DNA of 64,000 bases from an uncultured Ignavibacteria bacterium (GTDB lineage Bacteria; Bacteroidota; Ignavibacteria; Kapaibacteriales; UBA2268), in the NCBI GenBank assembly GCA_903862655.1, contig CAIOZA010000055.1, positions 62,001 through 126,000 on the forward strand. Direction: 5' to 3'. A model generated the notes under the pieces. That model searched no databases. It was not told the origin of the DNA and saw only the letters and a list, made by a program, of their open reading frames with translations. Position numbers and translations under genes: made by a program. Positions 1-64,000 of the stretch are shown here, one piece after another (the first letter of the stretch is position 1; every line of letters begins with the position of its first letter).

Positions 1-377
1 TGATCAATTGTTGACTGATAATCAACCTTTTCATTTATTCCTTGCTGAAGGTTGTTTACTAGTGTTTCAATCCAATCGTGAACTTCAAGTAGAACATCAA
101 TAATGGATTGATTGACAAATAATTCCTGCTTACGAAGCTTATTGAGCAAATCTTCAGCATGGTGAGTAATTCCTACGATATTATCGAAAGCCATAAAAGC
201 AGAAGTTCCTTTAATGGTATGGAAACTCCTAAAGATTCTGTTTAAAAGCTCTAGATCTTCACCTGAACTTTCAAGCTCCATTAAGTCGATTGAGATAGCA
301 TCAATTAATTCTGTAGTTTCAACAAGGTAACCTTCGAAAATTTCCTGCATCTCCGGATCATCAAATAAAGTACTCAT
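1..377 (-). CDS. cheA: Chemotaxis histidine kinase CheA, N-terminal HPt part (cut by window edge)
   Basis: CheA takes signals from chemoreceptors, autophosphorylates a histidine in its N-terminal HPt domain and passes the phosphate to CheY. Only the first 125 residues lie in the window. They form a helical HPt domain with the diagnostic motif FHTIKGTSAFM, in which His53 is the expected phosphorylation site. The P2, dimerisation, ATPase and CheW-like domains would lie beyond the left edge. The start is the ATG 31 bases downstream of the cheZ stop codon, and no other in-frame start gives the acidic N-terminus typical of HPt domains. It is the last visible member of a minus-strand chemotaxis run. 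A stand-alone HPt protein is possible, but the cheZ-cheY-cheR context makes CheA much more likely. Confidence 0.85.
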   Translation of the reverse strand, partial: MSTLFDDPEMQEIFEGYLVETTELIDAISIDLMELESSGEDLELLNRIFRSFHTIKGTSAFMAFDNIVGITHHAEDLLNKLRKQELFVNQSIIDVLLEVHDWIETLVNNLQQGINEKVDYQSTID

Positions 378-408
378 ATTTTTTTGCTGAAAAGTTTTAT
401 AATTTTAA

Positions 409-1272
409 TTATTTTTTCCCATTAAATAACGCATCGATATCCCCCTGAGAGAACTCATCTGAATCATCTATTACTTCTTCTTGTTCTCGTTCTGGTATCG
501 CACTCTCTCCTTCATGCATTAATGAATCAATTGAATCCTGATCCAATGGAGAAGGGACTACAGAATTTTGCTGTGCTGAAATATTATTGAATAAATCATC
601 AACCTCAGCCTGTCTTGATCCGCTTAAACTCATTGCATCCACAGCATCGGGATCGAAAGCAATCTGACGATGCATCTGAGTGATATTTGTTCTTTCGTGA
701 TACTCTTCCTTAGTTTTTGTCAAATCCTCAAGCGGATCGGCATTAAATTTGGTCATTAAGCTTGTTAATTTTACTTGGACAGTTTGAAGCAGATGGTTAA
801 CAGCAGCAAGCTGTTGCGAAGATATATCCTGAATCTGCAATGAAATCATTATGTCATTCGAATCATTCTGAATGCTATCTAAAAGGCTGTCATTGTTAGT
901 AAATAGCTTATTGATCTCAGCCTTTAATTCTTCTTCAATATTAATATTTTTAAGATTGTTGAAATAATCAGAAATTCTATGATTATTCTGATGAATGACC
1001 TGAGTTTTATAGACAATACCATCAACAATGTCCATGATCTCGGTTGTAGCAAGTTCAGTAGCTTCTGTAACTTTAGAAAGCTGTTTTGATGCTTTTGGCA
1101 TTTTTTGCAAATTATCAACAATGGATTTATTGATATCATCAAGAAGAGGCTTTATCTCATTAAAAAATTTAAAGATTTCTTCTAAAAAAGGAATTACTCT
1201 CTGTCCAAGAACAAATAAAGCTTTTAGTTCTTCAGCTTTCAATAACAGGGACTGTATATCCATTTCTTTCAT
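409..1272 (-). CDS. cheZ: CheY-phosphate phosphatase CheZ with a long multi-motif tail
   Basis: CheZ speeds dephosphorylation of CheY-P. The 287-residue protein is largely helical. Residues 145-157 carry LQIQDISSQQLAA, matching the CheZ catalytic signature: Asp149 and Gln153 have the same i/i+4 spacing as Asp143 and Gln147 of the E. coli enzyme. The catalytic helix is followed by a low-complexity acidic tail of about 100 residues ending in FSQGDIDALF, which resembles the CheY-P-binding peptides of CheZ C-termini and FliM N-termini. Two more related segments, AEVDDLF (about 222-228) and QDSIDSLM (about 245-252), lie upstream in the tail. An AGGA sequence lies about 8 bases before the chosen ATG; a second in-frame ATG three codons on is an alternative. 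It is longer than the roughly 210-residue enterobacterial CheZ because of the tail. It lies between cheY and cheA. Confidence 0.85.
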   Translation of the reverse strand: MKEMDIQSLLLKAEELKALFVLGQRVIPFLEEIFKFFNEIKPLLDDINKSIVDNLQKMPKASKQLSKVTEATELATTEIMDIVDGIVYKTQVIHQNNHRISDYFNNLKNINIEEELKAEINKLFTNNDSLLDSIQNDSNDIMISLQIQDISSQQLAAVNHLLQTVQVKLTSLMTKFNADPLEDLTKTKEEYHERTNITQMHRQIAFDPDAVDAMSLSGSRQAEVDDLFNNISAQQNSVVPSPLDQDSIDSLMHEGESAIPEREQEEVIDDSDEFSQGDIDALFNGKK

Positions 1273-1288
1273 TTGAATTCCTGATTAA

Positions 1289-1663
1289 TTATTGCTGAAT
1301 TGATTTAAGTACTGCCTGTATTTTTTCTTTGAGTACAGGAGGTGTAAAAGGTTTAACAACGTAATTATTAACCCTGGCTTGCAATGCCTCTACAATATCA
1401 CTTTTCAATCCTCTGGTAGTTACCATAAGAATCGGAATATTCTGAAGATTTGGATCAGAGCGAATAGCCTTTGTAAGCTCAAGTCCGGTCATGACCGGCA
1501 TATTCCAGTCAGTAATAACAAAGTCCACTTTTTCAGTCTGAAGTTTTTCCAGTCCAACTTGACCATCTTCAGCCTCAATCACTTCAGTGATGCCAAATGT
1601 TTTCAATGCGTTAATTACAATTCTTCTCATTGTTGGTGAATCGTCTACAATCAGAAAGCGCAT
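1289..1663 (-). CDS. cheY: Chemotaxis response regulator CheY
   Basis: Single-domain receiver of 124 residues. Phosphorylated CheY is the diffusible output of a chemotaxis system. The acidic pair is in FLIVDDSPTMRR, the phosphoacceptor aspartate is Asp52 in TDWNMPVMTG (the same TDWNMP/SDWNMP context as classical CheY), and the conserved lysine is in VVKPF. I start at the ATG giving MRFLIVDD, because the GGTGGAAAA immediately before it looks like a ribosome binding site and receiver domains usually begin there. An ATG four codons upstream would add MGGK and overlap that site. It sits 16 bases upstream of cheZ, which fits a kinase-regulator-phosphatase set. The WNMP motif separates it from the neighbouring receiver. 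Confidence 0.88.
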   Translation of the reverse strand: MRFLIVDDSPTMRRIVINALKTFGITEVIEAEDGQVGLEKLQTEKVDFVITDWNMPVMTGLELTKAIRSDPNLQNIPILMVTTRGLKSDIVEALQARVNNYVVKPFTPPVLKEKIQAVLKSIQQ

Positions 1664-1695
1664 TTTTCCACCCATTTTTATTAATTAATGATAAT

Positions 1696-2073
1696 TTACT
1701 CTTTTATAATTTCTAGATACTTAGAGACTTCATATTGAATTCTCTTTGTATTGAAAGGTTTTATCAGATAGGAGTTGGCTCCTGAATCCATACCTTCTTT
1801 AATGTCCTCGTCTTTTGAGAGTGAGGACAGAATGATAATCGGTAAGTCGGCATAATCGGGATTGCTTCTAATGCTTCTAATAAGCGTGTACCCGTCAACA
1901 TTCGGCATATTCAAATCAGTTAGGACTAAATCAACTCGTTCCTGAGCTAATTTCTCCAAAGCTTCCATTCCGTCAACAGTGAGGATCACTCTGTAGCCAT
2001 GTAACTTCAATGCAAGGGAAATGAATTTCCTGATTGATGCTGAATCTTCTGCTATTAATATTGTTTTTTCCAT
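1696..2073 (-). CDS. Single-domain response regulator (CheY-like)
   Basis: A second stand-alone receiver of 125 residues. It begins MEKTILIAEDSASIRK, has Asp53 in LTDLNMPNVDG as phosphoacceptor, a Ser/Thr switch residue in IIILSSL, and the conserved lysine in YLIKPFN. There is no output domain. It lies between cheR and cheY in the same orientation with short gaps, so it is probably part of the same transcript. Paired receivers in chemotaxis operons often act as phosphate sink and motor/output regulator; which does which cannot be told from sequence, although the downstream receiver has the more CheY-like signature. The start is the only reasonable ATG. Confidence 0.82.
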   Translation of the reverse strand: MEKTILIAEDSASIRKFISLALKLHGYRVILTVDGMEALEKLAQERVDLVLTDLNMPNVDGYTLIRSIRSNPDYADLPIIILSSLSKDEDIKEGMDSGANSYLIKPFNTKRIQYEVSKYLEIIKE

Positions 2074-2096
2074 AGATCTATAATATTAACTATTAA

Positions 2097-3017
2097 TTAT
2101 TCTTTTTTGTAAGCCAATGCTTTTGGCAAATGAATTAGTTTGAACGCTTTCGATACACCGTGTAATGATTCGGAGTAACCAATCATTAGATATCCTCCTC
2201 GGTTCAAAGCATCGTATAGATATGATACGACTTGTGATTTGGAAGGGATATCAAAATAAATTAATACATTACAGCAAAAAATTACATCACAACCACTTAC
2301 TGCACGCATTTGAGATTGATCATAAAGATTGATGTTAGTAAATCGAACCATTCTTTTAATTTCATCCGAGAGAACATAAGTATTGCCGACGGCTTTGAAG
2401 TATTTCTTCATATAAACAGGAGGAACATTTCTAATGGCGTATTCTTTGTATATTCCTTTTCTAGCAGAATCTAGTACAGCATTATTGATGTCACTACCTA
2501 AAATCTGGAAATTTATATGAGGGAATAAAGGCTTCACCCTTTCAAGAATCATCATAGCTAAAGTATAGGGCTCTTCACCAGTTGAAGAAGCCGCACTCCA
2601 GATTCTAAAAGTATTACCACCGCCAAGAGTTTGTTTATTCTTAATTATTTCAGGAATCAGAGTTTTTTCAAATGCGTCAAATTGTTGTTCAGCTCTGAAG
2701 AAATAAGTTTCGTTGATAGTAATAGCCTCAAAGAATGCATTCAATTCATCACGGGAATTAGTAGATTTAAGAAGGTTCAGATATTGCTCAAAAGTTCTCA
2801 GATTATTAGCCGCAATTCGTTTAGCTATTCTGCCTTCAAGCAAATATTTTTTTCCTTCGTTAAAATATATACCACACCTATTGTAAATATGCTCTCTCAG
2901 ATCTCTGAATGCCTGATCTGTGAAAACCAGTTGTGGAGTATCAGAAATTCTAGCTGATCCTTCTACTGCAGGCTTTGCGTCGGGTGTGAACTTAAATTTA
3001 AATAAATCTGAACTCAT
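2097..3017 (-). CDS. cheR: Chemoreceptor glutamate methyltransferase CheR
   Basis: CheR transfers methyl groups from S-adenosylmethionine to glutamates on chemoreceptors, resetting sensitivity. The 306-residue protein has a CheR N-terminal helical region (about 30-105, starting FTDQAFRDLREHIYNRCGIYF) and a C-terminal Rossmann methyltransferase domain. The SAM-binding loop IWSAASSTGEEPYTLAMM lies around residue 138-156, followed by ILGSDINNAVL and the FCCNVLIYFD strand. No C-terminal TPR or pentapeptide tether is present. The first roughly 25 residues are poorly ordered and rich in charged residues. No cheB is visible in the window. It lies 23 bases upstream of the lone receiver, as part of one minus-strand run. 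Confidence 0.92.
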   Translation of the reverse strand: MSSDLFKFKFTPDAKPAVEGSARISDTPQLVFTDQAFRDLREHIYNRCGIYFNEGKKYLLEGRIAKRIAANNLRTFEQYLNLLKSTNSRDELNAFFEAITINETYFFRAEQQFDAFEKTLIPEIIKNKQTLGGGNTFRIWSAASSTGEEPYTLAMMILERVKPLFPHINFQILGSDINNAVLDSARKGIYKEYAIRNVPPVYMKKYFKAVGNTYVLSDEIKRMVRFTNINLYDQSQMRAVSGCDVIFCCNVLIYFDIPSKSQVVSYLYDALNRGGYLMIGYSESLHGVSKAFKLIHLPKALAYKKE

Positions 3018-3091
3018 ATTAATAATTGGTTTTGTATCTTCTGAATAAAAAAAACTATATTACAACTTTAGTAAATCAATGTATCGTCAAT

Positions 3092-3120
3092 TTTATTTAT
3101 TTATTAAGTAAATAAATAAA
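3092..3120. repeat. AT-only perfect inverted repeat after the HEAT-repeat gene
   Basis: Twelve-base arms (three copies of TTTA facing three copies of TAAA) are separated by TTAAG, nine bases past the stop codon of the HEAT-repeat gene. The position suits transcription termination or mRNA 3'-end stabilisation, but the stem has no G or C and no uridine run follows on the minus strand. It may simply be low-complexity sequence. Confidence 0.4.
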
Positions 3121-3128
3121 AAACAGCA

Positions 3129-4418
3129 TTAAACAAGGTTTTCAAGACTATGATTTGAAATAAATTTCTCCACCAGCTCAACCTCATTTCTATCCTCAGA
3201 ATTTAATTTCATAAAGAGAAATGCAGAGAGGGAATCTTCGTCCAGTCCTAATAGAACCTCAATAACTTCACTAGAGTAACTTATATCAGCACGCATCAAA
3301 GTATCTGCAACGATTTCTACCATTTTTATCTTATTTTCAACATCTGAAGTATTCCACACGCTAGGAATGAGAAGAAACATCTCTACTACTTCTTCAAATC
3401 CTTTGGATTTCAGAAGTCTTCTGAAGAACATTTCAAGAATATTTGTTGAGCAGTTAGCAAGAATAATTGATAGTATGAACTGCTGAGTTTCTGGATTGTT
3501 AGCCATAGATTCATTGATGAGTCCGGGAATATCATCTTCAATATAGTTATATCCCAAAGCTATGAGACCTGCACTCCTGATGTCTGAATCTTCATCCATT
3601 AATGCAAGATGAGCCACATGCCGCAATGAATCACCCAAATCTATTTGCTTTTCCTGACGGAATGCAATTGCCATAATGGTCTTCAACAGAATGCCCTGCA
3701 TTTCAGGAGGAGTGACTGGCAATTCTTTTAAAAGAAAATCGCAAATTGCTACATCGTCTCCACTAAAGGCAAGGGCATCAATACATGATGACTGAAGCAT
3801 TGGATCAGTTTCTGTTTTCATCTTATCAACAAGGAACATCTGAGCAGATGCACCGCCTATCTTACCGATAGCTTCTATAAGAAAAAGTTTAAGATCTTCA
3901 TTGTCTTGATAGAGATCAATAAGATTATATAATGCATTTGAAGCTTTTAGGTTGCCCAGAGCCGATATTGCTGAAATTTTAACATTATCTTCCGGATCAG
4001 TTAGAAGCTTAATTATTTCAGGAAGACTGTCATGGCTTGGAATTAATCCAAGTATATCGCAAGTAAACATTCTAACCTGATGATCTTCATCATAAAGAAA
4101 TTGTATAAGAGGCTGAATAGCATCGCTTCCAAGCTTAACCAATAAATCACTGGCTAGGTTGCGAATATCAATACGAGTGCTCTTTACTAGAGGAGCAACT
4201 CGTTCGGAAGCAATCAACCTTAGAAAACCATCGGTTTTAAGCAGAGCAGAAGCACATACATCTTTCACCCCACTGTCTTCATCATTTAGTCCATCAGCAA
4301 AAGTATTTACTATCTCCTCATTAAGCTCTAACTCCTCGCTTAGCACTTCAATAGCAATTCTTCGTTCTGTTGGTTCAGTTGATGTTGAAAATATAACTAA
4401 TGCTTCTTTGTAATCCAT
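3129..4418 (-). CDS. HEAT-repeat protein linked to the chemotaxis genes
   Basis: A 429-residue soluble protein made of tandem HEAT/PBS-lyase-type helical repeats. Recognisable units include EEIVNTFADGLNDEDSGVKD, VRMFTCDILGLIPSHDSLPE, VKISAISALGNLKASNALYN and DIRSAGLIALGYNYIEDDIP. There is no signal peptide and no catalytic motif. Such solenoids are protein-interaction scaffolds. HEAT proteins occur beside chemosensory and T4P-chemotaxis operons in several phyla, but their role is not settled. The gene is about 110 bases upstream of cheR in the same direction, so co-transcription is plausible, although an AT-only hairpin lies between them. Assignment to the chemotaxis pathway is inference from position only. 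Confidence 0.75.
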   Translation of the reverse strand: MDYKEALVIFSTSTEPTERRIAIEVLSEELELNEEIVNTFADGLNDEDSGVKDVCASALLKTDGFLRLIASERVAPLVKSTRIDIRNLASDLLVKLGSDAIQPLIQFLYDEDHQVRMFTCDILGLIPSHDSLPEIIKLLTDPEDNVKISAISALGNLKASNALYNLIDLYQDNEDLKLFLIEAIGKIGGASAQMFLVDKMKTETDPMLQSSCIDALAFSGDDVAICDFLLKELPVTPPEMQGILLKTIMAIAFRQEKQIDLGDSLRHVAHLALMDEDSDIRSAGLIALGYNYIEDDIPGLINESMANNPETQQFILSIILANCSTNILEMFFRRLLKSKGFEEVVEMFLLIPSVWNTSDVENKIKMVEIVADTLMRADISYSSEVIEVLLGLDEDSLSAFLFMKLNSEDRNEVELVEKFISNHSLENLV

Positions 4419-4511
4419 ATAAAACCAACTTTAAAATTGAAAATATTACTTTTAGATTTTCGAGTTTTTTTTCAAAAACTTTAGCTTTTGTTGAGTATTA
4501 TTTTAATTTTT

Positions 4512-4554
4512 AAAAAAAATACTGAATAATCCACTAGGAGATAATTCAGTATTG
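4512..4554 (-). terminator. Rho-independent terminator of the sigma-54 regulator gene
   Basis: On the minus strand an inverted repeat (AATACTGAATTATC facing GATTATTCAGTATT, one mismatch) is followed by eight uridines. It lies about 30 bases past the stop of the NtrC-like gene. It separates the two-component pair from the downstream HEAT/chemotaxis genes. The stem is AU-rich but long. Confidence 0.7.
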
Positions 4555-4585
4555 ATTGATAAAACTTTATAAAATATGAGAATAA

Positions 4586-6010
4586 CTAGGAGACTTGTTT
4601 ACCTGAAATACTGATTCCTAATTGTTCAATTCTGTATCTTAGTTTGGCACGAGAAATTCCAAGGACTTTTGCCGCTTTAATCTGATTGCCACCGGTTATA
4701 TTTAATGTCTGGACAATCAAATCCTTGAGAACTGCTCCCATAGAAACTCCATTCTTTGATATCAAAAGCTGATGCTCACCTTCCTTTAGTTCGACAGTCG
4801 GTTTGTCAATACCACCACCAACAATTACTGTTCCTGGTTTTAGGAAGTGTAGAGATTCTTTACTTACAACATCACCTGCTTCGAGTAGAACAACTCTTTC
4901 GATCACATTGCGTAATTCACGTATATTTCCCTTCCAATAATAAGATTGGAGCATCAGAGCTGCCTGAGGAGTAAATCCGGATATGTTTCTATTGAATTTT
5001 TTATTGAATTCATTCACAAATGAAGTAGCAAGAAGCATGATATCGTCATCTCTTTCACGAAGAGGTGGCAATGTTAATTTTGCAACATTTAGGCGGTAGA
5101 ACAGATCTTCGCGGAACTTTCCTTCTTCAACTAATTTTTCTAAATCACGGTTTGTAGATGCAATTACTCGAACATCGACTGAAATTTCCTTAGATCCGCC
5201 TAATCGATAATATTTAAACTCTTGAAGAACTCTGAGCATTTTTACCTGTAATTCAAGGCTAAGTTCTGCAATTTCATCAAAAAGAATAGTTCCGTGATGT
5301 GCCTGTTCGAATTTTCCTTGTTTAATCTTTTCAGTTGCACCGGTAAATGCTCCTCGCTCATAACCGAAGAGTTCGTTTTCAGCTAACTCTCTGGGGATTG
5401 CTCCGCAGTTGATAGTAATGAAAGGACCTTTGGCACGTGGTGAATTATCATGAATGTATCTTGCCAAAAGTTCCTTACCGGTTCCAGATTCTCCATAGAT
5501 CAATACTGTGGTATCTGCTCCCGAGATTATCCTGGAAGTATCCATCGCTTTGATGATACTATCTGATGAACCAAGAATAATATTTGGTTGTTCTTCTCTT
5601 AGTTTCTCGGAGAGAATATCAACCTGCCGCTTTAAATCATAATTGCGAATAGATCGTTCAACTGCGATTTCAAGTTGCTCCAGATCAAGTGGCTTAACAA
5701 TAAAGTCTTCAGCTCCGAGTTTCATTGCCCGAACAGCCATTTTAATATCGGAAAAAGCAGTCATCATAATAACAGGCATAGTATATCCTTGCTTGCGGAG
5801 TTGTTCGAGGATATCTAGTCCGTTGGAATGTCCAAGAAATATATCAAGCAATATAAGATCAGGACTCAGAATATGGAGTTCGTTCAAAGCCTGTTCTGCA
5901 TCGAGGTAAGCATACACTCGATTATATTTACTGGACATAATTTCTTTAACTGTAGAGTTGACGAGTGGATCGTCTTCAATCACAATAATCGTATAATTTT
6001 GCAGCGCCAT
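4586..6010 (-). CDS. NtrC-family sigma-54-dependent response regulator
   Basis: An activator that remodels sigma-54 RNA polymerase when phosphorylated. The 474 residues contain a receiver (about 5-120, Asp56 in LILLDIFLG), a AAA+ domain (about 145-380) with Walker A GESGTGKE (173-180), the sigma-54-contacting GAFTGA loop (220-225) and Walker B GTILFDEI, then a C-terminal Fis-type helix-turn-helix (NQIKAAKVLGISRAKLRYRI, about 440-465). All hallmark residues are intact, so it should be functional. Immediately upstream, in the same direction, is a cytoplasmic PAS-histidine kinase, its probable partner. The target promoters and the sigma-54 gene are not in the window. A terminator follows the gene. 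Confidence 0.94.
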   Translation of the reverse strand: MALQNYTIIVIEDDPLVNSTVKEIMSSKYNRVYAYLDAEQALNELHILSPDLILLDIFLGHSNGLDILEQLRKQGYTMPVIMMTAFSDIKMAVRAMKLGAEDFIVKPLDLEQLEIAVERSIRNYDLKRQVDILSEKLREEQPNIILGSSDSIIKAMDTSRIISGADTTVLIYGESGTGKELLARYIHDNSPRAKGPFITINCGAIPRELAENELFGYERGAFTGATEKIKQGKFEQAHHGTILFDEIAELSLELQVKMLRVLQEFKYYRLGGSKEISVDVRVIASTNRDLEKLVEEGKFREDLFYRLNVAKLTLPPLRERDDDIMLLATSFVNEFNKKFNRNISGFTPQAALMLQSYYWKGNIRELRNVIERVVLLEAGDVVSKESLHFLKPGTVIVGGGIDKPTVELKEGEHQLLISKNGVSMGAVLKDLIVQTLNITGGNQIKAAKVLGISRAKLRYRIEQLGISISGKQVS

Positions 6011-6097
6011 ATATTTTCAGAATTTATTTGGTTGAAATAGTTTAATCAAAATTTAATAAAATGCAAACTTTGCATATAAAGAGAATAATTATACATG

Positions 6098-7228
6098 CTA
6101 ATCAAAAGTGGGTGGCAATTTAATGTAAACTGTCGTACCACTTCCTAAAATGCTCTCCATATCAATATTACCATTGTACTGATGAATAATTCTTTGGCTT
6201 ATAGGCAACCCGAGTCCTGTTCCATCCTCCTTTTTTGTAAAGAACGGGTTAAATATGCGGGACAAATCATCGGGATGAATGCCGCAACCAGAGTCAGATA
6301 CAGAAATAACTACAAATTCTGGAGTATCCTCATCTGAAGATTCCTCAGTATAGGTTCTAACGTTAATCACACCCTTTTGGTCAATTGCATCGATTGCATT
6401 TTTGATTAAATTTACAAAAACCTGAAGAAGATGTTTCTCATCGATAAAAACATTTGGAAGATGCTCTCCGAAATCCATATCGAGATTAATTTGTTTCTTC
6501 TTTAGGCTGGAGGTATACATCTCAAGTGTTTTGGGCAGCACATCATTCACATTGATATTTTTAACCTCAGGTGAATTGCTTCTTGAAAAATTAAGGGTGG
6601 CCTCGATTATTTTTGATATTCGCTCAACGCCCTGTAATGCTGTCTGAACCTGATTTGCTTCAACAGTGTCGGCTTCGGATTTCCTTTGTAAAAGTTGAAG
6701 ATTCAAATTGATAGCAGCAAGAGGATTCCTTATCTCATGTGCAACGGAAGCAATAAGCTGACCAAGTAGTACTAGTTTGTCGGATTGCACTAGTCTGTCT
6801 GTAAGCTGGAACTGTTCACTGATATTGCGAACCACAGCCTGTACGATCTTTTTATCCTCGAAATCTATAAATCTTGAGCTAACTTCTACCATGATTGATT
6901 CATTTTCAGCGTTATTCATAGATATTTCACTAAGCACGTAGGGTGAATCATCTTTTTTTAGAAGTTTGATTATTCTTTTGAACTGTGGTACGACCGATCC
7001 GATGAATTTATCTTTTGTTGAATTGAATAGCATTGCTGCATTCTCGTTAGTATCGACTACTTTTAAATTTTCAGGATCAACAATCATTACACCATCGATA
7101 TAATTGTCGAAAAATGATTTGTATAAATCCAGTTGTTTAAGAATTGTATCAATATTTAGAGAATTCTGTTTATCAGTCTTACTTTTAGCAACACTAATGT
7201 TCTTCTTATTATTTTTGAAACCAGTCAA
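6098..7228 (-). CDS. Soluble PAS-domain histidine kinase (NtrB-like)
   Basis: The sensor partner of the downstream NtrC-like regulator. The 376-residue protein has no transmembrane segment. It consists of a PAS domain (about 30-140), a HisKA dimerisation domain with His164 in SVAHEIRNPLAAI, and a HATPase domain with N-box NLIKNAIDAI, DSGCGI and the lid motif GTGLGLPIS. The basic, disordered first 25 residues may be linker. The gap to the regulator is about 90 bases. The ligand seen by the PAS domain cannot be inferred. Its upstream region has a good -7 element inside an inverted repeat, so expression may be controlled at that promoter. Confidence 0.92.
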   Translation of the reverse strand: MTGFKNNKKNISVAKSKTDKQNSLNIDTILKQLDLYKSFFDNYIDGVMIVDPENLKVVDTNENAAMLFNSTKDKFIGSVVPQFKRIIKLLKKDDSPYVLSEISMNNAENESIMVEVSSRFIDFEDKKIVQAVVRNISEQFQLTDRLVQSDKLVLLGQLIASVAHEIRNPLAAINLNLQLLQRKSEADTVEANQVQTALQGVERISKIIEATLNFSRSNSPEVKNINVNDVLPKTLEMYTSSLKKKQINLDMDFGEHLPNVFIDEKHLLQVFVNLIKNAIDAIDQKGVINVRTYTEESSDEDTPEFVVISVSDSGCGIHPDDLSRIFNPFFTKKEDGTGLGLPISQRIIHQYNGNIDMESILGSGTTVYIKLPPTFD

Positions 7229-7275
7229 AATTAATACCTCAATTATGCCATAATAAACGGGAGAATGGTAAAGTA

Positions 7276-7314
7276 CAAATATAGGAATTTATTTAACAAA
7301 AAATCCCTATATTT
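7276..7314 (-). promoter_or_regulatory. Kinase-gene promoter -7 element within an inverted repeat
   Basis: The minus strand reads TATATTTG at 7283-7276, a match to the Bacteroidota -7 consensus TAnnTTTG, about 48 bases before the kinase start codon. It is part of a dyad: AAATATAGG at 7277-7285 mirrors CCTATATTT at 7306-7314. The dyad could be an operator, or a hairpin at the end of the upstream lipoprotein transcript, which stops at 7340. No uridine tract follows it on the minus strand, which argues against a classical terminator. Confidence 0.5.
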
Positions 7315-7339
7315 TCAAAAATAACGAGGTAAAAAATAG

Positions 7340-9481
7340 TTACTTTTTGGGATTAAGCGGCTGATCTTTTTTTGCTGAATCCGGAGGCATCTCAGTTGGG
7401 AGCTTTGAGCCAGGGATATCCAATTTTGGAAGAAAATTCTTTGGATTGTTAATGTCCTTCATTGTTTTATTCATTATATCTTTACCCTGATCCTTCACCG
7501 AGTTGATAGTATTGTCGATAGCATTTTCAAAAGTCTTACCAGGGTTCTTGAGAATGTCCAGCGGATTGAAACCTTCTTTTTTAGGTGGTTCAGATGTTGT
7601 TGGCATATTAATCAGATCCTCTAGCTTAATACCAGTTGGCTTTTCATAAGTTCTTGGTTGATCTGGCTTAGCTTCTCCGTTGCGAAGAGCCAGCAGGTAT
7701 GACACACTGGAATTCAATTCTTTTGCATAAACGGTTTCAGGATATTTTTCTAGCAACAATCGATAATAAATAAAAGCACTATCAATGTTTTTCAGATTAT
7801 GTTCGTAAATCCAACCTATCGTATAAAGAGATCTGGGGCTGAAGTTTGACTCCGGATATTCATTGAAAATACGAAGGAACTGATTAATAGCAAAGTAATA
7901 CTCTTTATTCTTTCGTAAGCTACTCCCGGAAGAGAATAGGTCGTATACAGGATCAATTTGATATTTGTCAGTATATCCAAGCTGTTTAATTGCTTCTTTG
8001 CCGTATTCAGTTTTTGGGAAATTGTAAGCGATTATTTCAAGAAGTGAGTCCGATTGCCATCTATTGTCATTTTTGATTAACCTGGAATACGCATATAAGT
8101 ATCTGGCTCTGTTTGAGTCTTTAACCGGACAAATATTTGTTGCCAGATGATAGAACTTTAGGCTCGAATCACTGTTTCCAATTTCTTCATGAACACGGCC
8201 AAGTTCGAATAATGTCTGAGCTAAAATCATATTGCTTGTGTCGCCGAGAACCTGCCCAGAATCTAGCTTGGCAAGCATTGGAGTGACAATATTATTTTTC
8301 TGTTCCCACGAATTCATAAGGAAAAACATTCTCTCTGATGTTTTAGAGAATACTGATCTTTGATTTCTTGATCGAGCAAAATATTTTCTGGCATCGGGAT
8401 ATTTTTTGTTATTGAAGAAATCTACAGCTTTTTCAAAATATACAGCATTAACGGCAGTATTATTTAGATAGGCAGAATCAGCAAACTTTTCCTCTGATGT
8501 CATTTGCTCTTTTGAGCCGTAAAGTCTCGTTTTAGTCATACTGGCAAGAAGAATTAAATTGCGCCATTCCTCGTACTTACCGTCATCTTGAAGCATTGTA
8601 AGGATCTGTGTGGCTTTAGTCGTATCGCCAGTTCTTATCTGACTCATAGCCTGATAGATGTATCCTTCGAAGGCTGCCATATAATCAGGAGTATAATCCT
8701 GAACTTTAGCATATTCTTTTTCTGCCTGATTAAAACGGCTAACCTTGTAGTAAATAGATGCAAGATCGACCTGCCATTTGGCACGTAATACATCATCCTC
8801 TGATTGAGCTATAGCTTGTTTATATGGACGAATGGCTCCATCAATATCATTATTCATCAAAGCTATTTCCGCCTGAAGTCTGAAAGCTTCCGAAAGAATA
8901 TCCCAACGCTTCTTTTGCCAAGCCATATCCACAGTCCTGGATAACATTATCGATCCGTTTTCGTAGTTCTGCTGCATCAGAAGATTTTCACTCATCAGAA
9001 GCAGAGCATCGGGCACGAAATCTCCATCAGGAAATTTATCAACTATTTCACTGCATTTCACCTGCGATGGTATCCACAGGCTTTGATAGAAATAGGATTT
9101 TGCCATCAAATACAATGAGCTTTCTACATAATTGCTGTAAGGATGCTTGGCAAGAACTTTTGAACCTTTAATAATAATTGAATCAAGTTTAATTTTTACA
9201 GGTTGAAGCTTTTGCTGAGAAATAACAAACTCATCCATGAATTGAGGGGTACCCGTTTTAGACAACCCTGCAATTTTAAATTTGGGCTCGGGAATAATGA
9301 CTCTGGGAGTGATTCTTTTCTTTTCGTCCTGAAATTCGAACTCATCTTCCGCTTCTTTCATTAAACGGGTTGAGTTGTAATAGGTATTGTAATAAGTTGT
9401 GAAATTATCGTAGCTTTTGCAACCGGGCAGGAAATAAATTCCTGTTAAACAGAAGAAGAATATAACTTGATTAAGTTTCAT
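7340..9481 (-). CDS. Large TPR lipoprotein, possibly PorW/SprE-like
   Basis: A 713-residue protein with a lipoprotein signal peptide (IYFLPGC, lipidated Cys21) followed by a tyrosine-rich stretch, FTTYYNTYYNSTRLMKEAE. Most of the length is TPR-like helical repeats (about 100-610), for example PYSNYVESSLYLMAKSYFYQ and NFSPRSLYTIGWIYEHNLKN. The last 100 residues are proline- and lysine-rich and probably disordered. A lipidated Cys followed by an N-terminal Tyr/Asn-rich motif and long TPR arrays is the arrangement of PorW/SprE, an outer-membrane lipoprotein needed for type IX secretion and gliding. The two T9SS-tailed proteins elsewhere in the window are consistent with that, but general TPR lipoproteins are common, so the identity is tentative. 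It has its own probable promoter. Confidence 0.7.
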   Translation of the reverse strand: MKLNQVIFFFCLTGIYFLPGCKSYDNFTTYYNTYYNSTRLMKEAEDEFEFQDEKKRITPRVIIPEPKFKIAGLSKTGTPQFMDEFVISQQKLQPVKIKLDSIIIKGSKVLAKHPYSNYVESSLYLMAKSYFYQSLWIPSQVKCSEIVDKFPDGDFVPDALLLMSENLLMQQNYENGSIMLSRTVDMAWQKKRWDILSEAFRLQAEIALMNNDIDGAIRPYKQAIAQSEDDVLRAKWQVDLASIYYKVSRFNQAEKEYAKVQDYTPDYMAAFEGYIYQAMSQIRTGDTTKATQILTMLQDDGKYEEWRNLILLASMTKTRLYGSKEQMTSEEKFADSAYLNNTAVNAVYFEKAVDFFNNKKYPDARKYFARSRNQRSVFSKTSERMFFLMNSWEQKNNIVTPMLAKLDSGQVLGDTSNMILAQTLFELGRVHEEIGNSDSSLKFYHLATNICPVKDSNRARYLYAYSRLIKNDNRWQSDSLLEIIAYNFPKTEYGKEAIKQLGYTDKYQIDPVYDLFSSGSSLRKNKEYYFAINQFLRIFNEYPESNFSPRSLYTIGWIYEHNLKNIDSAFIYYRLLLEKYPETVYAKELNSSVSYLLALRNGEAKPDQPRTYEKPTGIKLEDLINMPTTSEPPKKEGFNPLDILKNPGKTFENAIDNTINSVKDQGKDIMNKTMKDINNPKNFLPKLDIPGSKLPTEMPPDSAKKDQPLNPKK

Positions 9482-9534
9482 TAATTTTAGGTCAACGTAA
9501 ATAAAAATAGTATAAATCTAAATAATGTGACTCC

Positions 9535-9542
9535 CAAAAATA
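9535..9542 (-). promoter_or_regulatory. Probable promoter -7 element (TATTTTTG) of the TPR lipoprotein gene
   Basis: The minus strand carries TATTTTTG, matching TAnnTTTG, 53 bases before the start codon. The surrounding 110 bases between genes are AT-rich and contain no other feature. Confidence 0.45.
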
Positions 9543-9598
9543 ATAAAAATAACACACTAAAAAAATTAAACGGTGATAGTTTGTGTTTATTGCAAAAA

Positions 9599-10507
9599 TC
9601 AGCGACGTGAATATGTGTTGTCATAGAAATTTGATTGAAACTGAGTTGTATTGTCATCCTGATTAGCTTCAGAGAAATTACTATTCTTGAAAGAAGTAAA
9701 TATTCTCTTATTCTGAGAAATCTGAACTTGAATATTCACGAGCTTTTCTTTCAGGTGTCTTCTCCGTTTAATAATCCATGACTGATCGTTTAAATGGTCT
9801 GCGTAGCAGAAGGGTTCTTCTTCAACCGTTCTTTTAATCTTGCGTGTCTCAGCTTGAATATGCATTCTGAGGTCAAAAATTTCTTTCTGTAGCTTAATTT
9901 GACTGTCTTCATCCAGCTCTAAGTAAATGCTTTCATCTTCACAAATTAATTTGTAGAAGATCTTTAATTTATTTAAATCTTTAGACTTATAAGCACTCAC
10001 AATACTGTCCCAGTATAGTTTGAAAAGATCTGTATGACCTTCCATGTCAGGATGTAATTTCTTGACAACAGCACGGTAGTAGAAAGACAAATTGCCATCG
10101 GTTTCTTTATTTAATCCATTAATTGATGATAACCTATCAATAATGTCTTGTGAAGGACTTAATGTAAATCTGAAATTTGAAAGTGGAGAAGTATCTGATG
10201 TATCTTTTTCAACCAATCTTTCAATGATTTCGATTGTTTTTTTTGTGATTTTTTCACCACGCGAAACTTTGATCGATAATAGCTCAAGCTTACGTTCCAG
10301 CTTAGTATTTACAGAATTATTATTGAATATTTCATCTTCGATGTGCCCAAAAAGGTTGTTGTATTCAAAAACAAGCCGTGGTTGAATCTCATTGTTTATG
10401 TGATTCCATTGACTCATAATATCTAAAAGCTTTTTTCGGCATTCTTTGAGTTCATGCCTTAGCTTTTCTAGTGATGTGTTTTGTGAAATCTGAGAATCGT
10501 TGAACAT
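9599..10507 (-). CDS. J-domain-like coiled-coil protein
   Basis: Not a member of a family I can name. The 302-residue soluble protein has an N-terminal charged coiled coil (about 10-100), a central segment resembling helices II and III of a DnaJ J-domain, and a C-terminal charged helical region (about 200-275). The J-like segment reads SFYYRAVVKKLHPDMEGH, with an exact HPD tripeptide at 152-154 in the right helical context, followed by a helix resembling the J-domain helix III. Helix I and the glycine-rich and zinc regions of DnaJ are absent. HPD is the contact that stimulates Hsp70 ATPase, so an Hsp70 co-chaperone role is a reasonable guess but unproven. It is followed by, and possibly co-transcribed with, neighbouring minus-strand genes. 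Confidence 0.6.
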   Translation of the reverse strand: MFNDSQISQNTSLEKLRHELKECRKKLLDIMSQWNHINNEIQPRLVFEYNNLFGHIEDEIFNNNSVNTKLERKLELLSIKVSRGEKITKKTIEIIERLVEKDTSDTSPLSNFRFTLSPSQDIIDRLSSINGLNKETDGNLSFYYRAVVKKLHPDMEGHTDLFKLYWDSIVSAYKSKDLNKLKIFYKLICEDESIYLELDEDSQIKLQKEIFDLRMHIQAETRKIKRTVEEEPFCYADHLNDQSWIIKRRRHLKEKLVNIQVQISQNKRIFTSFKNSNFSEANQDDNTTQFQSNFYDNTYSRR

Positions 10508-10548
10508 ATAAATACTTTTGTCTTATTTATTTTAATAATTAGAAAATA

Positions 10549-10890
10549 TTACTCTAAATTATAACTCTCTAAAGCTTCTAGTGCTACTCTGAGATGTGGA
10601 ATCACAATCGAACCGCCAATTACCAAAGCAATGTTAAGAGCTTCAGAAATTTCCTTCTTTGTGCAACCACATTCCACTGAAGCCTCAATATGATATATAA
10701 TACAATCATTGCATCTAAGAACTGCCGAACCCACTAGTCCCATAAGCTCCTTATACTTTGCAGGAACTGCTGAAGATTCGTATGCTTTCGTGTCCAAAGC
10801 CATAAATCTGTTGATGTTCAGATCATTCAGATTGTGAATCCTCTGATTCCCGGCTTCGCGTCTTTTATGTAGATCTTCAATTATATTCAT
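10549..10890 (-). CDS. AhpD-like / carboxymuconolactone decarboxylase family protein
   Basis: A 113-residue single-domain protein of the CMD/AhpD fold. The alkylhydroperoxidase core CxxCxxxH is intact: Cys60, Cys63 and His67 in RCNDCIIYHI, followed by the family pattern ECGCTKKEISEALNIALVIGG. AhpD-type members use the Cys pair for thiol-dependent peroxide reduction; the true carboxymuconolactone decarboxylases usually lack it. A redox role is therefore more likely than aromatic degradation. It lies 41 bases upstream of the J-domain-like gene in the same direction, so the two may share a transcript. Confidence 0.82.
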   Translation of the reverse strand: MNIIEDLHKRREAGNQRIHNLNDLNINRFMALDTKAYESSAVPAKYKELMGLVGSAVLRCNDCIIYHIEASVECGCTKKEISEALNIALVIGGSIVIPHLRVALEALESYNLE

Positions 10891-11008
10891 TGGTCAAAGA
10901 ATACAACTATTATACCAAAATGAAAACACTTGAATTAGAATGTCTGTAATCCTATGATAATCTTAATGATTACCAAAAAATAATTAATATTCAGGATAAA
11001 AAATCAAT

Positions 11009-11016
11009 CAAATATA
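11009..11016 (-). promoter_or_regulatory. Possible promoter -7 element (TATATTTG) for the AhpD-like gene
   Basis: An exact TAnnTTTG match on the minus strand about 118 bases before the start codon, in an AT-rich 195-base gap. The distance is long compared with other sites in the window, so it is less certain. Confidence 0.3.
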
Positions 11017-11085
11017 AAATATAAAACTGTTCAATTATCAACATAATTTATTAAAATGGATAATAATGTCAGATTTTGTTCCATT

Positions 11086-13182
11086 TTAATTAGCTAAATC
11101 ATTTTTCGAAGTTCTGGCAACAATCATCTCAGTAATTGCACAAATCAGAGCAAGAATAACGAAAATCTGCCATAGTTCTGTGCCTGTTCTTGCACGGTTG
11201 AATTCTGCAAGAAGTTTGTTCGGATTAAGAATCTCGATTGCTTTTATATCAGATAAATATGACGAAAAATCCTTTTTTATGTTATCAACTGTTACTTTGT
11301 TTAAATCAGATTCATCTGGAGAATTGTTTACATTAACTACTGCTGCTATTTTGTTGTTATCGGCATACATAGTATTAACTCCTGAAGAATTGAAAGGCGG
11401 ATAATTTAAGAGAACTCCTGAAGGTAGTGAAACAGATTTGATAAACGATTCTGATCCATTTGATTCTAGTAATTTAAAATTAGATACTCCAGAAAATTTC
11501 TTTGGTAGAATTAATCTTAAATTCTCACCTGTAATCGAATTAATTGTAAGACCTTCCTTAGCGGAAAGATAGGAAATACTTCTTAATATCAAAACTGGAA
11601 AAAGACTGGTCGTACTAAAATTACCCCACGCCATATCTGGTGATATTCCACAGAATATAATCTTTCCATCACCAAAAACAATTTCAGATAATACAGAAGA
11701 TCCCTGAACACCGATTATCCCCTGACCAGAGTTTGTAGTCATGACCTTTGACATTTTGGGTGTTTCGAGATTTGATCTCACATCGGTAGTACCTTTGAAT
11801 ACACCCTGAAACAGCGGATGTATTTTATCGAACTGATCAAAAGTTAAATTGGACTGAGTTGATTGAGTTTTATAGCCTAAGCCTAGAATTCCTAGAGTCT
11901 GAAGTCCTTTGGTCATAACTTCAGGAGGTGTGTCCTCTTCCGGAAATATAAAGAGTGAACCTCCAGTACTTACATATTTTGCCAGCTTGTCGTAATCATT
12001 CGATTTGAATGGACCAGATAAACAGCAAACAACATCGAATTTTGAAAGATCTATTGAGCCGGTTTGATTGGTTGTATAAAACTGAGCATTGAAAACAGGT
12101 TTATCTCCAGTAAGATCAGATAATATTTTTATGGCCGATGTACTTTGTGGATTACCTATTACTGCAATATTAGGTGGCTGAGGAACTACGAATCCGAAAA
12201 ATCTTCTATTGTCAGCATCCTGTGCATCATTTTCAAGTTCGACGTAAGCGTTTATTAATCCATATACCTGAGGCTCTGATCCAATGAGGACAGATTTTGT
12301 CTGTCCGGCCTGAATGTCCATTGTTCTCTGTGCTACACGCTGTTTATTGAAAAAGAGAGAAACTACAAGACCATTAACATCTTTATCGGAATGATTGCGA
12401 ATAAATGTTTCAACTTCTACTGTTTTGTCAACCTGATAAATCCGATTAACACTATATACACTATCAATCGAAAGGTTGCTGATTTCAGATTTTGTTCCCA
12501 TTCCAATAGGAATAATCATCATGGCTATAGATGATGAATTAACTATTATACTGTCATTATAGGCTCTGTGAAAAATATTAGGTTGTGCGTCACTAACCAC
12601 ATAGATTTCCTTATTGAGATTAACAGCTTTATCCAATAAAGAAGAAGCTATCCTTAGACTGTTCTCAAGGTTAGCAGATGTATTTGAAATGTTGATTGAG
12701 CTTAGGTTTTCTCTTACTCTTTGTAGATTTCGGCTTAGGCTGAAATTGCCTAAATCATTCATTGAGGACATAGGGATAATCGAAACTTCGTCGCCATCTT
12801 TCAGGTTTTCAAGAATTTTCTGGACACTGGATTTTGCCTGATTAAACCTGTTTCCGAATTCGTCCGACACGTCCATACTGAATGAGTTATCAATAAGAAT
12901 AACCATACTAGTTTTTGAATAAGTTCCTATCAAAGGGAGATTGCTCCTTATGGCTGGCCTTGCAAAAGCGAATACTACAAAAGCAATAATTAAGGTCCTT
13001 AAAATCAACAATAAAATCTGCTTGATTTTTATTTTCCGGATTTTTGTTTTCTGAAGCTCTTTAATGAACAGTAAAGTTGAAAACTCAATAGTCTTAAGTT
13101 TTCGTAGATTTAAAAGATGCAGAATGAGTGGGATAGATGCCGCAAACATTCCAAACAAAACAGCAGGATTGAGAAAATTCAT
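11086..13182 (-). CDS. BatA-type VWA membrane protein
   Basis: A 698-residue membrane protein with the N-terminal BatA (aerotolerance) domain: one hydrophobic segment at 5-25, the LNLRKLKTIEFSTLLFIKEL linker, and a second at 57-78. A von Willebrand A domain follows with an intact MIDAS, Asp98-x-Ser100-x-Ser102 in LIDNSFSMD. A long beta-rich periplasmic region follows, with a Rossmann-like part around FVVPQPPNIAVIGNP. A last transmembrane helix (IFVILALICAITEMIVA) lies near residue 675. Such proteins often pair with MoxR ATPases and DUF58 proteins; none is visible next door, so this is a stand-alone copy. The exact role of the family is unsettled. Confidence 0.85.
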   Translation of the reverse strand: MNFLNPAVLFGMFAASIPLILHLLNLRKLKTIEFSTLLFIKELQKTKIRKIKIKQILLLILRTLIIAFVVFAFARPAIRSNLPLIGTYSKTSMVILIDNSFSMDVSDEFGNRFNQAKSSVQKILENLKDGDEVSIIPMSSMNDLGNFSLSRNLQRVRENLSSINISNTSANLENSLRIASSLLDKAVNLNKEIYVVSDAQPNIFHRAYNDSIIVNSSSIAMMIIPIGMGTKSEISNLSIDSVYSVNRIYQVDKTVEVETFIRNHSDKDVNGLVVSLFFNKQRVAQRTMDIQAGQTKSVLIGSEPQVYGLINAYVELENDAQDADNRRFFGFVVPQPPNIAVIGNPQSTSAIKILSDLTGDKPVFNAQFYTTNQTGSIDLSKFDVVCCLSGPFKSNDYDKLAKYVSTGGSLFIFPEEDTPPEVMTKGLQTLGILGLGYKTQSTQSNLTFDQFDKIHPLFQGVFKGTTDVRSNLETPKMSKVMTTNSGQGIIGVQGSSVLSEIVFGDGKIIFCGISPDMAWGNFSTTSLFPVLILRSISYLSAKEGLTINSITGENLRLILPKKFSGVSNFKLLESNGSESFIKSVSLPSGVLLNYPPFNSSGVNTMYADNNKIAAVVNVNNSPDESDLNKVTVDNIKKDFSSYLSDIKAIEILNPNKLLAEFNRARTGTELWQIFVILALICAITEMIVARTSKNDLAN

Positions 13183-13198
13183 TATTATTCTTTAATAT

Positions 13199-13226
13199 CA
13201 AAAAACACCGTCATAAGGACGGTGTT
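13199..13226 (-). terminator. Rho-independent terminator of the PLP-enzyme gene
   Basis: A nine-base perfect stem (AACACCGTC facing GACGGTGTT) with a five-base loop is followed on the minus strand by six uridines. It lies 33 bases past the stop codon of the aminotransferase-fold gene. Confidence 0.85.
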
Positions 13227-13258
13227 GTGTTTGAAAAATTTGTAAAAATATATTTGCC

Positions 13259-14524
13259 TTATTTCTTAGCCATAGCATTTATTGCTTCAAGCAGTTTGTC
13301 GAGTTCACTCAATCTGGTATATACATGAGGTGTAACTCTAATTCCATCGATCTTTTCCCACACAATTCCGACAGTATGAATCTTATATTTATTAAAAAGT
13401 TCAGTGTCAATTTCTGACGCTTTCATTCCTTCGATACTGAAGTTGGCAAGTGCACAGGAATATTCAGGTTTCAAAGAAGTATTTAGCTTTACCTTAGGAA
13501 TTTTCACAGCCTGTTCAGCCCAGTAATTCTTTAGGAAACGCAACCTGTCTTCTTTTCTTTTGTTGCCGATATTCATCTGAAAATTAATTGCCTCACCTAT
13601 TGCCTGCTCACCAGGGAATGAGCGTGTGCCCTGAGCTTCAAATTTGCGAATATCTTCCGATCTTGGCTCTGGATTTGGAAAAAGGGGATAAATGTTTTTA
13701 ATCTTCTCTTTTTTGACAAACAACATTCCTGTACCAAATGGTGCACAAAGCCATTTGTGAAGGCTTGTACCAAAATAATCACAATCAAGATCGCTGATTT
13801 TGTATTCCAGATGTGCAAATGTATGAGCACCATCAACTATAACTTCAATTCCTTTTTTGTGTGCAGCATCGGCTATCTTTCTTGCTGGAAGAAACTGGCC
13901 GTTCCAGTTGATCATGTGGGTAATGTTTACAATCCTTGTTTTAGAATTGAAAGCTGATGAGTATGCATCAACGATTTTATCATCATCTTCGATTGGGACA
14001 GGAAGATCAACCCAGACTATTTTGATTCCATCCCTCATTTCGCGCTGCTTCCATGCGTTGATAACATTAGGATAATCGTACCGTGAAAGTACTACTTCAT
14101 CACCTCTGTTCAATGTCAATCCAAAAATAACAGTATCGAGTGCTTCAGTGGTATTTCTGTTGATAGCGATTTCTTCAGCTGAACATCCTGCCTGTTGAGC
14201 AAGTTTTGTACGAAGTGGTTCGCGTCCCTGATCCAGTATCCTCCACATAAAATAGGAGGGACCTTCATTGCAAAGTCTGTAATATCGTTCGAAAGCCTCC
14301 TGAACAATTTTGGGTTGAGGACTAACACCGCCATTATTTAGATTAATAAGGTTTGGATTGGTAGTATAAGCCTGCTGTATCCACATCCAGAAATCAGGAT
14401 TGTCACTCTGAGGGATCTGATTGGCTGATGTTGCTTGTGCAAAAAGTTCGGATTTATTGGTCACAAGTGCCGCGCCCATCATAAATCCCATTGTCTTTAC
14501 GAAATCTCTTCTTGGTGTACTCAT
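13259..14524 (-). CDS. Exported class V aminotransferase-fold PLP enzyme (isopenicillin-N epimerase-like)
   Basis: A 421-residue PLP enzyme. The N-terminus MSTPRRDFVKTMGFMMGAAL carries a twin-arginine signal (RRDFVK) with a short hydrophobic stretch ending near LFAQA, which suggests export of the folded holoenzyme by Tat. The catalytic domain has NLNNGGVSPQP at the start, the cofactor-binding Asp231 in VIVDGAHTFAH, and the Schiff-base lysine Lys257 in GTSLHKWL. It is closest in pattern to the isopenicillin-N epimerase/cysteine-desulfurase-like branch; the substrate is unknown and no antibiotic-pathway genes are nearby. It has its own promoter, overlapping a divergent one, and its own terminator, so it appears monocistronic. 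Confidence 0.87.
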   Translation of the reverse strand: MSTPRRDFVKTMGFMMGAALVTNKSELFAQATSANQIPQSDNPDFWMWIQQAYTTNPNLINLNNGGVSPQPKIVQEAFERYYRLCNEGPSYFMWRILDQGREPLRTKLAQQAGCSAEEIAINRNTTEALDTVIFGLTLNRGDEVVLSRYDYPNVINAWKQREMRDGIKIVWVDLPVPIEDDDKIVDAYSSAFNSKTRIVNITHMINWNGQFLPARKIADAAHKKGIEVIVDGAHTFAHLEYKISDLDCDYFGTSLHKWLCAPFGTGMLFVKKEKIKNIYPLFPNPEPRSEDIRKFEAQGTRSFPGEQAIGEAINFQMNIGNKRKEDRLRFLKNYWAEQAVKIPKVKLNTSLKPEYSCALANFSIEGMKASEIDTELFNKYKIHTVGIVWEKIDGIRVTPHVYTRLSELDKLLEAINAMAKK

Positions 14525-14565
14525 AAGTTTTTACTGAAATATTAAAAAATTTGAGAATTAAATCT

Positions 14566-14586
14566 TATTTTTGCTTGTCAAAATTA
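14566..14586. promoter_or_regulatory. Overlapping divergent promoters
   Basis: The plus strand has TATTTTTG at 14566-14573, facing the glycosyltransferase gene. The minus strand has TAATTTTG at 14586-14579, facing the PLP-enzyme gene. The two -7 elements are five bases apart, so the polymerase footprints must overlap and simultaneous use looks impossible. The plus-strand element lies downstream of a TTG at 14551, arguing that the glycosyltransferase starts at the later ATG. Confidence 0.5.
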
Positions 14587-14598
14587 TCAGTAATATCA

Positions 14599-15546
14599 AT
14601 GCAGAATCCTAAAACCGATATAATTATTATTTCATACAAAAAGCCTGAACTGACAATTCAATGTGTTGAATCAATCAGAGCAGGTTCAATCAATGAATAT
14701 AATGTAATAATTGTTGATAATAATTCGGCTGATGATACAGTCGAAATTCTAAAAGGTAAATTAACAAATATCCTCATCATAGAAAACAAAAAAAATCTTG
14801 GTTATGCTTCGGCAGTAAATATTGGTTTAACAAATTCTACTTCGGAATTTGTCCTGATCTCAAATAATGATGTCATTTATCACAATGGCACTATTGACGG
14901 AATATTTGAATTTCTTAAAAGTGATAACAAAATTGGTGTTGCCGGTTCACAACAGCTCTATCCTGATGGAAATTGGCAGTGGAGTTGGGGTTATTGTCCT
15001 GGTATTAAACTCGGATTGATTAATCTTTTCTTGATTGGCTTGATTATCAAACATCTTGATAAGCTGCAGATTGAGAAAACAGCAAATGCCAGACAAACAA
15101 AAGAAGTTGGATTTATTGATGGTGCTGCAATGTTTTGTAGAAGGTCAGCTCTCAATGATGTTTCAGGGTTTGATGAAGATTATTTCTTTTACTCAGAAGA
15201 AGCAGATTTATGTTTTAAGCTTAAACATAAAGGCTGGAAAATTATATTCAATCCACAGTATCAAATTACACATATCCGCGGAGGATCAAACAATCAGGGA
15301 AATTTTAAAGAAGAAAATATCAGAGCATTAGTAAATTCAAAAATTCAATTTTGTAGAAAGAATTTAAATGACTTTGATGCAAAATTATACTTCATATTAG
15401 AAAAAATTTATAGCTTAAAGCTTTGGATAATTTATTCATTTTTATCAAAAATGACATCGAATAAAAAATCAATCGAAATGAATAAAAAATCTGAAGTAAT
15501 GAAGAATTTTTATTTATCCTGGAAACAAATTACATTTGAAAAGTAG
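14599..15546 (+). CDS. Family 2 glycosyltransferase (rhamnosyltransferase-like)
   Basis: A 315-residue GT-A fold enzyme that transfers a sugar from a nucleotide donor. It opens with DIIIISYKKPELTIQCVESI, then VIIVDNNSADDTVEIL (nucleotide-binding region), NLGYASAVNIGL, SNNDVIYHNG (the metal-binding acidic position) and the acceptor-side motif GFDEDYFFYSEEADLCFKLK, the pattern of the WbbL/rhamnosyltransferase subgroup of GT2. The C-terminal 80 residues are basic and may sit on the membrane. I use the ATG at 14599; an in-frame TTG 48 bases upstream precedes the probable promoter. The acceptor is probably a surface glycan, but no polymer locus surrounds it. Confidence 0.86.
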   Translation: MQNPKTDIIIISYKKPELTIQCVESIRAGSINEYNVIIVDNNSADDTVEILKGKLTNILIIENKKNLGYASAVNIGLTNSTSEFVLISNNDVIYHNGTIDGIFEFLKSDNKIGVAGSQQLYPDGNWQWSWGYCPGIKLGLINLFLIGLIIKHLDKLQIEKTANARQTKEVGFIDGAAMFCRRSALNDVSGFDEDYFFYSEEADLCFKLKHKGWKIIFNPQYQITHIRGGSNNQGNFKEENIRALVNSKIQFCRKNLNDFDAKLYFILEKIYSLKLWIIYSFLSKMTSNKKSIEMNKKSEVMKNFYLSWKQITFEK

Positions 15547-15550
15547 TTAA

Positions 15551-16387
15551 ATGAAAAAATATGACCTAACAGTAGCCTATAGAATTTATCCTAAGATATC
15601 AAAAGTACCTCCTATTTATGCAGATGACAAGATGAAACTTTCAGAATTATGTCTGGCATCATTTTGTGAATCAATCAAAGGGTTGAATGTTAAAATAATT
15701 GCTTTACTCGATAACTGCCCCGATGAATACGAAAGCTTATTTAAAAAATATTTTCTTGACGAAGACCTCACATTAATGCGCTTACCGCAGACCGGTAATG
15801 GGAACACTTTCAAAATGCAGATAGAACTTCTATTAGAACAAAAGTTCTCTGAAATTATATATTTTGCTGAGGATGATTACTTTTATTTCCCTGAATGTAT
15901 TAGCCGCATGTTGAGCATGATGAACTCAGAACACAAACCAGATTTTCTGACATCCTTCGATCATTTGGATCATTACAGACTTGCTTTGCATGATTACAAG
16001 TACGAGATAGTCAAAAATGGAGTAGATAATTGGAGAAGAATAGCCACTACTTGCTTGACATTTATGACAACAAAAACCAAGCTTAGTGCGACAAAGGACG
16101 TATTCTTGACGTATGCAAAGAATAATTATGATGCCAGTGTCTGGATGACATTAACTAAATTAAAACTACTGAATCCGATTTATAATGTTCAGATATTGTT
16201 GGATCGAAATATGACCGGTGTAATCTTAAAATTATGGTGGTTCGGTTGGAAAGGTATATTGACAGGAAAAAAATTTAAGTTATATTGTCCTCTGCCTACT
16301 CTATCCACACACATGGACAGCGAAGCTTTACCGCCGGGAATTAATTGGCAATCGGAATTCAACAAAGTTGCTGAGAAAATTTCGTAA
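15551..16387 (+). CDS. Glycosyltransferase-like protein of uncertain family
   Basis: A 278-residue soluble protein that I do not place in a named family. The first half looks like a GT-A nucleotide-sugar fold: an initial strand with DLTVAYRIYPK, a strand KIIALLDNCPDEY, then EIIYFAEDDYFYFPE, in which Glu107-Asp108-Asp109 sits where DXD-type enzymes bind the metal and sugar nucleotide. The second half contains conserved-looking aromatic and His residues (SFDHLDHYRLALHDY, CPLPTLSTHMD). It starts four bases after the preceding GT2 gene, so the two are almost certainly co-translated and may act on the same glycan. Function as a transferase is inferred from fold pattern and context. Confidence 0.65.
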   Translation: MKKYDLTVAYRIYPKISKVPPIYADDKMKLSELCLASFCESIKGLNVKIIALLDNCPDEYESLFKKYFLDEDLTLMRLPQTGNGNTFKMQIELLLEQKFSEIIYFAEDDYFYFPECISRMLSMMNSEHKPDFLTSFDHLDHYRLALHDYKYEIVKNGVDNWRRIATTCLTFMTTKTKLSATKDVFLTYAKNNYDASVWMTLTKLKLLNPIYNVQILLDRNMTGVILKLWWFGWKGILTGKKFKLYCPLPTLSTHMDSEALPPGINWQSEFNKVAEKIS

Positions 16388-16416
16388 ATACATTTTTAAA
16401 AATTTAAAAAAAATGT

Positions 16417-16424
16417 TAGTTTTG
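16417..16424 (+). promoter_or_regulatory. Probable promoter -7 element (TAGTTTTG) of the ferredoxin gene
   Basis: A TAnnTTTG match 62 bases before the ferredoxin start codon, in the gap after the glycosyltransferase-like gene. A clear Shine-Dalgarno sequence follows downstream of it. Confidence 0.45.
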
Positions 16425-16485
16425 ATTTGATATAAAATATCAAAGTAGATTTTAATTTATTTATTTATACCTATTGGAGGATTTG

Positions 16486-16674
16486 ATGGCTTTAATTATT
16501 ACAGAAGAATGTATCAACTGCGGAGCTTGTGAACCGGAATGCCCAACAAACGCTATTACTGAAGGACCGGATATTTTTATTATCGATGCAGATAAGTGTG
16601 TTGAATGCGTTGGTCATTTTGATGATCCTCAGTGCGTGGCTGTTTGCCCAGTTGATTGCTGTGTAAAACCGTAA
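16486..16674 (+). CDS. 2[4Fe-4S] ferredoxin, Alvin/YfhL type
   Basis: A small electron carrier of 62 residues with eight cluster cysteines. The first cluster motif is [12 protein letters not shown]. The second has the enlarged spacing [18 protein letters not shown] (C-x2-C-x8-C-x3-C) that marks the low-potential Allochromatium (Alvin) group, rather than clostridial ferredoxin. The start is the ATG preceded at a proper distance by TTGGAGG, one of the strongest Shine-Dalgarno sequences in the window. A TTG four codons upstream lies inside that site and is rejected. It has its own promoter and terminator, so it is a single-gene unit with no obvious partner oxidoreductase next to it. Confidence 0.93.
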
Positions 16675-16718
16675 TTCTCTTTTATCGATAATTTAATTTG
16701 AATAAAATTATTAATCAT

Positions 16719-16750
16719 AAACCGGTATCTGAAGATACCGGTTTTTTTTA
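16719..16750 (+). terminator. Rho-independent terminator of the ferredoxin gene
   Basis: A perfect stem, CCGGTATCT facing AGATACCGG, extended by flanking A-U pairs, is followed by seven uridines. It lies about 45 bases past the ferredoxin stop and only a few bases before the next gene. Confidence 0.9.
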
Positions 16751-16758
16751 TTAAAATT

Positions 16759-18282
16759 ATGATACCAATACAGGCCGAAATAATATTAAGAGATGGAAAG
16801 ATTGCCTCAGTAATTCCAAATGAAGGATCTTCTGTAATTATCAATGAAATCGGAAAGTATGAATATCCAGAATGTTGGATTTATCCTGGTTTTGTTGATT
16901 CTCATGGGCATGTATTTGGTTTAGGGCAGACTATTACGGGTCTTGACTTTTCTAACTGCAAGAGTGAAGATGATTGTATCCAAAAAGCCTTAGTGTTCGA
17001 TGAATTCAGAGGTGAATGGCTCTTTGGCAGAGGTTGGAACCAGGAACTTTGGTCAAATAATCTGTACCCGAATCTAGCTACTCTCGACGATGCTTTTCCA
17101 AATATTCCTGTTTATTTCGTCAGAGTTGATGGACATGCCGCATGGGTAAATAGTAAAACCTTAAAGCTAGCTGGTATTGACAGAAACAGTCCCGACCCAA
17201 TCGGAGGGTCTATTCTTAGGGATAAATCGGGAAAACCAAACGGATTGTTGATCGATAATGCAATGGATCTTGTTACAAAACTAATTCCAAGATTAACAGA
17301 TGACCAAGTAAAGCAAAAGATACTGATTGCACAAGATGCACTTATTAAATCAGGGCTCACCGAAGTTCATGATATGGATATGCATCCTGAAATTTTCAAG
17401 ATCTTTAACGAGTTAAATCAGTCTGGAAAACTGAAATTAAGAATTCAGGGATTTATCAAAGCTCAAAATGATGAGTACTCATCATTTTTTAATTCACCTA
17501 TTAAGCATGACAGATTGAATGTTGTCGGGCTTAAGTTCTATGCGGATGGGGCTCTTGGTTCCAGAGGGGCACTGCTTTTTGATGAATATCTCGATGCACC
17601 AGGAGCTTATGGTCTTGAATTAATCTCAAAATCACAATTATACAAGAAAGCTAAAACCGGAATTGAAAATGGATTCGCCATAGCTGTACATGCTATTGGA
17701 GACAAAGCTAATTTTAACGTACTTGAAGTCTATAAGCAGTTGCACTTAGATAAAGTTGCTTCATACCCTGATATTCTAAGAATAGAACATGCCCAGATTA
17801 TTCGCCCTCAAGATGTAGAATTATTCTCTAAATTTAATATTTTTGCATCGGTTCAGCCAGTTCATTGTCTGAGTGATGCAAAGATGGCGAGAGCCAGAAT
17901 TGGAGATAGAATCAAAAATTCTTATCCTTGGCACAGTTTCCTTGAAAGCGGTATTGTGATCAGCGGAGGATCTGATTTCCCAATAGAATCTTTTGATCCG
18001 TTAATTGGAATCAAGGCTTTTATTAACAGAATCCCATTTAATGAGAATGAATCCTGGGTGCCCGAACAGAGGATTTCTCCGGCCTATGCAATTCAGGCAT
18101 ATACTCTGGGTGCCCATAAGATGTCAGGCAACGTCAAACAAAGAGGAGCAATTGTATCAGGTATGGATGGGGATTTAACCATTTTAGATAACAATATATG
18201 CCAATGCGATAATCATGAGCTTTTAGCAACAACAGTCAAGGCTGTTTTTATTAATAGCGAGCTACTTTTTGAACAATTATAA
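16759..18282 (+). CDS. YtcJ-like amidohydrolase (amidohydrolase family 3)
   Basis: A 507-residue metal-dependent hydrolase of the amidohydrolase superfamily. The short N-terminal beta-sandwich piece leads into the metal-binding HxH (His49, His51 in GFVDSHGHVFG). Further family landmarks are GLTEVHDMDM, the LKFYADGALGSRGALLFD segment, AVHAIGDKANFNVL, RIEHAQIIRPQDV and SGGSDFPIESFDPL with the terminal catalytic Asp. The pattern is that of YtcJ-type enzymes, whose natural substrates are mostly unknown (N-acyl or formamide-like bonds in characterised relatives). There is no signal peptide, so it is cytoplasmic. The gene starts just after a terminator, so its promoter must overlap that hairpin or readthrough is used; no clear ribosome binding site is visible. 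Confidence 0.88.
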   Translation: MIPIQAEIILRDGKIASVIPNEGSSVIINEIGKYEYPECWIYPGFVDSHGHVFGLGQTITGLDFSNCKSEDDCIQKALVFDEFRGEWLFGRGWNQELWSNNLYPNLATLDDAFPNIPVYFVRVDGHAAWVNSKTLKLAGIDRNSPDPIGGSILRDKSGKPNGLLIDNAMDLVTKLIPRLTDDQVKQKILIAQDALIKSGLTEVHDMDMHPEIFKIFNELNQSGKLKLRIQGFIKAQNDEYSSFFNSPIKHDRLNVVGLKFYADGALGSRGALLFDEYLDAPGAYGLELISKSQLYKKAKTGIENGFAIAVHAIGDKANFNVLEVYKQLHLDKVASYPDILRIEHAQIIRPQDVELFSKFNIFASVQPVHCLSDAKMARARIGDRIKNSYPWHSFLESGIVISGGSDFPIESFDPLIGIKAFINRIPFNENESWVPEQRISPAYAIQAYTLGAHKMSGNVKQRGAIVSGMDGDLTILDNNICQCDNHELLATTVKAVFINSELLFEQL

Positions 18283-18327
18283 TTTATTTTTAAAATTGAC
18301 TTATATTCTATTGATTTTTGACGATTA

Positions 18328-18335
18328 TATGTTTG
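18328..18335 (+). promoter_or_regulatory. Possible promoter -7 element (TATGTTTG)
   Basis: A TAnnTTTG match 29 bases before the start of the small exported protein gene, in the 81-base gap after the amidohydrolase gene. Confidence 0.4.
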
Positions 18336-18363
18336 AATATCACTTATTTACAGGAAAAGTAAA

Positions 18364-18831
18364 ATGAAATTAATAATTATTGGCGTGACGGCTATATTTT
18401 TTGCTTTCAACATAATGAACGCTCAGACAGACAACAAAGCTAACCATAAAGCAAATGAGGAATCTTACTTACAGGTGCCGAAAGAAATTAAGGATAAATG
18501 TGAAGACTTCTTCAATAAAAACATTAAGAATGAAACTGAGTCAGCTTATAAGAACCTACTAAAAGACAGTCCTGTTAATTCCAACCCGGAAAATCTAAAT
18601 AAACTTACAATAGAAACAGCCCGAGCAATAAAAATTTATGGAGACATGAAATCTTTTGAGCCAATCAGCAATGAGCAGGTTGGAAATTCTACTTTTAAAT
18701 TAAAATATCTGTCTTTGCATAAAGATATTCCTCTAAGGTGGCTTTTTACTTTCTATAAATCTCCTGTTTTGGGTTGGGTAGTTTTGAATGTTAAATTTGA
18801 TGATCAAATTGATTATCTCTTCAGGGAGTAG
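18364..18831 (+). CDS. Small exported protein of unknown function
   Basis: I do not recognise this 155-residue protein. It begins with a signal peptide (MKLIIIGVTAIFFAFNIMNAQ, probable cleavage after NAQ). The mature part is charged and helical in the first half and beta-rich in the second, ending with LRWLFTFYKSPVLGWVVLNVKFDDQIDYLF. That alternation resembles small NTF2-like secreted domains, but there is no firm match. It is preceded by an AGGA ribosome binding site. The next gene, an exported RidA, begins two bases past its stop codon with a GGGAG site inside this gene's end, so the two are co-translated and may act together in the periplasm. Confidence 0.75.
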   Translation: MKLIIIGVTAIFFAFNIMNAQTDNKANHKANEESYLQVPKEIKDKCEDFFNKNIKNETESAYKNLLKDSPVNSNPENLNKLTIETARAIKIYGDMKSFEPISNEQVGNSTFKLKYLSLHKDIPLRWLFTFYKSPVLGWVVLNVKFDDQIDYLFRE

Positions 18832-18832
18832 T

Positions 18833-19279
18833 ATGATAAATTACATCATAATAATATTTATGGCTACATCTTTATTGGCCTACTCTCAAAGTAGTCCTTT
18901 TACGAAGAGAGCAGTTCAGTCAACTAAAGCTCCTAAGGCAATTGGACCATATAGTCAGGCAATCCTTTCGGGTGACCTGATTTTTTTATCAGGGCAGATT
19001 GGAATTAATCCTGAAAATGGCAATATGAAGCAGGAAAGTTTTAAAGCTGAAGTAATACAAGTCATGGAGAATTTAAAAAACATAATTGAATCTGCTGGTT
19101 CAAGAATGGATAGTATAATAAAATCAACAGTATATTTGACCGACATTGCTAATTTTTCTGAATTTAATTCTATATATTCTGACTATTTTAAAGAACCTTA
19201 TCCGGCTCGGGAAACCATTCAGGTTGTTGCCTTACCCAAAAATGCAAAAATTGAAATATCTGTAATTTGCCATAAGTGA
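18833..19279 (+). CDS. Exported RidA/YjgF-family protein
   Basis: RidA enzymes hydrolyse reactive enamine/imine intermediates made by PLP enzymes. The core is well conserved: KAIGPYSQAILSGDLIFLSGQIG, LKNIIESAGSRMDSIIKSTVYL, and the catalytic arginine Arg126 in YPARETIQVVALPKNAKIEI. Unusually, the core follows a hydrophobic signal peptide (IIIIFMATSLLAYSQ), so the 148-residue protein should act outside the cytoplasm. The start is the ATG preceded by AGGGAG; a longer frame beginning at 18788 would overlap the previous gene and bury the signal peptide. The retained arginine suggests real deaminase activity rather than a dead homologue. The exported PLP enzyme at 13.3-14.5 kb could be a source of its substrate, which is speculative. 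Confidence 0.88.
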   Translation: MINYIIIIFMATSLLAYSQSSPFTKRAVQSTKAPKAIGPYSQAILSGDLIFLSGQIGINPENGNMKQESFKAEVIQVMENLKNIIESAGSRMDSIIKSTVYLTDIANFSEFNSIYSDYFKEPYPARETIQVVALPKNAKIEISVICHK

Positions 19280-19410
19280 AATAGGCGAATTCTTTTAATC
19301 TCAATTAAATGTCTCTCGTGAATAGGTTTAAAGTACTTGACATATAAATAATTTTTCTGAAATTATAAGAAAGTAATTGAAAAGTATTGGTTTTATAGAA
19401 AAAAGTTCGT

Positions 19411-19465
19411 AAATTTGCAATTGGAATTGGGACGTAGATGGATGGGCTGAGCAGCCCATTTTTTG
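19411..19465 (+). promoter_or_regulatory. nusA promoter with terminator hairpin in the leader (putative attenuator)
   Basis: TAAATTTG at 19411-19418 matches the -7 consensus. About 25 bases downstream is a textbook intrinsic terminator: ATGGGCT (19443-19449) facing AGCCCAT (19454-19460) with a four-base loop, then six uridines. It lies 51 bases before the nusA start codon. If the promoter is used, most transcripts would have to pass this terminator to reach nusA, which would allow control by termination efficiency. Alternatively it merely ends the ridA transcript, 160 bases upstream. Confidence 0.6.
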
Positions 19466-19516
19466 TTACTAATCCATAAACAGTAATTATTTATTCATTA
19501 TTTAAAGTGAGTTCAA

Positions 19517-20992
19517 ATGCCGCGTCGCAAGGTTAAACCAACCATTGACAAAAAGCTGATAATTGAAGCTTTTTCTGAAATGGCAAAAGAGAAGAATATT
19601 GACAGAGATCTTTTACAAGGTATTGTTGTTGAAACTCTATCTCTATTGGTTAAGAAAAAATATGGACTGAATGCCATTTTTGATATAATTGTGAATATGG
19701 AAAAGGGTGATATTGAAATCTACCTTATCAGAACAATTGTAGATATTGTGGAAGATCCTGTTGTGGATATTTCATTGATCGAAGCCCAGTCATATAGTGA
19801 CAAAGACGAGTATGCAGTTGGTGATGAATTCGTCGAGGAAATCACTCTTGATAACATTGCAGACAATTTTGGAAGACGTTTGATAACTTTAGCGGCTCAG
19901 AATTTGAATCAGAAAATTCGAGACGTTGAAAAAGATAATATTTATAACGAATATATCGGCAAGGTTAACGAAATTATCATTGGCGAGATCTATCAGATTC
20001 GTAGAAATGATATTTTGATTTTGCATAATAAAATTGAAATGCATCTGCCCCGCGAAGAGCAGATCCCTAATGAACCATACAGGTATAAAAAGAATCAGTC
20101 CTTAAAAGCGATTTTAAAAGAAGTAAAAAGAGAAGGCAAAGGCGGACAACCAGAGATAATATTATCAAGGGCTTCCGAAGAATTTCTTTCCAGATTATTT
20201 GAAATAGAAATCCCTGAAATTTACGATGGGATTATCCAAATAAAGGCAATTGCCCGCGATCCTGGCGAAAGGTCAAAAGTTGCGGTTATATCATTTGATG
20301 AACGAGTAGACCCGGTTGGAGCTTGCGTTGGTATGAAAGGAATCAGAATTCATTCAATCGTAAGAGAATTGAATAATGAAAATATTGATTTGATTGAATA
20401 CTCCGAAGATCCAAGAGTCTTCATCATGAGAGCTCTATCCCCAGCAAAAGTTAAGGAAATTGTTCTTGCTGAAGATGTCAGGAGTGCAACTGTTATTGTG
20501 CCGGACGATCAGGTGTCACTTGCAATCGGTAAAAATGGGCAGAATGTACGTTTGGCGTCCAAGTTGACAGGCTATTCGATAACACTCATTAAAGAAGGTG
20601 GCGAAGATATTGATCTGGTTGAATTCCGCGAAGAATTCGGCAATGATATTCTAGAAAAACTGACTCTAATGGGAATTGAAACAGCAAGAGAATTCCTCGA
20701 AGCTGATCCGCAAATGCTTCTCGCTCTTGACGGAATGTCAGCCGACAGTCTGCTGGAATTACGATCAATTATATTGCTCGAATTCGAAGAGGAAGAGACA
20801 TCTGCCATGAAAGAAAGGATTTTAAATCCGAAAATTGAAGATATCAAGTTCGCTCCTGTAGAAGTGGCAGAAAAGGTTACAGAAGTGGTAGAAGTAAAGG
20901 AAGAAATTCCGATAGTTACTCCCGAAGAAGTTAAACCTAAGGCTTTTGATATTTCAGAAATAGATGAATTCGAAATAGATGGTAATATTTAA
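19517..20992 (+). CDS. nusA: Transcription elongation/termination factor NusA
   Basis: NusA binds RNA polymerase and nascent RNA, and modulates pausing, termination and antitermination. The 491-residue protein has the N-terminal polymerase-binding domain (about 10-150), an S1 domain with the IYQIRRNDILILHNKIEMHLPREEQIP region, and two KH domains including DPVGACVGMKGIRIHSIVREL and DDQVSLAIGKNGQNVRLASKLTGY. A helix-hairpin-helix-like segment (LEKLTLMGIETAREFLEADP) and an acidic tail follow. It heads the nusA-infB-rbfA-truB-ribF operon. The usual upstream partner rimP is missing here, replaced by an unrelated ridA gene and a terminator. The acidic C-terminal extension is common in Bacteroidota. 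Confidence 0.97.
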   Translation: MPRRKVKPTIDKKLIIEAFSEMAKEKNIDRDLLQGIVVETLSLLVKKKYGLNAIFDIIVNMEKGDIEIYLIRTIVDIVEDPVVDISLIEAQSYSDKDEYAVGDEFVEEITLDNIADNFGRRLITLAAQNLNQKIRDVEKDNIYNEYIGKVNEIIIGEIYQIRRNDILILHNKIEMHLPREEQIPNEPYRYKKNQSLKAILKEVKREGKGGQPEIILSRASEEFLSRLFEIEIPEIYDGIIQIKAIARDPGERSKVAVISFDERVDPVGACVGMKGIRIHSIVRELNNENIDLIEYSEDPRVFIMRALSPAKVKEIVLAEDVRSATVIVPDDQVSLAIGKNGQNVRLASKLTGYSITLIKEGGEDIDLVEFREEFGNDILEKLTLMGIETAREFLEADPQMLLALDGMSADSLLELRSIILLEFEEEETSAMKERILNPKIEDIKFAPVEVAEKVTEVVEVKEEIPIVTPEEVKPKAFDISEIDEFEIDGNI

Positions 20993-21028
20993 TAAATACT
21001 TTTTCTTTAATAAAATTTAATTTTGTTT

Positions 21029-23944
21029 ATGAGTGGTCAGGTTCGACTAATAAAAATTGCGGCAGAAATTAACATCGGGAAAGATGCTATTGTTCAATTC
21101 CTTCAGCAGAAAGGCTTTACTATCGAGAATAAGCCTACTAGTTTATTGACTGAGGAAATGATTGAAGTTGTGTATGATAAGTTTAAAAAGGAATTGAAGA
21201 CTGCTGAAAAGCAGAGAGAAAAATTCGATAAACTGAAGCAGACACGTAGACCTGTTACTGATTTGAAGACTAAGCCCGCAGCTAGTATAGAGTCATTCCC
21301 AGAACACCACAGACCTTCTGTGGATAGTCTTATGGATGATTCGATTATAGATCCGTTAATAGCTGAAACTGTATCAAAGCCAAAATCAGATTATCAGGAT
21401 ATGGGTGATTTAATTGAAGCGATGGAAGAAGCTCCTGTTGCGAAAGTCGTTGTTCAGCCTGAAGAATCTCCAAAAGTTGAAATGCCTCAAATCATAGAAG
21501 AAGTTATCGAAGCACAACCCGAAGTTGTTATCGAGAAACAAATTGAGGAGATAAGTACCGATCTTGTTGAAGAAAAGAAGTTAGTCAAAGCAGTTGTAAA
21601 ACCATTACTTGTGAAATTGACACAGGAAACCCCTAAAGAACCACAAGCTGATGACCAAATACCTACTATCGATTTAGAAGATAACGATGAAACAGGTGAT
21701 CCCAGAGATCATGCAAAGAAAAAGAAAAAGAGAAAAAGATTAGCTGAAGTTGAAGTTGAACCAGGTGCTCATCCAAAGATAAAGGGTTTAACAATTGTAG
21801 GAAGAATCGATCTAAAATTGCAAGCCGAAAGATCTCCAGGTATTGCCGGAAGACTAAGAAAGTTCGGTAGTGCTCCTATTGGCATTACTCCGACTACAGA
21901 GGAAGATGCAGCTAAGAAAGATAAATTTAAGAAAAAGCTAAAGGGAGCTAAGACTTCCAAACAAGTTATTGAAACTGTCAAAGATAAGGCAGTTGACAAA
22001 AAGAAAAGACGTAAGAAATCAATAAGAGATACTATTACAGAAGAGGAAGTAGAAAGAGCTATCCGCGAAACTATGTCCGGTATGGGTGAAGCCTCCGGTA
22101 CAAGTATGCGCAACAAGGTTAAGCAAAAGAAACGCGTCGAACGTGAAGAAAAAGAACAGAGAATACTAGAAGAGCAACAAAAGGACGATAGCGTATTAAA
22201 ACTTTCAGAATTTGTTACTACAAGTGATTTAGCTAGTTTGATGGGTGTTAATGCCAATGAGATTATTCTCAAATGCCTGGGTTTGGGTTTGATGGTTAGT
22301 ATCAACCAAAGACTAGACAGAGATACAATTACTCTAATTGCAGATGATTACGATATCGAAGTAGAATTCCTTGACCAAAAAGCACTTCAGATGATTGAAG
22401 AAGATCTAGAGGACGATGAATCAACATTGAAGCCTAGAGCTCCTATTGTTACTATCATGGGACATGTTGATCATGGTAAAACCTCATTACTGGACTTTAT
22501 CCGTAAGGCAAACGTTGTCGCTGGTGAAGCAGGTGGAATTACACAGCATATCGGTGCTTACAGAGTTGAATTATCCAGCAATAAATATATTACATTCCTT
22601 GACACTCCAGGTCACGAAGCATTTACTGCTATGCGTGCTCGTGGAGCACTAGTTACGGATATTGTAGTTCTTGTTGTTGCAGCTGACGACAGCGTTATGC
22701 CCCAAACTATCGAGGCTATAAGCCATGCCCAGGCAGCCAACGTTCCAATAGTTGTAGCAATTAATAAAATGGATAAGTCTGACGCTAATCCTGATAGAAT
22801 TAAACAGCAATTAACAGACTATAATGTTCTAGTTGAAGATTGGGGCGGTAAGAACCAATCTGTCCAGATTTCTGCAAAGAAGGGTGAAAATGTTGATATT
22901 CTCTTAGAGAAGATCCTTCTAGAAGCAGAATTACTTGAATTGAAAGCTAATCCCAATAGATTTGCTAAAGGTACAATTGTTGAGTCAAACATGGATAAAG
23001 GTTTAGGCCCAGTATCCACAGTGATTGTTCAAAAGGGCACATTAAACGTTGGGGATTATTTCGTTGCCGGTTCTCAGTGGGGACGAGTAAGAGCCATGCA
23101 TGATGAACGTGGCCATAAAGTGAATTCTGCACCACCATCTATGCCAATCAGAGTTGTTGGTTTTGATGGACTTCCCGAGGCAGGAGACATACTTTCAGTA
23201 GTTGAAGCTGAATATATGGCTAAAGAAATTGCAAATGAGAGAAGCCAGTTGAGACGTCAGCAAGAATTTAAGCAAATGAGACACCTCACTCTTGATGATA
23301 TATCCCAACAAATTAGTGTCGGTGGCATTAAAGATCTTAATCTTATTATTAAATCCGATGTAGGCGGTTCGACCGAAGCTTTGAGTGACTCACTTCTGAA
23401 GTTGTCAACTGACGAAGTAAGAGTTAATATCCTACACAAAGGTGTTGGGTCGATCAATGAATCAGATGTTATGCTAGCTGTTGCTTCCGGAGCTGTTGTT
23501 ATTGGATTCCAGGTTGCTCCTACTGCTCAGGCTCGTAGGTTAGCCGATACTAACAGTATAGACATTCGTCTATATAGCATTATTTACAACTGTATCAACG
23601 AAGTCAAATTAGCACTTGAAGGGTTGCTTTCACCTGATATTAAAGAAGAAATCACTTCTCAGGTAGAAGTTAGAAAAGTATTCAAAATTTCAAGACTTGG
23701 TGCTATTGCCGGATGTTATGTTTTATCCGGAAAAATCACAAGAAATGATAAAGTTCGCCTATTGAGAGACGGCTTGCCCATATTTACCGGAACACTAGAG
23801 TCACTCAAACGTAACAAAGATGATGCTAAAGAAGTTGAAACAGGATTTGAGTGTGGAGTTATGCTTAACGGATATAGCACTCTAGAAGAAGGCGATATAA
23901 TTGAAAGTTACAAGTTAACTGAAGTCAAGAGGACTTTGGCATAA
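21029..23944 (+). CDS. infB: Translation initiation factor IF-2
   Basis: IF-2 is the GTPase that delivers initiator tRNA to the ribosome. The 971-residue protein has an N-terminal IF2N-like domain ([19 protein letters not shown]), a long variable, charged linker to about residue 390, then a second IF2N ([19 protein letters not shown]). The G domain follows with G1 GHVDHGKT, G3 DTPGHEAF and G4 NKMD, then domains II to IV. The start used is the ATG; an in-frame TTG two codons earlier lacks support. It follows nusA by 36 bases and abuts rbfA with no gap. All GTPase motifs are intact. Confidence 0.97.
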
Positions 23945-24307
23945 ATGTCAATAAGAACAGAAAAAGTTGCAAGCGTTATTAAACGCTCTTTGGTTAATCC
24001 AATATCTGACATTGCCCGGGAGTACCGGGCAGGATTAGTTACTATAACTACAGTCAGATTGTCCGACGATCTGCACATTGCAAAAGTATATCTAAGCATT
24101 TATGGCGGTCAGACTGGACCGGGTGAATTTATCACCAGATTGGAAAATGAAAAAGGAATGCTACGAAGAATTGTTGGTTCTCAGGTTAGACTCAGACTAA
24201 CACCAGATTTGAAATTTTTTCTGGATGACACTTTGGAGCAAATGGAACACATTCAAAATCTGTTAGATACTGTAAACAATCCCAAAAAGCAACAATCCGA
24301 AAGTTAA
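23945..24307 (+). CDS. rbfA: Ribosome-binding factor A
   Basis: RbfA is a KH-fold assembly factor that binds the 30S subunit during 16S rRNA maturation. The 120-residue protein shows the family N-terminus (IRTEKVASVIKRSLVNPIS), the central ITTVRLSDDLHIAKVYLSIYG strand-helix and RLRLTPDLKFFLDDTLEQMEHIQNLL near the end. The ATG directly follows the infB stop codon, so translation is coupled. Size and position between infB and truB are typical. Confidence 0.95.
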   Translation: MSIRTEKVASVIKRSLVNPISDIAREYRAGLVTITTVRLSDDLHIAKVYLSIYGGQTGPGEFITRLENEKGMLRRIVGSQVRLRLTPDLKFFLDDTLEQMEHIQNLLDTVNNPKKQQSES

Positions 24308-24316
24308 TAATTCCTT

Positions 24317-25048
24317 ATGATTCTCAGTCAATCCAATCTACATGAATTTGATAACTGGTATTCTGAAGCTTCTACAAATGGTGCTGTCCTTTTGATTGAT
24401 AAAGACAAGTCATGGACGTCATTTGATGTCGTTGCTAAAGTAAGAGGTCTCACAAGAATAAGAAAAATCGGGCATGCCGGAACCTTGGATCCTTTAGCCA
24501 CAGGTCTTCTGATATTGTGCCTCGGAAAATTCACAAAACGAATAAATGAATTTCAGGATTGGAACAAAAGATATATAGGCGTTATCAAGCTTGGCTCCAC
24601 TACGAAAACTGATGATTCAGAAGGTGAAGAAGAAAACATAACTGATTTTACCGGTTTGAAACAAGAAGAAATTGAAATCGCTGTTAAATCTTTTGAGGGA
24701 ACCATAAGCCAGATACCACCAAAGTATTCAGCCAAAAAGGTTGATGGGCAAAGGCTCTATATGTTAGCCAGGAAGAATATTGATGTTGAAATAAGACCAG
24801 TTGATGTTACTGTCTATAAAATTGATATTTTGAATGTCGATTTACCTTATGTGACAATTGATGTGCTATGTGCAAAAGGTACATATATCAGATCCTTGGC
24901 CAGAGATATCGGTGCTAAGCTTGGAGTAGGTGGTCACCTTTCCGGCTTAAGAAGAACCGATATCGGAGAGTTTTCTGTTAATGAGGCTCTGACTGTGAAA
25001 ATGTTCAACGAATTATTTCTAAAACCTGAACCAATACTTGCAAGTTAA
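24317..25048 (+). CDS. truB: tRNA pseudouridine-55 synthase
   Basis: TruB converts U55 in the T loop of tRNAs to pseudouridine. The 243-residue protein has the signature KIGHAGTLDPLATGLLILCLG with catalytic Asp58, and the TruB motifs IPPKYSAKKVDGQRLYMLAR and VLCAKGTYIRSLARDIG. It is near the short end of the family, lacking a C-terminal PUA domain as in many Bacteroidota. The stop codon shares one base with the ribF start codon (TAATG), indicating coupled translation. Confidence 0.96.
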   Translation: MILSQSNLHEFDNWYSEASTNGAVLLIDKDKSWTSFDVVAKVRGLTRIRKIGHAGTLDPLATGLLILCLGKFTKRINEFQDWNKRYIGVIKLGSTTKTDDSEGEEENITDFTGLKQEEIEIAVKSFEGTISQIPPKYSAKKVDGQRLYMLARKNIDVEIRPVDVTVYKIDILNVDLPYVTIDVLCAKGTYIRSLARDIGAKLGVGGHLSGLRRTDIGEFSVNEALTVKMFNELFLKPEPILAS

Positions 25049-25986
25049 TGAAAGTTTTTTATAGCATAAATGATATAGATTTCGATCCTAATACTATTCT
25101 AACTGTTGGGACATTTGATGGTGTTCATAGAGGACATCAGCTGATTTTAAATAAAATGACAAATGAAGCAAAACAATCAAATTTAAGAGATTTAGTCGTT
25201 ACCATCCACCCTCATCCTCAGGTCGTTCTACAAAAAACAGACCGTGAGCCTATCCGGTTGCTTACTACCATTGAAGAAAGAATAGCTTTATTCGATAAAT
25301 TTGGATTAAACAATCTGCTCATCATCCCATTTACTTTAGAATTTGCACAAACACCTCCTGATGTTTTCATAAGGGATTTGCTCGGCAAACATGTTGGTTT
25401 TTCAAAGATGTTGATTGGTTATGATCACATGTTCGGGAAAAATAGAGCAGGTAATTTCGATTTACTGAATGATTTGAGTTCTTCTTTGGGATTTTCTATT
25501 GAAAAAATGGAAGCATTCAGTGAGAAAGATTTAGTTATTTCAAGCACAAAAATCCGTCATAGTTTGTTTGATAACGATATAATCAAAGCTAATTCAATGC
25601 TTGGGTATAACTATTCGGTAAAAGGTGTGGTTGTACTTGGAGATATGCGTGGCAGAACAATTGGATATCCGACTGCGAATGTTGAATTCAAAGACCAAAC
25701 TAAACTATTACCTGGTAATGGTGTTTACCTGGTCAAGGTTGAAATTAATGCTGGAGTGTTGTATGGGATGTGCAATATTGGCACTAGACCAACCTTCCAA
25801 GATGATAACCATACTAGTCTGGAAGTAAATATCTTTGATTTCGATGCCGATATATATGGTCAGGATATAAAAGTAGATTTTCTTGACTTTGTGCGTAAGG
25901 AAATAAAATTCGATGGAGTTACGAAACTAATCGAAGCAATACAAGAAGATGAAGTATTTTGCAAGGAAAAAATAAATAGTTTTTAA
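25048..25986 (+). CDS. ribF: Bifunctional riboflavin kinase / FAD synthetase
   Basis: RibF phosphorylates riboflavin to FMN and adenylates FMN to FAD. The 312-residue protein has the N-terminal nucleotidyltransferase domain with TVGTFDGVHRGHQLIL (the GxHxGH-type motif) and IGYDHMFGKNRAGNFDLL, then the C-terminal riboflavin-kinase barrel with VVLGDMRGRTIGYPTANVEF, GVYLVKVEI and MCNIGTRPTFQ. Both domains appear complete. It closes the nusA-truB operon; rpsO beyond it has its own promoter. Confidence 0.96.
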   Translation: MKVFYSINDIDFDPNTILTVGTFDGVHRGHQLILNKMTNEAKQSNLRDLVVTIHPHPQVVLQKTDREPIRLLTTIEERIALFDKFGLNNLLIIPFTLEFAQTPPDVFIRDLLGKHVGFSKMLIGYDHMFGKNRAGNFDLLNDLSSSLGFSIEKMEAFSEKDLVISSTKIRHSLFDNDIIKANSMLGYNYSVKGVVVLGDMRGRTIGYPTANVEFKDQTKLLPGNGVYLVKVEINAGVLYGMCNIGTRPTFQDDNHTSLEVNIFDFDADIYGQDIKVDFLDFVRKEIKFDGVTKLIEAIQEDEVFCKEKINSF

Positions 25987-26003
25987 TATTAAAAAGAATT
26001 ACT

Positions 26004-26011
26004 TATTTTTG
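26004..26011 (+). promoter_or_regulatory. Probable rpsO promoter -7 element (TATTTTTG)
   Basis: An exact TAnnTTTG match 29 bases before the rpsO start codon, in the 53-base gap after ribF. It would give rpsO an initiation site independent of the upstream operon. Confidence 0.5.
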
Positions 26012-26039
26012 TAGTTCTTATTAAAACGGAGTTAAAAAA

Positions 26040-26306
26040 ATGATAACTAAAGAACAAAAGTCTGAAATAATCGAAAAACATGGTACAACAGTAGCCGATA
26101 CCGGTAAATCTGAAGTACAGGTTGCTCTTTTGACAGCTAGAATCCTTGATTTGGCGCATCACCTAGAAAGCCACAAGAAAGATCATCACGGTCGTCGCGG
26201 TTTGATCGCTATGGTTAGCAAAAGAAGACGCCTTCTCGATTATTTAGCAAGAACAGAAATAAGCAGATATCGCTCAATCATAGCTGCTTTATCCTTAAGA
26301 AAATAA
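26040..26306 (+). CDS. rpsO: 30S ribosomal protein S15
   Basis: S15 binds the central domain of 16S rRNA early in 30S assembly and forms bridge B4. The 88-residue, basic, helical protein has the family pattern TGKSEVQVALLTARILDLAHHLESHKKDHHGRRGLIAMVSKRRRLLDYL. Length is typical. It lies between ribF and pnp, as in many bacteria, but with a promoter before it and a terminator-like hairpin after it. Confidence 0.97.
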   Translation: MITKEQKSEIIEKHGTTVADTGKSEVQVALLTARILDLAHHLESHKKDHHGRRGLIAMVSKRRRLLDYLARTEISRYRSIIAALSLRK

Positions 26307-26352
26307 TCTCGTGGCACATATTATAATCAGAGTTACAAAACATGATTTCAAT

Positions 26353-26384
26353 AAGCGGTATATGTTTATTACTACCGCTTTTTT
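26353..26384 (+). terminator. Terminator-like hairpin between rpsO and pnp
   Basis: AAGCGGTA and TACCGCTT form a perfect eight-base stem around a 12-base loop and are followed by six uridines. It lies 46 bases past the rpsO stop and about 34 bases before pnp. In E. coli the rpsO-pnp interval also has a terminator and RNase processing sites, so partial termination with pnp expressed by readthrough or its own promoter is likely. Confidence 0.8.
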
Positions 26385-26417
26385 CTATTTATTTACAGAA
26401 TAATTATCCGAAAGCTT

Positions 26418-28628
26418 ATGTCAATCCACAAAGTAAAAATTGATTTGAATGGGAAAGAGTACTCCCTCGAAACAGGCAAACTTGCCAAATACGCTAGCGG
26501 CTCAGTTTTAGTCAGTCATGGCGACACTATGGTGCTTGTAACGGTTGTCGCAGCTAAAACAGAGAAGCCTGATTTAGATTTCTTGCCTCTTCAAGTTGAA
26601 TATAGAGTTAAAACAGCTTCGGTCGGTAAAATCCCCGGCGGATTTCTTAAACGTGAGGGAAGACCCAGTGATTACGAAATTTTATCGTCACGCTTGATCG
26701 ATAGACCAATCAGACCAATGATACCAAAAACTTGGAGATTCGAAACTCAGATTGTCGCTAATGTATTCTCATGCGATCCTAACTTTGATCCCGATACTCT
26801 CGGTATGGTCGGTGCATCTGCAGCTTTGATGATCTCAGACATTCCATTCCATGGTCCTGTTTCAGAAGTCAGAGTCGGTAAAGTCGATGGTGAATTCATC
26901 ATTAATCCAAGTTCAGCACAATTGAAACTTTCGTCAATTGATCTGAATGTTGCAGGAACTGATTCTTCAATTGCAATGGTCGAGGGTGAAGCCAATGAAA
27001 TTTCTGAAGTTGAATTTCTCGAAGCATTGGAATTTGCTCATGAGAATATCAAAAAATTAAACGCTATGCAGAGAGAACTTGCAGATTTAGTCGCTCCGGT
27101 TAAAAGAGAATTCTCCCTTAATGAGCCTGATGCAGAATTAGTTTCGCTTATAAAAAATGAAATAGAAAATGATCTTAATGACTACGTTCATAAGGTTACA
27201 AATAAAACCGAAAGACACGAAAAAAGAACTAAAATGCTCGAAATGGCAGTAGAAAAAGTGAAATCGGTTTATTCTGAAAAAGAAGATTATGTCGAAGCTA
27301 AAATGGCTAAGACAACAAGCGAAATCCTCAGCAAGCTCGAAAAGAAAGCTATGCGTAAGATGATTCTCGAAGATTCGAAAAGACTTGATGGAAGAGGTTT
27401 GACAGATATCAGACCTATCGCTTGTGAAATAGGCTTGCTTCCAAGAGCTCATGGTTCTGCTCTCTTCACAAGAGGCGAGACACAGAGTCTTACAACATCT
27501 ACATTAGGTACCTCCAGAGATGAACAAATGATTGATGGGATTTTACCAACATATACGAACAACTTTTATCTTCACTATAACTTCCCACCCTACAGCACTG
27601 GCGAAGTTGGAAGAATGACCGGCGTCGGCAGAAGAGAAGTTGGTCATGGTAATCTGGCTGAAAGAGCATTGAAAAAAATGATGCCAAGTCATGATGAGTT
27701 CCCTTATACTGTTAGAGTTGTCTCGGACATTCTTGAGTCCAATGGCTCTTCATCTATGGCAACAGTTTGCGCTGGTAGCTTGTCTTTGTTTGATGCTGGT
27801 GTTCCTCTTAAGAAACCGGTAGCAGGTATTGCCATGGGTTTAATCAAAGAAGAAGATTCAGTTGCTATTCTTAGCGATATACTCGGGGATGAAGATTTCC
27901 TCGGAGATATGGATTTCAAAGTAACAGGAACTGTTGATGGAATCACAGCTTGCCAAATGGATATTAAAATTGAAGGATTATCAATCGAGATAATGAAAAA
28001 TGCTTTGAACCAGGCAAAAGTCGGTAGAATGCACATTCTTGGTATTATGAATGAAACAATAAATGCACCAAAAGAAGAAATGTCTCCTTTTGCGCCAAGA
28101 TTTACTATTATTCATATTCCGGTCGATAAAATTGGTGCAGTTATCGGATCTGGTGGTGAAACTATCCGCAGTATCGTTAAAGAAACTACTGCAGAAATTG
28201 ATATCAAAGACGACGGAACAGTTATTATTGCCGCTACTTCAGAAGAAGCCGCAACAGCTGCTAGAAAAATGATAGAAATGATAATAAAGAATCCTGAAGA
28301 AGGTGAAATCTACACTGCTGTGGTTAAGGAGATTAAAGAAGGTATCGGAGCAATCATGGAATTTATGCCTAAGAAACAGGGACTTCTTCATGTTTCTCAG
28401 ATTGCACACGAAAGAACTAACAACGTAAGTGATGTACTTTCAGTAGGAGATATTGTTGAAGTGAAATTAGTCGAAGTTACTTCAGACGGAAAATTCAGAT
28501 TATCACGTAAGGCTCTTATCGAAAGACCTGAAGGCATGCCGGAAGAAGAGTACAGAAAAGCTCCACCAAGCAGAGGCAGAGACTTCAACAGAGGCGGCGA
28601 TAGAGGCGGAGACAGAAGATCAAGATAA
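26418..28628 (+). CDS. pnp: Polyribonucleotide nucleotidyltransferase (PNPase)
   Basis: PNPase degrades RNA 3' to 5' using phosphate, and is central to mRNA turnover. The 736-residue protein has two RNase PH domains (about 1-220 and 310-545; the second contains LPRAHGSALFTRGETQSL and EILESNGSSSMATVCAGSL-type segments), a linking helical domain, a KH domain (IGAVIGSGGETIRSIVKETTA) and an S1 domain (GIGAIMEFMPKKQGLLHVSQI). The C-terminus is a short Arg/Gly-rich tail (RDFNRGGDRGGDRRSR), often seen in Bacteroidota RNA-binding proteins. All domains are complete. A strong terminator follows. Confidence 0.97.
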   Translation: MSIHKVKIDLNGKEYSLETGKLAKYASGSVLVSHGDTMVLVTVVAAKTEKPDLDFLPLQVEYRVKTASVGKIPGGFLKREGRPSDYEILSSRLIDRPIRPMIPKTWRFETQIVANVFSCDPNFDPDTLGMVGASAALMISDIPFHGPVSEVRVGKVDGEFIINPSSAQLKLSSIDLNVAGTDSSIAMVEGEANEISEVEFLEALEFAHENIKKLNAMQRELADLVAPVKREFSLNEPDAELVSLIKNEIENDLNDYVHKVTNKTERHEKRTKMLEMAVEKVKSVYSEKEDYVEAKMAKTTSEILSKLEKKAMRKMILEDSKRLDGRGLTDIRPIACEIGLLPRAHGSALFTRGETQSLTTSTLGTSRDEQMIDGILPTYTNNFYLHYNFPPYSTGEVGRMTGVGRREVGHGNLAERALKKMMPSHDEFPYTVRVVSDILESNGSSSMATVCAGSLSLFDAGVPLKKPVAGIAMGLIKEEDSVAILSDILGDEDFLGDMDFKVTGTVDGITACQMDIKIEGLSIEIMKNALNQAKVGRMHILGIMNETINAPKEEMSPFAPRFTIIHIPVDKIGAVIGSGGETIRSIVKETTAEIDIKDDGTVIIAATSEEAATAARKMIEMIIKNPEEGEIYTAVVKEIKEGIGAIMEFMPKKQGLLHVSQIAHERTNNVSDVLSVGDIVEVKLVEVTSDGKFRLSRKALIERPEGMPEEEYRKAPPSRGRDFNRGGDRGGDRRSR

Positions 28629-28660
28629 ATCGATTTTTAAATCTTGCTATTTTTAGAAAG

Positions 28661-28690
28661 AGGGTTGCCTATAAAAAGCAACCCTTTTTT
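28661..28690 (+). terminator. Rho-independent terminator of pnp
   Basis: AGGGTTGC and GCAACCCT form a perfect eight-base stem with a nine-base loop, followed by six uridines, 33 bases past the pnp stop codon. Confidence 0.9.
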
Positions 28691-28696
28691 CTTGGT

Positions 28697-28752
28697 TGTC
28701 ATTCTGGACAAAGCGAAGTGCCGTAGGCCTGCGTAGCGAATCCAGTATCTTC
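28697..28752. repeat. Degenerate intergenic repeat (ATTCTGG...GCGAAG type)
   Basis: The segment contains CATTCTGG, AAGCGAAG, AGGCCTGCG and GCGAATCCAG, which look like decayed copies of the ATTCTGAGCGAAGCGAAGAATC intergenic element often scattered in FCB-group genomes. GC content is higher than the surrounding intergenic DNA. A related decayed copy occurs in the other orientation near 37.3 kb. No reading frame is present. Confidence 0.5.
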
Positions 28753-28853
28753 GATAAAGTTAGTCCATTCATGGTTAAAATTTAATAATGCATTTGTCAA
28801 TTTCAATCACGCGAGTTAGAATTGGGAATATATTTTAACGATTTGGAATTTTC

Positions 28854-31103
28854 CTATATGTTATGTTTCAATACATCAAATAATTGTTCTTTAGTATATG
28901 GTTTTGATAAGTAATCAGAGAAGCCAAAATCCAGCATTTTTTCTTTGTCTTGCTCGAAGGCATAGGCTGTTATCGCTATTATTGGAATTCTTTTATTGAA
29001 TTGCTTAATCTCATTTAATGCTTCAACACCATCCATAACCTGCATTTTAATGTCCATCAGAATTATATCAAATTGGCTGTTCCTACATAAATATACAGCT
29101 TCCATTCCATTCTTAGCATGAACAATTTCAACTTTTGATTTCCTGAGAATTTTTTCTAAATACCTAAAATTAATATCTTCATCCTCAGCTACCAATATTT
29201 TCCTATTCTCAAAATTTGATATTAACTGTGATGATCCGCTTGTATTGACTATTCTCATCGACCGATTGGTTGAAATCAGCAAAGGGATTGAAAAATAGAA
29301 TGAAGAACCCGATTCAATAACTGATTCCGCCCATATTCTGCCTCCCATTTTGTCGACGAACCCCTTGCAAATGGCTAAACCTAATCCAGTACCTCCGTAT
29401 TGCCTCGAAAGGGATCCGTCTGCTTGTCTGAATCTCTCAAATATTATTTCCAGATTCTCACTTGCTATGCCGATTCCTGTGTCTTTTACATAGAAGATAA
29501 CCACGCTGTGATCAATTTTATAACCGAAAGTAATATTTCCATGATCTGTAAATTTAATAGCATTCAATATAAGGTTTGATAGTATTTGCTTTATTTTAGA
29601 CCCGTCAATTTTAATTATAGAATCATTCAATGCAAATTGACATTCATAGGTAAGATTGAGCCCTTTTTTGAGAGCTTCATCATTCAGCAGATCATGAACA
29701 TCTTTAAGAAGCTCGTTTACATTAATATCGCTAGAATTAATTATAATCTGACCGGACTCAATTTTGGATACATCAATAATATCGTTAATGATTGATAACA
29801 GTTGATTAGAACTATTCTGAATAACATTTATACATTCTACTTTTTCATCATTATCCAGGTCATCAGCCAAAAGAAGTTGAGAGAATCCAATTATCCCATT
29901 CATTGGTGTCCGGATCTCATGGGACATGTTAGCAAGGAAAGCTGACTTGAGCTGATCGCTCTCATTAGCTTTATCGATAGCTAATTTTAATTCTTCATTC
30001 TTTTTGATAATGATTGCTTCAGACTGTTTTCTTACAGTGATATCAACTGCAAGAATCGATAATTTGACCACGTCTGAATTTTTATCAAATAATGGCTGAA
30101 TATATAAATCATAGATCTTGGTCTCATCTTCCATTTCAATACGAACCAGATCCATTTTCGAAATAGCACTTTCAATACTAAATTTAACAATTTTTGTTAA
30201 ATTTTTATGAATTTTTTGATAAATATTGGATTGATCATCCAAATCCCGGCTATAGAAGAAATGTTCAATGAATGAAGTATTTGCAACAATTATTTTTCCA
30301 AATTTATCTATCAGACATACTGATTCAGGGTTTGATTCAATAAATGATTTTAGAGTTTTCTCTGATTCAATCAGCTCATTCTGAGTAGTTTCCATCTCAT
30401 TATTTTTTGTGTTAATAACCATAAGCATATTGTTAAATTCTTGGAATAGATGACTGATTTCGTCTGATCCTTGAATTTCAATCTGAACACTATAATCATT
30501 ATTTTTCGATATTGACTTTGTCGTTTTTGCCAACTCTAGAATTGGACCGGAAATAATTTTTTGTAGTCTTAAAGCCAGGATCAAAGAAGCTATCAAAAGT
30601 AAGGCATATACAACAACCATGACTAAAATGAAATTGTTGATTTTTGTCTTCAGTTCATTGGTTGATACTCTTAATATTAGATTCCCGACAATTTCATTAT
30701 TGTTAATAATTGGCTCGTAATAAAATAAATATTCATCTCCAAAATGGTAAGAAGATTTGTCAAAATTAACATCCATTATTGCTATGGAATTTGAATCTCT
30801 GCGATACAAGGAGAATATATTTCCGGATTTATCTAGAACATGACAATCAACAATGTTTCTGAAACTTGTTAAATTCTTTAGGATTTTATTTGCTCCGTCT
30901 TTGTCATTAAAGTCAATCGGAGAGATTAAATTTTGACTAATGAATTTGGCTTTTACGGAAATATCATTTACTAGATCATCCTTGTACAATTTCGTATTTA
31001 CAAGATATAATAAGAATATACCTCCTAATATTGTAAGGGAGTTGATTCCCATAATCAATATAAGCAATTTACTTTTAATAGAATATTTTTCAAAAAAGTA
31101 CAT
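28854..31103 (-). CDS. Membrane hybrid histidine kinase
   Basis: A 749-residue sensor. A transmembrane helix at about 12-35, an extracytoplasmic sensor of about 120 residues, a second helix at about 157-180 and a HAMP region (ISGPILELAKTTKSI) lead to a PAS domain (about 250-355). HisKA follows with His395 in ANMSHEIRTPMNGI, then HATPase (NLILNAIKFTD, DTGIGIASE, GGTGLGLAI), and a C-terminal receiver with Asp684 in DIILMDIKMQ. It has no HPt domain or DNA-binding output, so the phosphate must go to a separate protein or the receiver is regulatory. Its start codon overlaps the stop of the upstream YfiR-like gene (TAATG), so the two proteins are made together; the periplasmic YfiR-like protein is the obvious candidate for controlling its sensor domain. 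Confidence 0.93.
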   Translation of the reverse strand: MYFFEKYSIKSKLLILIMGINSLTILGGIFLLYLVNTKLYKDDLVNDISVKAKFISQNLISPIDFNDKDGANKILKNLTSFRNIVDCHVLDKSGNIFSLYRRDSNSIAIMDVNFDKSSYHFGDEYLFYYEPIINNNEIVGNLILRVSTNELKTKINNFILVMVVVYALLLIASLILALRLQKIISGPILELAKTTKSISKNNDYSVQIEIQGSDEISHLFQEFNNMLMVINTKNNEMETTQNELIESEKTLKSFIESNPESVCLIDKFGKIIVANTSFIEHFFYSRDLDDQSNIYQKIHKNLTKIVKFSIESAISKMDLVRIEMEDETKIYDLYIQPLFDKNSDVVKLSILAVDITVRKQSEAIIIKKNEELKLAIDKANESDQLKSAFLANMSHEIRTPMNGIIGFSQLLLADDLDNDEKVECINVIQNSSNQLLSIINDIIDVSKIESGQIIINSSDINVNELLKDVHDLLNDEALKKGLNLTYECQFALNDSIIKIDGSKIKQILSNLILNAIKFTDHGNITFGYKIDHSVVIFYVKDTGIGIASENLEIIFERFRQADGSLSRQYGGTGLGLAICKGFVDKMGGRIWAESVIESGSSFYFSIPLLISTNRSMRIVNTSGSSQLISNFENRKILVAEDEDINFRYLEKILRKSKVEIVHAKNGMEAVYLCRNSQFDIILMDIKMQVMDGVEALNEIKQFNKRIPIIAITAYAFEQDKEKMLDFGFSDYLSKPYTKEQLFDVLKHNI

Positions 31104-31708
31104 TAGTTTATTAACCTCATAGCTAGTTTTAATAACTGATAACTTGCCTTAAGCCCCGCTTTTTTCATTGTTCCTTCATTAATGTCAAATTTGACATTAC
31201 TACCTTCAATAAACATATTTATCATAATTCCATAATTGACAAAATTTGCATCATCGGACACTGTCAATATTGGATTTGATCCTATTTGAGTAATTATTTT
31301 TGATATACTTTTTCTTTCACCTGAGCAAATAAATAAGATATTGCAATCTGAGATCTGGCCAATCTCATCATATTTTTTGATTCTTATTGTCTTATTTTTA
31401 ATCTTGGTTTTATTGGCAAGGATTTCAAGTTGTGTAGTTATCGGGCTATCACCATAAACTCCGATTACAAACGGCTTTGATATGTTATTAACATCAGAAT
31501 TTGTTGGCCATTCTATATATCGTGTGAATCTTTCCACAAATAGAGACTTAACGTAGTATTCATCATTACTTGAATTTGCGAAATCACTAGTCAATAGAAA
31601 TAAAATGAGTAAAATCAAATATAAATATTTTTCAGAAAATTTCAAGGTAATGATGAACATAAAATAAATATAGAAGAAACAGCCTTTTTCAATTGGCTTC
31701 GTTGTCAT
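31103..31708 (-). CDS. YfiR-like (DUF4154) periplasmic regulator
   Basis: A 201-residue exported protein. A hydrophobic signal segment (LYLILLILFLLTSDFANS) precedes a domain with the YfiR/DUF4154 pattern: YYVKSLFVERFTRYIEWP at the start, FVIGVYGDSPI, DCNILFICSGERKSI, GSNPILTVSDDANFVNYGIMINMFIE and KKAGLKASYQLLKLAMRLI at the end. In Pseudomonas, YfiR is a periplasmic repressor of the membrane diguanylate cyclase YfiN. Here the coupled partner is a hybrid histidine kinase instead. A later in-frame ATG, giving MFIITLKFSEKYL, would produce a more standard signal peptide and may be the true start. Probable promoter at 31765-31772. Confidence 0.82.
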   Translation of the reverse strand: MTTKPIEKGCFFYIYFMFIITLKFSEKYLYLILLILFLLTSDFANSSNDEYYVKSLFVERFTRYIEWPTNSDVNNISKPFVIGVYGDSPITTQLEILANKTKIKNKTIRIKKYDEIGQISDCNILFICSGERKSISKIITQIGSNPILTVSDDANFVNYGIMINMFIEGSNVKFDINEGTMKKAGLKASYQLLKLAMRLIN

Positions 31709-31764
31709 ATCACTTATCGGAATTTTCTCAAAAAACTTAAATTATTGATTAATAAGTAAGCGTT

Positions 31765-31808
31765 CAAACTTATCATTTTTATTATTTATTCAAAGTGTAC
31801 TATATTTG
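31765..31808. promoter_or_regulatory. Divergent promoter region of the signalling island
   Basis: The minus strand has TAAGTTTG at 31772-31765, facing the YfiR-like/kinase pair. The plus strand has TATATTTG at 31801-31808, facing the TPR gene. Both match TAnnTTTG and are about 50 bases from their start codons. The plus-strand element lies downstream of a GTG at 31795, so the TPR protein must start later, at the ATG at 31855. Confidence 0.5.
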
Positions 31809-31854
31809 TAAAAATTCTATCATTTGGTCTTTAAATTCATTTATTGGTGAGCCG

Positions 31855-33465
31855 ATGAAAATTACATTTATAATTTTACTGATTGCGTTGCAAACTTTAA
31901 TGGCAGGTTTTGATGTCAAAACTCTGGAAATGCAGAGTAAGAGAACTCAATATCCTGAATTACTCAACGTGTTGTTTAATATCTCGATTCACTATTATAT
32001 CGTTAACGATTCAATCAATTTATCAAAATATGCGAATATGGCTTTAAGTTTGACAGAAAAGCATATTGATATTAGTCGAAGAATTGATGCTTTGAATAAT
32101 CTTTCTTTTGTTCTTTCATATCGAGACCACAAAAAGGCAAAAGAATACGCTGAGGAAGCATATAAGCTTGCAGTCGATAACTCAAATACCCATGGCCAGG
32201 CCCTTGCCTTATTTTTAAAAGCCTGTGCAATTGAAACAGAAGAGCCTGCAAAATCATTGGAATTATATCAGCAGGCAATTGACCTAGCTATTACAACTGA
32301 TAGAAAAGACATTAAAGCTTTGTCTGAGGCTGCTATTGGAGATTACTACTCTAGAAAAGGCTCAATTTCAAATGCCCTGAAATATTACATTAATGCGATA
32401 AGAGTATTCGAGAAACTTCCTAATCTATATGCAAATTTGATGTATAAATATCTCTATGGGGAATTGTTAAATAATCTTGGGGTAAGTTATAAAAAGTTAA
32501 AAAATTTCAATGAAGCAATTTTTTATTATGAGAAATATAAATCAATTTCTGTTGAAATGGAAAATGCTTGGGGAACATCAGTTGCCCTTAATAATCTTGG
32601 AGTAATATATTACAATCAAAATAATTATCAATCAGCTATATCAAATTTTAATGAAGCAAGAATTCAGTTTCAGAAAATTGGTGCAGTATCCCTAATACCA
32701 ACCATTGACAATAACCTTGGTAATATTTATTCAACTCTAGGCAATTATGAGAAATCACAGAAATACTATGAGTCTGCTCTAACTAAATTTAAAATTTTAA
32801 ATAATGATATTGGAATTGCCAGGTGTCTAGCAAGCCTTGGAGATCTGTATCTTGTGATGAAGAGGTATCCTGAATCCAGAAAAATGTTCCAATCTGCTAT
32901 TGATGTTATTAAAGATAAAGACTTGGAGATACAAACAGTGTCTTATCTTGGTCTCTCATCAGTTCACGATTCTTTAAAACAGTATTCCGATGCTTTCCAG
33001 TTTTATAAAATTTACACTAAGCTTAAAGATAGCTTGTCGAATAATATAAAGTCTGAAGAGATAACATTATTGACTCAGGGCTATAAAGAAGAAAAGCAAT
33101 TGGAAGCAAAGGATAGGTTAAGACTAGATGAAGAAAAGAAACAAAATGAAGCAAATGCAAGGAAAAATAATCTTGAATATATGGGAATATTGATTGTTAT
33201 CCTATTTATTTTTTCCTTCATCTTCTTTTACGGCAAATTCAAAATTTCGCCTTCTCGGTTAGAAAGTATTGTTTTTATTGCTCTCTTGTTTTTGTTTACC
33301 TTCGTTTCGGTCATGACCGATCCATATGTTGAAAAAGTAACAAACAGTGACCCATTATACAAATTGATTATTAATGCTCTGCTTGCGCTGGCATTAACTC
33401 CTCTGGATACATTTCTAGAGAAGGTAATCCGAATGGGGGTAATTGAACCCAAAAGAAGGTTATGA
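31855..33465 (+). CDS. Exported TPR protein with C-terminal membrane segments
   Basis: A 536-residue protein with an N-terminal signal (MKITFIILLIALQTLMAG), about eight TPR units (about 50-410, for example LYGELLNNLGVSYKKLKNFN and IDNNLGNIYSTLGNYEKSQK), a charged coiled coil (about 410-445), and hydrophobic segments near 450-470, 480-500 and 510-525. The N-terminal TPR and coiled-coil arrangement is that of Bacteroidota TPR-type sensor proteins, but the kinase or HTH domain that normally follows is replaced by short membrane helices. The start used is the ATG after the promoter-like TATATTTG. The last six bases overlap the end of the convergent LuxR-type regulator. A role as sensory partner of the neighbouring kinase or regulator is inference. 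Confidence 0.82.
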   Translation: MKITFIILLIALQTLMAGFDVKTLEMQSKRTQYPELLNVLFNISIHYYIVNDSINLSKYANMALSLTEKHIDISRRIDALNNLSFVLSYRDHKKAKEYAEEAYKLAVDNSNTHGQALALFLKACAIETEEPAKSLELYQQAIDLAITTDRKDIKALSEAAIGDYYSRKGSISNALKYYINAIRVFEKLPNLYANLMYKYLYGELLNNLGVSYKKLKNFNEAIFYYEKYKSISVEMENAWGTSVALNNLGVIYYNQNNYQSAISNFNEARIQFQKIGAVSLIPTIDNNLGNIYSTLGNYEKSQKYYESALTKFKILNNDIGIARCLASLGDLYLVMKRYPESRKMFQSAIDVIKDKDLEIQTVSYLGLSSVHDSLKQYSDAFQFYKIYTKLKDSLSNNIKSEEITLLTQGYKEEKQLEAKDRLRLDEEKKQNEANARKNNLEYMGILIVILFIFSFIFFYGKFKISPSRLESIVFIALLFLFTFVSVMTDPYVEKVTNSDPLYKLIINALLALALTPLDTFLEKVIRMGVIEPKRRL

Positions 33466-34173
33466 TTCATTCTCCAAAATAAGTTGTGCTGCTGCATAAA
33501 TTCCTGCATGGTCTTCTGTTCCTAATTTGGAATACAGATTTTTGCGGTATGTATTGACCGTGAACTTACTGATATTCAGTGTCCTGGCAATTTCTGCACT
33601 AGTATATCTTTGTCCGACATATTTCAATACTTCGAATTCCCTGTCAGTTAAACTAGCTTTGATAGAATTATAATCCATAGATTTAGAGGCAAGATTGAAC
33701 TCATAGTTTTCAGTCTTTGTTAATTCATTTCTTGAAAAATCTTTTATTAAATCGATGATTTTCTCAAACACAGCGTTGCTAAATGCATGATTACCATTGT
33801 AAGTTCTTTCTATGGCTTTTGCGAGATCATTCTGATTAATATCCTTAAATATTAATCCGTCTGCATCGCCGGCTAAGCATTTTAATATTGTGTCCTTTTC
33901 GTCACTGATAGTAAGCATCAATATTTTTATTTTAGGATAATTTTTCTTCACATAATTTAGTACCTCAAACCCATTCATTTCAGGCATATATATATCAAGA
34001 AGTATTACATCAACAGATTCTTTCAATAAAAAATCCAATGCTTCCTGTCCGCTGTTTGCAATTTCAGATATAAATATATTCTGAGCATTCATGAGCATGG
34101 CTTTAGTGCCATAAGCAGACATCTGATGATCATCTACAATCATTACACGTATTCTGTTGTTTGTTGAGTTCAT
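33460..34173 (-). CDS. NarL/LuxR-family response regulator
   Basis: A two-domain regulator of 237 residues. The receiver has VMIVDDHQMSAYGTKAML, the phosphoacceptor in VDVILLDIYMPEMNG, and Lys in GLIFKDINQ. The LuxR-type helix-turn-helix is ASLTDREFEVLKYVGQRYTSAEIARTLNISKFTVNTYRKN. I start at the ATG giving MNSTNNRIRVMIVDD, because GGTGG lies just before it; a GTG three codons earlier overlaps that site. No kinase is encoded directly beside it, but the hybrid kinase 2.4 kb away, across the TPR gene, is the nearest candidate. The gene end overlaps the TPR gene end by six bases, so convergent transcription may interfere. Confidence 0.93.
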   Translation of the reverse strand: MNSTNNRIRVMIVDDHQMSAYGTKAMLMNAQNIFISEIANSGQEALDFLLKESVDVILLDIYMPEMNGFEVLNYVKKNYPKIKILMLTISDEKDTILKCLAGDADGLIFKDINQNDLAKAIERTYNGNHAFSNAVFEKIIDLIKDFSRNELTKTENYEFNLASKSMDYNSIKASLTDREFEVLKYVGQRYTSAEIARTLNISKFTVNTYRKNLYSKLGTEDHAGIYAAAQLILENES

Positions 34174-34227
34174 GATAGCCACCTAAATAATAATAAAATA
34201 TTTTTATTGAAATTGATTTTAATAATA

Positions 34228-34235
34228 CAAATATA
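34228..34235 (-). promoter_or_regulatory. Probable promoter -7 element (TATATTTG) of the LuxR-type regulator
   Basis: An exact TAnnTTTG match on the minus strand, 54 bases before the chosen start codon. Confidence 0.5.
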
Positions 34236-34793
34236 ATAAAAAAAATGGAAATAGCTAACTAATTTTAAAAATTAATACTTTGATGTTAATAAATATTTCA
34301 TCATATTTGAAATAAGAATTCAGTATAAATATGATTTTGTTAATCTTTGATTACTTTTTACTATAATTTATAACAGAGTTCCTAAATATAAGCACTGTAG
34401 CACTAAGCATGAATTATTTGCACATTGAAATGACAATTAAATATCAGGTTTTTTCTATGGTAATTTTAAGCTAACTAATTAATATTATCGAAGATAATAA
34501 TTCGTTAAAGAATACTACTAATGAAAGGAACAGGAGTTGTCGTCGATAAAAAGTTTATTGTTAAGGCACAAATAAAATTATGATGTATGAGCATTATAAA
34601 TAGTGTCTTTTAAAAACAAGAAAACTTTTGTCTTGATTATGAGCATGATGGTTGTAAAAGGATGAGCTAAATTTATTATCAAAATTGACATAAAAAAACA
34701 AATTATACGATGACTCCGGTTCCATTTTATTTTGAAATTATGCGAATGAAATAAAGGATTAAATAACGCAAATGGATTTGAATTAGCCCAGGC
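34236..34793. other. Gene-free AT-rich stretch, possibly encoding an untranslated RNA
   Basis: No convincing reading frame occurs on either strand; the longest small frame with an ATG on the plus strand, at about 34521, is only 20 codons. The DNA is very AT-rich with several near-repeats of GGATGAGC. It ends in a strong plus-strand terminator with no plus-strand gene to serve, so an untranslated plus-strand RNA is possible. Remnants of a decayed gene are the alternative. Confidence 0.35.
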
Positions 34794-34819
34794 AAAGGAT
34801 GAGCCGGGGCTATTTTTTT
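34794..34819 (+). terminator. Rho-independent terminator without an upstream gene
   Basis: TAGCCC-A-GGC faces GCC-G-GGGCTA, a nine-pair stem with one A-G mismatch, followed by seven uridines on the plus strand. On the minus strand no uridine run follows, so it does not serve the GT-C-like gene that ends next to it. The transcript it would end must start in the preceding 600 bases. Confidence 0.75.
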
Positions 34820-34840
34820 AAAATTAATCAGGTTAAGATT

Positions 34841-36160
34841 TTATAAATCCTCATACCTTCTTTTTCCAACGAAATGGTAATCTTTTTCTTTCAAGGCTTT
34901 CTGTACAGCATCTCTCTTTTTAAAAATAGAAATTGTATTGTAATTCTTGAAAGCAATTGCTGAAGACATGATAAAAGCTGATATAAATACTATTATAATC
35001 GTATTGATCATCCATTTTTTTTGTAATATTTTTTCAAAACAATGAGCTGTATAAATCATAACTAATGGGAAGTACAGCACTGTGGAGTGACCACCGGGTG
35101 AAGCAACTGAAAACCATGAACTGGCATACATCAATAAAAATCCCAAAAGAGTTATGTTCTTAATCGCCTTCCATTGTTTGGATGGATTTTCCTTTTTGAA
35201 AAAGAATATTATCAGAAATATCAATTGTATAATTCCAAAAACAGTAACGATAACTGTAAATGGTGATGCCCAAAGATAATCCCTTAGAAAGTTGTAGCGC
35301 TGTGCTGCATCTGCGCCAAAAAATCTGGTTGTGTCGAAGCAAGAATAAGCTAAGTATTTGATAAGGTAGTTAAAAACTTCTTTGAAATGTTCTACATTGA
35401 ACTGAATAACAGATGTTGAACTAATTCCATTCTGATTCGATAATCCATATTTCAGAAATGTTGGAATAACAAATATTCCTGTTGTCAAACAACCCAACAT
35501 GAAATATATGATTCTATTTAATATGATTTTGTAATTATTATTCCTGATAAGAAAATAGAATGCTATCATGATGAACGGCATCATTAATACCCAGGACATG
35601 TGGAGTTGAAAAATCCATAGCAGAGCAAAGCCTATCATATAAAATGATAGTTTTTCGGGTATAATCTTGAGTCTCAACATCGGGAAAATTTCAAAAATTC
35701 CGATAAAAAATAGAATTGAACCCGGTACTACATAAGATGGATTGATGATTCTAGAAAAATAGCATAGTGACCAGGGAGTAATAAAAACCCATATCCAAAT
35801 AAGAAAAGGCTTTACCGATGCTACTCTTTTTGTTATATACCATGCTAGAAAAGCCAGACTTGATGTTAGCAAAATATTTAAAACTACAAATGGACTTTCT
35901 GGAATTTCCTTTATAAACCAACCGGCTGAGACCAAGAATGCCTGCAAGGCTCCCGGTATTTGCGCCTTTGTATAAACAAGATCAGCTCCAAAATATGGGA
36001 AGATGCCAGTAGTGAAGTATTTCAAACCTATAAGATAAATCTGCAAAACATCTTCATCGGGATACCAGAATTCAGTTGTAAGACTATATGTTAATCTCAA
36101 AGCAAAAATGGAAACTATGAGTGTAGTCAGATAAAGTAATTTATTTTTTTGAAGATTCAT
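34841..36160 (-). CDS. Multi-spanning membrane protein, GT-C glycosyltransferase-like
   Basis: A 439-residue membrane protein with about ten to eleven predicted hydrophobic helices. The first extracytoplasmic loop, directly after the first helix, has FWYPDEDVLQIYLIGLKY with an acidic pair, the place where GT-C fold enzymes (ArnT/PMT-like, using polyprenyl-phosphate sugars) keep their catalytic aspartate. A second feature, DTTRFFGADAAQRYNFLRDY, lies in a later loop. The C-terminus is basic and short (YHFVGKRRYEDL). The family and substrate are not certain. It is a single gene with its own promoter-like element; codon and base use are more AT-rich than the housekeeping genes, in keeping with an accessory gene. 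Confidence 0.7.
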   Translation of the reverse strand: MNLQKNKLLYLTTLIVSIFALRLTYSLTTEFWYPDEDVLQIYLIGLKYFTTGIFPYFGADLVYTKAQIPGALQAFLVSAGWFIKEIPESPFVVLNILLTSSLAFLAWYITKRVASVKPFLIWIWVFITPWSLCYFSRIINPSYVVPGSILFFIGIFEIFPMLRLKIIPEKLSFYMIGFALLWIFQLHMSWVLMMPFIMIAFYFLIRNNNYKIILNRIIYFMLGCLTTGIFVIPTFLKYGLSNQNGISSTSVIQFNVEHFKEVFNYLIKYLAYSCFDTTRFFGADAAQRYNFLRDYLWASPFTVIVTVFGIIQLIFLIIFFFKKENPSKQWKAIKNITLLGFLLMYASSWFSVASPGGHSTVLYFPLVMIYTAHCFEKILQKKWMINTIIIVFISAFIMSSAIAFKNYNTISIFKKRDAVQKALKEKDYHFVGKRRYEDL

Positions 36161-36189
36161 TTATCATTCCGAAAATGTTTTTGGGTTTT

Positions 36190-36197
36190 CAAAAATA
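36190..36197 (-). promoter_or_regulatory. Probable promoter -7 element (TATTTTTG) of the GT-C-like gene
   Basis: A TAnnTTTG match on the minus strand, 30 bases before the start codon. Confidence 0.45.
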
Positions 36198-36328
36198 ACT
36201 ATATTTCGTATCTTAAATTATATATTCTTTACCATAAGAACCATTTCTTTGGAATCGAAAAAAAAATTAGTGATAAAACGTGAGTTGAATTCCTCCTTTT
36301 TTCTTTTTATATTTACAAATAAAGTCAT

Positions 36329-36336
36329 TATATTTG
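36329..36336 (+). promoter_or_regulatory. Probable promoter -7 element (TATATTTG) of the FISUMP lipoprotein
   Basis: An exact TAnnTTTG match 42 bases before the GTG start chosen for the lipoprotein. A longer open frame runs through it, but the position of this element argues that translation starts downstream. Confidence 0.5.
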
Positions 36337-36377
36337 TATTAAATAATGCAATAACCAAAGCCGTTCAATGCAATATT

Positions 36378-37076
36378 GTGAAAAAAGCACTTCTCATCTT
36401 TGTCATCTTTTCAATCTTCTTTGGTTGCAAAAAAGATAATCCTACTAGTCCAGAGAATTCTGGAATTGAAACTGTAATCATTGGTTCTAAAATTTGGGCT
36501 ACAAAAAACCTCAATGTCGATCATTATAGCAACGGTGATCCAATTCCTGAAGTAAAGGATTCGGCAACATGGGCAAATCTTAAAACAGGTGCCTGGTGCT
36601 ATTATAACAACGATCCGGCTTTGGGTGCAATCTATGGTAAACTTTATAACTTTCATGCTATGATAGATCCAAGAGGCTTGGCTCCTGAAGGTTTTAGAGT
36701 TGCTACCTATCTTGATTGGATGGATTTTATAAATTTGATATGTTATGAAAAATCAACACGACAAAATTGGTATGCTTGTAGGATACCAGATATAATAGAT
36801 CCAAGTAAAAAATACTGGATATATGATTATGTAAGTATCCACAATAATCCTGTCCAATTATCTAATCCTTTTGGCTTTTCTGCTCTTCCTAGTGGTTATC
36901 GTGGTTTTGATTCTTCGAAATTTTATGGTATGAATAAGCAAGCTGCTTGGTGGGCTCCTTATATCGATGGTGATGCAACCTATTGTAAAATAATTGGTAT
37001 TTTTGACCCATTTGTAATTATGGCATTGCCTTACTCTAATATACTTGGAGTTTCTGTTCGTTGTATAAAAAATTAA
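36378..37076 (+). CDS. FISUMP-domain lipoprotein
   Basis: A 232-residue lipoprotein with a Fibrobacter succinogenes major paralogous (FISUMP) domain. The family signature is clear: IETVIIGSKIWATKNLNVDH, GAWCYYNNDPALGAIYGKLYNFHAM, GFRVATYLDWMDF, NPFGFSALPSGYRGFDSSKF, WWAPYIDGDATY and SVRCIKN at the end. I start at a GTG, because the resulting N-terminus MKKALLIFVIFSIFFGC is a good lipoprotein signal with lipidated Cys17. An in-frame start at 36249 would add 43 residues and cross a promoter-like element. FISUMP proteins are cell-surface proteins of unknown function. The gene stands alone in an accessory stretch. Confidence 0.83.
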   Translation: MKKALLIFVIFSIFFGCKKDNPTSPENSGIETVIIGSKIWATKNLNVDHYSNGDPIPEVKDSATWANLKTGAWCYYNNDPALGAIYGKLYNFHAMIDPRGLAPEGFRVATYLDWMDFINLICYEKSTRQNWYACRIPDIIDPSKKYWIYDYVSIHNNPVQLSNPFGFSALPSGYRGFDSSKFYGMNKQAAWWAPYIDGDATYCKIIGIFDPFVIMALPYSNILGVSVRCIKN

Positions 37077-37194
37077 TCCAGAACAATTCCATTTTCACTT
37101 CGTTCTGTTTCAATTGCTCTTAAATACAAAACATACATCAAAGTTCACTCAGCTGAAACATCAGAGAGGATTAAATATAGGGGGGTTCAAAAAA

Positions 37195-37312
37195 TTCAAT
37201 TTTTGCTTTCATACCTGCGTATTCAGGTATCTATAAACCGGCATCAATACAAAGATTCCTGCATTAGCTTCGCTCTTCTTCGAAGGCCTAAGAATGTCAT
37301 AATGAGCATTTA
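37195..37312. repeat. Decayed intergenic repeat region
   Basis: In reverse complement this gene-free DNA contains CATTCTTAGGCC, CGAAGAAGAGCGAAGC, GCAGGAATC and a short ATACCTGAATACGCAGGTAT dyad. It resembles the degenerate ATTCTG...GCGAAG repeat after pnp near 28.7 kb, in opposite orientation. The flanking 37077-37194 shows nothing recognisable. Confidence 0.4.
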
Positions 37313-37362
37313 TTGAACTCTCCTATACAGAGATAATAGGTTACAAATTTGTATGGTAGAAA

Positions 37363-37402
37363 TAAAAAGCCCTTGTAATGTGTTGAATTACAAGGGCTTT
37401 TC
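37363..37402 (-). terminator. Terminator hairpin downstream of tRNA-Ser
   Basis: AAAAGCCCTTGTAAT and ATTACAAGGGCTTTT form a perfect 15-base stem with a seven-base loop, bounded by A and T runs on both strands. It lies just past the 3' end of the tRNA on the minus strand and could work in both directions. Confidence 0.85.
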
Positions 37403-37413
37403 TATATTCAGAG

Positions 37414-37495
37414 CGGAGAGCGAGGGACTCGAACCCCCACAGGGTCACCCCCGGCGGTTTTCAAGACCGCTGCAATACCATTATGCGAGCTCTCC
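37414..37495 (-). tRNA. tRNA-Ser (anticodon UGA)
   Basis: Read on the minus strand, GGAGAGC pairs with GCTCTCC as acceptor stem, with discriminator G. The D arm contains AATGGTATTG. The anticodon stem GCGGT/ACCGC encloses loop CTTGAAA with anticodon UGA. A long variable arm (GGGGGTGACCC region) follows, typical of class II serine tRNAs, then a T arm with TTCGAGT. The CCA end is not encoded. Length 82 bases. It reads UCA and probably UCN codons. A strong hairpin terminator follows; no other tRNA is adjacent. Confidence 0.93.
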
Positions 37496-37593
37496 TTATG
37501 GTATTCATTAGGATTACAAACTTCGTGAATTATTTACATTTTTCAAAATCATTTTTTTAGCAAAATAAATTCACATTTAATTATCACTTTTTA

Positions 37594-37601
37594 TAATTTT
37601 G
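37594..37601 (+). promoter_or_regulatory. Probable promoter -7 element (TAATTTTG) of the SDR gene
   Basis: A TAnnTTTG match 34 bases before the ATG chosen for the SDR gene; a possible TTG start at 37607 would lie right at the expected transcription start. Confidence 0.45.
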
Positions 37602-37627
37602 TTTCTTTGAATTATTTCGGAAATCAA

Positions 37628-38416
37628 ATGCAAATTAATTTATCAGGTAAAAATGCTCTTGTTTGTGGTGCCTCGCAAGGAATTGGTAAATCCATTGCTC
37701 ATAATTTTGCACTATCGGGAGCGAATGTTACCGTGCTTGCCCGCAATTTAGATTCAATCAAACAGGTAATGTTGAATCTTCCGAATAATGGGGATCAAAG
37801 TCATAACTATATCGTTGCCGATTTAAATGAAACCGAATCAACTATTGAAAAGCTTGACAGAATAGTTGTAAATGGGCTCAGATTTCACATACTTGTTAAC
37901 AATACCGGTGGTCCAACCCCTGGTCTCCTTTATCAGGAAGATTATAAAAATTTAATTTCTGCATTCAACCAACATATAGTTTCTGCTCAGGTTATTGCTT
38001 CACGATTAATACCCGGTATGATTCAGGACAAATTTGGAAGGATAATCAATATTATTTCAGTGGGCTTAAAACAACCAATAAAAAATTTAGGAGTTTCTAA
38101 CACTATTCGAGGTGCTCTTGCAAGTTGGGCTAAAACTTTGGCTACTGAATTAGGTCCTCATGGCATTACTGTAAATAATATTTTACCCGGATACACTGCT
38201 ACCGAAAGGCTGTCACATTTGTTCGAACATAGGAGTAAAATTGAAGGAAAAGCTATTCAAGAAATTGAAAAAAGCATAATGGGTGATATCCCCGCATCCA
38301 GACTAGCTTTGCCTGATGAAATTGCTTATGCGGCTACGTTTCTGGCTTCGGATTTAGCCTCATATATCAATGGAATTAATCTGCCAGTTGATGGAGGATT
38401 GCTAAAAACTTTATAA
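37628..38416 (+). CDS. Short-chain dehydrogenase/reductase with an atypical active site
   Basis: A 262-residue Rossmann-fold protein with the nucleotide motif GASQGIG (14-20), ADLNE, NNTGG and the C-terminal INGINLPVDGG pattern of FabG-like SDRs. Ser144 of the catalytic triad is present, but at the place of the usual YxxxK it reads Ser157-Asn-Thr-Ile-Arg161 (GVSNTIRGALASWAKTLA). Tyr and Lys are thus both replaced, a change shared by a subgroup of SDRs whose reaction is not well defined. It is therefore unsafe to call it a ketoacyl reductase. It has its own promoter-like element and no co-directional partner before the ftsQ leader. Confidence 0.85.
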   Translation: MQINLSGKNALVCGASQGIGKSIAHNFALSGANVTVLARNLDSIKQVMLNLPNNGDQSHNYIVADLNETESTIEKLDRIVVNGLRFHILVNNTGGPTPGLLYQEDYKNLISAFNQHIVSAQVIASRLIPGMIQDKFGRIINIISVGLKQPIKNLGVSNTIRGALASWAKTLATELGPHGITVNNILPGYTATERLSHLFEHRSKIEGKAIQEIEKSIMGDIPASRLALPDEIAYAATFLASDLASYINGINLPVDGGLLKTL

Positions 38417-38464
38417 ATATTCGGCTTTTTGCAAAAAAATATTTTTTAATTACCTGAAAAATAT

Positions 38465-38622
38465 TATATTTGCAACTTAGAATTATCCTGAAGCAGCATA
38501 AGGAAGGAAGTTCTAACCATAGCATTTAATCTGTTAAGATTTTATAAACGCATGAGATAACTCCAAGCTTGGGGTGAAGTGTGTTTGTACTGTTGGTTGT
38601 CCAACGGTTTAAGTGAGCCGAT
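38465..38622 (+). promoter_or_regulatory. ftsQ promoter and long structured leader
   Basis: TATATTTG at 38465-38472 matches the -7 consensus, so a transcript would carry an untranslated leader of about 140 bases. The leader is more GC-rich than neighbouring intergenic DNA. It contains a purine-rich block (AAGGAAGGAAG), a CCAAGCTTGG palindrome within AACTCCAAGCTTGGGGT, and a hairpin GTTGG-TTGT-CCAAC. It ends GTGAGCCGAT next to the start codon. It resembles a regulatory leader or a small RNA gene. No known RNA family is recognised. Confidence 0.45.
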
Positions 38623-39417
38623 ATGGGGGGGGAATTGCAAAAAGCATCTGATCAATCATCCAAAGTAACTAGAAAAGAGACATTTTTTCGAAGAAACAGG
38701 ATGATTATAGCATTCCTGTTAATTATAACAACAATACCCTTCATACTTTATTTGACTCACAAATGGGATTCGAACAGAATCATCAGTGGTATCGATATTA
38801 AAGGGAATAACTTTATTCCGGTAGCTGAGCTACAAAGCATGATACCCGATTCTCTGTTCAAACGAGAAAAAAGCAGAATTAAGCTTAAATTGATCGAATC
38901 AGCGATTTACAAACATCCTTTTGTCCGGAACGTAAGTTTATCGTATGGATTACATGACAAGATTGAGGCTGAACTCGGAACCAGAACGCCCATAGCCGGA
39001 TTGATAGATAACAAAGGCAGACTGACTTTTGCAGATAGCGAAGCTGTAATTTTACCGTATAAGTTCTTTGATAGATTTCCTGATTTGTTTATTATCAGGA
39101 ATGCTTTTATTGGTGATTCACTCGATCAATCTGTATTAATCAGTTCAGTGGATATTCTGTTAATTCTTAGAAATCAGGATTATCGGATTCTTCCACAAGT
39201 ATTGAACGAAATTATATACAGAAGAGAGTCGAATTCATTCGATTTAAGCGTTTTATCTGATAATCTGATTGTGAAGCTTGGGGATAAATCTAATATCCCA
39301 ACGAAACTAAGGAATCTTGATATTTTTCTTGAACAATATTTTTACGGAAAAATTAACCAAAAACTTGTTTATATAGATGCCAGATGGACAAAGCAGGTAA
39401 TCGTAAAAGAGAAATAA
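38623..39417 (+). CDS. ftsQ: Cell division protein FtsQ/DivIB
   Basis: FtsQ is a bitopic divisome protein that recruits FtsB/FtsL and later proteins. The 264-residue protein has a basic cytoplasmic N-terminus, one transmembrane helix (MIIAFLLIITTIPFILYL, about 27-45), then a POTRA-like domain (ISGIDIKGNNFIPVAELQSM through IEAELGTRTPIAGLIDNKG) and the beta-rich C-terminal domain. Overall sequence conservation is low, as usual for FtsQ in this group; the assignment rests on topology, POTRA pattern and its place 26 bases before ftsA. The cell-wall mur genes that often precede ftsQ are absent here. Confidence 0.85.
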   Translation: MGGELQKASDQSSKVTRKETFFRRNRMIIAFLLIITTIPFILYLTHKWDSNRIISGIDIKGNNFIPVAELQSMIPDSLFKREKSRIKLKLIESAIYKHPFVRNVSLSYGLHDKIEAELGTRTPIAGLIDNKGRLTFADSEAVILPYKFFDRFPDLFIIRNAFIGDSLDQSVLISSVDILLILRNQDYRILPQVLNEIIYRRESNSFDLSVLSDNLIVKLGDKSNIPTKLRNLDIFLEQYFYGKINQKLVYIDARWTKQVIVKEK

Positions 39418-39443
39418 AATTAAAAATATATTTTTGAATATCT

Positions 39444-40736
39444 ATGACTTTATCAACAAACGGACGCTCTAAGTACAACAACCAATCCGATATAATTGTC
39501 GGACTGGACATTGGTACATCAAAAATATGTGCATTAGTAGCAAGACCGGGCGAAGGTGAAAATAAGCTAAACATACTCGGTATTGGAATTGCCGAAAGTA
39601 GCGGTATTTCACGCGGTGCTGTTGAAAATCTCGAAAAGACTGTCAAGTCCATGACAAACGTTATCGATCAGGCTGAACAACAAGCCGGTGTAAAAATCGA
39701 AGAAGTAATCATAGGCATTGCCGGGGATCACATACAGTCAGTGCAAAATAGAGGCATTGTCGGCATATCAAGTCCCACCCGCGAGATCACGCAGGATGAT
39801 GTTGTGCGTGTACTGGAAGAAAGCCGCAGATTGAATCTGGCTTCAGACCGCAAAATTCTTCATGTGATACCACAGGAGTTTATAATAGATGGGCAGGGCG
39901 GAATATATGACCCTGTCGGAATGAGCGGATTAAGAATGGAAGCTCTTGTAAACATAATTACTGGAAATAATTTTTCTATCGAAAATATATTTAAATGTGT
40001 TGAAAAATCAGGTTTGACGGTACGCGACGTAGTTCTTGAGCCAATCGCAAGCAGCATTGCGGTGCTCGACGAGGAAGAAAAGGAAATTGGTGTAGCTATT
40101 GTTGATATTGGTGCCGGTACAACAGATATTGCTGTTTTTGAGAATGGTATTCTGCGGTTCACGTCAATTTTTGCAATAGCAGGTAAGAAAGTTACTGACG
40201 ACATTCAGAAGGGTCTGAGAATCGTCCAGAAAGAAGCAGAGCGGGTTAAGAAAGAAAATGGACATACTTACAGACAGGGAATCATGCGCGATGAAGTGTT
40301 CATGATTCGCGGTGTAGGTGGTAGGAATCCGATGGAAGTGTCGAAAAGTGTATTATGCAGTATAATTCAGCCGCGTATGGAAGAAATTTTCGAAATGGCA
40401 CTCTCGGAAATCAAAAAATCAGGATTTTCAAATAATCTTGGAGCCGGCGTTGTGCTAACAGGTGGCACTTCTTTACTTCGAGGAGCTGAAGATTTAGCTC
40501 TTGAAGTATTCGGTATGCCTGTTAAGATGGGTTCACCTACTGGTATATCATATTCAGGTCTTGCACCTGAAGTTGAGAACCCCATCTATTCTACAGCAGT
40601 AGGATTAACGCTATATGGTCTGAATAGTCCATATTCAAAAAAATCGGATAATGTTAGTATTTCTAACGGTGAAGTTACCAAGGATCGAGGAGGATCACTC
40701 CTTGGTAAACTTAAAGATATGATAAATAATCTATAG
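39444..40736 (+). CDS. ftsA: Cell division protein FtsA
   Basis: FtsA is the actin-like ATPase that anchors FtsZ to the membrane. The 430-residue protein has phosphate-1 motif IVGLDIGTSKICALVA, the SHS2/1C region, the phosphate-2 motif VAIVDIGAGTTDIAVFE, adenosine motif VVLTGGTSLLRG, and a short C-terminal segment, GSLLGKLKDMINNL, that fits a membrane-targeting amphipathic helix. All actin-fold motifs are present. It lies between ftsQ and ftsZ in one operon. Confidence 0.97.
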   Translation: MTLSTNGRSKYNNQSDIIVGLDIGTSKICALVARPGEGENKLNILGIGIAESSGISRGAVENLEKTVKSMTNVIDQAEQQAGVKIEEVIIGIAGDHIQSVQNRGIVGISSPTREITQDDVVRVLEESRRLNLASDRKILHVIPQEFIIDGQGGIYDPVGMSGLRMEALVNIITGNNFSIENIFKCVEKSGLTVRDVVLEPIASSIAVLDEEEKEIGVAIVDIGAGTTDIAVFENGILRFTSIFAIAGKKVTDDIQKGLRIVQKEAERVKKENGHTYRQGIMRDEVFMIRGVGGRNPMEVSKSVLCSIIQPRMEEIFEMALSEIKKSGFSNNLGAGVVLTGGTSLLRGAEDLALEVFGMPVKMGSPTGISYSGLAPEVENPIYSTAVGLTLYGLNSPYSKKSDNVSISNGEVTKDRGGSLLGKLKDMINNL

Positions 40737-40771
40737 TTTAATATATTCAAAATATTTGGGGGGATTTTTGA

Positions 40772-42160
40772 ATGCCAATTGAAATTGTTACATCTTCGAG
40801 TGATGGAGCTAAAATCAGAGTCATCGGTGTCGGTGGTGGTGGTTGCAATGCTATCAATAACATGGTTGACCGTGGATTGAATGGTGTGGACCTGATATCA
40901 ATTAACACAGACAAGCAAGCTCTGGATCATACTAAATCATTTATTTCCATCCAAATTGGTAAGGAAACGACGCAAGGCAAGGGTGCAGGTTCTGTCCCTG
41001 ATGTGGGGAAAAAATCTGCAGAGGAAAGTGTAGAAGAAATAAGGGAAAATTTAAAAGGTAGTGATATGATTTTTGTTACCTGTGGAATGGGTGGCGGTAC
41101 AGGTACCGGCGCTTCACCAGTAGTAGCAAAAATTGGTCAGGAGCTTGGAGCTTTAGTTGTTGGTATTGTCACCACTCCATTCAGCTGGGAAGGCCCTAAA
41201 CGTATTAATTATGCAAATGCCGGAATAACAGAATTGCGTCAGCATATTGATGCATTGATTGTGATTCCTAATCAGAAGTTAATTGAACATTCGAACAAAA
41301 ATCTCAAATTCTGCGAAGCCTATAAACAAGTGGATGAAATTCTTTATAATGCTACAAAGGGAATTGCTGATATCATTACTGACCATGGTTATGTAAACGT
41401 CGATTTTGCTGATGTGAAGACGGTTATGAAGGGTATGGGCGATGCTTTGATGGGCATTGGTGTTGCCAGCGGCGAAAACAGAGCAATCATTGCAACTGAA
41501 AATGCACTAAATTCACCGCTACTTGATGGTATATCTATCAAGGGTGCACAGGCAGCGTTAGTCAATATTAATGTTGGCGAGGATCTAAGCCTGAATGAAT
41601 TGAATGATGTTCTATCAAAGATTCAGGAATATGCCGGACCAGATGTTAACGTTATACATGGAGTTGTAATTAATCATGATCAAAATGATGAAATTATGGT
41701 CACTGTAGTTGCTACTGGGTTCGATAAACTGAAAACAGAAATTGTTGAAACTCCTGTCATCAAATCACAACCTTTTGGTGGATTAATTGACAAACAAGAA
41801 CGCGAAACACAAACAGAAGCTTTTAAAGGTTTGGGGAGAAAAATTCCAAATAATCATTCAAAAACCACAGTTGGTCTGGGCAGTGGATTCGGTTCCTTTG
41901 GTAATAGTATAGCAAGTGCTCCAGCAAATAGTGATCAGTATAGTGCTTATGAAACGCCAGCCTATGAGAGAAGAAATCAATCTATAGCAGACATTCAGGT
42001 TGACAGCTTCAACAAGATGCCAATGATTGATAAATTCTCAGCTGAGGTCAGCACAAAGCCTTTCTTCGTTAATGACTCTGCTAAGAATGAACATAATGAG
42101 AAGGTTATCGAAACCATGGATTCAAGTAAGCCAGCGTTTCTCAGGCGTATTATGGACTAG
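40772..42160 (+). CDS. ftsZ: Cell division protein FtsZ
   Basis: FtsZ is the tubulin-like GTPase forming the division ring. The 462-residue protein carries [18 protein letters not shown], the tubulin signature [13 protein letters not shown], the T7 region and the NxDxxD-like segment [19 protein letters not shown] variable linker from about residue 330 ends in the conserved C-terminal peptide [10 protein letters not shown], which binds FtsA. The ribosome site is GGGGGGA before the ATG. A terminator follows, closing the ftsQAZ operon. Confidence 0.98.
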
Positions 42161-42187
42161 CGGGGACAACAAGCAATATAGTCAAGC

Positions 42188-42212
42188 AAAAAGCCCCGGT
42201 AAGGGGCTTTTG
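42188..42212 (+). terminator. Rho-independent terminator of ftsZ
   Basis: AAAGCCCC and GGGGCTTT form a perfect eight-base stem with a five-base loop, followed by a short uridine run, about 30 bases past the ftsZ stop. Confidence 0.85.
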
Positions 42213-42267
42213 CAATTTTATTAAGCTTGAATAGTCAAACCAAATGTACAATTAAAGTGGGATAGAA

Positions 42268-42483
42268 ATGGGACTAACGACTTCTGATATCATACTCATT
42301 GTTTTCCTTGTTATTTATATCATTTTTACACTTGTAGCTTTGATAGATCTGATGAAAACAGAAATTAAACCTATAATCAAATTGATTTGGATACTTTCGT
42401 TCTTCTTCGCTCCATTTGGTTTTCTTTTTTATTATTTTATTGGCAAAAACCAAGATAAAATCGATGCAGAAGATAATCTCTAG
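42268..42483 (+). CDS. PLDc_N-domain small membrane protein
   Basis: A 71-residue protein with two hydrophobic helices (about 7-28 and 38-60) and the PLDc_N pattern LVALIDLMK...KLIWILSFFFAPFGFLFYYFIGK. The domain is found at the N-terminus of cardiolipin synthases and also in many stand-alone small membrane proteins of unknown role. No phospholipase D domain follows. A GTGGGATAG stretch precedes the ATG as a possible ribosome site. It is convergent with the M1 peptidase gene, ten bases away. Confidence 0.8.
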   Translation: MGLTTSDIILIVFLVIYIIFTLVALIDLMKTEIKPIIKLIWILSFFFAPFGFLFYYFIGKNQDKIDAEDNL

Positions 42484-42493
42484 TATATAAATT

Positions 42494-44770
42494 TTAATCC
42501 CAATCAATATAATCTACTTCGCATAGAACAGATTCTAGATCATTGAAGACTATTTTTTTAGGTTCTTCCGGTAATAAAGGTAAATCAAATTCAGCCTTCT
42601 CACCTGTGATGAATACTCTCAGGCGAACAATTCTGTCATCATCCAATACTACTTTGATTGGAACGAACATTCTAAATGTTGCGGGTACTTCTGTTTGCAA
42701 TACTTTGCATTTGACTTTAAATTTTCCGTCTGCGGTTTTTTCAGTTTTTGATGCAAACCCATATTTAGGAATTTTGTAATTATCCACCCATTGCTCAAAG
42801 AACCATGAAAAATCAAGATTAACTTTACTTTCTATTTTCTTCTGAAAATCTCTGGTTGATACACTCTTTAATCTATTTTCCTGATAGAATTCTTTTAAAA
42901 TTCCTAAAAATACATCTTCTTTCATTGTGTTTAAATCAAGAAACATATTTCTCAGCATATGTAAGACCCAGGCACCTTTGTTGTATGTAATTAGATAGTA
43001 ATCACCACCGGTAATACTTGCATTGTTCCTATACCCCAATGATATTGGTCCTGGTTCTATTCCATTTCCAAAAAATGATTTCCGTGTATTTAACAGTTCT
43101 TCCTTGTACTTCTGAAGAAAATTAAAGAATTTTTTGTTATCGTTAAGTGCCATTTGCATATACATCATTGATGAATATTCCGAAAATCCTTCACTCAACC
43201 ATTGATCATGATATGTTTTGAAATCAACAGCAATTCCCCACCATTGATGTCCAACTTCATGGGCACAGAACATTTCCTCTGAGCCATTATCCTCTCCATT
43301 TTCAAATGTAACTGTTGACAAATGAAGCATTCCGGGAAAAGCCTCTCCATGATAAGCAGGTAATTCAGTAACATAAAAACGCTTTGGAGGTATAGCACCA
43401 AATAGTTTTGTATAGAATTCCATACTCAATTGAATATCTTCAGCAACTTTTTCATGTTGTTCACTAGTAACATAAAGCACATCTATCGGTTGCATGTCTT
43501 TAGGTCTCACCTTATGTATATCATAGGGACCTAGATTAAAAGAAGCATTTCTTATTTTATATGAGGTAGTCCAATGTGAGTATTTTGTACCATCCAATTC
43601 CTTTTCTTCGACCAGGTCTCCTACACTAACAAACTCATAATTATCAGGGACAGTAAAACTAAGATCAAAATAGGCTAGTGCTTTGTAACCATAGGTTGGA
43701 TACCAGCCAATTGATGTTTTTAGAAAAACATAATCTCCGACTCGTGATATTATTTTACCGGAATATTCTAAATTCAAATAAAGACTATCATTTGTTTGGT
43801 AAAATTTCGGCAATTTTATCCAAAGAGTACTCCCGTCTTCAGGTTTATAAAAGGTTATTTGTTGATTATTAATAGTCGCTGATTTAATCTTGAGATCATG
43901 AATCAAATAAAATGGAAGCCATTGTACTTTATTGTCTAATATCTTTAAAGATATCGTTGCGTCAGCCTGAAAAAGTAATCCTGATGTTAAAGTTGAAATT
44001 ATTGTTGTACTAATCTTATACTTCTCAATATCTATTTGATCTGTAGAGTGAAAAAGATCGTTTCCTGGTTCATAAGAACTTGACAAGTGAAATTGACAGA
44101 TTGTTTCCGGGTAACTAGCTATACCTGCTTTCCATTCAACAGTTTCGAGTGTAATTTCTTCTGGTTCAAATGGATCAACTCCATAAGCCAGTTCACCATA
44201 TTTGTTGGTTTCAATATATGAATAGAATGAGATGCTGTCACAATCATCCAATAAAGGTTTTGAAATTGTCGATGTGAGGTACTCCTTATTTTTACTCAAG
44301 GTAACATATAAAAACTGATTAAAAACTTTTGTGGCATTATTAATTTTATCTGAAATGATCTTTGTTCCTATTTGTTGAAGCTCATCAAAAGTACTGTCTG
44401 CAAAAAAGAAAGCCATTGAACTAAAGTTAGTCATAATCTGTTTTGTTTTTAATAACCTATTCAGTTGATCGCTTTCTACTTTAGTTGGCGGTACGAAGTT
44501 AAATGTACCGCTACCAATAAAAACAGCAAAACGTACTTTTTTATTTATTGGTTTTAGAAAGAAAATTACACCTGAATCCAGACTGAATGAGCCGGCATCT
44601 TTCATTAGTGTATAATCTTTAATATAATAGATATTATTATTGTCAATTGCCAGGTCTTTGACTTCATTCATCATTTGTTTGTAATCACTATATGGTTGGT
44701 TTGCATACGAGAAGGAACAAACAATTGAGAAAATAAGTACAGTAATTGAAAAATTTAAATATCTGCTCAT
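42494..44770 (-). CDS. Exported M1-family metallo-aminopeptidase
   Basis: A 758-residue zinc peptidase. A signal peptide (YLNFSITVLIFSIVCSFSYA) leads into an unusually divergent N-terminal region and then the M1 domain, with zinc motif HEVGH (His504, Glu505, His508) and the third ligand Glu527 in WLSEGFSEY at the canonical 18-residue spacing. A GxMEN-like exopeptidase motif is only loosely matched by AFPGMLHL, so strict aminopeptidase specificity is uncertain. The C-terminal part has WFEQWVDNYKIPKYGF, as in many Bacteroidota M1 proteins. No T9SS tail is present, so it is probably periplasmic. It is separated from the upstream Rrf2 gene by a terminator and so is transcribed alone. Confidence 0.9.
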   Translation of the reverse strand: MSRYLNFSITVLIFSIVCSFSYANQPYSDYKQMMNEVKDLAIDNNNIYYIKDYTLMKDAGSFSLDSGVIFFLKPINKKVRFAVFIGSGTFNFVPPTKVESDQLNRLLKTKQIMTNFSSMAFFFADSTFDELQQIGTKIISDKINNATKVFNQFLYVTLSKNKEYLTSTISKPLLDDCDSISFYSYIETNKYGELAYGVDPFEPEEITLETVEWKAGIASYPETICQFHLSSSYEPGNDLFHSTDQIDIEKYKISTTIISTLTSGLLFQADATISLKILDNKVQWLPFYLIHDLKIKSATINNQQITFYKPEDGSTLWIKLPKFYQTNDSLYLNLEYSGKIISRVGDYVFLKTSIGWYPTYGYKALAYFDLSFTVPDNYEFVSVGDLVEEKELDGTKYSHWTTSYKIRNASFNLGPYDIHKVRPKDMQPIDVLYVTSEQHEKVAEDIQLSMEFYTKLFGAIPPKRFYVTELPAYHGEAFPGMLHLSTVTFENGEDNGSEEMFCAHEVGHQWWGIAVDFKTYHDQWLSEGFSEYSSMMYMQMALNDNKKFFNFLQKYKEELLNTRKSFFGNGIEPGPISLGYRNNASITGGDYYLITYNKGAWVLHMLRNMFLDLNTMKEDVFLGILKEFYQENRLKSVSTRDFQKKIESKVNLDFSWFFEQWVDNYKIPKYGFASKTEKTADGKFKVKCKVLQTEVPATFRMFVPIKVVLDDDRIVRLRVFITGEKAEFDLPLLPEEPKKIVFNDLESVLCEVDYIDWD

Positions 44771-44880
44771 GATCTAAAACCTTGTATGTTAATATTTGTT
44801 TAAAATCAAACTGATACCGAACCGAAATATTATTTTTTATCAATTTACTAAAAAAAAATTCTTTTTTCAAAATAAGGGTA

Positions 44881-44904
44881 TTAAAAAACCCGGCTGATAC
44901 CGGG
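44881..44904 (-). terminator. Rho-independent terminator of the Rrf2-type gene
   Basis: On the minus strand CCCGG pairs with CCGGG around a six-base loop and is followed by six uridines, 35 bases past the stop codon of the Rrf2-type gene. Confidence 0.8.
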
Positions 44905-44938
44905 AAATTAATTGCTTTTATTAGGATTGTTATTTTTT

Positions 44939-45385
44939 CTATAAAATATCAAATTTCAGATTCCCAATTTTTTTCTCAGCTGAGTCTTTCAGTTCAGCGA
45001 GTGTGAATTCTGTCAACATTTTGAAAGCCTCGTCTCTCAGATGTCCCCATTTATTGTGAAGTGGGCATGGGTTGTCGGGTGAACAACCTGGGAATCCTAG
45101 AACACATTTCTCAAATACACCTAACCCATCAATAGTTTCAACTATTTGAATCAATCTGATTTCAGATGGATCTTTGGCAAGAAAAAAACCACCGGTTTTT
45201 CCTTTTTTCGAACCAACAATTCCGGTTTCAGTAAGTTTTTGAAGAACTTTCGAAATAAATTCCTTTGGCAGTTGCAATTCCTTAGAAATATCTCTGGCAC
45301 TGAGAAATTCGTCTTTTGGTTTGATTGATAAAAATAATACAGCTTGAAGAGCCAATTCGCATTTCTTTGAAAATATTACTGTCAT
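44939..45385 (-). CDS. Rrf2-family regulator with IscR-like iron-sulfur ligands
   Basis: A 148-residue winged-helix transcription factor. The DNA-binding half shows LSARDISKELQLPKEFISKVLQKLTETGIVGSKKGKTGGFFLA, the Rrf2 signature. The C-terminal half has Cys94, Cys101, Cys107 and His110 in KCVLGFPGCSPDNPCPLH, corresponding to the Cys3-His ligand set of IscR-type [2Fe-2S] regulators. It is therefore likely an iron-sulfur or redox/NO sensor. No isc, suf or nitric-oxide genes are nearby, so its targets are elsewhere. A direct repeat straddles its start codon. The gene has its own terminator. Confidence 0.9.
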   Translation of the reverse strand: MTVIFSKKCELALQAVLFLSIKPKDEFLSARDISKELQLPKEFISKVLQKLTETGIVGSKKGKTGGFFLAKDPSEIRLIQIVETIDGLGVFEKCVLGFPGCSPDNPCPLHNKWGHLRDEAFKMLTEFTLAELKDSAEKKIGNLKFDIL

Positions 45386-45397
45386 AATATTACTGTT
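45372..45397. repeat. Direct repeat across the Rrf2-type start codon
   Basis: The 11-mer AATATTACTGT occurs twice, 14 bases apart, the first copy overlapping the start codon of the Rrf2-type gene and the second just upstream. It could be an autoregulatory operator or chance in AT-rich DNA. Confidence 0.3.
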
Positions 45398-45567
45398 ATA
45401 ATTTGAAAAATTAATTCATATTGTTTTAATAAATCAATTTAAATAATTCCAATAAAATTTCAAACTTAATTACAGATTATTTTGTCTTTAATTGAATGTT
45501 TTTCTAATTGTTCTTGGTTAATTACGTCATTAACTATCTTAAATATAAAAATACTCTTAGTTTTTTG

Positions 45568-45575
45568 TATTTTTG
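45568..45575 (+). promoter_or_regulatory. Probable lepA promoter -7 element (TATTTTTG)
   Basis: A TAnnTTTG match 36 bases before the lepA start codon, in the 226-base divergent gap between the Rrf2-type gene and lepA. Confidence 0.5.
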
Positions 45576-45611
45576 TAATCTATAATATTTTCAAACCGAT
45601 TTTTTGAATGA

Positions 45612-47414
45612 ATGAATAACTTTAGAAATTTTAGTATTATCGCTCATATTGACCACGGCAAGTCAACTTTAGCTGACAGACTACTTGAACGAACCGGCAG
45701 GGTTACAGAACGTGAAATGGTTATGAACCAAATCCTCGACGATAATCCACTCGAGCAGGAGAGAGGCATAACCATAAAACTTCATGCAATTCAAATGAAT
45801 TATATTGCTAAGGATAAGTCAGAATATATCTTGAACCTGATAGACACTCCAGGGCATGTTGATTTTACTTATGAAGTCTCAAGATCACTTGCCGCCTGCG
45901 AAGGTGCCTTACTTATCGTAGATGCCACTCAGGGAGTTGAAGCTCAAACTATTAGTAATTTGTACTTGGCAATAGAAGCCGGCCTTGAAATAATTCCAAT
46001 ATTGAATAAAATCGATCTTCCTAGTGCGGAAACAAAGATTGAAGATGTAAAACATCAGATAATAGATTTGATTGGATGCAAGGAAGAAGATATTCTAATG
46101 GTTTCGGCTAAGCAAGGTTTAGGTATTGATGAAGTCCTAGAAGCTATTGTCAAACGTATCCCTTGTCCAAAAGGAGATCCGGATGCTCCACTGAGAGCTT
46201 TAATCTTCGATTCCATTTTTGATTCATACCGTGGTGTGATAGTCAATATCCGAGTTTTTGACGGCACATTGAAAGAAAAGGATAAAATCCTCTTCATGGC
46301 AACAGGTATGAGCTATGAAGCTGAGGAATGTGGTGTTTTATATATGAAGCGAAGCCGTACCGGAGTGCTCAAAGCCGGTGATGTTGGTTATTTTATCCCA
46401 AATATAAAGACTTTGCAGGACACCAAAGTTGGAGATACAATTACTCTTTTGCATAAACCGTGCGAAAAGGCAATTGAAGGATTCAAGATTGTCAAACCTA
46501 TGGTTTACAGTGGAATATATCCTGCAAGTGCTGATGATTTCGAATCTCTTCGTGAGGCTTTGGCTAAACTACTTTTAAATGATTCTTCTATAACCTATGA
46601 ACCGGAAACATCAAGTGCATTAGGTTTTGGTTTCAGATGCGGTTTTCTCGGACTACTCCACATGGAAATTGTTCAGGAGAGATTAGAGCGTGAATTTGAT
46701 CAGAACATTGTTACAACAGTTCCAAACGTTCGTTATAATGTAGTCAAAACAAATGGGGAAGAATACTTTATTGAGAATCCTGCTCAGCTTCCTCCTACTA
46801 CAAATATCAGCGAAATTCAGGAACCTTATATAAGAGCACAGATTATTACTCCTACAGAGTATATTGGCAATGTTATGAAGCTTTGTATGGATAGACGCGG
46901 TATCATGAAAAATACCACTTATCTGTCTGCTGACCGCGTTGACCTACATTTTGAGTTACCATTAGCAGAAGTTATTTTTGACTTTTATGATAAATTAAAA
47001 TCGACAAGCCGTGGTTATGCTTCTCTTGATTATGAATACCTGGACTTTAGACCTGAGGACTTGGTTAGGCTCGATATCCTTTTTAACGGAGAACAGGTTG
47101 ATGCTTTATCGACAATTGTTCACCGCTCAAAGTCATTTTATTTGGGACAGAAACTATGTTCGAAACTCAAAGAACTTATCCCAAGACAGATGTTCGAAGT
47201 CGCTATCCAGTCTGCTATTGGATCGAGAATAATATCCAGAACCAACATACAGGCTATGAGAAAAAATGTTCTTGCCAAATGTTATGGTGGTGATATCTCA
47301 AGAAAAAGAAAGCTTCTTGAGAAACAAAAAGAGGGTAAGAAACGTATGAAACAAGTAGGCAGGGTCGAAATTCCTCAAGAAGCTTTCCTTGCTGTTCTCA
47401 GTATTGATGATTAA
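45612..47414 (+). CDS. lepA: Elongation factor 4 (LepA)
   Basis: LepA is a ribosome-associated GTPase linked to 30S assembly and translation under stress. The 600-residue protein has G1 [14 protein letters not shown], switch I with [30 protein letters not shown], and the LepA-specific C-terminal domain ([37 protein letters not shown]). Full-length and intact. An out-of-frame ATG four bases upstream stops after three codons. It is followed 35 bases later by lepB, the classical pairing. Confidence 0.98.
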
Positions 47415-47449
47415 TCATTTATAAACAATTGTTATTAACCGGAAACCAA

Positions 47450-48493
47450 ATGAAATCAAAAGATAATTCGAAAAAATCACAGTCAGAAGTTAAAGAACTT
47501 CAGGAAAAGATTAAGCAACTCAAATCAAAAACATTCAAGACTATGGAAGGTAATAATTTTGCTTCCAAATCTTGGAATTGGTATCGTAATAAAAAGAAGA
47601 TAGCTGATTTGGATAAACAAGTGCCAAAGTCCTTTGGCGAAGTTGTTAAATCTTGGTTCAACACTATTTTTGGTGCAATTTTAGTTGTTATGATACTAAA
47701 TGGTATTTTGATTGCATCATTTGTTGTTCCAACCGGATCAATGGAAAATACTGTCATGACCGGCGATTTCCTTTTTGTAAATAAACTTATATATGGTCCT
47801 TCAACACCACAGGTTATTCCATTTTTGAATATACCGTTACCATTTTATAAAACTCCCGGTCTCAAAGATCCAAAGCAGGGCGATGTAATTGTGTTCATTT
47901 TCCCTGGTAACAGAGATGAAGAAAAATCAAAAGATTTTCAATATTATCTTAAACGTTGCGTAGCTACAGCCGGAGATACCATTCAGGTGATTAACAAACG
48001 TGTTTTTGTGAACGGAGTTGAATTCGGGCTTCCTGAACATGGTCGTTATGAACCTTTTCAAAGAGAGACACAATATGACAAATTCAGAACTTTCCCGGTT
48101 GGAGCTGGATTTACACCCAACAATTACGGTCCTTTAAAAATACCTAAAAAAGGCGATGAAATCACACTCTCACCTCAAAACTGGAGACAGTGGGAAATGT
48201 TCATCAAGCGTGAAGGTCACTCAATAACATTTGATGGAACAAATGTTATCATTGATTCTAAACCTACAACAAAATATAATGTTCTACGCAACTATTGTTT
48301 TGGGATGGGTGACAATCGTGATAATTCACTCGATAGTCGGTTCTTTGGTTTTATTCCTTTTGAGAATGTTGTTGGTACTCCAATGATTGTTTATATGTCA
48401 TTGCCAGACAAAGATGAATTCGAGAGACCTTATACACTATTCGAAAGAATCTTGCACATGAGATTTGAAAGAATCGGTAAGATAATTCTTTAA
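47450..48493 (+). CDS. lepB: Signal peptidase I
   Basis: Type I signal peptidase removes signal peptides on the periplasmic side. The 347-residue protein has a charged cytoplasmic N-terminus, a membrane helix (FGAILVVMILNGILIASFVV, about 74-93), the catalytic Ser97 in VPTGSMENTV, the general base Lys168 in YLKRCVATAGD and box E GMGDNRDNSLDSRFFGFIP. The insertion between the serine and lysine boxes is typical of Bacteroidota enzymes. The start is the ATG after GGAAACCAA; an in-frame TTG seven codons earlier lacks a site. The stop codon overlaps the hemW start. Confidence 0.96.
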   Translation: MKSKDNSKKSQSEVKELQEKIKQLKSKTFKTMEGNNFASKSWNWYRNKKKIADLDKQVPKSFGEVVKSWFNTIFGAILVVMILNGILIASFVVPTGSMENTVMTGDFLFVNKLIYGPSTPQVIPFLNIPLPFYKTPGLKDPKQGDVIVFIFPGNRDEEKSKDFQYYLKRCVATAGDTIQVINKRVFVNGVEFGLPEHGRYEPFQRETQYDKFRTFPVGAGFTPNNYGPLKIPKKGDEITLSPQNWRQWEMFIKREGHSITFDGTNVIIDSKPTTKYNVLRNYCFGMGDNRDNSLDSRFFGFIPFENVVGTPMIVYMSLPDKDEFERPYTLFERILHMRFERIGKIIL

Positions 48494-49668
48494 TGGCTGG
48501 AATTTATATTCACGTACCTTTCTGTGTAAAAAAATGTCACTATTGTGACTTCTATTCTGAAGAACTACATAGCAACTTAAGAACAAATAGCCTTAGGGAA
48601 TCCCCTTTGGCTATTTCTGTTTTTGTAGAAAATCTTGTTAAAGAGATTGAACTGACCAATCAAAAATTAGATCGAGAGATTGAGATTAATACAATTTTCT
48701 TTGGTGGAGGAACTCCATCATTATTAAATTCTGAACAATTAGACACAATCGTTAATCAAATTCACAAATCATTTCATATAAATGAAAAAGCTGAATTTAC
48801 TCTGGAATGTAACCCCGGTACTACAACTAAAGAAAAAATCCGAAGCTTTATTAAACTGGGTGTCAATCGAATAAGTTTTGGAGTTCAGTCGTTTATAGAT
48901 AAAGAATTGGAATTTCTACAACGCATTCATTCTCCAGAAGAAGCCGAAAGATCAATTATTGATGCTAGAGAAGCAGGTTTAAATAATATTAGTCTCGACC
49001 TGATGTTTTCGATTCCGGGTCAAACAATTGAATCACTTGACTTTTCGCTTAATAAGGCAATATCTCTCCAACCGGAGCATATCTCTTCTTACAGCCTCAT
49101 TTATGAGCCTGGAACACCCCTTTACTATGACATGATGCAAAAAAAAATTAAAATCATTAATGATGAAGATGATGCATCTTTCTATGATTACACAATAAAT
49201 TTCCTAACTAAAGCCGGTTATGAGCAATACGAGGTATCGAATTTTGCAAAAGAAAAAAAGTACTGTCAACATAATCTGAATTACTGGAATGGTGGAGAGT
49301 ATATGGCTTTTGGACCTTCAGCTCATGGTTTTATGGATAATGTCAGATATTGGAATGTTCGTTCGCTCCAAATTTATAATACAAAACTTATAATGAACGA
49401 ATTGCCAATTGAGAATAGTGAAATACTTACTGATCCCGAATATTTCAGTGAAATTATCTTCCTTGGCTTACGTGCAAACGGAGTTAGCGTTGAATTTGTT
49501 AAAGTCAGATTTGGAATAGATATAATGCTGACTGCTGGAAAAATCATACAAGATTACATAAATTTAGGATTATTAATTTATGGTGACGATAAGTTGAGTA
49601 TGACAGTAAAGGGATATCCATTGTGCGACGAGATAATTTTAAATATTCTCAATCAGATAAAGATATAA
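48493..49668 (+). CDS. hemW: Radical SAM heme chaperone HemW
   Basis: HemW is a coproporphyrinogen-oxidase-like radical SAM protein that inserts heme in target proteins. The 391-residue protein has the cluster motif CVKKCHYCDFYS (Cys11, Cys15, Cys18), FFGGGTPSLL, ECNPGTTTKEKI, GVNRISFGVQSF, SLDLMFSIPGQT and the HemW C-terminal domain with HNLNYWNGGEYMAFGPSAHG. The missing extra cysteine of HemN after the core motif supports HemW over HemN. It overlaps lepB by one base and its end overlaps rsmD, on the other strand, by 20 bases. Confidence 0.93.
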   Translation: MAGIYIHVPFCVKKCHYCDFYSEELHSNLRTNSLRESPLAISVFVENLVKEIELTNQKLDREIEINTIFFGGGTPSLLNSEQLDTIVNQIHKSFHINEKAEFTLECNPGTTTKEKIRSFIKLGVNRISFGVQSFIDKELEFLQRIHSPEEAERSIIDAREAGLNNISLDLMFSIPGQTIESLDFSLNKAISLQPEHISSYSLIYEPGTPLYYDMMQKKIKIINDEDDASFYDYTINFLTKAGYEQYEVSNFAKEKKYCQHNLNYWNGGEYMAFGPSAHGFMDNVRYWNVRSLQIYNTKLIMNELPIENSEILTDPEYFSEIIFLGLRANGVSVEFVKVRFGIDIMLTAGKIIQDYINLGLLIYGDDKLSMTVKGYPLCDEIILNILNQIKI

Positions 49669-50227
49669 TCTCTCTTTGTATGAAAAGAACTTTGGTGCTG
49701 CCAAATTTTTTCTCCTGAACAAGCTTATAACCTTGAATTAAAGCTATTCCATCACCGATAGAACATTCAGCGACGATTATACCGCCTTCATTCAGGTATT
49801 CATTCTTGAGAATGTTTGCCGCTATTGGATTAACAAGAAGATCCTTGTAGGGTGGATCCATAAATATTACATCGAATTTTCTGGACTCTAGATCATTAAA
49901 CTCCTTAAAGAATTTTACTGCGTCCGACGAGATAATTTCAAATTCATTTCTTTCCAAAGAAAGTTGCTTTGCAACTGTTCCAATGTAATCGCATGATCGT
50001 CTGGTTTTATCTACAAATACACATTTTCTAGCTCCACGGCTCAAAGCTTCGAATCCAAGATTACCCGTACCGGCACAAATATCAGCTATAAGAGTATCTT
50101 CAAGTGAGATGAAATTAAATAAGATATTGAAAATGGTTTCTTTTGCTCCATCTGTCGTGGGTCTAACTCCCGGTGGAAGATTTGCATCAATTCTGCGTCC
50201 ACGGAATCTACCGCTGATTATTCTCAT
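49649..50227 (-). CDS. rsmD: 16S rRNA (guanine-966-N2) methyltransferase RsmD
   Basis: RsmD methylates G966 in helix 31 of 16S rRNA. The 192-residue Rossmann methyltransferase starts MRIISGRFRGRRI, has RPTTDGAKETIFNILF, the SAM loop IADICAGTGNLGFEALSRGA and catalytic motif IV FMDPPYKDLL. Length is typical. Its start codon overlaps the stop of the upstream PilM-like gene (TGATG), so the two are co-translated. The coaD gene that often sits beside rsmD is not present. Confidence 0.95.
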   Translation of the reverse strand: MRIISGRFRGRRIDANLPPGVRPTTDGAKETIFNILFNFISLEDTLIADICAGTGNLGFEALSRGARKCVFVDKTRRSCDYIGTVAKQLSLERNEFEIISSDAVKFFKEFNDLESRKFDVIFMDPPYKDLLVNPIAANILKNEYLNEGGIIVAECSIGDGIALIQGYKLVQEKKFGSTKVLFIQREIISLSD

Positions 50228-51165
50228 CAGAATAATTTCAAACGTTCGTGATACTCAGGCAAAGTAGAACCAATACATGACGGAAATATATGAGCCGTTC
50301 TAATGCAATACTGCATATCTCTTAGATCAAGACTAGTGGATGTCATTCGAAACGCATTCAAACGAATTACCTCCGGTATGAATTCATGTAATGCTTCTCT
50401 AATGCCTTTTAAAGTCTGTTGAGTCAGACTGATTCCATAAGCCATTACAGAATCAATTACTTCTGCATTTTCAAAGAGAATCTTTTCAATTTCTTCTTTA
50501 CAAATTCCGGGAATATCATTTTCTGAAGAATAAGACCGAAGGTGAAAATAAGCAGTTTTACGAGAACTAATCAAGCTGATATCAATAAAATTATTTTGGA
50601 AACCAAATAAAACTATAGTTTTGTCGCTATATTCAGGATAATTGTAAGCTAAAGAATTTTGTGCATTTAACTGGCTAACCTCAATTTTTTGTATAGGAAG
50701 ATTTATATTTTTTACGATCTCAGTACAGGCTCTATAAGTTGCTTTCTGAACAACTACAGCGACGATGTTAACATCACCGTTTAATTTAGGGTTCATTTGA
50801 AGCAAAGTGCAAGTAAAATCCTTAATATCAAATTGCGGGAAATTATGTCTCAGCTCCAGATTAATCAAAGCTTTCAATTCCGTTTGATTAATATTGGCTT
50901 GCCCTGGGAATTGAGTAACAAATAAGCTTTCAGCAGGTAAAGACATTGTTAGCTTATCCGGTTGAAATGGTAAATTTTTCAACAATTCCTGTAGTTCATA
51001 AACTCCGGGCTGATTAAAATTATCTTCAAGAATTTCTATATCAATTGGATTATTAGTCGAATTAATATAAGTAATCTCCAGTCCTTTTTTGCCGGTACGA
51101 ACACCAGTTAAATAAGTCCTATCCACATTCAGAAAAATCGAAAGTATATTTTCACTTAAAGCCAT
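50227..51165 (-). CDS. PilM-like actin-fold protein (tentative)
   Basis: A 312-residue soluble protein. It has the overall plan of PilM/actin-like pilus assembly ATPases: an initial strand where a DIG-type motif would be (FLNVDRTYLTGVRTGKKGLE), PDKLTMSLPAESLFVTQF, LKALINLELRHNFPQF (as in the PilM segment that binds PilN), VVAVVVQKATYRACTEIV, VSQLNAQNSLAYNY and IVLFGFQNNFIDISLI where phosphate-2 would be. The nucleotide motifs are degenerate, so ATP binding is doubtful. No pilN, pilO or pilQ genes surround it. The start is the ATG downstream of a promoter-like element; a frame extending to 51195 would begin inside it. Translationally coupled to rsmD. Confidence 0.5.
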   Translation of the reverse strand: MALSENILSIFLNVDRTYLTGVRTGKKGLEITYINSTNNPIDIEILEDNFNQPGVYELQELLKNLPFQPDKLTMSLPAESLFVTQFPGQANINQTELKALINLELRHNFPQFDIKDFTCTLLQMNPKLNGDVNIVAVVVQKATYRACTEIVKNINLPIQKIEVSQLNAQNSLAYNYPEYSDKTIVLFGFQNNFIDISLISSRKTAYFHLRSYSSENDIPGICKEEIEKILFENAEVIDSVMAYGISLTQQTLKGIREALHEFIPEVIRLNAFRMTSTSLDLRDMQYCIRTAHIFPSCIGSTLPEYHERLKLF

Positions 51166-51192
51166 TGTAATGTCATATAATTGATAATAATA

Positions 51193-51200
51193 CAAAAATA
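51193..51200 (-). promoter_or_regulatory. Probable promoter -7 element (TATTTTTG) of the PilM-like/rsmD pair
   Basis: A TAnnTTTG match on the minus strand, 28 bases before the start codon chosen for the PilM-like protein. Confidence 0.45.
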
Positions 51201-51292
51201 AAAGAATCCTTGTAATAATCGCAAAATAATTTTATCAAATATTTTGAAATACTCGGTGTCAATGATTTATTTAGTATAATATTCAGGTTATC

Positions 51293-52228
51293 ATGCAGAC
51301 TATACTTGGTTGTAATGGAGCAATAGGTCAGGAAGTTCAAAGACAATTGGTGAAATATACTGATTCTGTGAGATTAGTCAGTCGAAATCCAAAAAAACTA
51401 ATAGAATCTTATGAATTACTAACTGCCGATCTGAATGTAAGGGAGCAGGTTTTCTCCTCTGTTAAAGGAAGTGAGATTGTTTATCTGCTGGTTGGGTTAG
51501 AATATAGTACTAAAATCTGGCAGGAAAACTGGCCCGGATTAATGAGAAACGTTATTGATGCCTGCAAAGAATATGGTTCTAAATTGGTATTTTTTGATAA
51601 TGTTTATGCTATCGGTGGTGATAATGTTAAGCACATAACAGAAGAATCTCCAATCAGTCCCACGAGTAAAAAGGGTATTATAAGAGCATCTCTTGACAAA
51701 ATGATACTTGAAGAAATCCACAAAGGTACTCTCAATGCAATCATTGCCAGATCGCCTGACTTCTTCGGTCCAATTATAGAAACTAGTGCCATGATGAATA
51801 TTGTCTATAATAATTTAGTTAAAGGAAAAAAAGCCCAATGGCTATGCGATTCGAAAGCATTGCATTCTATGGGATACACTTATGATCTTGGGCTCGGAAC
51901 AGCTTTGCTTGGCAATACTCCGGATGCTTACAACCAAATCTGGAATCTGCCAACTGATAAACCAATCAATGGTGAGCAATGGATTAAGCTGTTCGCTGAA
52001 GAGATGAATAAATCAAATAAATATCAAACACTTCCGGCTTGGCTAATGAAAATTCTGGGATTATTTGTCCCGATACTAAAGGAGATGTATGAAATGAGTT
52101 ACCAGAATGATAGGGACTATTATTTCGACAGCACAAAATTTGAAAAGTATTTTAATTATACTCCTACATCCAATAAAGAAGCTGTAAGACAAACAATTGA
52201 GATATTGAACAAACAAAAAAATAAATAA
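51293..52228 (+). CDS. NAD(P)-dependent epimerase/dehydratase-like protein (extended or atypical SDR)
   Basis: A 311-residue Rossmann protein with the dinucleotide motif LGCNGAIGQEVQ at the very N-terminus, RLVSRNPKKL, LTADLNVREQVF and IVYLLVGL, then FFDNVYAIGG where extended SDRs hold the catalytic Tyr, and a lysine only loosely placed downstream (SPTSKKGIIRASLDKMILEEI). A characteristic IARSPDFFGP follows. It resembles NAD-dependent epimerase/dehydratase and NmrA-like reductases of unknown substrate. It stands alone between the PilM-like gene and the large secreted protein. Confidence 0.8.
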   Translation: MQTILGCNGAIGQEVQRQLVKYTDSVRLVSRNPKKLIESYELLTADLNVREQVFSSVKGSEIVYLLVGLEYSTKIWQENWPGLMRNVIDACKEYGSKLVFFDNVYAIGGDNVKHITEESPISPTSKKGIIRASLDKMILEEIHKGTLNAIIARSPDFFGPIIETSAMMNIVYNNLVKGKKAQWLCDSKALHSMGYTYDLGLGTALLGNTPDAYNQIWNLPTDKPINGEQWIKLFAEEMNKSNKYQTLPAWLMKILGLFVPILKEMYEMSYQNDRDYYFDSTKFEKYFNYTPTSNKEAVRQTIEILNKQKNK

Positions 52229-52305
52229 TGAAATTATTTTCATTTGTTTAGTGTTTTAAAATAATGATAAGTTGTCAGTTTTTTAATTTTTAGTTTGGAG
52301 ATATT

Positions 52306-55128
52306 ATGAATATTAAGATTCTCGTTTCAATAAATGCATTCTTTGCTTTGTGCTCAGTCTGTTTCATAACTTCTAATGTACTGCTCAGTCAGCCAACTTC
52401 ATGGAAGAGTATAGGTCCTGGTGGTGGAGGGGCTTTTTATAGTCCATCAATTAGTCCTTTTAATCCATCAGAAGTTTTTATTCCAAGTGATATGTCCGAT
52501 CTGTTTCATACAACAAATCTTGGCAACAGCTTCTCTATTGTGAATTTTCAGTATATTACTGCGGGTATCCCAACAAAGGTTCAATTCACTAATCAGCCGA
52601 ATATTCTCTACACAATCAATCAACATGAATTCGGTAATTTCCCTGTTAAGAGTACCGATGGTGGTATTACTTGGAATAAAACTCAATCCGATCCAACAGA
52701 TGGAGGGGCATTCCAGATATTTGCAAGCGATCTGGATTTTAATATAGTTTTAGTAACTGATTACTCAAATGTATTTTATTCTACTGATGGCGGCGCATCA
52801 TTTGATAATATTTTTCAAGGTGATGCAGGAACTTGGGGATCATATATTGCCGGTGTATTGTGGGATGGAAATGATATTTATATCGTACAACCCAATGGAC
52901 TTTTAGTTTCAAAAAGTGGTCAATCCTTCAAAAGTGAAAAACCAACAGGACTTTCTTCTGAATTCATAATATCATGTAGTGCAGCTAAGAGTAACGGGAA
53001 AATCAGATTTTTTGCAGTCACAAGCGGATCTTGCTATCCAGGCATCACAGGAGCCGATCATAGCGATTACTTATCGGTATACACTCTAGATTACGGGAAC
53101 TCAGCATGGTCCAAAAAATCATCAGGTATTCCTTCCGGAGTTCACCCATTCTTTGTCGATATGGCTAAGGATAATGTTGATATTGCTTACATAGCAGGTG
53201 CTGATGTTACAAATTCAGGACCATCAGTTCTAAAAACAACGGATGGTGGTAATACGTGGCAAAGTATATTTAATCTTCAAAATAATCAAAATATTAAAAC
53301 CGGATGGAGCGGTTTTGGTGGAGACAGAGCATGGTCCTTTGGTGAATATGCCTTAGGGTTTACTGTTAGCAGAACTAATAGTAATTACTCTGTGATAACC
53401 GATCTGGGATTTGCTCATTATACTACCGATGGTGGAAATCACTGGGAGCAAATGTACGTAGATAAATCTGATGAAAACCCTGAGAATTCTTCTACTACAC
53501 GAGGTAAATCATATCATTCAGTTGGTCTTGAAAATACAACCTGCTGGAATATTTGCTGGGCTGATGACAAAAATTTGTTTGGTGCATATACAGATATTCA
53601 GGGGACCAGATGTACTGATGGCGGTAATACTTGGTCTTTTGATTATACGGGACACAACGATAATACAATGTATATGTCTCTCAAACATCCTCAAAGCGGA
53701 ATAATGTATGCCGCAACCTCATCGGTGCATGATATGTATGAAAGTATGTATCTCACAGACGCTAAAATAGATGGGGGCAGAGGTAAAGTACTTTATTCTG
53801 CGGATAAAGGTAAAACCTGGCAGATATTGCATGATTTTGCTAAACCTGTAGTCTGGCTAGCCCTGGACCCAACAAATTCAAACCGGATGTATGCAAGCAT
53901 GGTAAATAGTGCTCAGGGTGGTATTTATGTAAGCGAGAACATTAATCTTGGTGCAGCTTCAACCTGGAAAAAGTTAGCCGTTCCACCCAGAACACAAGGT
54001 CATCCATATAATATTGTTGTCCTAAATGATGGAAGCATTGTTTGCACTTATTCTGCAAGGATGACAAATGATAGAAAAAGCTTCCTTGCAAGTTCAGGAG
54101 TGTATTTTAGTTCTGATGGGGGTAATACTTGGTTGGATAGATCAGATGCTTCTATGCAGTACTGGACTAAAGATATAGTAATTGATCCAATAGATGCAAC
54201 TCAGAATACCTGGTATGTTGGTGTTTTCAGTGGTTGGGGAGGCCCAGCCAACAACAAAGGCGGACTCTACAAAACAACAAACAGAGGAACAACCTGGACC
54301 AAAATATTGGATAAAGCCCGGGTTGAATCATGCACAATCAATCCTGCTAATCCGAAAGAGATGTATGTTACAACTGAGTATGAAGGTTTATTTTTAACAA
54401 GAACTCTGAATTCCTCTAACCCAATATTCAATTTAGTGCAGAGTTATCCATTCAAACATCCGTTGAGAGTATTTTTCAATCCCTACAATAATAGTGAAAT
54501 ATATGTTAGTAGTTTTGGTTATGGGATAGTGCGAGGATCAACCAGTTCGGTTGATCCACTTGATAACGTAGTTTTAATTTCACCGCTGAATAATTCGAAT
54601 AGTCTATCTTCTTCAACCGTAAAGTTTAACTGGAATAAAGTCACAAATGCAACAAAATATACTTTTAGTTATGCTGATAATGATAATTTCAGCAATAGTT
54701 TAGCGGACTCATCCTTAACAGATACAAGTTATATTATTCCCAATTTTTCAAATTTTGAAAATAAGACAATTTCTTGGAGAGTTAAAGCAGGAAATGCTTC
54801 CGGTTGGGGAAACTATAATCAGGTTTGGCATTTGATTGTGACTCCCAAAACTAGCGTTAGCGATTGTAGTGATATTCAATTACAATTGTTCCCAAATCCA
54901 GCAAATACCTACATATCGATCATTTCTGATAATGATCTTAATCATACACAAGTTTTTCTTTTTAATAATATTGGCGAAGATTTGAGTAGTACTATAGAAC
55001 AAGAGAACATTTCGGGGAATCAAATTTTATTGAGAATAGAAAACCTTCCTGCTGGACAATATCATTTGCAGTTAATGAAAACATCCGGAATTCCATCTGC
55101 TAATTTCAAATTTATTAAAAGTAAATAA
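52306..55128 (+). CDS. Large secreted Asp-box (VPS10/GH74-like) protein with T9SS sorting domain
   Basis: A 940-residue secreted protein. A signal peptide (LVSINAFFALCSVCFITSNVLLSQP) precedes a beta-propeller region with at least eight Asp-box-like turns, including STDGGITW, STDGGASF, TTDGGNTW, TTDGGNHW, CTDGGNTW, SADKGKTW, SSDGGNTW and TTNRGTTW. This layout matches VPS10/BNR and GH74 xyloglucanase-type two-propeller proteins. A fibronectin III-like domain (about 755-850) and a C-terminal type A T9SS domain (LFPNPANTYISI to FKFIKSK) follow. The cell would export it across the outer membrane by type IX secretion and cleave or anchor the tail. Whether it is a glycosidase is unknown; catalytic Asp residues cannot be assigned. 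A GGAG site precedes the ATG. Confidence 0.87.
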   Translation: MNIKILVSINAFFALCSVCFITSNVLLSQPTSWKSIGPGGGGAFYSPSISPFNPSEVFIPSDMSDLFHTTNLGNSFSIVNFQYITAGIPTKVQFTNQPNILYTINQHEFGNFPVKSTDGGITWNKTQSDPTDGGAFQIFASDLDFNIVLVTDYSNVFYSTDGGASFDNIFQGDAGTWGSYIAGVLWDGNDIYIVQPNGLLVSKSGQSFKSEKPTGLSSEFIISCSAAKSNGKIRFFAVTSGSCYPGITGADHSDYLSVYTLDYGNSAWSKKSSGIPSGVHPFFVDMAKDNVDIAYIAGADVTNSGPSVLKTTDGGNTWQSIFNLQNNQNIKTGWSGFGGDRAWSFGEYALGFTVSRTNSNYSVITDLGFAHYTTDGGNHWEQMYVDKSDENPENSSTTRGKSYHSVGLENTTCWNICWADDKNLFGAYTDIQGTRCTDGGNTWSFDYTGHNDNTMYMSLKHPQSGIMYAATSSVHDMYESMYLTDAKIDGGRGKVLYSADKGKTWQILHDFAKPVVWLALDPTNSNRMYASMVNSAQGGIYVSENINLGAASTWKKLAVPPRTQGHPYNIVVLNDGSIVCTYSARMTNDRKSFLASSGVYFSSDGGNTWLDRSDASMQYWTKDIVIDPIDATQNTWYVGVFSGWGGPANNKGGLYKTTNRGTTWTKILDKARVESCTINPANPKEMYVTTEYEGLFLTRTLNSSNPIFNLVQSYPFKHPLRVFFNPYNNSEIYVSSFGYGIVRGSTSSVDPLDNVVLISPLNNSNSLSSSTVKFNWNKVTNATKYTFSYADNDNFSNSLADSSLTDTSYIIPNFSNFENKTISWRVKAGNASGWGNYNQVWHLIVTPKTSVSDCSDIQLQLFPNPANTYISIISDNDLNHTQVFLFNNIGEDLSSTIEQENISGNQILLRIENLPAGQYHLQLMKTSGIPSANFKFIKSK

Positions 55129-55138
55129 TAAAATCTTG

Positions 55139-55176
55139 CGATCAAGTACACTTAACTAGTGTACTTGATCGTTTGT
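55139..55176 (+). terminator. Terminator hairpin after the Asp-box protein gene
   Basis: CGATCAAGTACACT and AGTGTACTTGATCG form a perfect 14-base stem around a five-base loop, ten bases past the stop codon. The uridine tract behind it is short and interrupted (TTTGTTC). Confidence 0.75.
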
Positions 55177-55251
55177 TCACAATTAAAATTAAAAAATTCT
55201 CATATTGGTTTTTAAAAAATTGGATAAAAGTATAATCATAGTTAGAATTGT

Positions 55252-56322
55252 ATGAATAAATTTAAAGTATATCTTATCTCAATAATCGTATTTCTCGTTT
55301 TATTATTTGTAGTTTTTAAATTTATTCTACCTAAAGATATTAAAAAATCAAAAGATGTCAAAGCAACCAGCTTTGGTAACTTAGTAAGCCAATTAGAAGG
55401 ACAGATCGTGCGCACTTCTGAGTTAGCTCAGAATATTGAAGTTTCCGGATCTATTTTGCCTTTTGATGAAACTAATTTGATGTCCGAAGTTTCCGGCAGG
55501 GTTGTTGTATTGAATCTTCCTGAAGGCAGATCTGTTAACAAAGGTACTTTACTTGTTAAACTATTTGATGGGGATCTTCAGGCACAACTAAAAATGCTTG
55601 AAGTGCAACTTCATATTGCTCAGAATAATGAGCAGAGAATGAAGACTCTCTACAACATCAAGGGAACAAGTCAACAAGAGTATGATGCCAGTCTTTTACA
55701 AGTAAACAATCTAGAAGCACAGATAGAGATACTAAAAGTAAATATTGGTAGAACAGAGATACGGGCACCTTATGATGGTGTGCTTGGTCTTAAGAAAATA
55801 AGTATTGGTCAGTATATCACACCTGCTATACAAATTATCACAATTCGAGATATAAAGAATTTAAAGCTTGATTTTAGTATTGCTGAGAAATATGGGTCAT
55901 CAATGGTTCAGGGATCTAATGTTGAATTTACTATTTCAGGAAGTGATAAAATTTATAAAGCAAAGGTTATTGCAAATGAAGAAAGTATCGAAACCGATTC
56001 CAGGAACTTAAACGTTCGTGCCGTAATAAATGGATCAACACCGGAATTAATCCCCGGTGCATTTGCGAAAGTGAAAGCGAATTTAGGTACAAAGAATAAT
56101 GCAATCTTGATTCCTACTTCCTCAATAGTTCCTCAGGCTAATTTAAAGAAAGTTTTCGTTGCAAAAAATGGAATAGCTAAATCTGTGACCATCAAAACCG
56201 GAATTCGTGAAGCTGATGCTATTGAGGTTCTCTCTGGAATTCAAGCTGGTGATACTCTGGTTGTATCGGGTATAATGTTTGTTAAACCAAATAGCCCTAT
56301 AAAATTTTCAAAAATTAAATAG
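55252..56322 (+). CDS. RND efflux periplasmic adaptor (membrane fusion protein)
   Basis: The periplasmic adaptor that links an RND pump with an outer membrane channel. The 356-residue protein has an N-terminal membrane anchor (VYLISIIVFLVLLFVVFKFIL), a lipoyl-like half-motif (ILPFDETNLMSEVSGRVV...GRSVNKGTLLVKLFDGD), a short alpha-hairpin (about 100-160), the second lipoyl half with IRAPYDGVLGLKKISIGQYI, and a beta-barrel plus membrane-proximal domain ending in GDTLVVSGIMFVKP. It is the first gene of a three-gene pump operon. No regulator is adjacent. Confidence 0.93.
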   Translation: MNKFKVYLISIIVFLVLLFVVFKFILPKDIKKSKDVKATSFGNLVSQLEGQIVRTSELAQNIEVSGSILPFDETNLMSEVSGRVVVLNLPEGRSVNKGTLLVKLFDGDLQAQLKMLEVQLHIAQNNEQRMKTLYNIKGTSQQEYDASLLQVNNLEAQIEILKVNIGRTEIRAPYDGVLGLKKISIGQYITPAIQIITIRDIKNLKLDFSIAEKYGSSMVQGSNVEFTISGSDKIYKAKVIANEESIETDSRNLNVRAVINGSTPELIPGAFAKVKANLGTKNNAILIPTSSIVPQANLKKVFVAKNGIAKSVTIKTGIREADAIEVLSGIQAGDTLVVSGIMFVKPNSPIKFSKIK

Positions 56323-56328
56323 AAAATA

Positions 56329-59300
56329 ATGACATTATCTGATTTTGCACTAAATAGGCCTGTTGGAGCCATAGTTCTGAATATCCTTATAATTCTTTTT
56401 GGAGTTGTCGGTTATTCATTCCTTGGTGTTCGCGAATATCCTGCGATTGATCCTCCGACAATTAATGTCAGAACAGCCTACACAGGTGCAAATGCAGAAA
56501 TTGTTGAATCTCAAATTACCGAACCATTAGAGAAAGCAGTAAATGGAATAGAGGGTATCCGGACGATTTCTTCAGTATCTTCTCTTGGAAATAGCAATAT
56601 AACCGTTGAATTTCTTCTTGGCTCTGATATGGAGAAGTCAGCCAATGACGTTAGAGATAAAGTCAGTCAGGCAATACGTTCTTTACCTCAGGATATCGAT
56701 GCTCCACCGATTGTATCAAAAGCCGATGCTAACAGTGATCCAATAATATTCATGCCTGTTGTTTCCAGTAAAATGACAGTTACTGAGTTGAGTGATTATG
56801 CAGAAAATGTGATGGTTGAAAAATTACAAACCATTCCAGGAGTTAGTCAAGTTTCAATGTTCGGGCAGAAACGTCCTTCTATGAGACTTTGGATTGATCC
56901 TGCAAAATTAGCTGCCCACAAATTAACAGTACAAGATGTTTATAATGCTCTAAATAGAGAAAATGTAGATTTACCAGGTGGCAAAGTCCGGGGTAACGAA
57001 ACAGAATTAACTATCAAAACCTTTGGCAGACTTTATTCAGAAGAAGACTTTAATAATCTCATTATCAAGCAATCAGACAATCAGATCATTCGGTTTTCTG
57101 ATGTTGGTGAAGCCATGATTGGTCCGGAAAATGAGGAAACATCAATCAAAATGAATGGAGTTGTTGGAGTATCATTGTCTATTATTCCACAACCTGGTGC
57201 AAATCAAATTGAAATCGCTGATGAATTCTATAGAAGACTTGAAGAGATTAAGAAAAATCTGCCGGAAGGAATGGCAATCGATATTGGAATTGATAAAACT
57301 AAATTCGTTAAAAAATCCATAAAAGAAGTACAGGAAACCCTTCTCATTGCTATACTTTTGGTCGTTTTGATTGTTTATTTGTTCTTCAGGAACTGGGTAA
57401 TTGCTTTCAGACCATTGATTGATATTCCAGTTTCTTTGATTTCAAGTTTCTTCATCATGTATTTATTTGGTTTTTCAATAAATATATTAACTATGCTTGC
57501 TGTGATTCTGGCTACAGGATTAGTTGTTGACGATGGCATTGTTGTAACCGAAAATATATTTAAGAAATTAGAATCTGGAATGGATAGGCTTAAAGCTGCT
57601 CAAGAAGGAACCCGAGAAATTTTCTTTGCCGTTATTTCAACTTCGATAACTTTAGCTATTGTGTTCCTACCTGTTATTTTTCTTCAAGGATTTACCGGTA
57701 GATTATTCCGTGAATTTGGTATTGTTGTTGCCGGAGCTGTGCTTGTATCCGCTTTTGTTTCTCTTACTCTGACCCCCGTTTTGAATGTTATTCTTGGTAA
57801 GAAAAAACACACTGATTCAAAATTCTATAATGCTACAGAACCATTTTTCCAAGGAATGGAGAAGAAATATCATTCTTCACTTAAGTTCATTACAAACAAG
57901 AAATGGACAGTTGTAGTTGTGGTTCTTATTTGTTTTGGTTTTATCTATCTTTTTTCATCTCTTCTTAAAACAGAGTTGGCTCCACTTGAAGATAGAAGCA
58001 TGATCCGAAATCCTCTGACAGCTCCTGAAGGCACCGATTTCGACAAAACACTTGAGCTGATTGACAAGTACTCTCAAGTTCTGATGGACAGTGTTCCTGA
58101 AGCAAGACTCGTCTATGGAGTTACAGCACCATCTGGTTCTAGTTCAATGGGAGTTACTAATACAGGTTCTGTTAATGTTATGCTGAATGATCCATCCGAA
58201 AGAGAGCAAAGCCAGCAGGAAATCTATAATAGAATAATCAGAATTACCAAAAGGATGCCACAAGCACGTGTGCTTTCGACGCAAGAGCAAACAATTTCAA
58301 CATCTTTCTCCTCCGGTTCACAGCTGCCGGTTCAATTTGTGATTCAAAACCTTGACTTTTCAAAAATCGAAAAAGTCCTGCCTAAGTTTCTTGAAGAAGC
58401 CAGGAAGGATCCTACTTTCGGTAATGTTGATGCAAATCTGAAATTCAATAAACCCGAACTTCAGGTTAGAATCAATCGTTTGAAAGCCACCGATCTTGGC
58501 GTAAGCGTTATGGATATTTCAAATACACTTCAGTTGGCTATGAGTGGCAAGCGTTTTGGTTATTTCCTTAGAAATGGAAAGCAATATCAGGTTATTGGTC
58601 AGGTTGACAGAAGTAATCGCGATAAACCTCTCGATTTGACTGCATTATATGTTAAAAGCAATAAAGGTGAGCTGATTCAACTTAGCAACTTGGTTGATTT
58701 ATATGAAACCAGCAATCCACCTTCACTTTATCATTTTAACAGATATAAATCAGCTACAATTTCTGCATCTCTTGCCCCCGGTAAAACACTTGGAGAAGGA
58801 ATAGATGTAGTCCAGAAAATAGGGGACAAATTACTCGATGATTCATTCAGGAGAGACTTGAACGGTCCTAGTAGAGATTTTGTTGAAAGTAGCAGCAATA
58901 CATCTTTTGCTCTATTTTTAGCTTTGATTTTGATCTATCTTATTCTTGCATTCCAGTTCGAAAGTTTCAGAGATCCGTTAATAATAATGATGACCGTTCC
59001 ACTTGCTATTGCTGGTGCGTTCCTATCGTTATGGATATTTGGCCAGACAATAAATATATTTTCTGAAATTGGAATGATTATGCTTATTGGGCTTGTTACC
59101 AAGAATGGTATTCTTATCGTTGAATTTGCCAATCAAAAGCAATTGAAAGGTATAGACAAAGTAACATCCTCTGTTGAAGCTGCTACTGCACGTTTACGCC
59201 CAATTCTAATGACATCCCTTGCAACTATGCTCGGAGCACTTCCTATAGCTTTAGCACTAGGTGCTGGGGCAAAAAGCAGGATTCCTATGGGAGTTGTAAT

Positions 59301-59415
59301 TGTCGGTGGATTACTATTCTCCCTAGTCCTGACTCTTTATGTAGTACCGGTTTTTTATATTTTCCTTTCGAAAAAGAAAATTCCTAAAATTGAAAATGAA
59401 AATCTGACAAAATGA
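56329..59415 (+). CDS. RND family efflux pump (HAE1-type inner-membrane transporter)
   Basis: The proton-driven export pump of a tripartite system. The 1028-residue protein shows the RND plan: helix 1 (GAIVLNILIILFGVVGYSFL), a large periplasmic loop, helices 2-6, a second loop and helices 8-12. The proton relay is intact, with Asp401-Asp402 in LVVDDGIVVTENIF on helix 4 and Lys in GLVTKNGILIVEFANQ on helix 10. Motifs such as GVREYPAIDPPTINVRT and LAPLEDRSM fit the HAE1 drug/hydrophobe subfamily, not metal exporters. It starts six bases after the adaptor and overlaps the TolC-like gene by four bases (ATGA). The substrate is unknown. Confidence 0.96.
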   Translation: MTLSDFALNRPVGAIVLNILIILFGVVGYSFLGVREYPAIDPPTINVRTAYTGANAEIVESQITEPLEKAVNGIEGIRTISSVSSLGNSNITVEFLLGSDMEKSANDVRDKVSQAIRSLPQDIDAPPIVSKADANSDPIIFMPVVSSKMTVTELSDYAENVMVEKLQTIPGVSQVSMFGQKRPSMRLWIDPAKLAAHKLTVQDVYNALNRENVDLPGGKVRGNETELTIKTFGRLYSEEDFNNLIIKQSDNQIIRFSDVGEAMIGPENEETSIKMNGVVGVSLSIIPQPGANQIEIADEFYRRLEEIKKNLPEGMAIDIGIDKTKFVKKSIKEVQETLLIAILLVVLIVYLFFRNWVIAFRPLIDIPVSLISSFFIMYLFGFSINILTMLAVILATGLVVDDGIVVTENIFKKLESGMDRLKAAQEGTREIFFAVISTSITLAIVFLPVIFLQGFTGRLFREFGIVVAGAVLVSAFVSLTLTPVLNVILGKKKHTDSKFYNATEPFFQGMEKKYHSSLKFITNKKWTVVVVVLICFGFIYLFSSLLKTELAPLEDRSMIRNPLTAPEGTDFDKTLELIDKYSQVLMDSVPEARLVYGVTAPSGSSSMGVTNTGSVNVMLNDPSEREQSQQEIYNRIIRITKRMPQARVLSTQEQTISTSFSSGSQLPVQFVIQNLDFSKIEKVLPKFLEEARKDPTFGNVDANLKFNKPELQVRINRLKATDLGVSVMDISNTLQLAMSGKRFGYFLRNGKQYQVIGQVDRSNRDKPLDLTALYVKSNKGELIQLSNLVDLYETSNPPSLYHFNRYKSATISASLAPGKTLGEGIDVVQKIGDKLLDDSFRRDLNGPSRDFVESSSNTSFALFLALILIYLILAFQFESFRDPLIIMMTVPLAIAGAFLSLWIFGQTINIFSEIGMIMLIGLVTKNGILIVEFANQKQLKGIDKVTSSVEAATARLRPILMTSLATMLGALPIALALGAGAKSRIPMGVVIVGGLLFSLVLTLYVVPVFYIFLSKKKIPKIENENLTK

Positions 59416-60743
59416 TAAAACATCTGGCTCATATATCTTCCTTTAGAATCTTATTAAGAGTAACATTACTTGTGTTACTGTTTTGTAATTACTATTCAGT
59501 ATATGCTCAACCTCTTTTGAAGCTCGATGATGCTATTGCCATCGGACTTAAAAACAATTACGAGATTCAATTTGCAAGAAATGAAGCTGATATAAATAAA
59601 ATTAACAATTCTGCATCTAATGCCGGAATGAATCCTAATCTATCACTTAATATGGGTGCTAATTTTGCATTTAATAATACTCATCTAGAGTATTCTACCG
59701 GAAGTATTATAGATAATCCGAATGCTGCAAACAGAAATTATAGTGCAGGTCTTATTATGAACTGGACAATTTTTGATGGCTTCAAAATGTTCACGACTAA
59801 GCGAAAACTTGAAGAAATTGAGAGTCTTGGTGAATCAAAGTTCAAATCTCAAGTTCAGCAGACCATTTACCAGATTGTTGCCGCATATTATGATATTGTC
59901 AAGCAGGTACGTATTTATCAAAATATTGTCGAAGTTAAAGCATTAAGCGCAGAGCGCATGAAATTAGGCGAAACTCGCTTCAATGCCGGTTTATCTGCAA
60001 AGAATGAACTTCTTCAGGCTCAGATTGATTTCAATACACAATCACAGAATGAGATTCTTCAAATCAGCTTAATCGAGGTTAGTAAACGAAAATTATTCGA
60101 TATACTAAATCAACCATTTAATAATGAATTTGCTGTTGAAGAAGCTATACCTGTTAATAAAATTGATTCAATTAATGTTTTAGCTAGAATTCTTGAAAAA
60201 AATCCTACTTTAACAATATTAAAGAATCAAATAAAAATAGCGAAACTTGCCACAAAAGAGTTTGATGCCTATTATCTTCCTTTTATCAGTCTAACTGCCG
60301 GATACGGCTTTAATCAAACTGAAAACACAACCGGACAGGTTATTAATAATCGTGGTTTTGGTCCATCCTTTGGATTATCTCTGTCCTATCCCATTTATCA
60401 GGGTGGAAATATCAGCAGGCAGATTCAGACTTCTGAATTAGCTGTTTTATCTGTCGAGCTGCAGTACAATGCCTTACAAAATCAAATTACAACTCAATTC
60501 CAGAACTCTTTGAATCAATATATAACATATTCGAAATTGTTCGAAATTGAAAATCAAACAAAAGATCTGGCAAAAGAAAATCTATATCTGGCTATGGAAC
60601 GCTTAAAACTATCACAGACAACATCAATCGAAGTACGCGATGCTCAGGTTTCCTATGAAAATTCGCTATCCAGATTAAACAATATCTACTACAATCTGAA
60701 GATTTCTGAAACTCAAATTAAACTTCTAGCAGGCGAGCTTTAA
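59412..60743 (+). CDS. TolC-family outer membrane channel
   Basis: The outer-membrane exit duct of the RND pump. The 443-residue protein has a signal peptide (ILLRVTLLVLLFCNYYSVYAQ) followed by two internal repeats of the OEP fold: one with LLKLDDAIAIGLKNNYEIQFARN and MNWTIFDGFKMFTTKRKLEE, another with NPTLTILKNQIKIAK and LSLSYPIYQGGNISRQIQT. There is no lipobox, unlike many OprM proteins. It closes the pump operon, coupled with the transporter. Confidence 0.93.
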   Translation: MIKHLAHISSFRILLRVTLLVLLFCNYYSVYAQPLLKLDDAIAIGLKNNYEIQFARNEADINKINNSASNAGMNPNLSLNMGANFAFNNTHLEYSTGSIIDNPNAANRNYSAGLIMNWTIFDGFKMFTTKRKLEEIESLGESKFKSQVQQTIYQIVAAYYDIVKQVRIYQNIVEVKALSAERMKLGETRFNAGLSAKNELLQAQIDFNTQSQNEILQISLIEVSKRKLFDILNQPFNNEFAVEEAIPVNKIDSINVLARILEKNPTLTILKNQIKIAKLATKEFDAYYLPFISLTAGYGFNQTENTTGQVINNRGFGPSFGLSLSYPIYQGGNISRQIQTSELAVLSVELQYNALQNQITTQFQNSLNQYITYSKLFEIENQTKDLAKENLYLAMERLKLSQTTSIEVRDAQVSYENSLSRLNNIYYNLKISETQIKLLAGEL

Positions 60744-60845
60744 ACCATTTGTCTTCACATCAACTCTAATTTCCTGATAAGATATTTTAACAATAATATC
60801 TGAATTTATACTTTACATAATATAAAAATCAATTGGAGAATATTC

Positions 60846-62723
60846 ATGAGAAAATTTTTATACATTTTTATTGTCTTTTCCCTGACTTATCAGGTACTAT
60901 CTTATTACCCAGTCAAGATCGAGACAAGAATACTCAATCAGGATAAAAAGTACCTGAATGCTGATCTTTATGCTATTGATACCACCACCACCAAGCCTGT
61001 TATTTTGATTCAAACTCCATATAATAAGAATTTATATCGGCTTAAAGGCGAATCAGGGATTTCAGGCAGTCAACTGCCTTATGACTCTATCAATTACAAT
61101 TATGTGATTGTCGATTGGAGAGGATTTTATTCTAACAAATCAATCGATTCTGCTGGTTACAACAGAGGTTTTGATGGTTATGATGCAGTGGAATGGATTG
61201 CGACACAAAAGTGGTCTAATGGAAAGATTGGGACTTGGGGAGGTTCAGCTCTTGGTATGATCCAATTCCAGACAGCTGCTCAGAATCCACCTCATCTTGT
61301 TTGTGCCGCTCCGTTTATTAAAGATTATCAGAATAAATATGAGGATTATTATTATCAGGGAGTTTTAAGAAAGGAACATACCGAAAGTCTCGAGAAACTG
61401 GGATTCATTACTGTTAATCTTGTTACTTCGCATCCTGATAAAGATAAATCCTGGCAATTAGCCGAAAATATTTCTCAACTCGCTCCTAAGATAAAAGTTC
61501 CTATGTTCTTGGGAACAGGTTGGTTTGATCATTATCCAGGTGCAGTTATCCGTGCATTCGATGATTTGAAATCAACAAGCGATGTAAATGTTAGAAATCA
61601 ACACAAGCTTGTTGTCGGTCCCTGGGCACATTCGGATATTGGTAAGGAAAAACAAGGAGATTTATCATTTCCTGAAGCTGTAGATTTAATTCCGGAAATG
61701 TCAGCCAAATTCTTTGATTACTATCTTAGAGGGTCAAAAAATAATTTTCCCGGTTATCCAACTGTTCAATACTTCGAAATGGGTTCAAACAAATGGGTAA
61801 ATACACAAGACTGGAGTACTATTCCAAGAAAATCTGATACTTTATATCTTAATCGTGACAAAAAATTACTTACGACTACACCACCGCCGATAATGTCACC
61901 ATTGGCTGAACCACCGGATACGATCATTTTTAATCCTAAAGATCCATCCCCAACAATTGGTGGATCAAGATTCAATCCTTTTGATAAGAATGCTCTGACA
62001 GGTCCGCTGGATATTTCCAAAATGGTTGAGAGTCGAAGTGATGTTGTCTTATATTCAACCGGATTGCTTGATAAACCATTATCTTTAAATGGTTCAATTG
62101 AAGCTTATCTCTATGTTTCAACCGATAAAACTGATACAGACTTTGGAGTCAGACTCGTTGATGTTTATCCTGATGGCAGATCAATTATTTTTACTCAGGG
62201 AATATCCAGATTGAGATTCAGAGAAGGAACGGATAAAGAAATATTAGCAAATCCAAAAGAAGTGTATAAGATTAAAATTAGTCTGGAACCTTTGTCACAT
62301 GTCTTTTTGCCAGGACATAAATTTCAGCTGGATTTCTCTAGCTCTAACTATCCGATGTTTGCCTTGAATCTGAACAATGGGGGAGCAATGTATGAAGCAG
62401 GAGATACTCTGACAGCTTTGAATTTAATTCACCATACAGCAGAACAACCATCGATGATAATAATACCTTCTGAGAAAGCAACTTCAAATTTTTCAGAAGC
62501 TAAGAATAATACAGAGTTTTATGTTTATCCTAATCCGGCTACAGATATGCTTTATATGAATTTTCCGGAAGAAGCTCTATCCTCACAGGCTTCTATTCTT
62601 TATGATGTCTTTGGGCGAACATTAATGGAGAACGATGGCGAAAGTATTGATGTTAGCTGTTTCAGCACTGGTGTTTATTATATAAAATCACAATTTGGAA
62701 TCAGAAAATTCATTAAAATTTAG
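60846..62723 (+). CDS. CocE/NonD-family hydrolase with T9SS sorting domain
   Basis: A 625-residue secreted alpha/beta-hydrolase of the X-Pro dipeptidyl-peptidase/cocaine esterase group. A signal peptide (LYIFIVFSLTYQVLSY) leads to the catalytic domain with oxyanion-region TPYNKNLY and WRGFYSNKSIDSAG, nucleophile Ser134 in GTWGGSALGM, Asp in GTGWFDHYPG and His in VGPWAHSDIG. A jelly-roll C-terminal domain (about 390-530) follows. The last roughly 75 residues are a T9SS type A domain (FYVYPNPATDMLYMNF to GIRKFIKI). It is therefore an extracellular or surface esterase/peptidase. A TTGGAG site precedes the ATG. Confidence 0.9.
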   Translation: MRKFLYIFIVFSLTYQVLSYYPVKIETRILNQDKKYLNADLYAIDTTTTKPVILIQTPYNKNLYRLKGESGISGSQLPYDSINYNYVIVDWRGFYSNKSIDSAGYNRGFDGYDAVEWIATQKWSNGKIGTWGGSALGMIQFQTAAQNPPHLVCAAPFIKDYQNKYEDYYYQGVLRKEHTESLEKLGFITVNLVTSHPDKDKSWQLAENISQLAPKIKVPMFLGTGWFDHYPGAVIRAFDDLKSTSDVNVRNQHKLVVGPWAHSDIGKEKQGDLSFPEAVDLIPEMSAKFFDYYLRGSKNNFPGYPTVQYFEMGSNKWVNTQDWSTIPRKSDTLYLNRDKKLLTTTPPPIMSPLAEPPDTIIFNPKDPSPTIGGSRFNPFDKNALTGPLDISKMVESRSDVVLYSTGLLDKPLSLNGSIEAYLYVSTDKTDTDFGVRLVDVYPDGRSIIFTQGISRLRFREGTDKEILANPKEVYKIKISLEPLSHVFLPGHKFQLDFSSSNYPMFALNLNNGGAMYEAGDTLTALNLIHHTAEQPSMIIIPSEKATSNFSEAKNNTEFYVYPNPATDMLYMNFPEEALSSQASILYDVFGRTLMENDGESIDVSCFSTGVYYIKSQFGIRKFIKI

Positions 62724-62731
62724 AAAAAAAT

Positions 62732-63367
62732 ATGTTTTTTTCAATCTTACTTTGTACTTTTAATCGGGCTAATCTCTTACCAAATGCCATTGAATCAGTG
62801 ATTAATCAATCATTTGCTGACTGGGAGCTTATAATCATTGATGATGGAAGTCAGGATAATACGAAATATGTTATTCAAAAATATCTGGAAGACTCCAGAA
62901 TCTCCTGCTTTTATCAAACTAATGCCGGAGCCGCTTCAGCAAGGAATGTTGGTCTCGAAAAAGCAAAAGGAAAATATATAACAATCTTGGATTCTGATGA
63001 TCATTACAAAGAAGATCATTTACTAACTCGGCATGATGTTATTAGAAAGAATACAGATATTGATGTTCTGCATGGAGGTTGTGAAATCATTGGTTCGGAA
63101 CTTGTGCCTGATATCCATAATCCGCAGAGCTTGATTAATCTAAATGATTGTTATATTGGGGGGACTTTTTTTATAAAAAGGGAAGTATTGATTGAGACTG
63201 GTGGATTCCCAATCGTATCTTATGGGGAAGACTTCCTGCTAATGCAGACATTTATAGAATTAAATAAAAAGATATTAAAAGTTGAGGCACCAACTTACGT
63301 TTACAATAGATTATCTGAAGATTCAATTTGCAATTCAATACGAGAAAACAATGACACTAAAAGATAA
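62732..63367 (+). CDS. Family 2 glycosyltransferase, short form
   Basis: A 211-residue GT-A enzyme with FFSILLCTFNRANLLPNAIESVINQSF, IIDDGSQDNTKYVI, the acceptor-binding AGAASARNVGLEKAKGKYI and the DXD-like LDSDDHYKEDHL. It ends shortly after YGEDFLLMQTFIELNK, giving a compact enzyme without a C-terminal membrane region. It starts eight bases past the CocE-type gene and its end overlaps the start of nth by 17 bases. The acceptor is unknown; no glycan cluster is visible. Confidence 0.88.
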   Translation: MFFSILLCTFNRANLLPNAIESVINQSFADWELIIIDDGSQDNTKYVIQKYLEDSRISCFYQTNAGAASARNVGLEKAKGKYITILDSDDHYKEDHLLTRHDVIRKNTDIDVLHGGCEIIGSELVPDIHNPQSLINLNDCYIGGTFFIKREVLIETGGFPIVSYGEDFLLMQTFIELNKKILKVEAPTYVYNRLSEDSICNSIRENNDTKR

Positions 63368-63989
63368 AAAAAATGTAATTAAACTACTAATTAAGCAGCT
63401 CTCAGAGTTGTATCCAGTAGCAAAAATTCAGCTTTCATTCAGTTCACCATTTGAATTGCTTTTTGCGACAATACTTTCAGCTCAATGTACAGATAATAGA
63501 GTGAATAAAGTTACAGCAGAAGTTTTTAAGCAGTACAACACACCTGAACAATTCTCAAAACTGCCTTTAGAAGTAATCGAACAGTTGATTTTCTCGACTG
63601 GTTTTTATAAAGCTAAGGCTAAGCATATTCAGGACATGAGTCTGGCATTACTTGAAAAATTCAATGGGGTTGTCCCAGGAACTATGGATGAGCTACTTGC
63701 ACTACCAGGTGTTGGGCGCAAAACAGCCAATGTGATACTCGGACATATTTTCAATATACCGGCAATTGTTGTGGATACTCATGTCATTAGAATTAGTAAT
63801 AGACTTGGATTAGTTCAAACAACAAACCCCGAAAAAATTGAATTTGAACTTATGAAACTTGTTGATAAGCAACAATGGGTTGTGTTTACGCACTACCTCA
63901 TAAATTTTGGAAGACAAATCTGTGACGCAAGAAAACCCAAATGCTCGGAATGTCTACTGAATCGCGTATGCCCGTCTTCAATCGTCTGA
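63351..63989 (+). CDS. nth: Endonuclease III
   Basis: A bifunctional DNA glycosylase/AP lyase that removes oxidised pyrimidines. The 212-residue protein has the helix-hairpin-helix LLALPGVGRKTANVILG with the catalytic lysine, the GPD-loop Asp in AIVVDTHVIRISNRLGL, and the C-terminal cluster CDARKPKCSECLLNRVCP (C-x6-C-x2-C-x5-C) for a [4Fe-4S] cluster. I start at the ATG giving MTLKDKKNVIK; a frame from 63282 would overlap the GT2 gene much further without matching the family. It ends 11 bases before the window edge. Confidence 0.95.
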   Translation: MTLKDKKNVIKLLIKQLSELYPVAKIQLSFSSPFELLFATILSAQCTDNRVNKVTAEVFKQYNTPEQFSKLPLEVIEQLIFSTGFYKAKAKHIQDMSLALLEKFNGVVPGTMDELLALPGVGRKTANVILGHIFNIPAIVVDTHVIRISNRLGLVQTTNPEKIEFELMKLVDKQQWVVFTHYLINFGRQICDARKPKCSECLLNRVCPSSIV

Positions 63990-64000
63990 TGGATTAAAAT

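Follow-up and report, generated by a model that had tools for sequence, protein, structure and literature searches.

In the accessible portions of its description (Naville and Gautheret, 2010; PMC2965389), the rimP-leader is a terminator, placed before rimP-nusA-infB, whose stem is conserved as GGGc(...)gCCC and is followed by a T-stretch; it lies 4–130 nt from the gene and has no visible antiterminator. The same portions call it the most ubiquitous transcription attenuator, give the length of the B. subtilis rimP leader as 180 nt, and name NusA as the best candidate for the effector while keeping RimP as a possibility. In B. subtilis, expression of NusA is controlled by termination that NusA itself stimulates within the 5′ leader (Mondal et al., 2016, as summarized in passages of PMC12288461), and in the same organism both NusA and NusG stimulate intrinsic terminators (passages of PMC8060035). 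In the S. agalactiae gbs0413-0418 operon, mapping placed termination 31 nt downstream of the start, ahead of rimP-nusA-IF2, and NusA feedback was suggested (excerpts of PMC4448216). For E. coli, the available sections of PMC6511841 give NusA a role in the expression of its own operon; CspA-family antitermination has been proposed for this operon, but the authors' data, as given in those sections, do not fit cold-shock antitermination.

In the window (the whole 64 000-nt stretch of DNA analysed here), the corresponding operon begins with nusA (Table 1), and beyond ribF apparent rpsO and pnp genes follow (by eye). The ridA-family gene upstream has its ATG at 18788 or, in frame, at 18833, and its stop is separated from the hairpin stem by 162 nt. 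Its product carries a hydrophobic, signal-peptide-like N-terminal stretch, MINYIIIIFMATSLLAYS; such a stretch is unusual for the RidA family.

Table 1. Positions of the nusA leader elements and neighbouring genes in the window.
Feature	Position	Strand	Basis or remark
ridA-family gene, upstream of nusA	18788–19279	+	TIGR00004, E 2.6e-48
TTG, candidate −33 element	19387–19389	+	sequence; 23 nt upstream of −7 box
TAAATTTG, candidate −7 element, Bacteroidota type TAnnTTTG	19410–19417	+	motif match
Terminator-type hairpin: AUGGGCU, loop GAGC, AGCCCAU	19442–19448, 19449–19452, 19453–19459	+	direct reading
GGGC/GCCC core of hairpin	19444–19447 / 19454–19457	+	
Six-T run, next base G	19459–19464	+	first T also stem-paired
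Remainder of leader, to nusA ATG	19465–19516 (52 nt)	+	direct reading
nusA, first gene of the operon here	19517–20992	+	TIGR01953, E 9e-105
infB, rbfA, truB, ribF, same direction after nusA	21023–25986	+	

The initial annotation had described a perfect hairpin with six U before nusA, and direct reading and folding both confirm it. The stem has nine pairs once G-U pairs are counted. The folding energy of 19440–19461 is −11.5 kcal/mol and none of 200 shuffles was equally stable; with the upstream flank added (19423–19466) the result is less striking (−11.8, equalled by 11 of 200 shuffles, z −1.7), and over 19423–19516, where the terminator hairpin is intact in the fold, 2 of 200 shuffles were equally stable. 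The window has a single GGGC-N3..14-GCCC-N-TTTT match where 0.05 would be expected; the pattern is present in 5 of 100 shuffles and is found eight times across the 4.07-Mb genome. Three distinct genome sites combine the GGGC..GCCC-T pattern with TTTG 5–35 nt upstream; one is the nusA leader, and each of the other two comes just after a co-directional ORF has ended. Regulatory terminators tend to be weaker than usual, according to published work, but that is not the pattern here: of 29 candidate gene-end hairpins in the window, 26 are less stable than the one before nusA. Many of the 29 are doubtful, and few look like real terminators. Inspection of the short leader by eye revealed no antiterminator partner. 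As in the broad description of the rimP-leader, the stem has the GGGc(...)gCCC form, the T-stretch lies right behind it, and the distance to the first gene, here nusA, is 52 nt (4–130 nt in that description). Judged from its sequence, the element is an attenuator of the rimP-leader class and thus of a known kind.

The candidate promoter has the layout TTG-N20-TAAATTTG (19387–19417). The TAnnTTTG motif alone is weak evidence, with 100 occurrences in the window against 84 expected; its position is the conserved part. Conservation of promoter and hairpin spacing in relatives had been proposed as a check in the initial annotation, and in 56 of 61 elements the motif indeed stands no more than 48 nt ahead of the stem. 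Among 59 aligned elements, 19 have a TTG whose first base is 22 or 23 nt upstream of the −7 box, and every other offset from 14 to 29 has 0–3. The gap between the −7-type box and the stem core is 11–13 nt in 24 of the 59 and 17–18 nt in 19; it is 26 nt in the window. Transcription from Bacteroidota promoters starts about 4–7 nt after the −7 box, and with such a start the terminated RNA is predicted to measure ~30–45 nt across the relatives. Two other placements of the promoter were discarded. One is a sigma-70 match, TTGACA-18-AATTAT at 19337–19366, set aside since TAnnTTTG is the box kept in relatives. The other is a promoter within the T-run (TTTTTTG as −7 box); the base after the T-run is G in 33 of 59 elements and A in 26, and in the window no TA precedes.

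Records of NusA relatives carry the titles Kapabacteria, Kapaibacterium, Ignavibacteria or Bacteroidetes bacteria, apart from a few odd ones; 110 loci gave 84 distinct nusA starts, which include close relatives and so are not independent events. Three nusA loci close to the Kapabacteria-like group (L055, L075, L076) carry the titles Desulfobulbaceae and Chloroherpeton thalassium, which may be wrong. The GGGC..GCCC-T element was found within 450 nt upstream of nusA in 37 of the 84 loci, the window's included, by a GGGC pattern search, supplemented by hand with L041 and L072; the core of L072 is altered to GGAC/GTCT with pairing retained. Among the 31 testable genomes of the window's family, all but one have the element before nusA (30/31): 28 of 29 loci by a permissive pattern and two further genomes (G016, G031) by coordinates, a coordinate search whose pattern also matches sites away from nusA and rimP. 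Twenty-six of the 28 have the exact GGGC..GCCC core, the others GGAC/GTCT and GGGC/GCCT. The sole exception (G018, whose contig matches that of L041) keeps the stem with a broken T-run. The terminator-type hairpin that had been noted between promoter motif and nusA is thus also conserved at the head of the operon. Rows left out of the various counts were L063 (no nusA start), L023/G033 and G038 (contig edge), G012, G022, G025 and G029 (no nusA match), L025 (RimP motif not found), L041 (from the 60-element anatomy count) and L156 (from the phylum leader scan).

Two further features were seen in individual leaders. In L046, whose leader is identical to that of L007, about four tandem copies of a ~20-nt unit, GTAAGCGAATTTTATTAACA, lie between the hairpin and nusA. 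Six others (L035, L037, L038, L042, L053 and L055) have, right in front of the stem, a small inverted repeat, ATCTC, 4–5 nt, G(A/G)GAT, that overlaps the base of the terminator stem and could stack on the terminator or compete with it.

The gene that normally heads this operon is rimP. It was searched for with Pfam in the window's own genome and in those of 59 relatives, 60 in all. Neither Pfam nor a 14-sequence profile found RimP in any of the 36 genomes of the window's family (f1, G000–G035); these are 72–100% complete, so a single absence means little, and in four of them nusA, too, escaped detection. Pfam detects RimP in 23 of 24 genomes of nine other families of the order, in agreement with the profile, which also matches 60 of 61 phylum-sample genomes, the sole exception being the window's own. 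A divergent RimP missed by Pfam was considered and rejected: across these 36 genomes the profile yields nothing under E 0.1, and stray pieces only, at E 0.18–0.24, in three (G003, G017, G025).

Of the 23 testable sister-family genomes, 20 have a GGGC-type hairpin with a T-run ahead of rimP; coordinates identified eight of these and the hairpin scan twelve, and G038 ends at a contig edge. The three rimP-keeping genomes without it make up all of family f5 (G039, G048, G055), and its absence from 3/3 implies that the terminator is dispensable. Four other loci (L081, L087, L088, L092) resemble f5 in that rimP is kept and its leader is without hairpin and T-run; in f5 and in these four the attenuator seems to have been lost. 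The simplest history that fits these distributions, we infer, is that the operon originally began with the leader, that the founding lineage of the window's family lost rimP (a single loss, judged from family labels and not from a tree) and that promoter and terminator stayed behind, which would have left the leader beside nusA.

Across 60 elements, the four core pairs are G-C, G-C, G-C and C-G in 59, 60, 54 and 55, a conservation that is partly built in, the elements (including the 24 rimP-type ones) having been found with a GGG[C/T] pattern and two nusA-type ones by hand. The genome tallies (30/31, 20/23) and a generic hairpin and T-run scan with controls are less biased. The T-run has six T in 42 of the 60 elements and five to eight in all of them; the unpaired loop is 3–21 nt long. 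The generic scan recovers 31 of 37 nusA-type leaders of the order (controls 31/779) and 19 of 28 rimP-type leaders (controls 25/553); both counts fall short because short or mismatched stems lie under the scan threshold. In the phylum sample, drawn from the best 30 of 60 loci, some of them mutually close or already counted, all 29 parsed rimP leaders are positive, compared with 19 of 257 same-strand control windows and with 5 of 29 for the other strand of the same leaders. Ignavibacteria-type leaders (L094–L110) score 17/17 against controls of 13/320. The phylum sample and the set of 60 genomes include close relatives and are non-independent. All 17 of the Ignavibacteria-type leaders have an inverted stem upstream of rimP, with the C-rich arm first (AGCCC..GGGCT and similar). 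More distant leaders of the phylum likewise have different or inverted stems, so the general design does not depend on the exact GGGC sequence.

The best overall explanation, to which we give a probability of roughly 0.7, is a rimP-leader-class attenuator close behind the promoter and tuned by NusA. RNA polymerase would start at the TAAATTTG promoter and within ~45 nt make the GGGC/GCCC hairpin and U-run; some polymerases would stop there in vivo and release an RNA of ~40 nt, and the remainder would read through into nusA-infB-rbfA-truB-ribF. NusA bound to the polymerase most likely raises termination at the hairpin, so that plentiful NusA would lower the expression of its own operon. The hairpin, the T-run, the promoter motif, their conserved order, the independence of the upstream gene and the persistence without rimP are the parts of this reading that come directly from the aligned DNA. 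That the element acts as an attenuator of the operon, and is more than the terminator of the upstream gene, we consider very likely. That NusA is the tuning factor is probable, given the precedents and the retention of the leader beside nusA where rimP is missing, and the NusA autoregulation put forward in the initial annotation is therefore probably right in kind, with the action of NusA at this locus argued by analogy.

The attenuator reading has to be weighed against a plainer one, in which the hairpin only terminates ridA and transcription of nusA starts downstream of it. The ridA gene is co-directional and 162 nt from the stem, and a hairpin of this kind would stop its transcripts. A role confined to terminating an upstream gene requires that gene to be co-directional, but the nearest upstream ORF (mechanical calls of at least 90 codons, not annotations) is co-directional in six of the 37 element loci, the window among them, divergent in 29 and not found in two; 27 of the 29 divergent ORFs lie less than 350 nt from nusA. 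The T-run ends ~21–172 nt from the nusA ATG in the 37 leaders, and at ~21–23 nt, the spacing in eight of them, it leaves scant room for a separate promoter, so the hairpin is most likely part of the nusA transcript. The promoter motif upstream of the stem (56/61) and the equivalent element upstream of rimP in the sister families point the same way. The case named in the initial annotation as fatal to its proposal is thus contradicted by the divergent neighbours, the rimP-side elements and the short spacers, and we hold it highly improbable that the hairpin serves ridA only. It could stop ridA transcripts too, and the two roles are compatible. Further from the evidence still is the idea that a transcription factor binds the sequence as a palindromic DNA operator and that no RNA hairpin is involved: ATGGGCT..AGCCCAT forms a perfect inverted repeat not far from where transcription presumably starts, yet a loop varying from 3 to 21 nt is unusual for an operator, on which ground this reading was rejected, and a T-run follows the 3′ arm; its likelihood is negligible. 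A leader peptide was also discarded. A 13-codon frame spans the hairpin of the window and an ATG lies near the stem in 25 of 37 elements (frames of 2–29 codons, one of 462), with no conserved peptide among the relatives.

If the element is an attenuator of the operon, what it responds to can be read in other ways. It might sense nothing, as a constitutive partial terminator or a 5′ hairpin that sets the basal level or the stability of the RNA, and the fairly stable hairpin near the presumed 5′ end, with no antiterminator partner noticed in the short leader, would suit this; a stability hairpin would not need the T-run, however, which is kept at five to eight T in 60/60 elements, and regulatory precedents exist, which leaves this reading quite improbable. 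Alternatively the sensed factor may not be NusA but NusG, IF2, a cold-shock RNA chaperone or another reader of the GGGC stem. The strong conservation of the stem core suggests a reader of the stem, and hints at specific recognition; CspA-family antitermination has been proposed for the E. coli operon (sections of PMC6511841), and NusG likewise stimulates intrinsic terminators in B. subtilis (passages of PMC8060035). The precedents nevertheless name NusA in the parts available (PMC2965389, PMC12288461, PMC6511841, PMC4448216), and the data of the PMC6511841 authors, in the sections cited, do not support cold-shock antitermination. An obligatory role for RimP is unlikely, since it was found in none of the 36 family genomes. 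A factor other than NusA is on balance unlikely. A more specific form of the NusA-tuned attenuator is that the stem sequence has a role beyond structure: the NusA-polymerase complex would read the GGGC/GCCC stem sequence-specifically as a gauge of free NusA right after promoter escape, and the device would be old and belong to nusA rather than to rimP, which would explain why it survived the loss of RimP from a whole Kapabacteria family. We rate this proposal as unlikely.

The levels of NusA and IF2 set transcription and translation initiation in the whole cell. The window's family offers a natural deletion, with RimP in none of 36 genomes and yet the leader in 30 of 31 testable ones, which argues against an obligatory role of RimP. 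The compact leader is also a simple template for in vitro work on NusA. A literature search for Kapabacteria with rimP, in which coverage of subscription papers is thin, found no paper.

Among the described systems, the Rfam family RF01770 (rimP leader, Gammaproteobacteria) aligns its terminal hairpin with that of the window, but the score of 14.7 bits (E 6.7, chance level) is below the gathering cut-off of 47 and the element is not a member. The E. coli K-12 sequence has GGGCTTTAGGCCC and a T-run 20 nt before rimP, so that metY-rimP-nusA-infB shares with the present locus a GGGC/GCCC hairpin and T-run just before the first protein gene; the E. coli operon differs in having several promoters, a tRNA gene and, upstream, a further terminator-like hairpin of inverse polarity. 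The S. agalactiae leader, as far as the excerpts describe it, is similar in its early terminator before the operon and differs in belonging to another phylum and in the presence of rimP. With B. subtilis nusA autoregulation the locus has in common an intrinsic-type terminator in the 5′ leader, the NusA dependence here being presumed; the B. subtilis leader is 180 nt long according to the accessible description, compared with ~45 nt here, counted from the presumed start through the T-run. Like the rimP-leader, the element combines a GGGC/GCCC stem with a T-run in the operon leader. It differs from the rimP-leader in standing without rimP, directly before nusA and close behind a Bacteroidota-type promoter motif, and what it adds to that class is a natural, family-wide absence of RimP with the leader retained.
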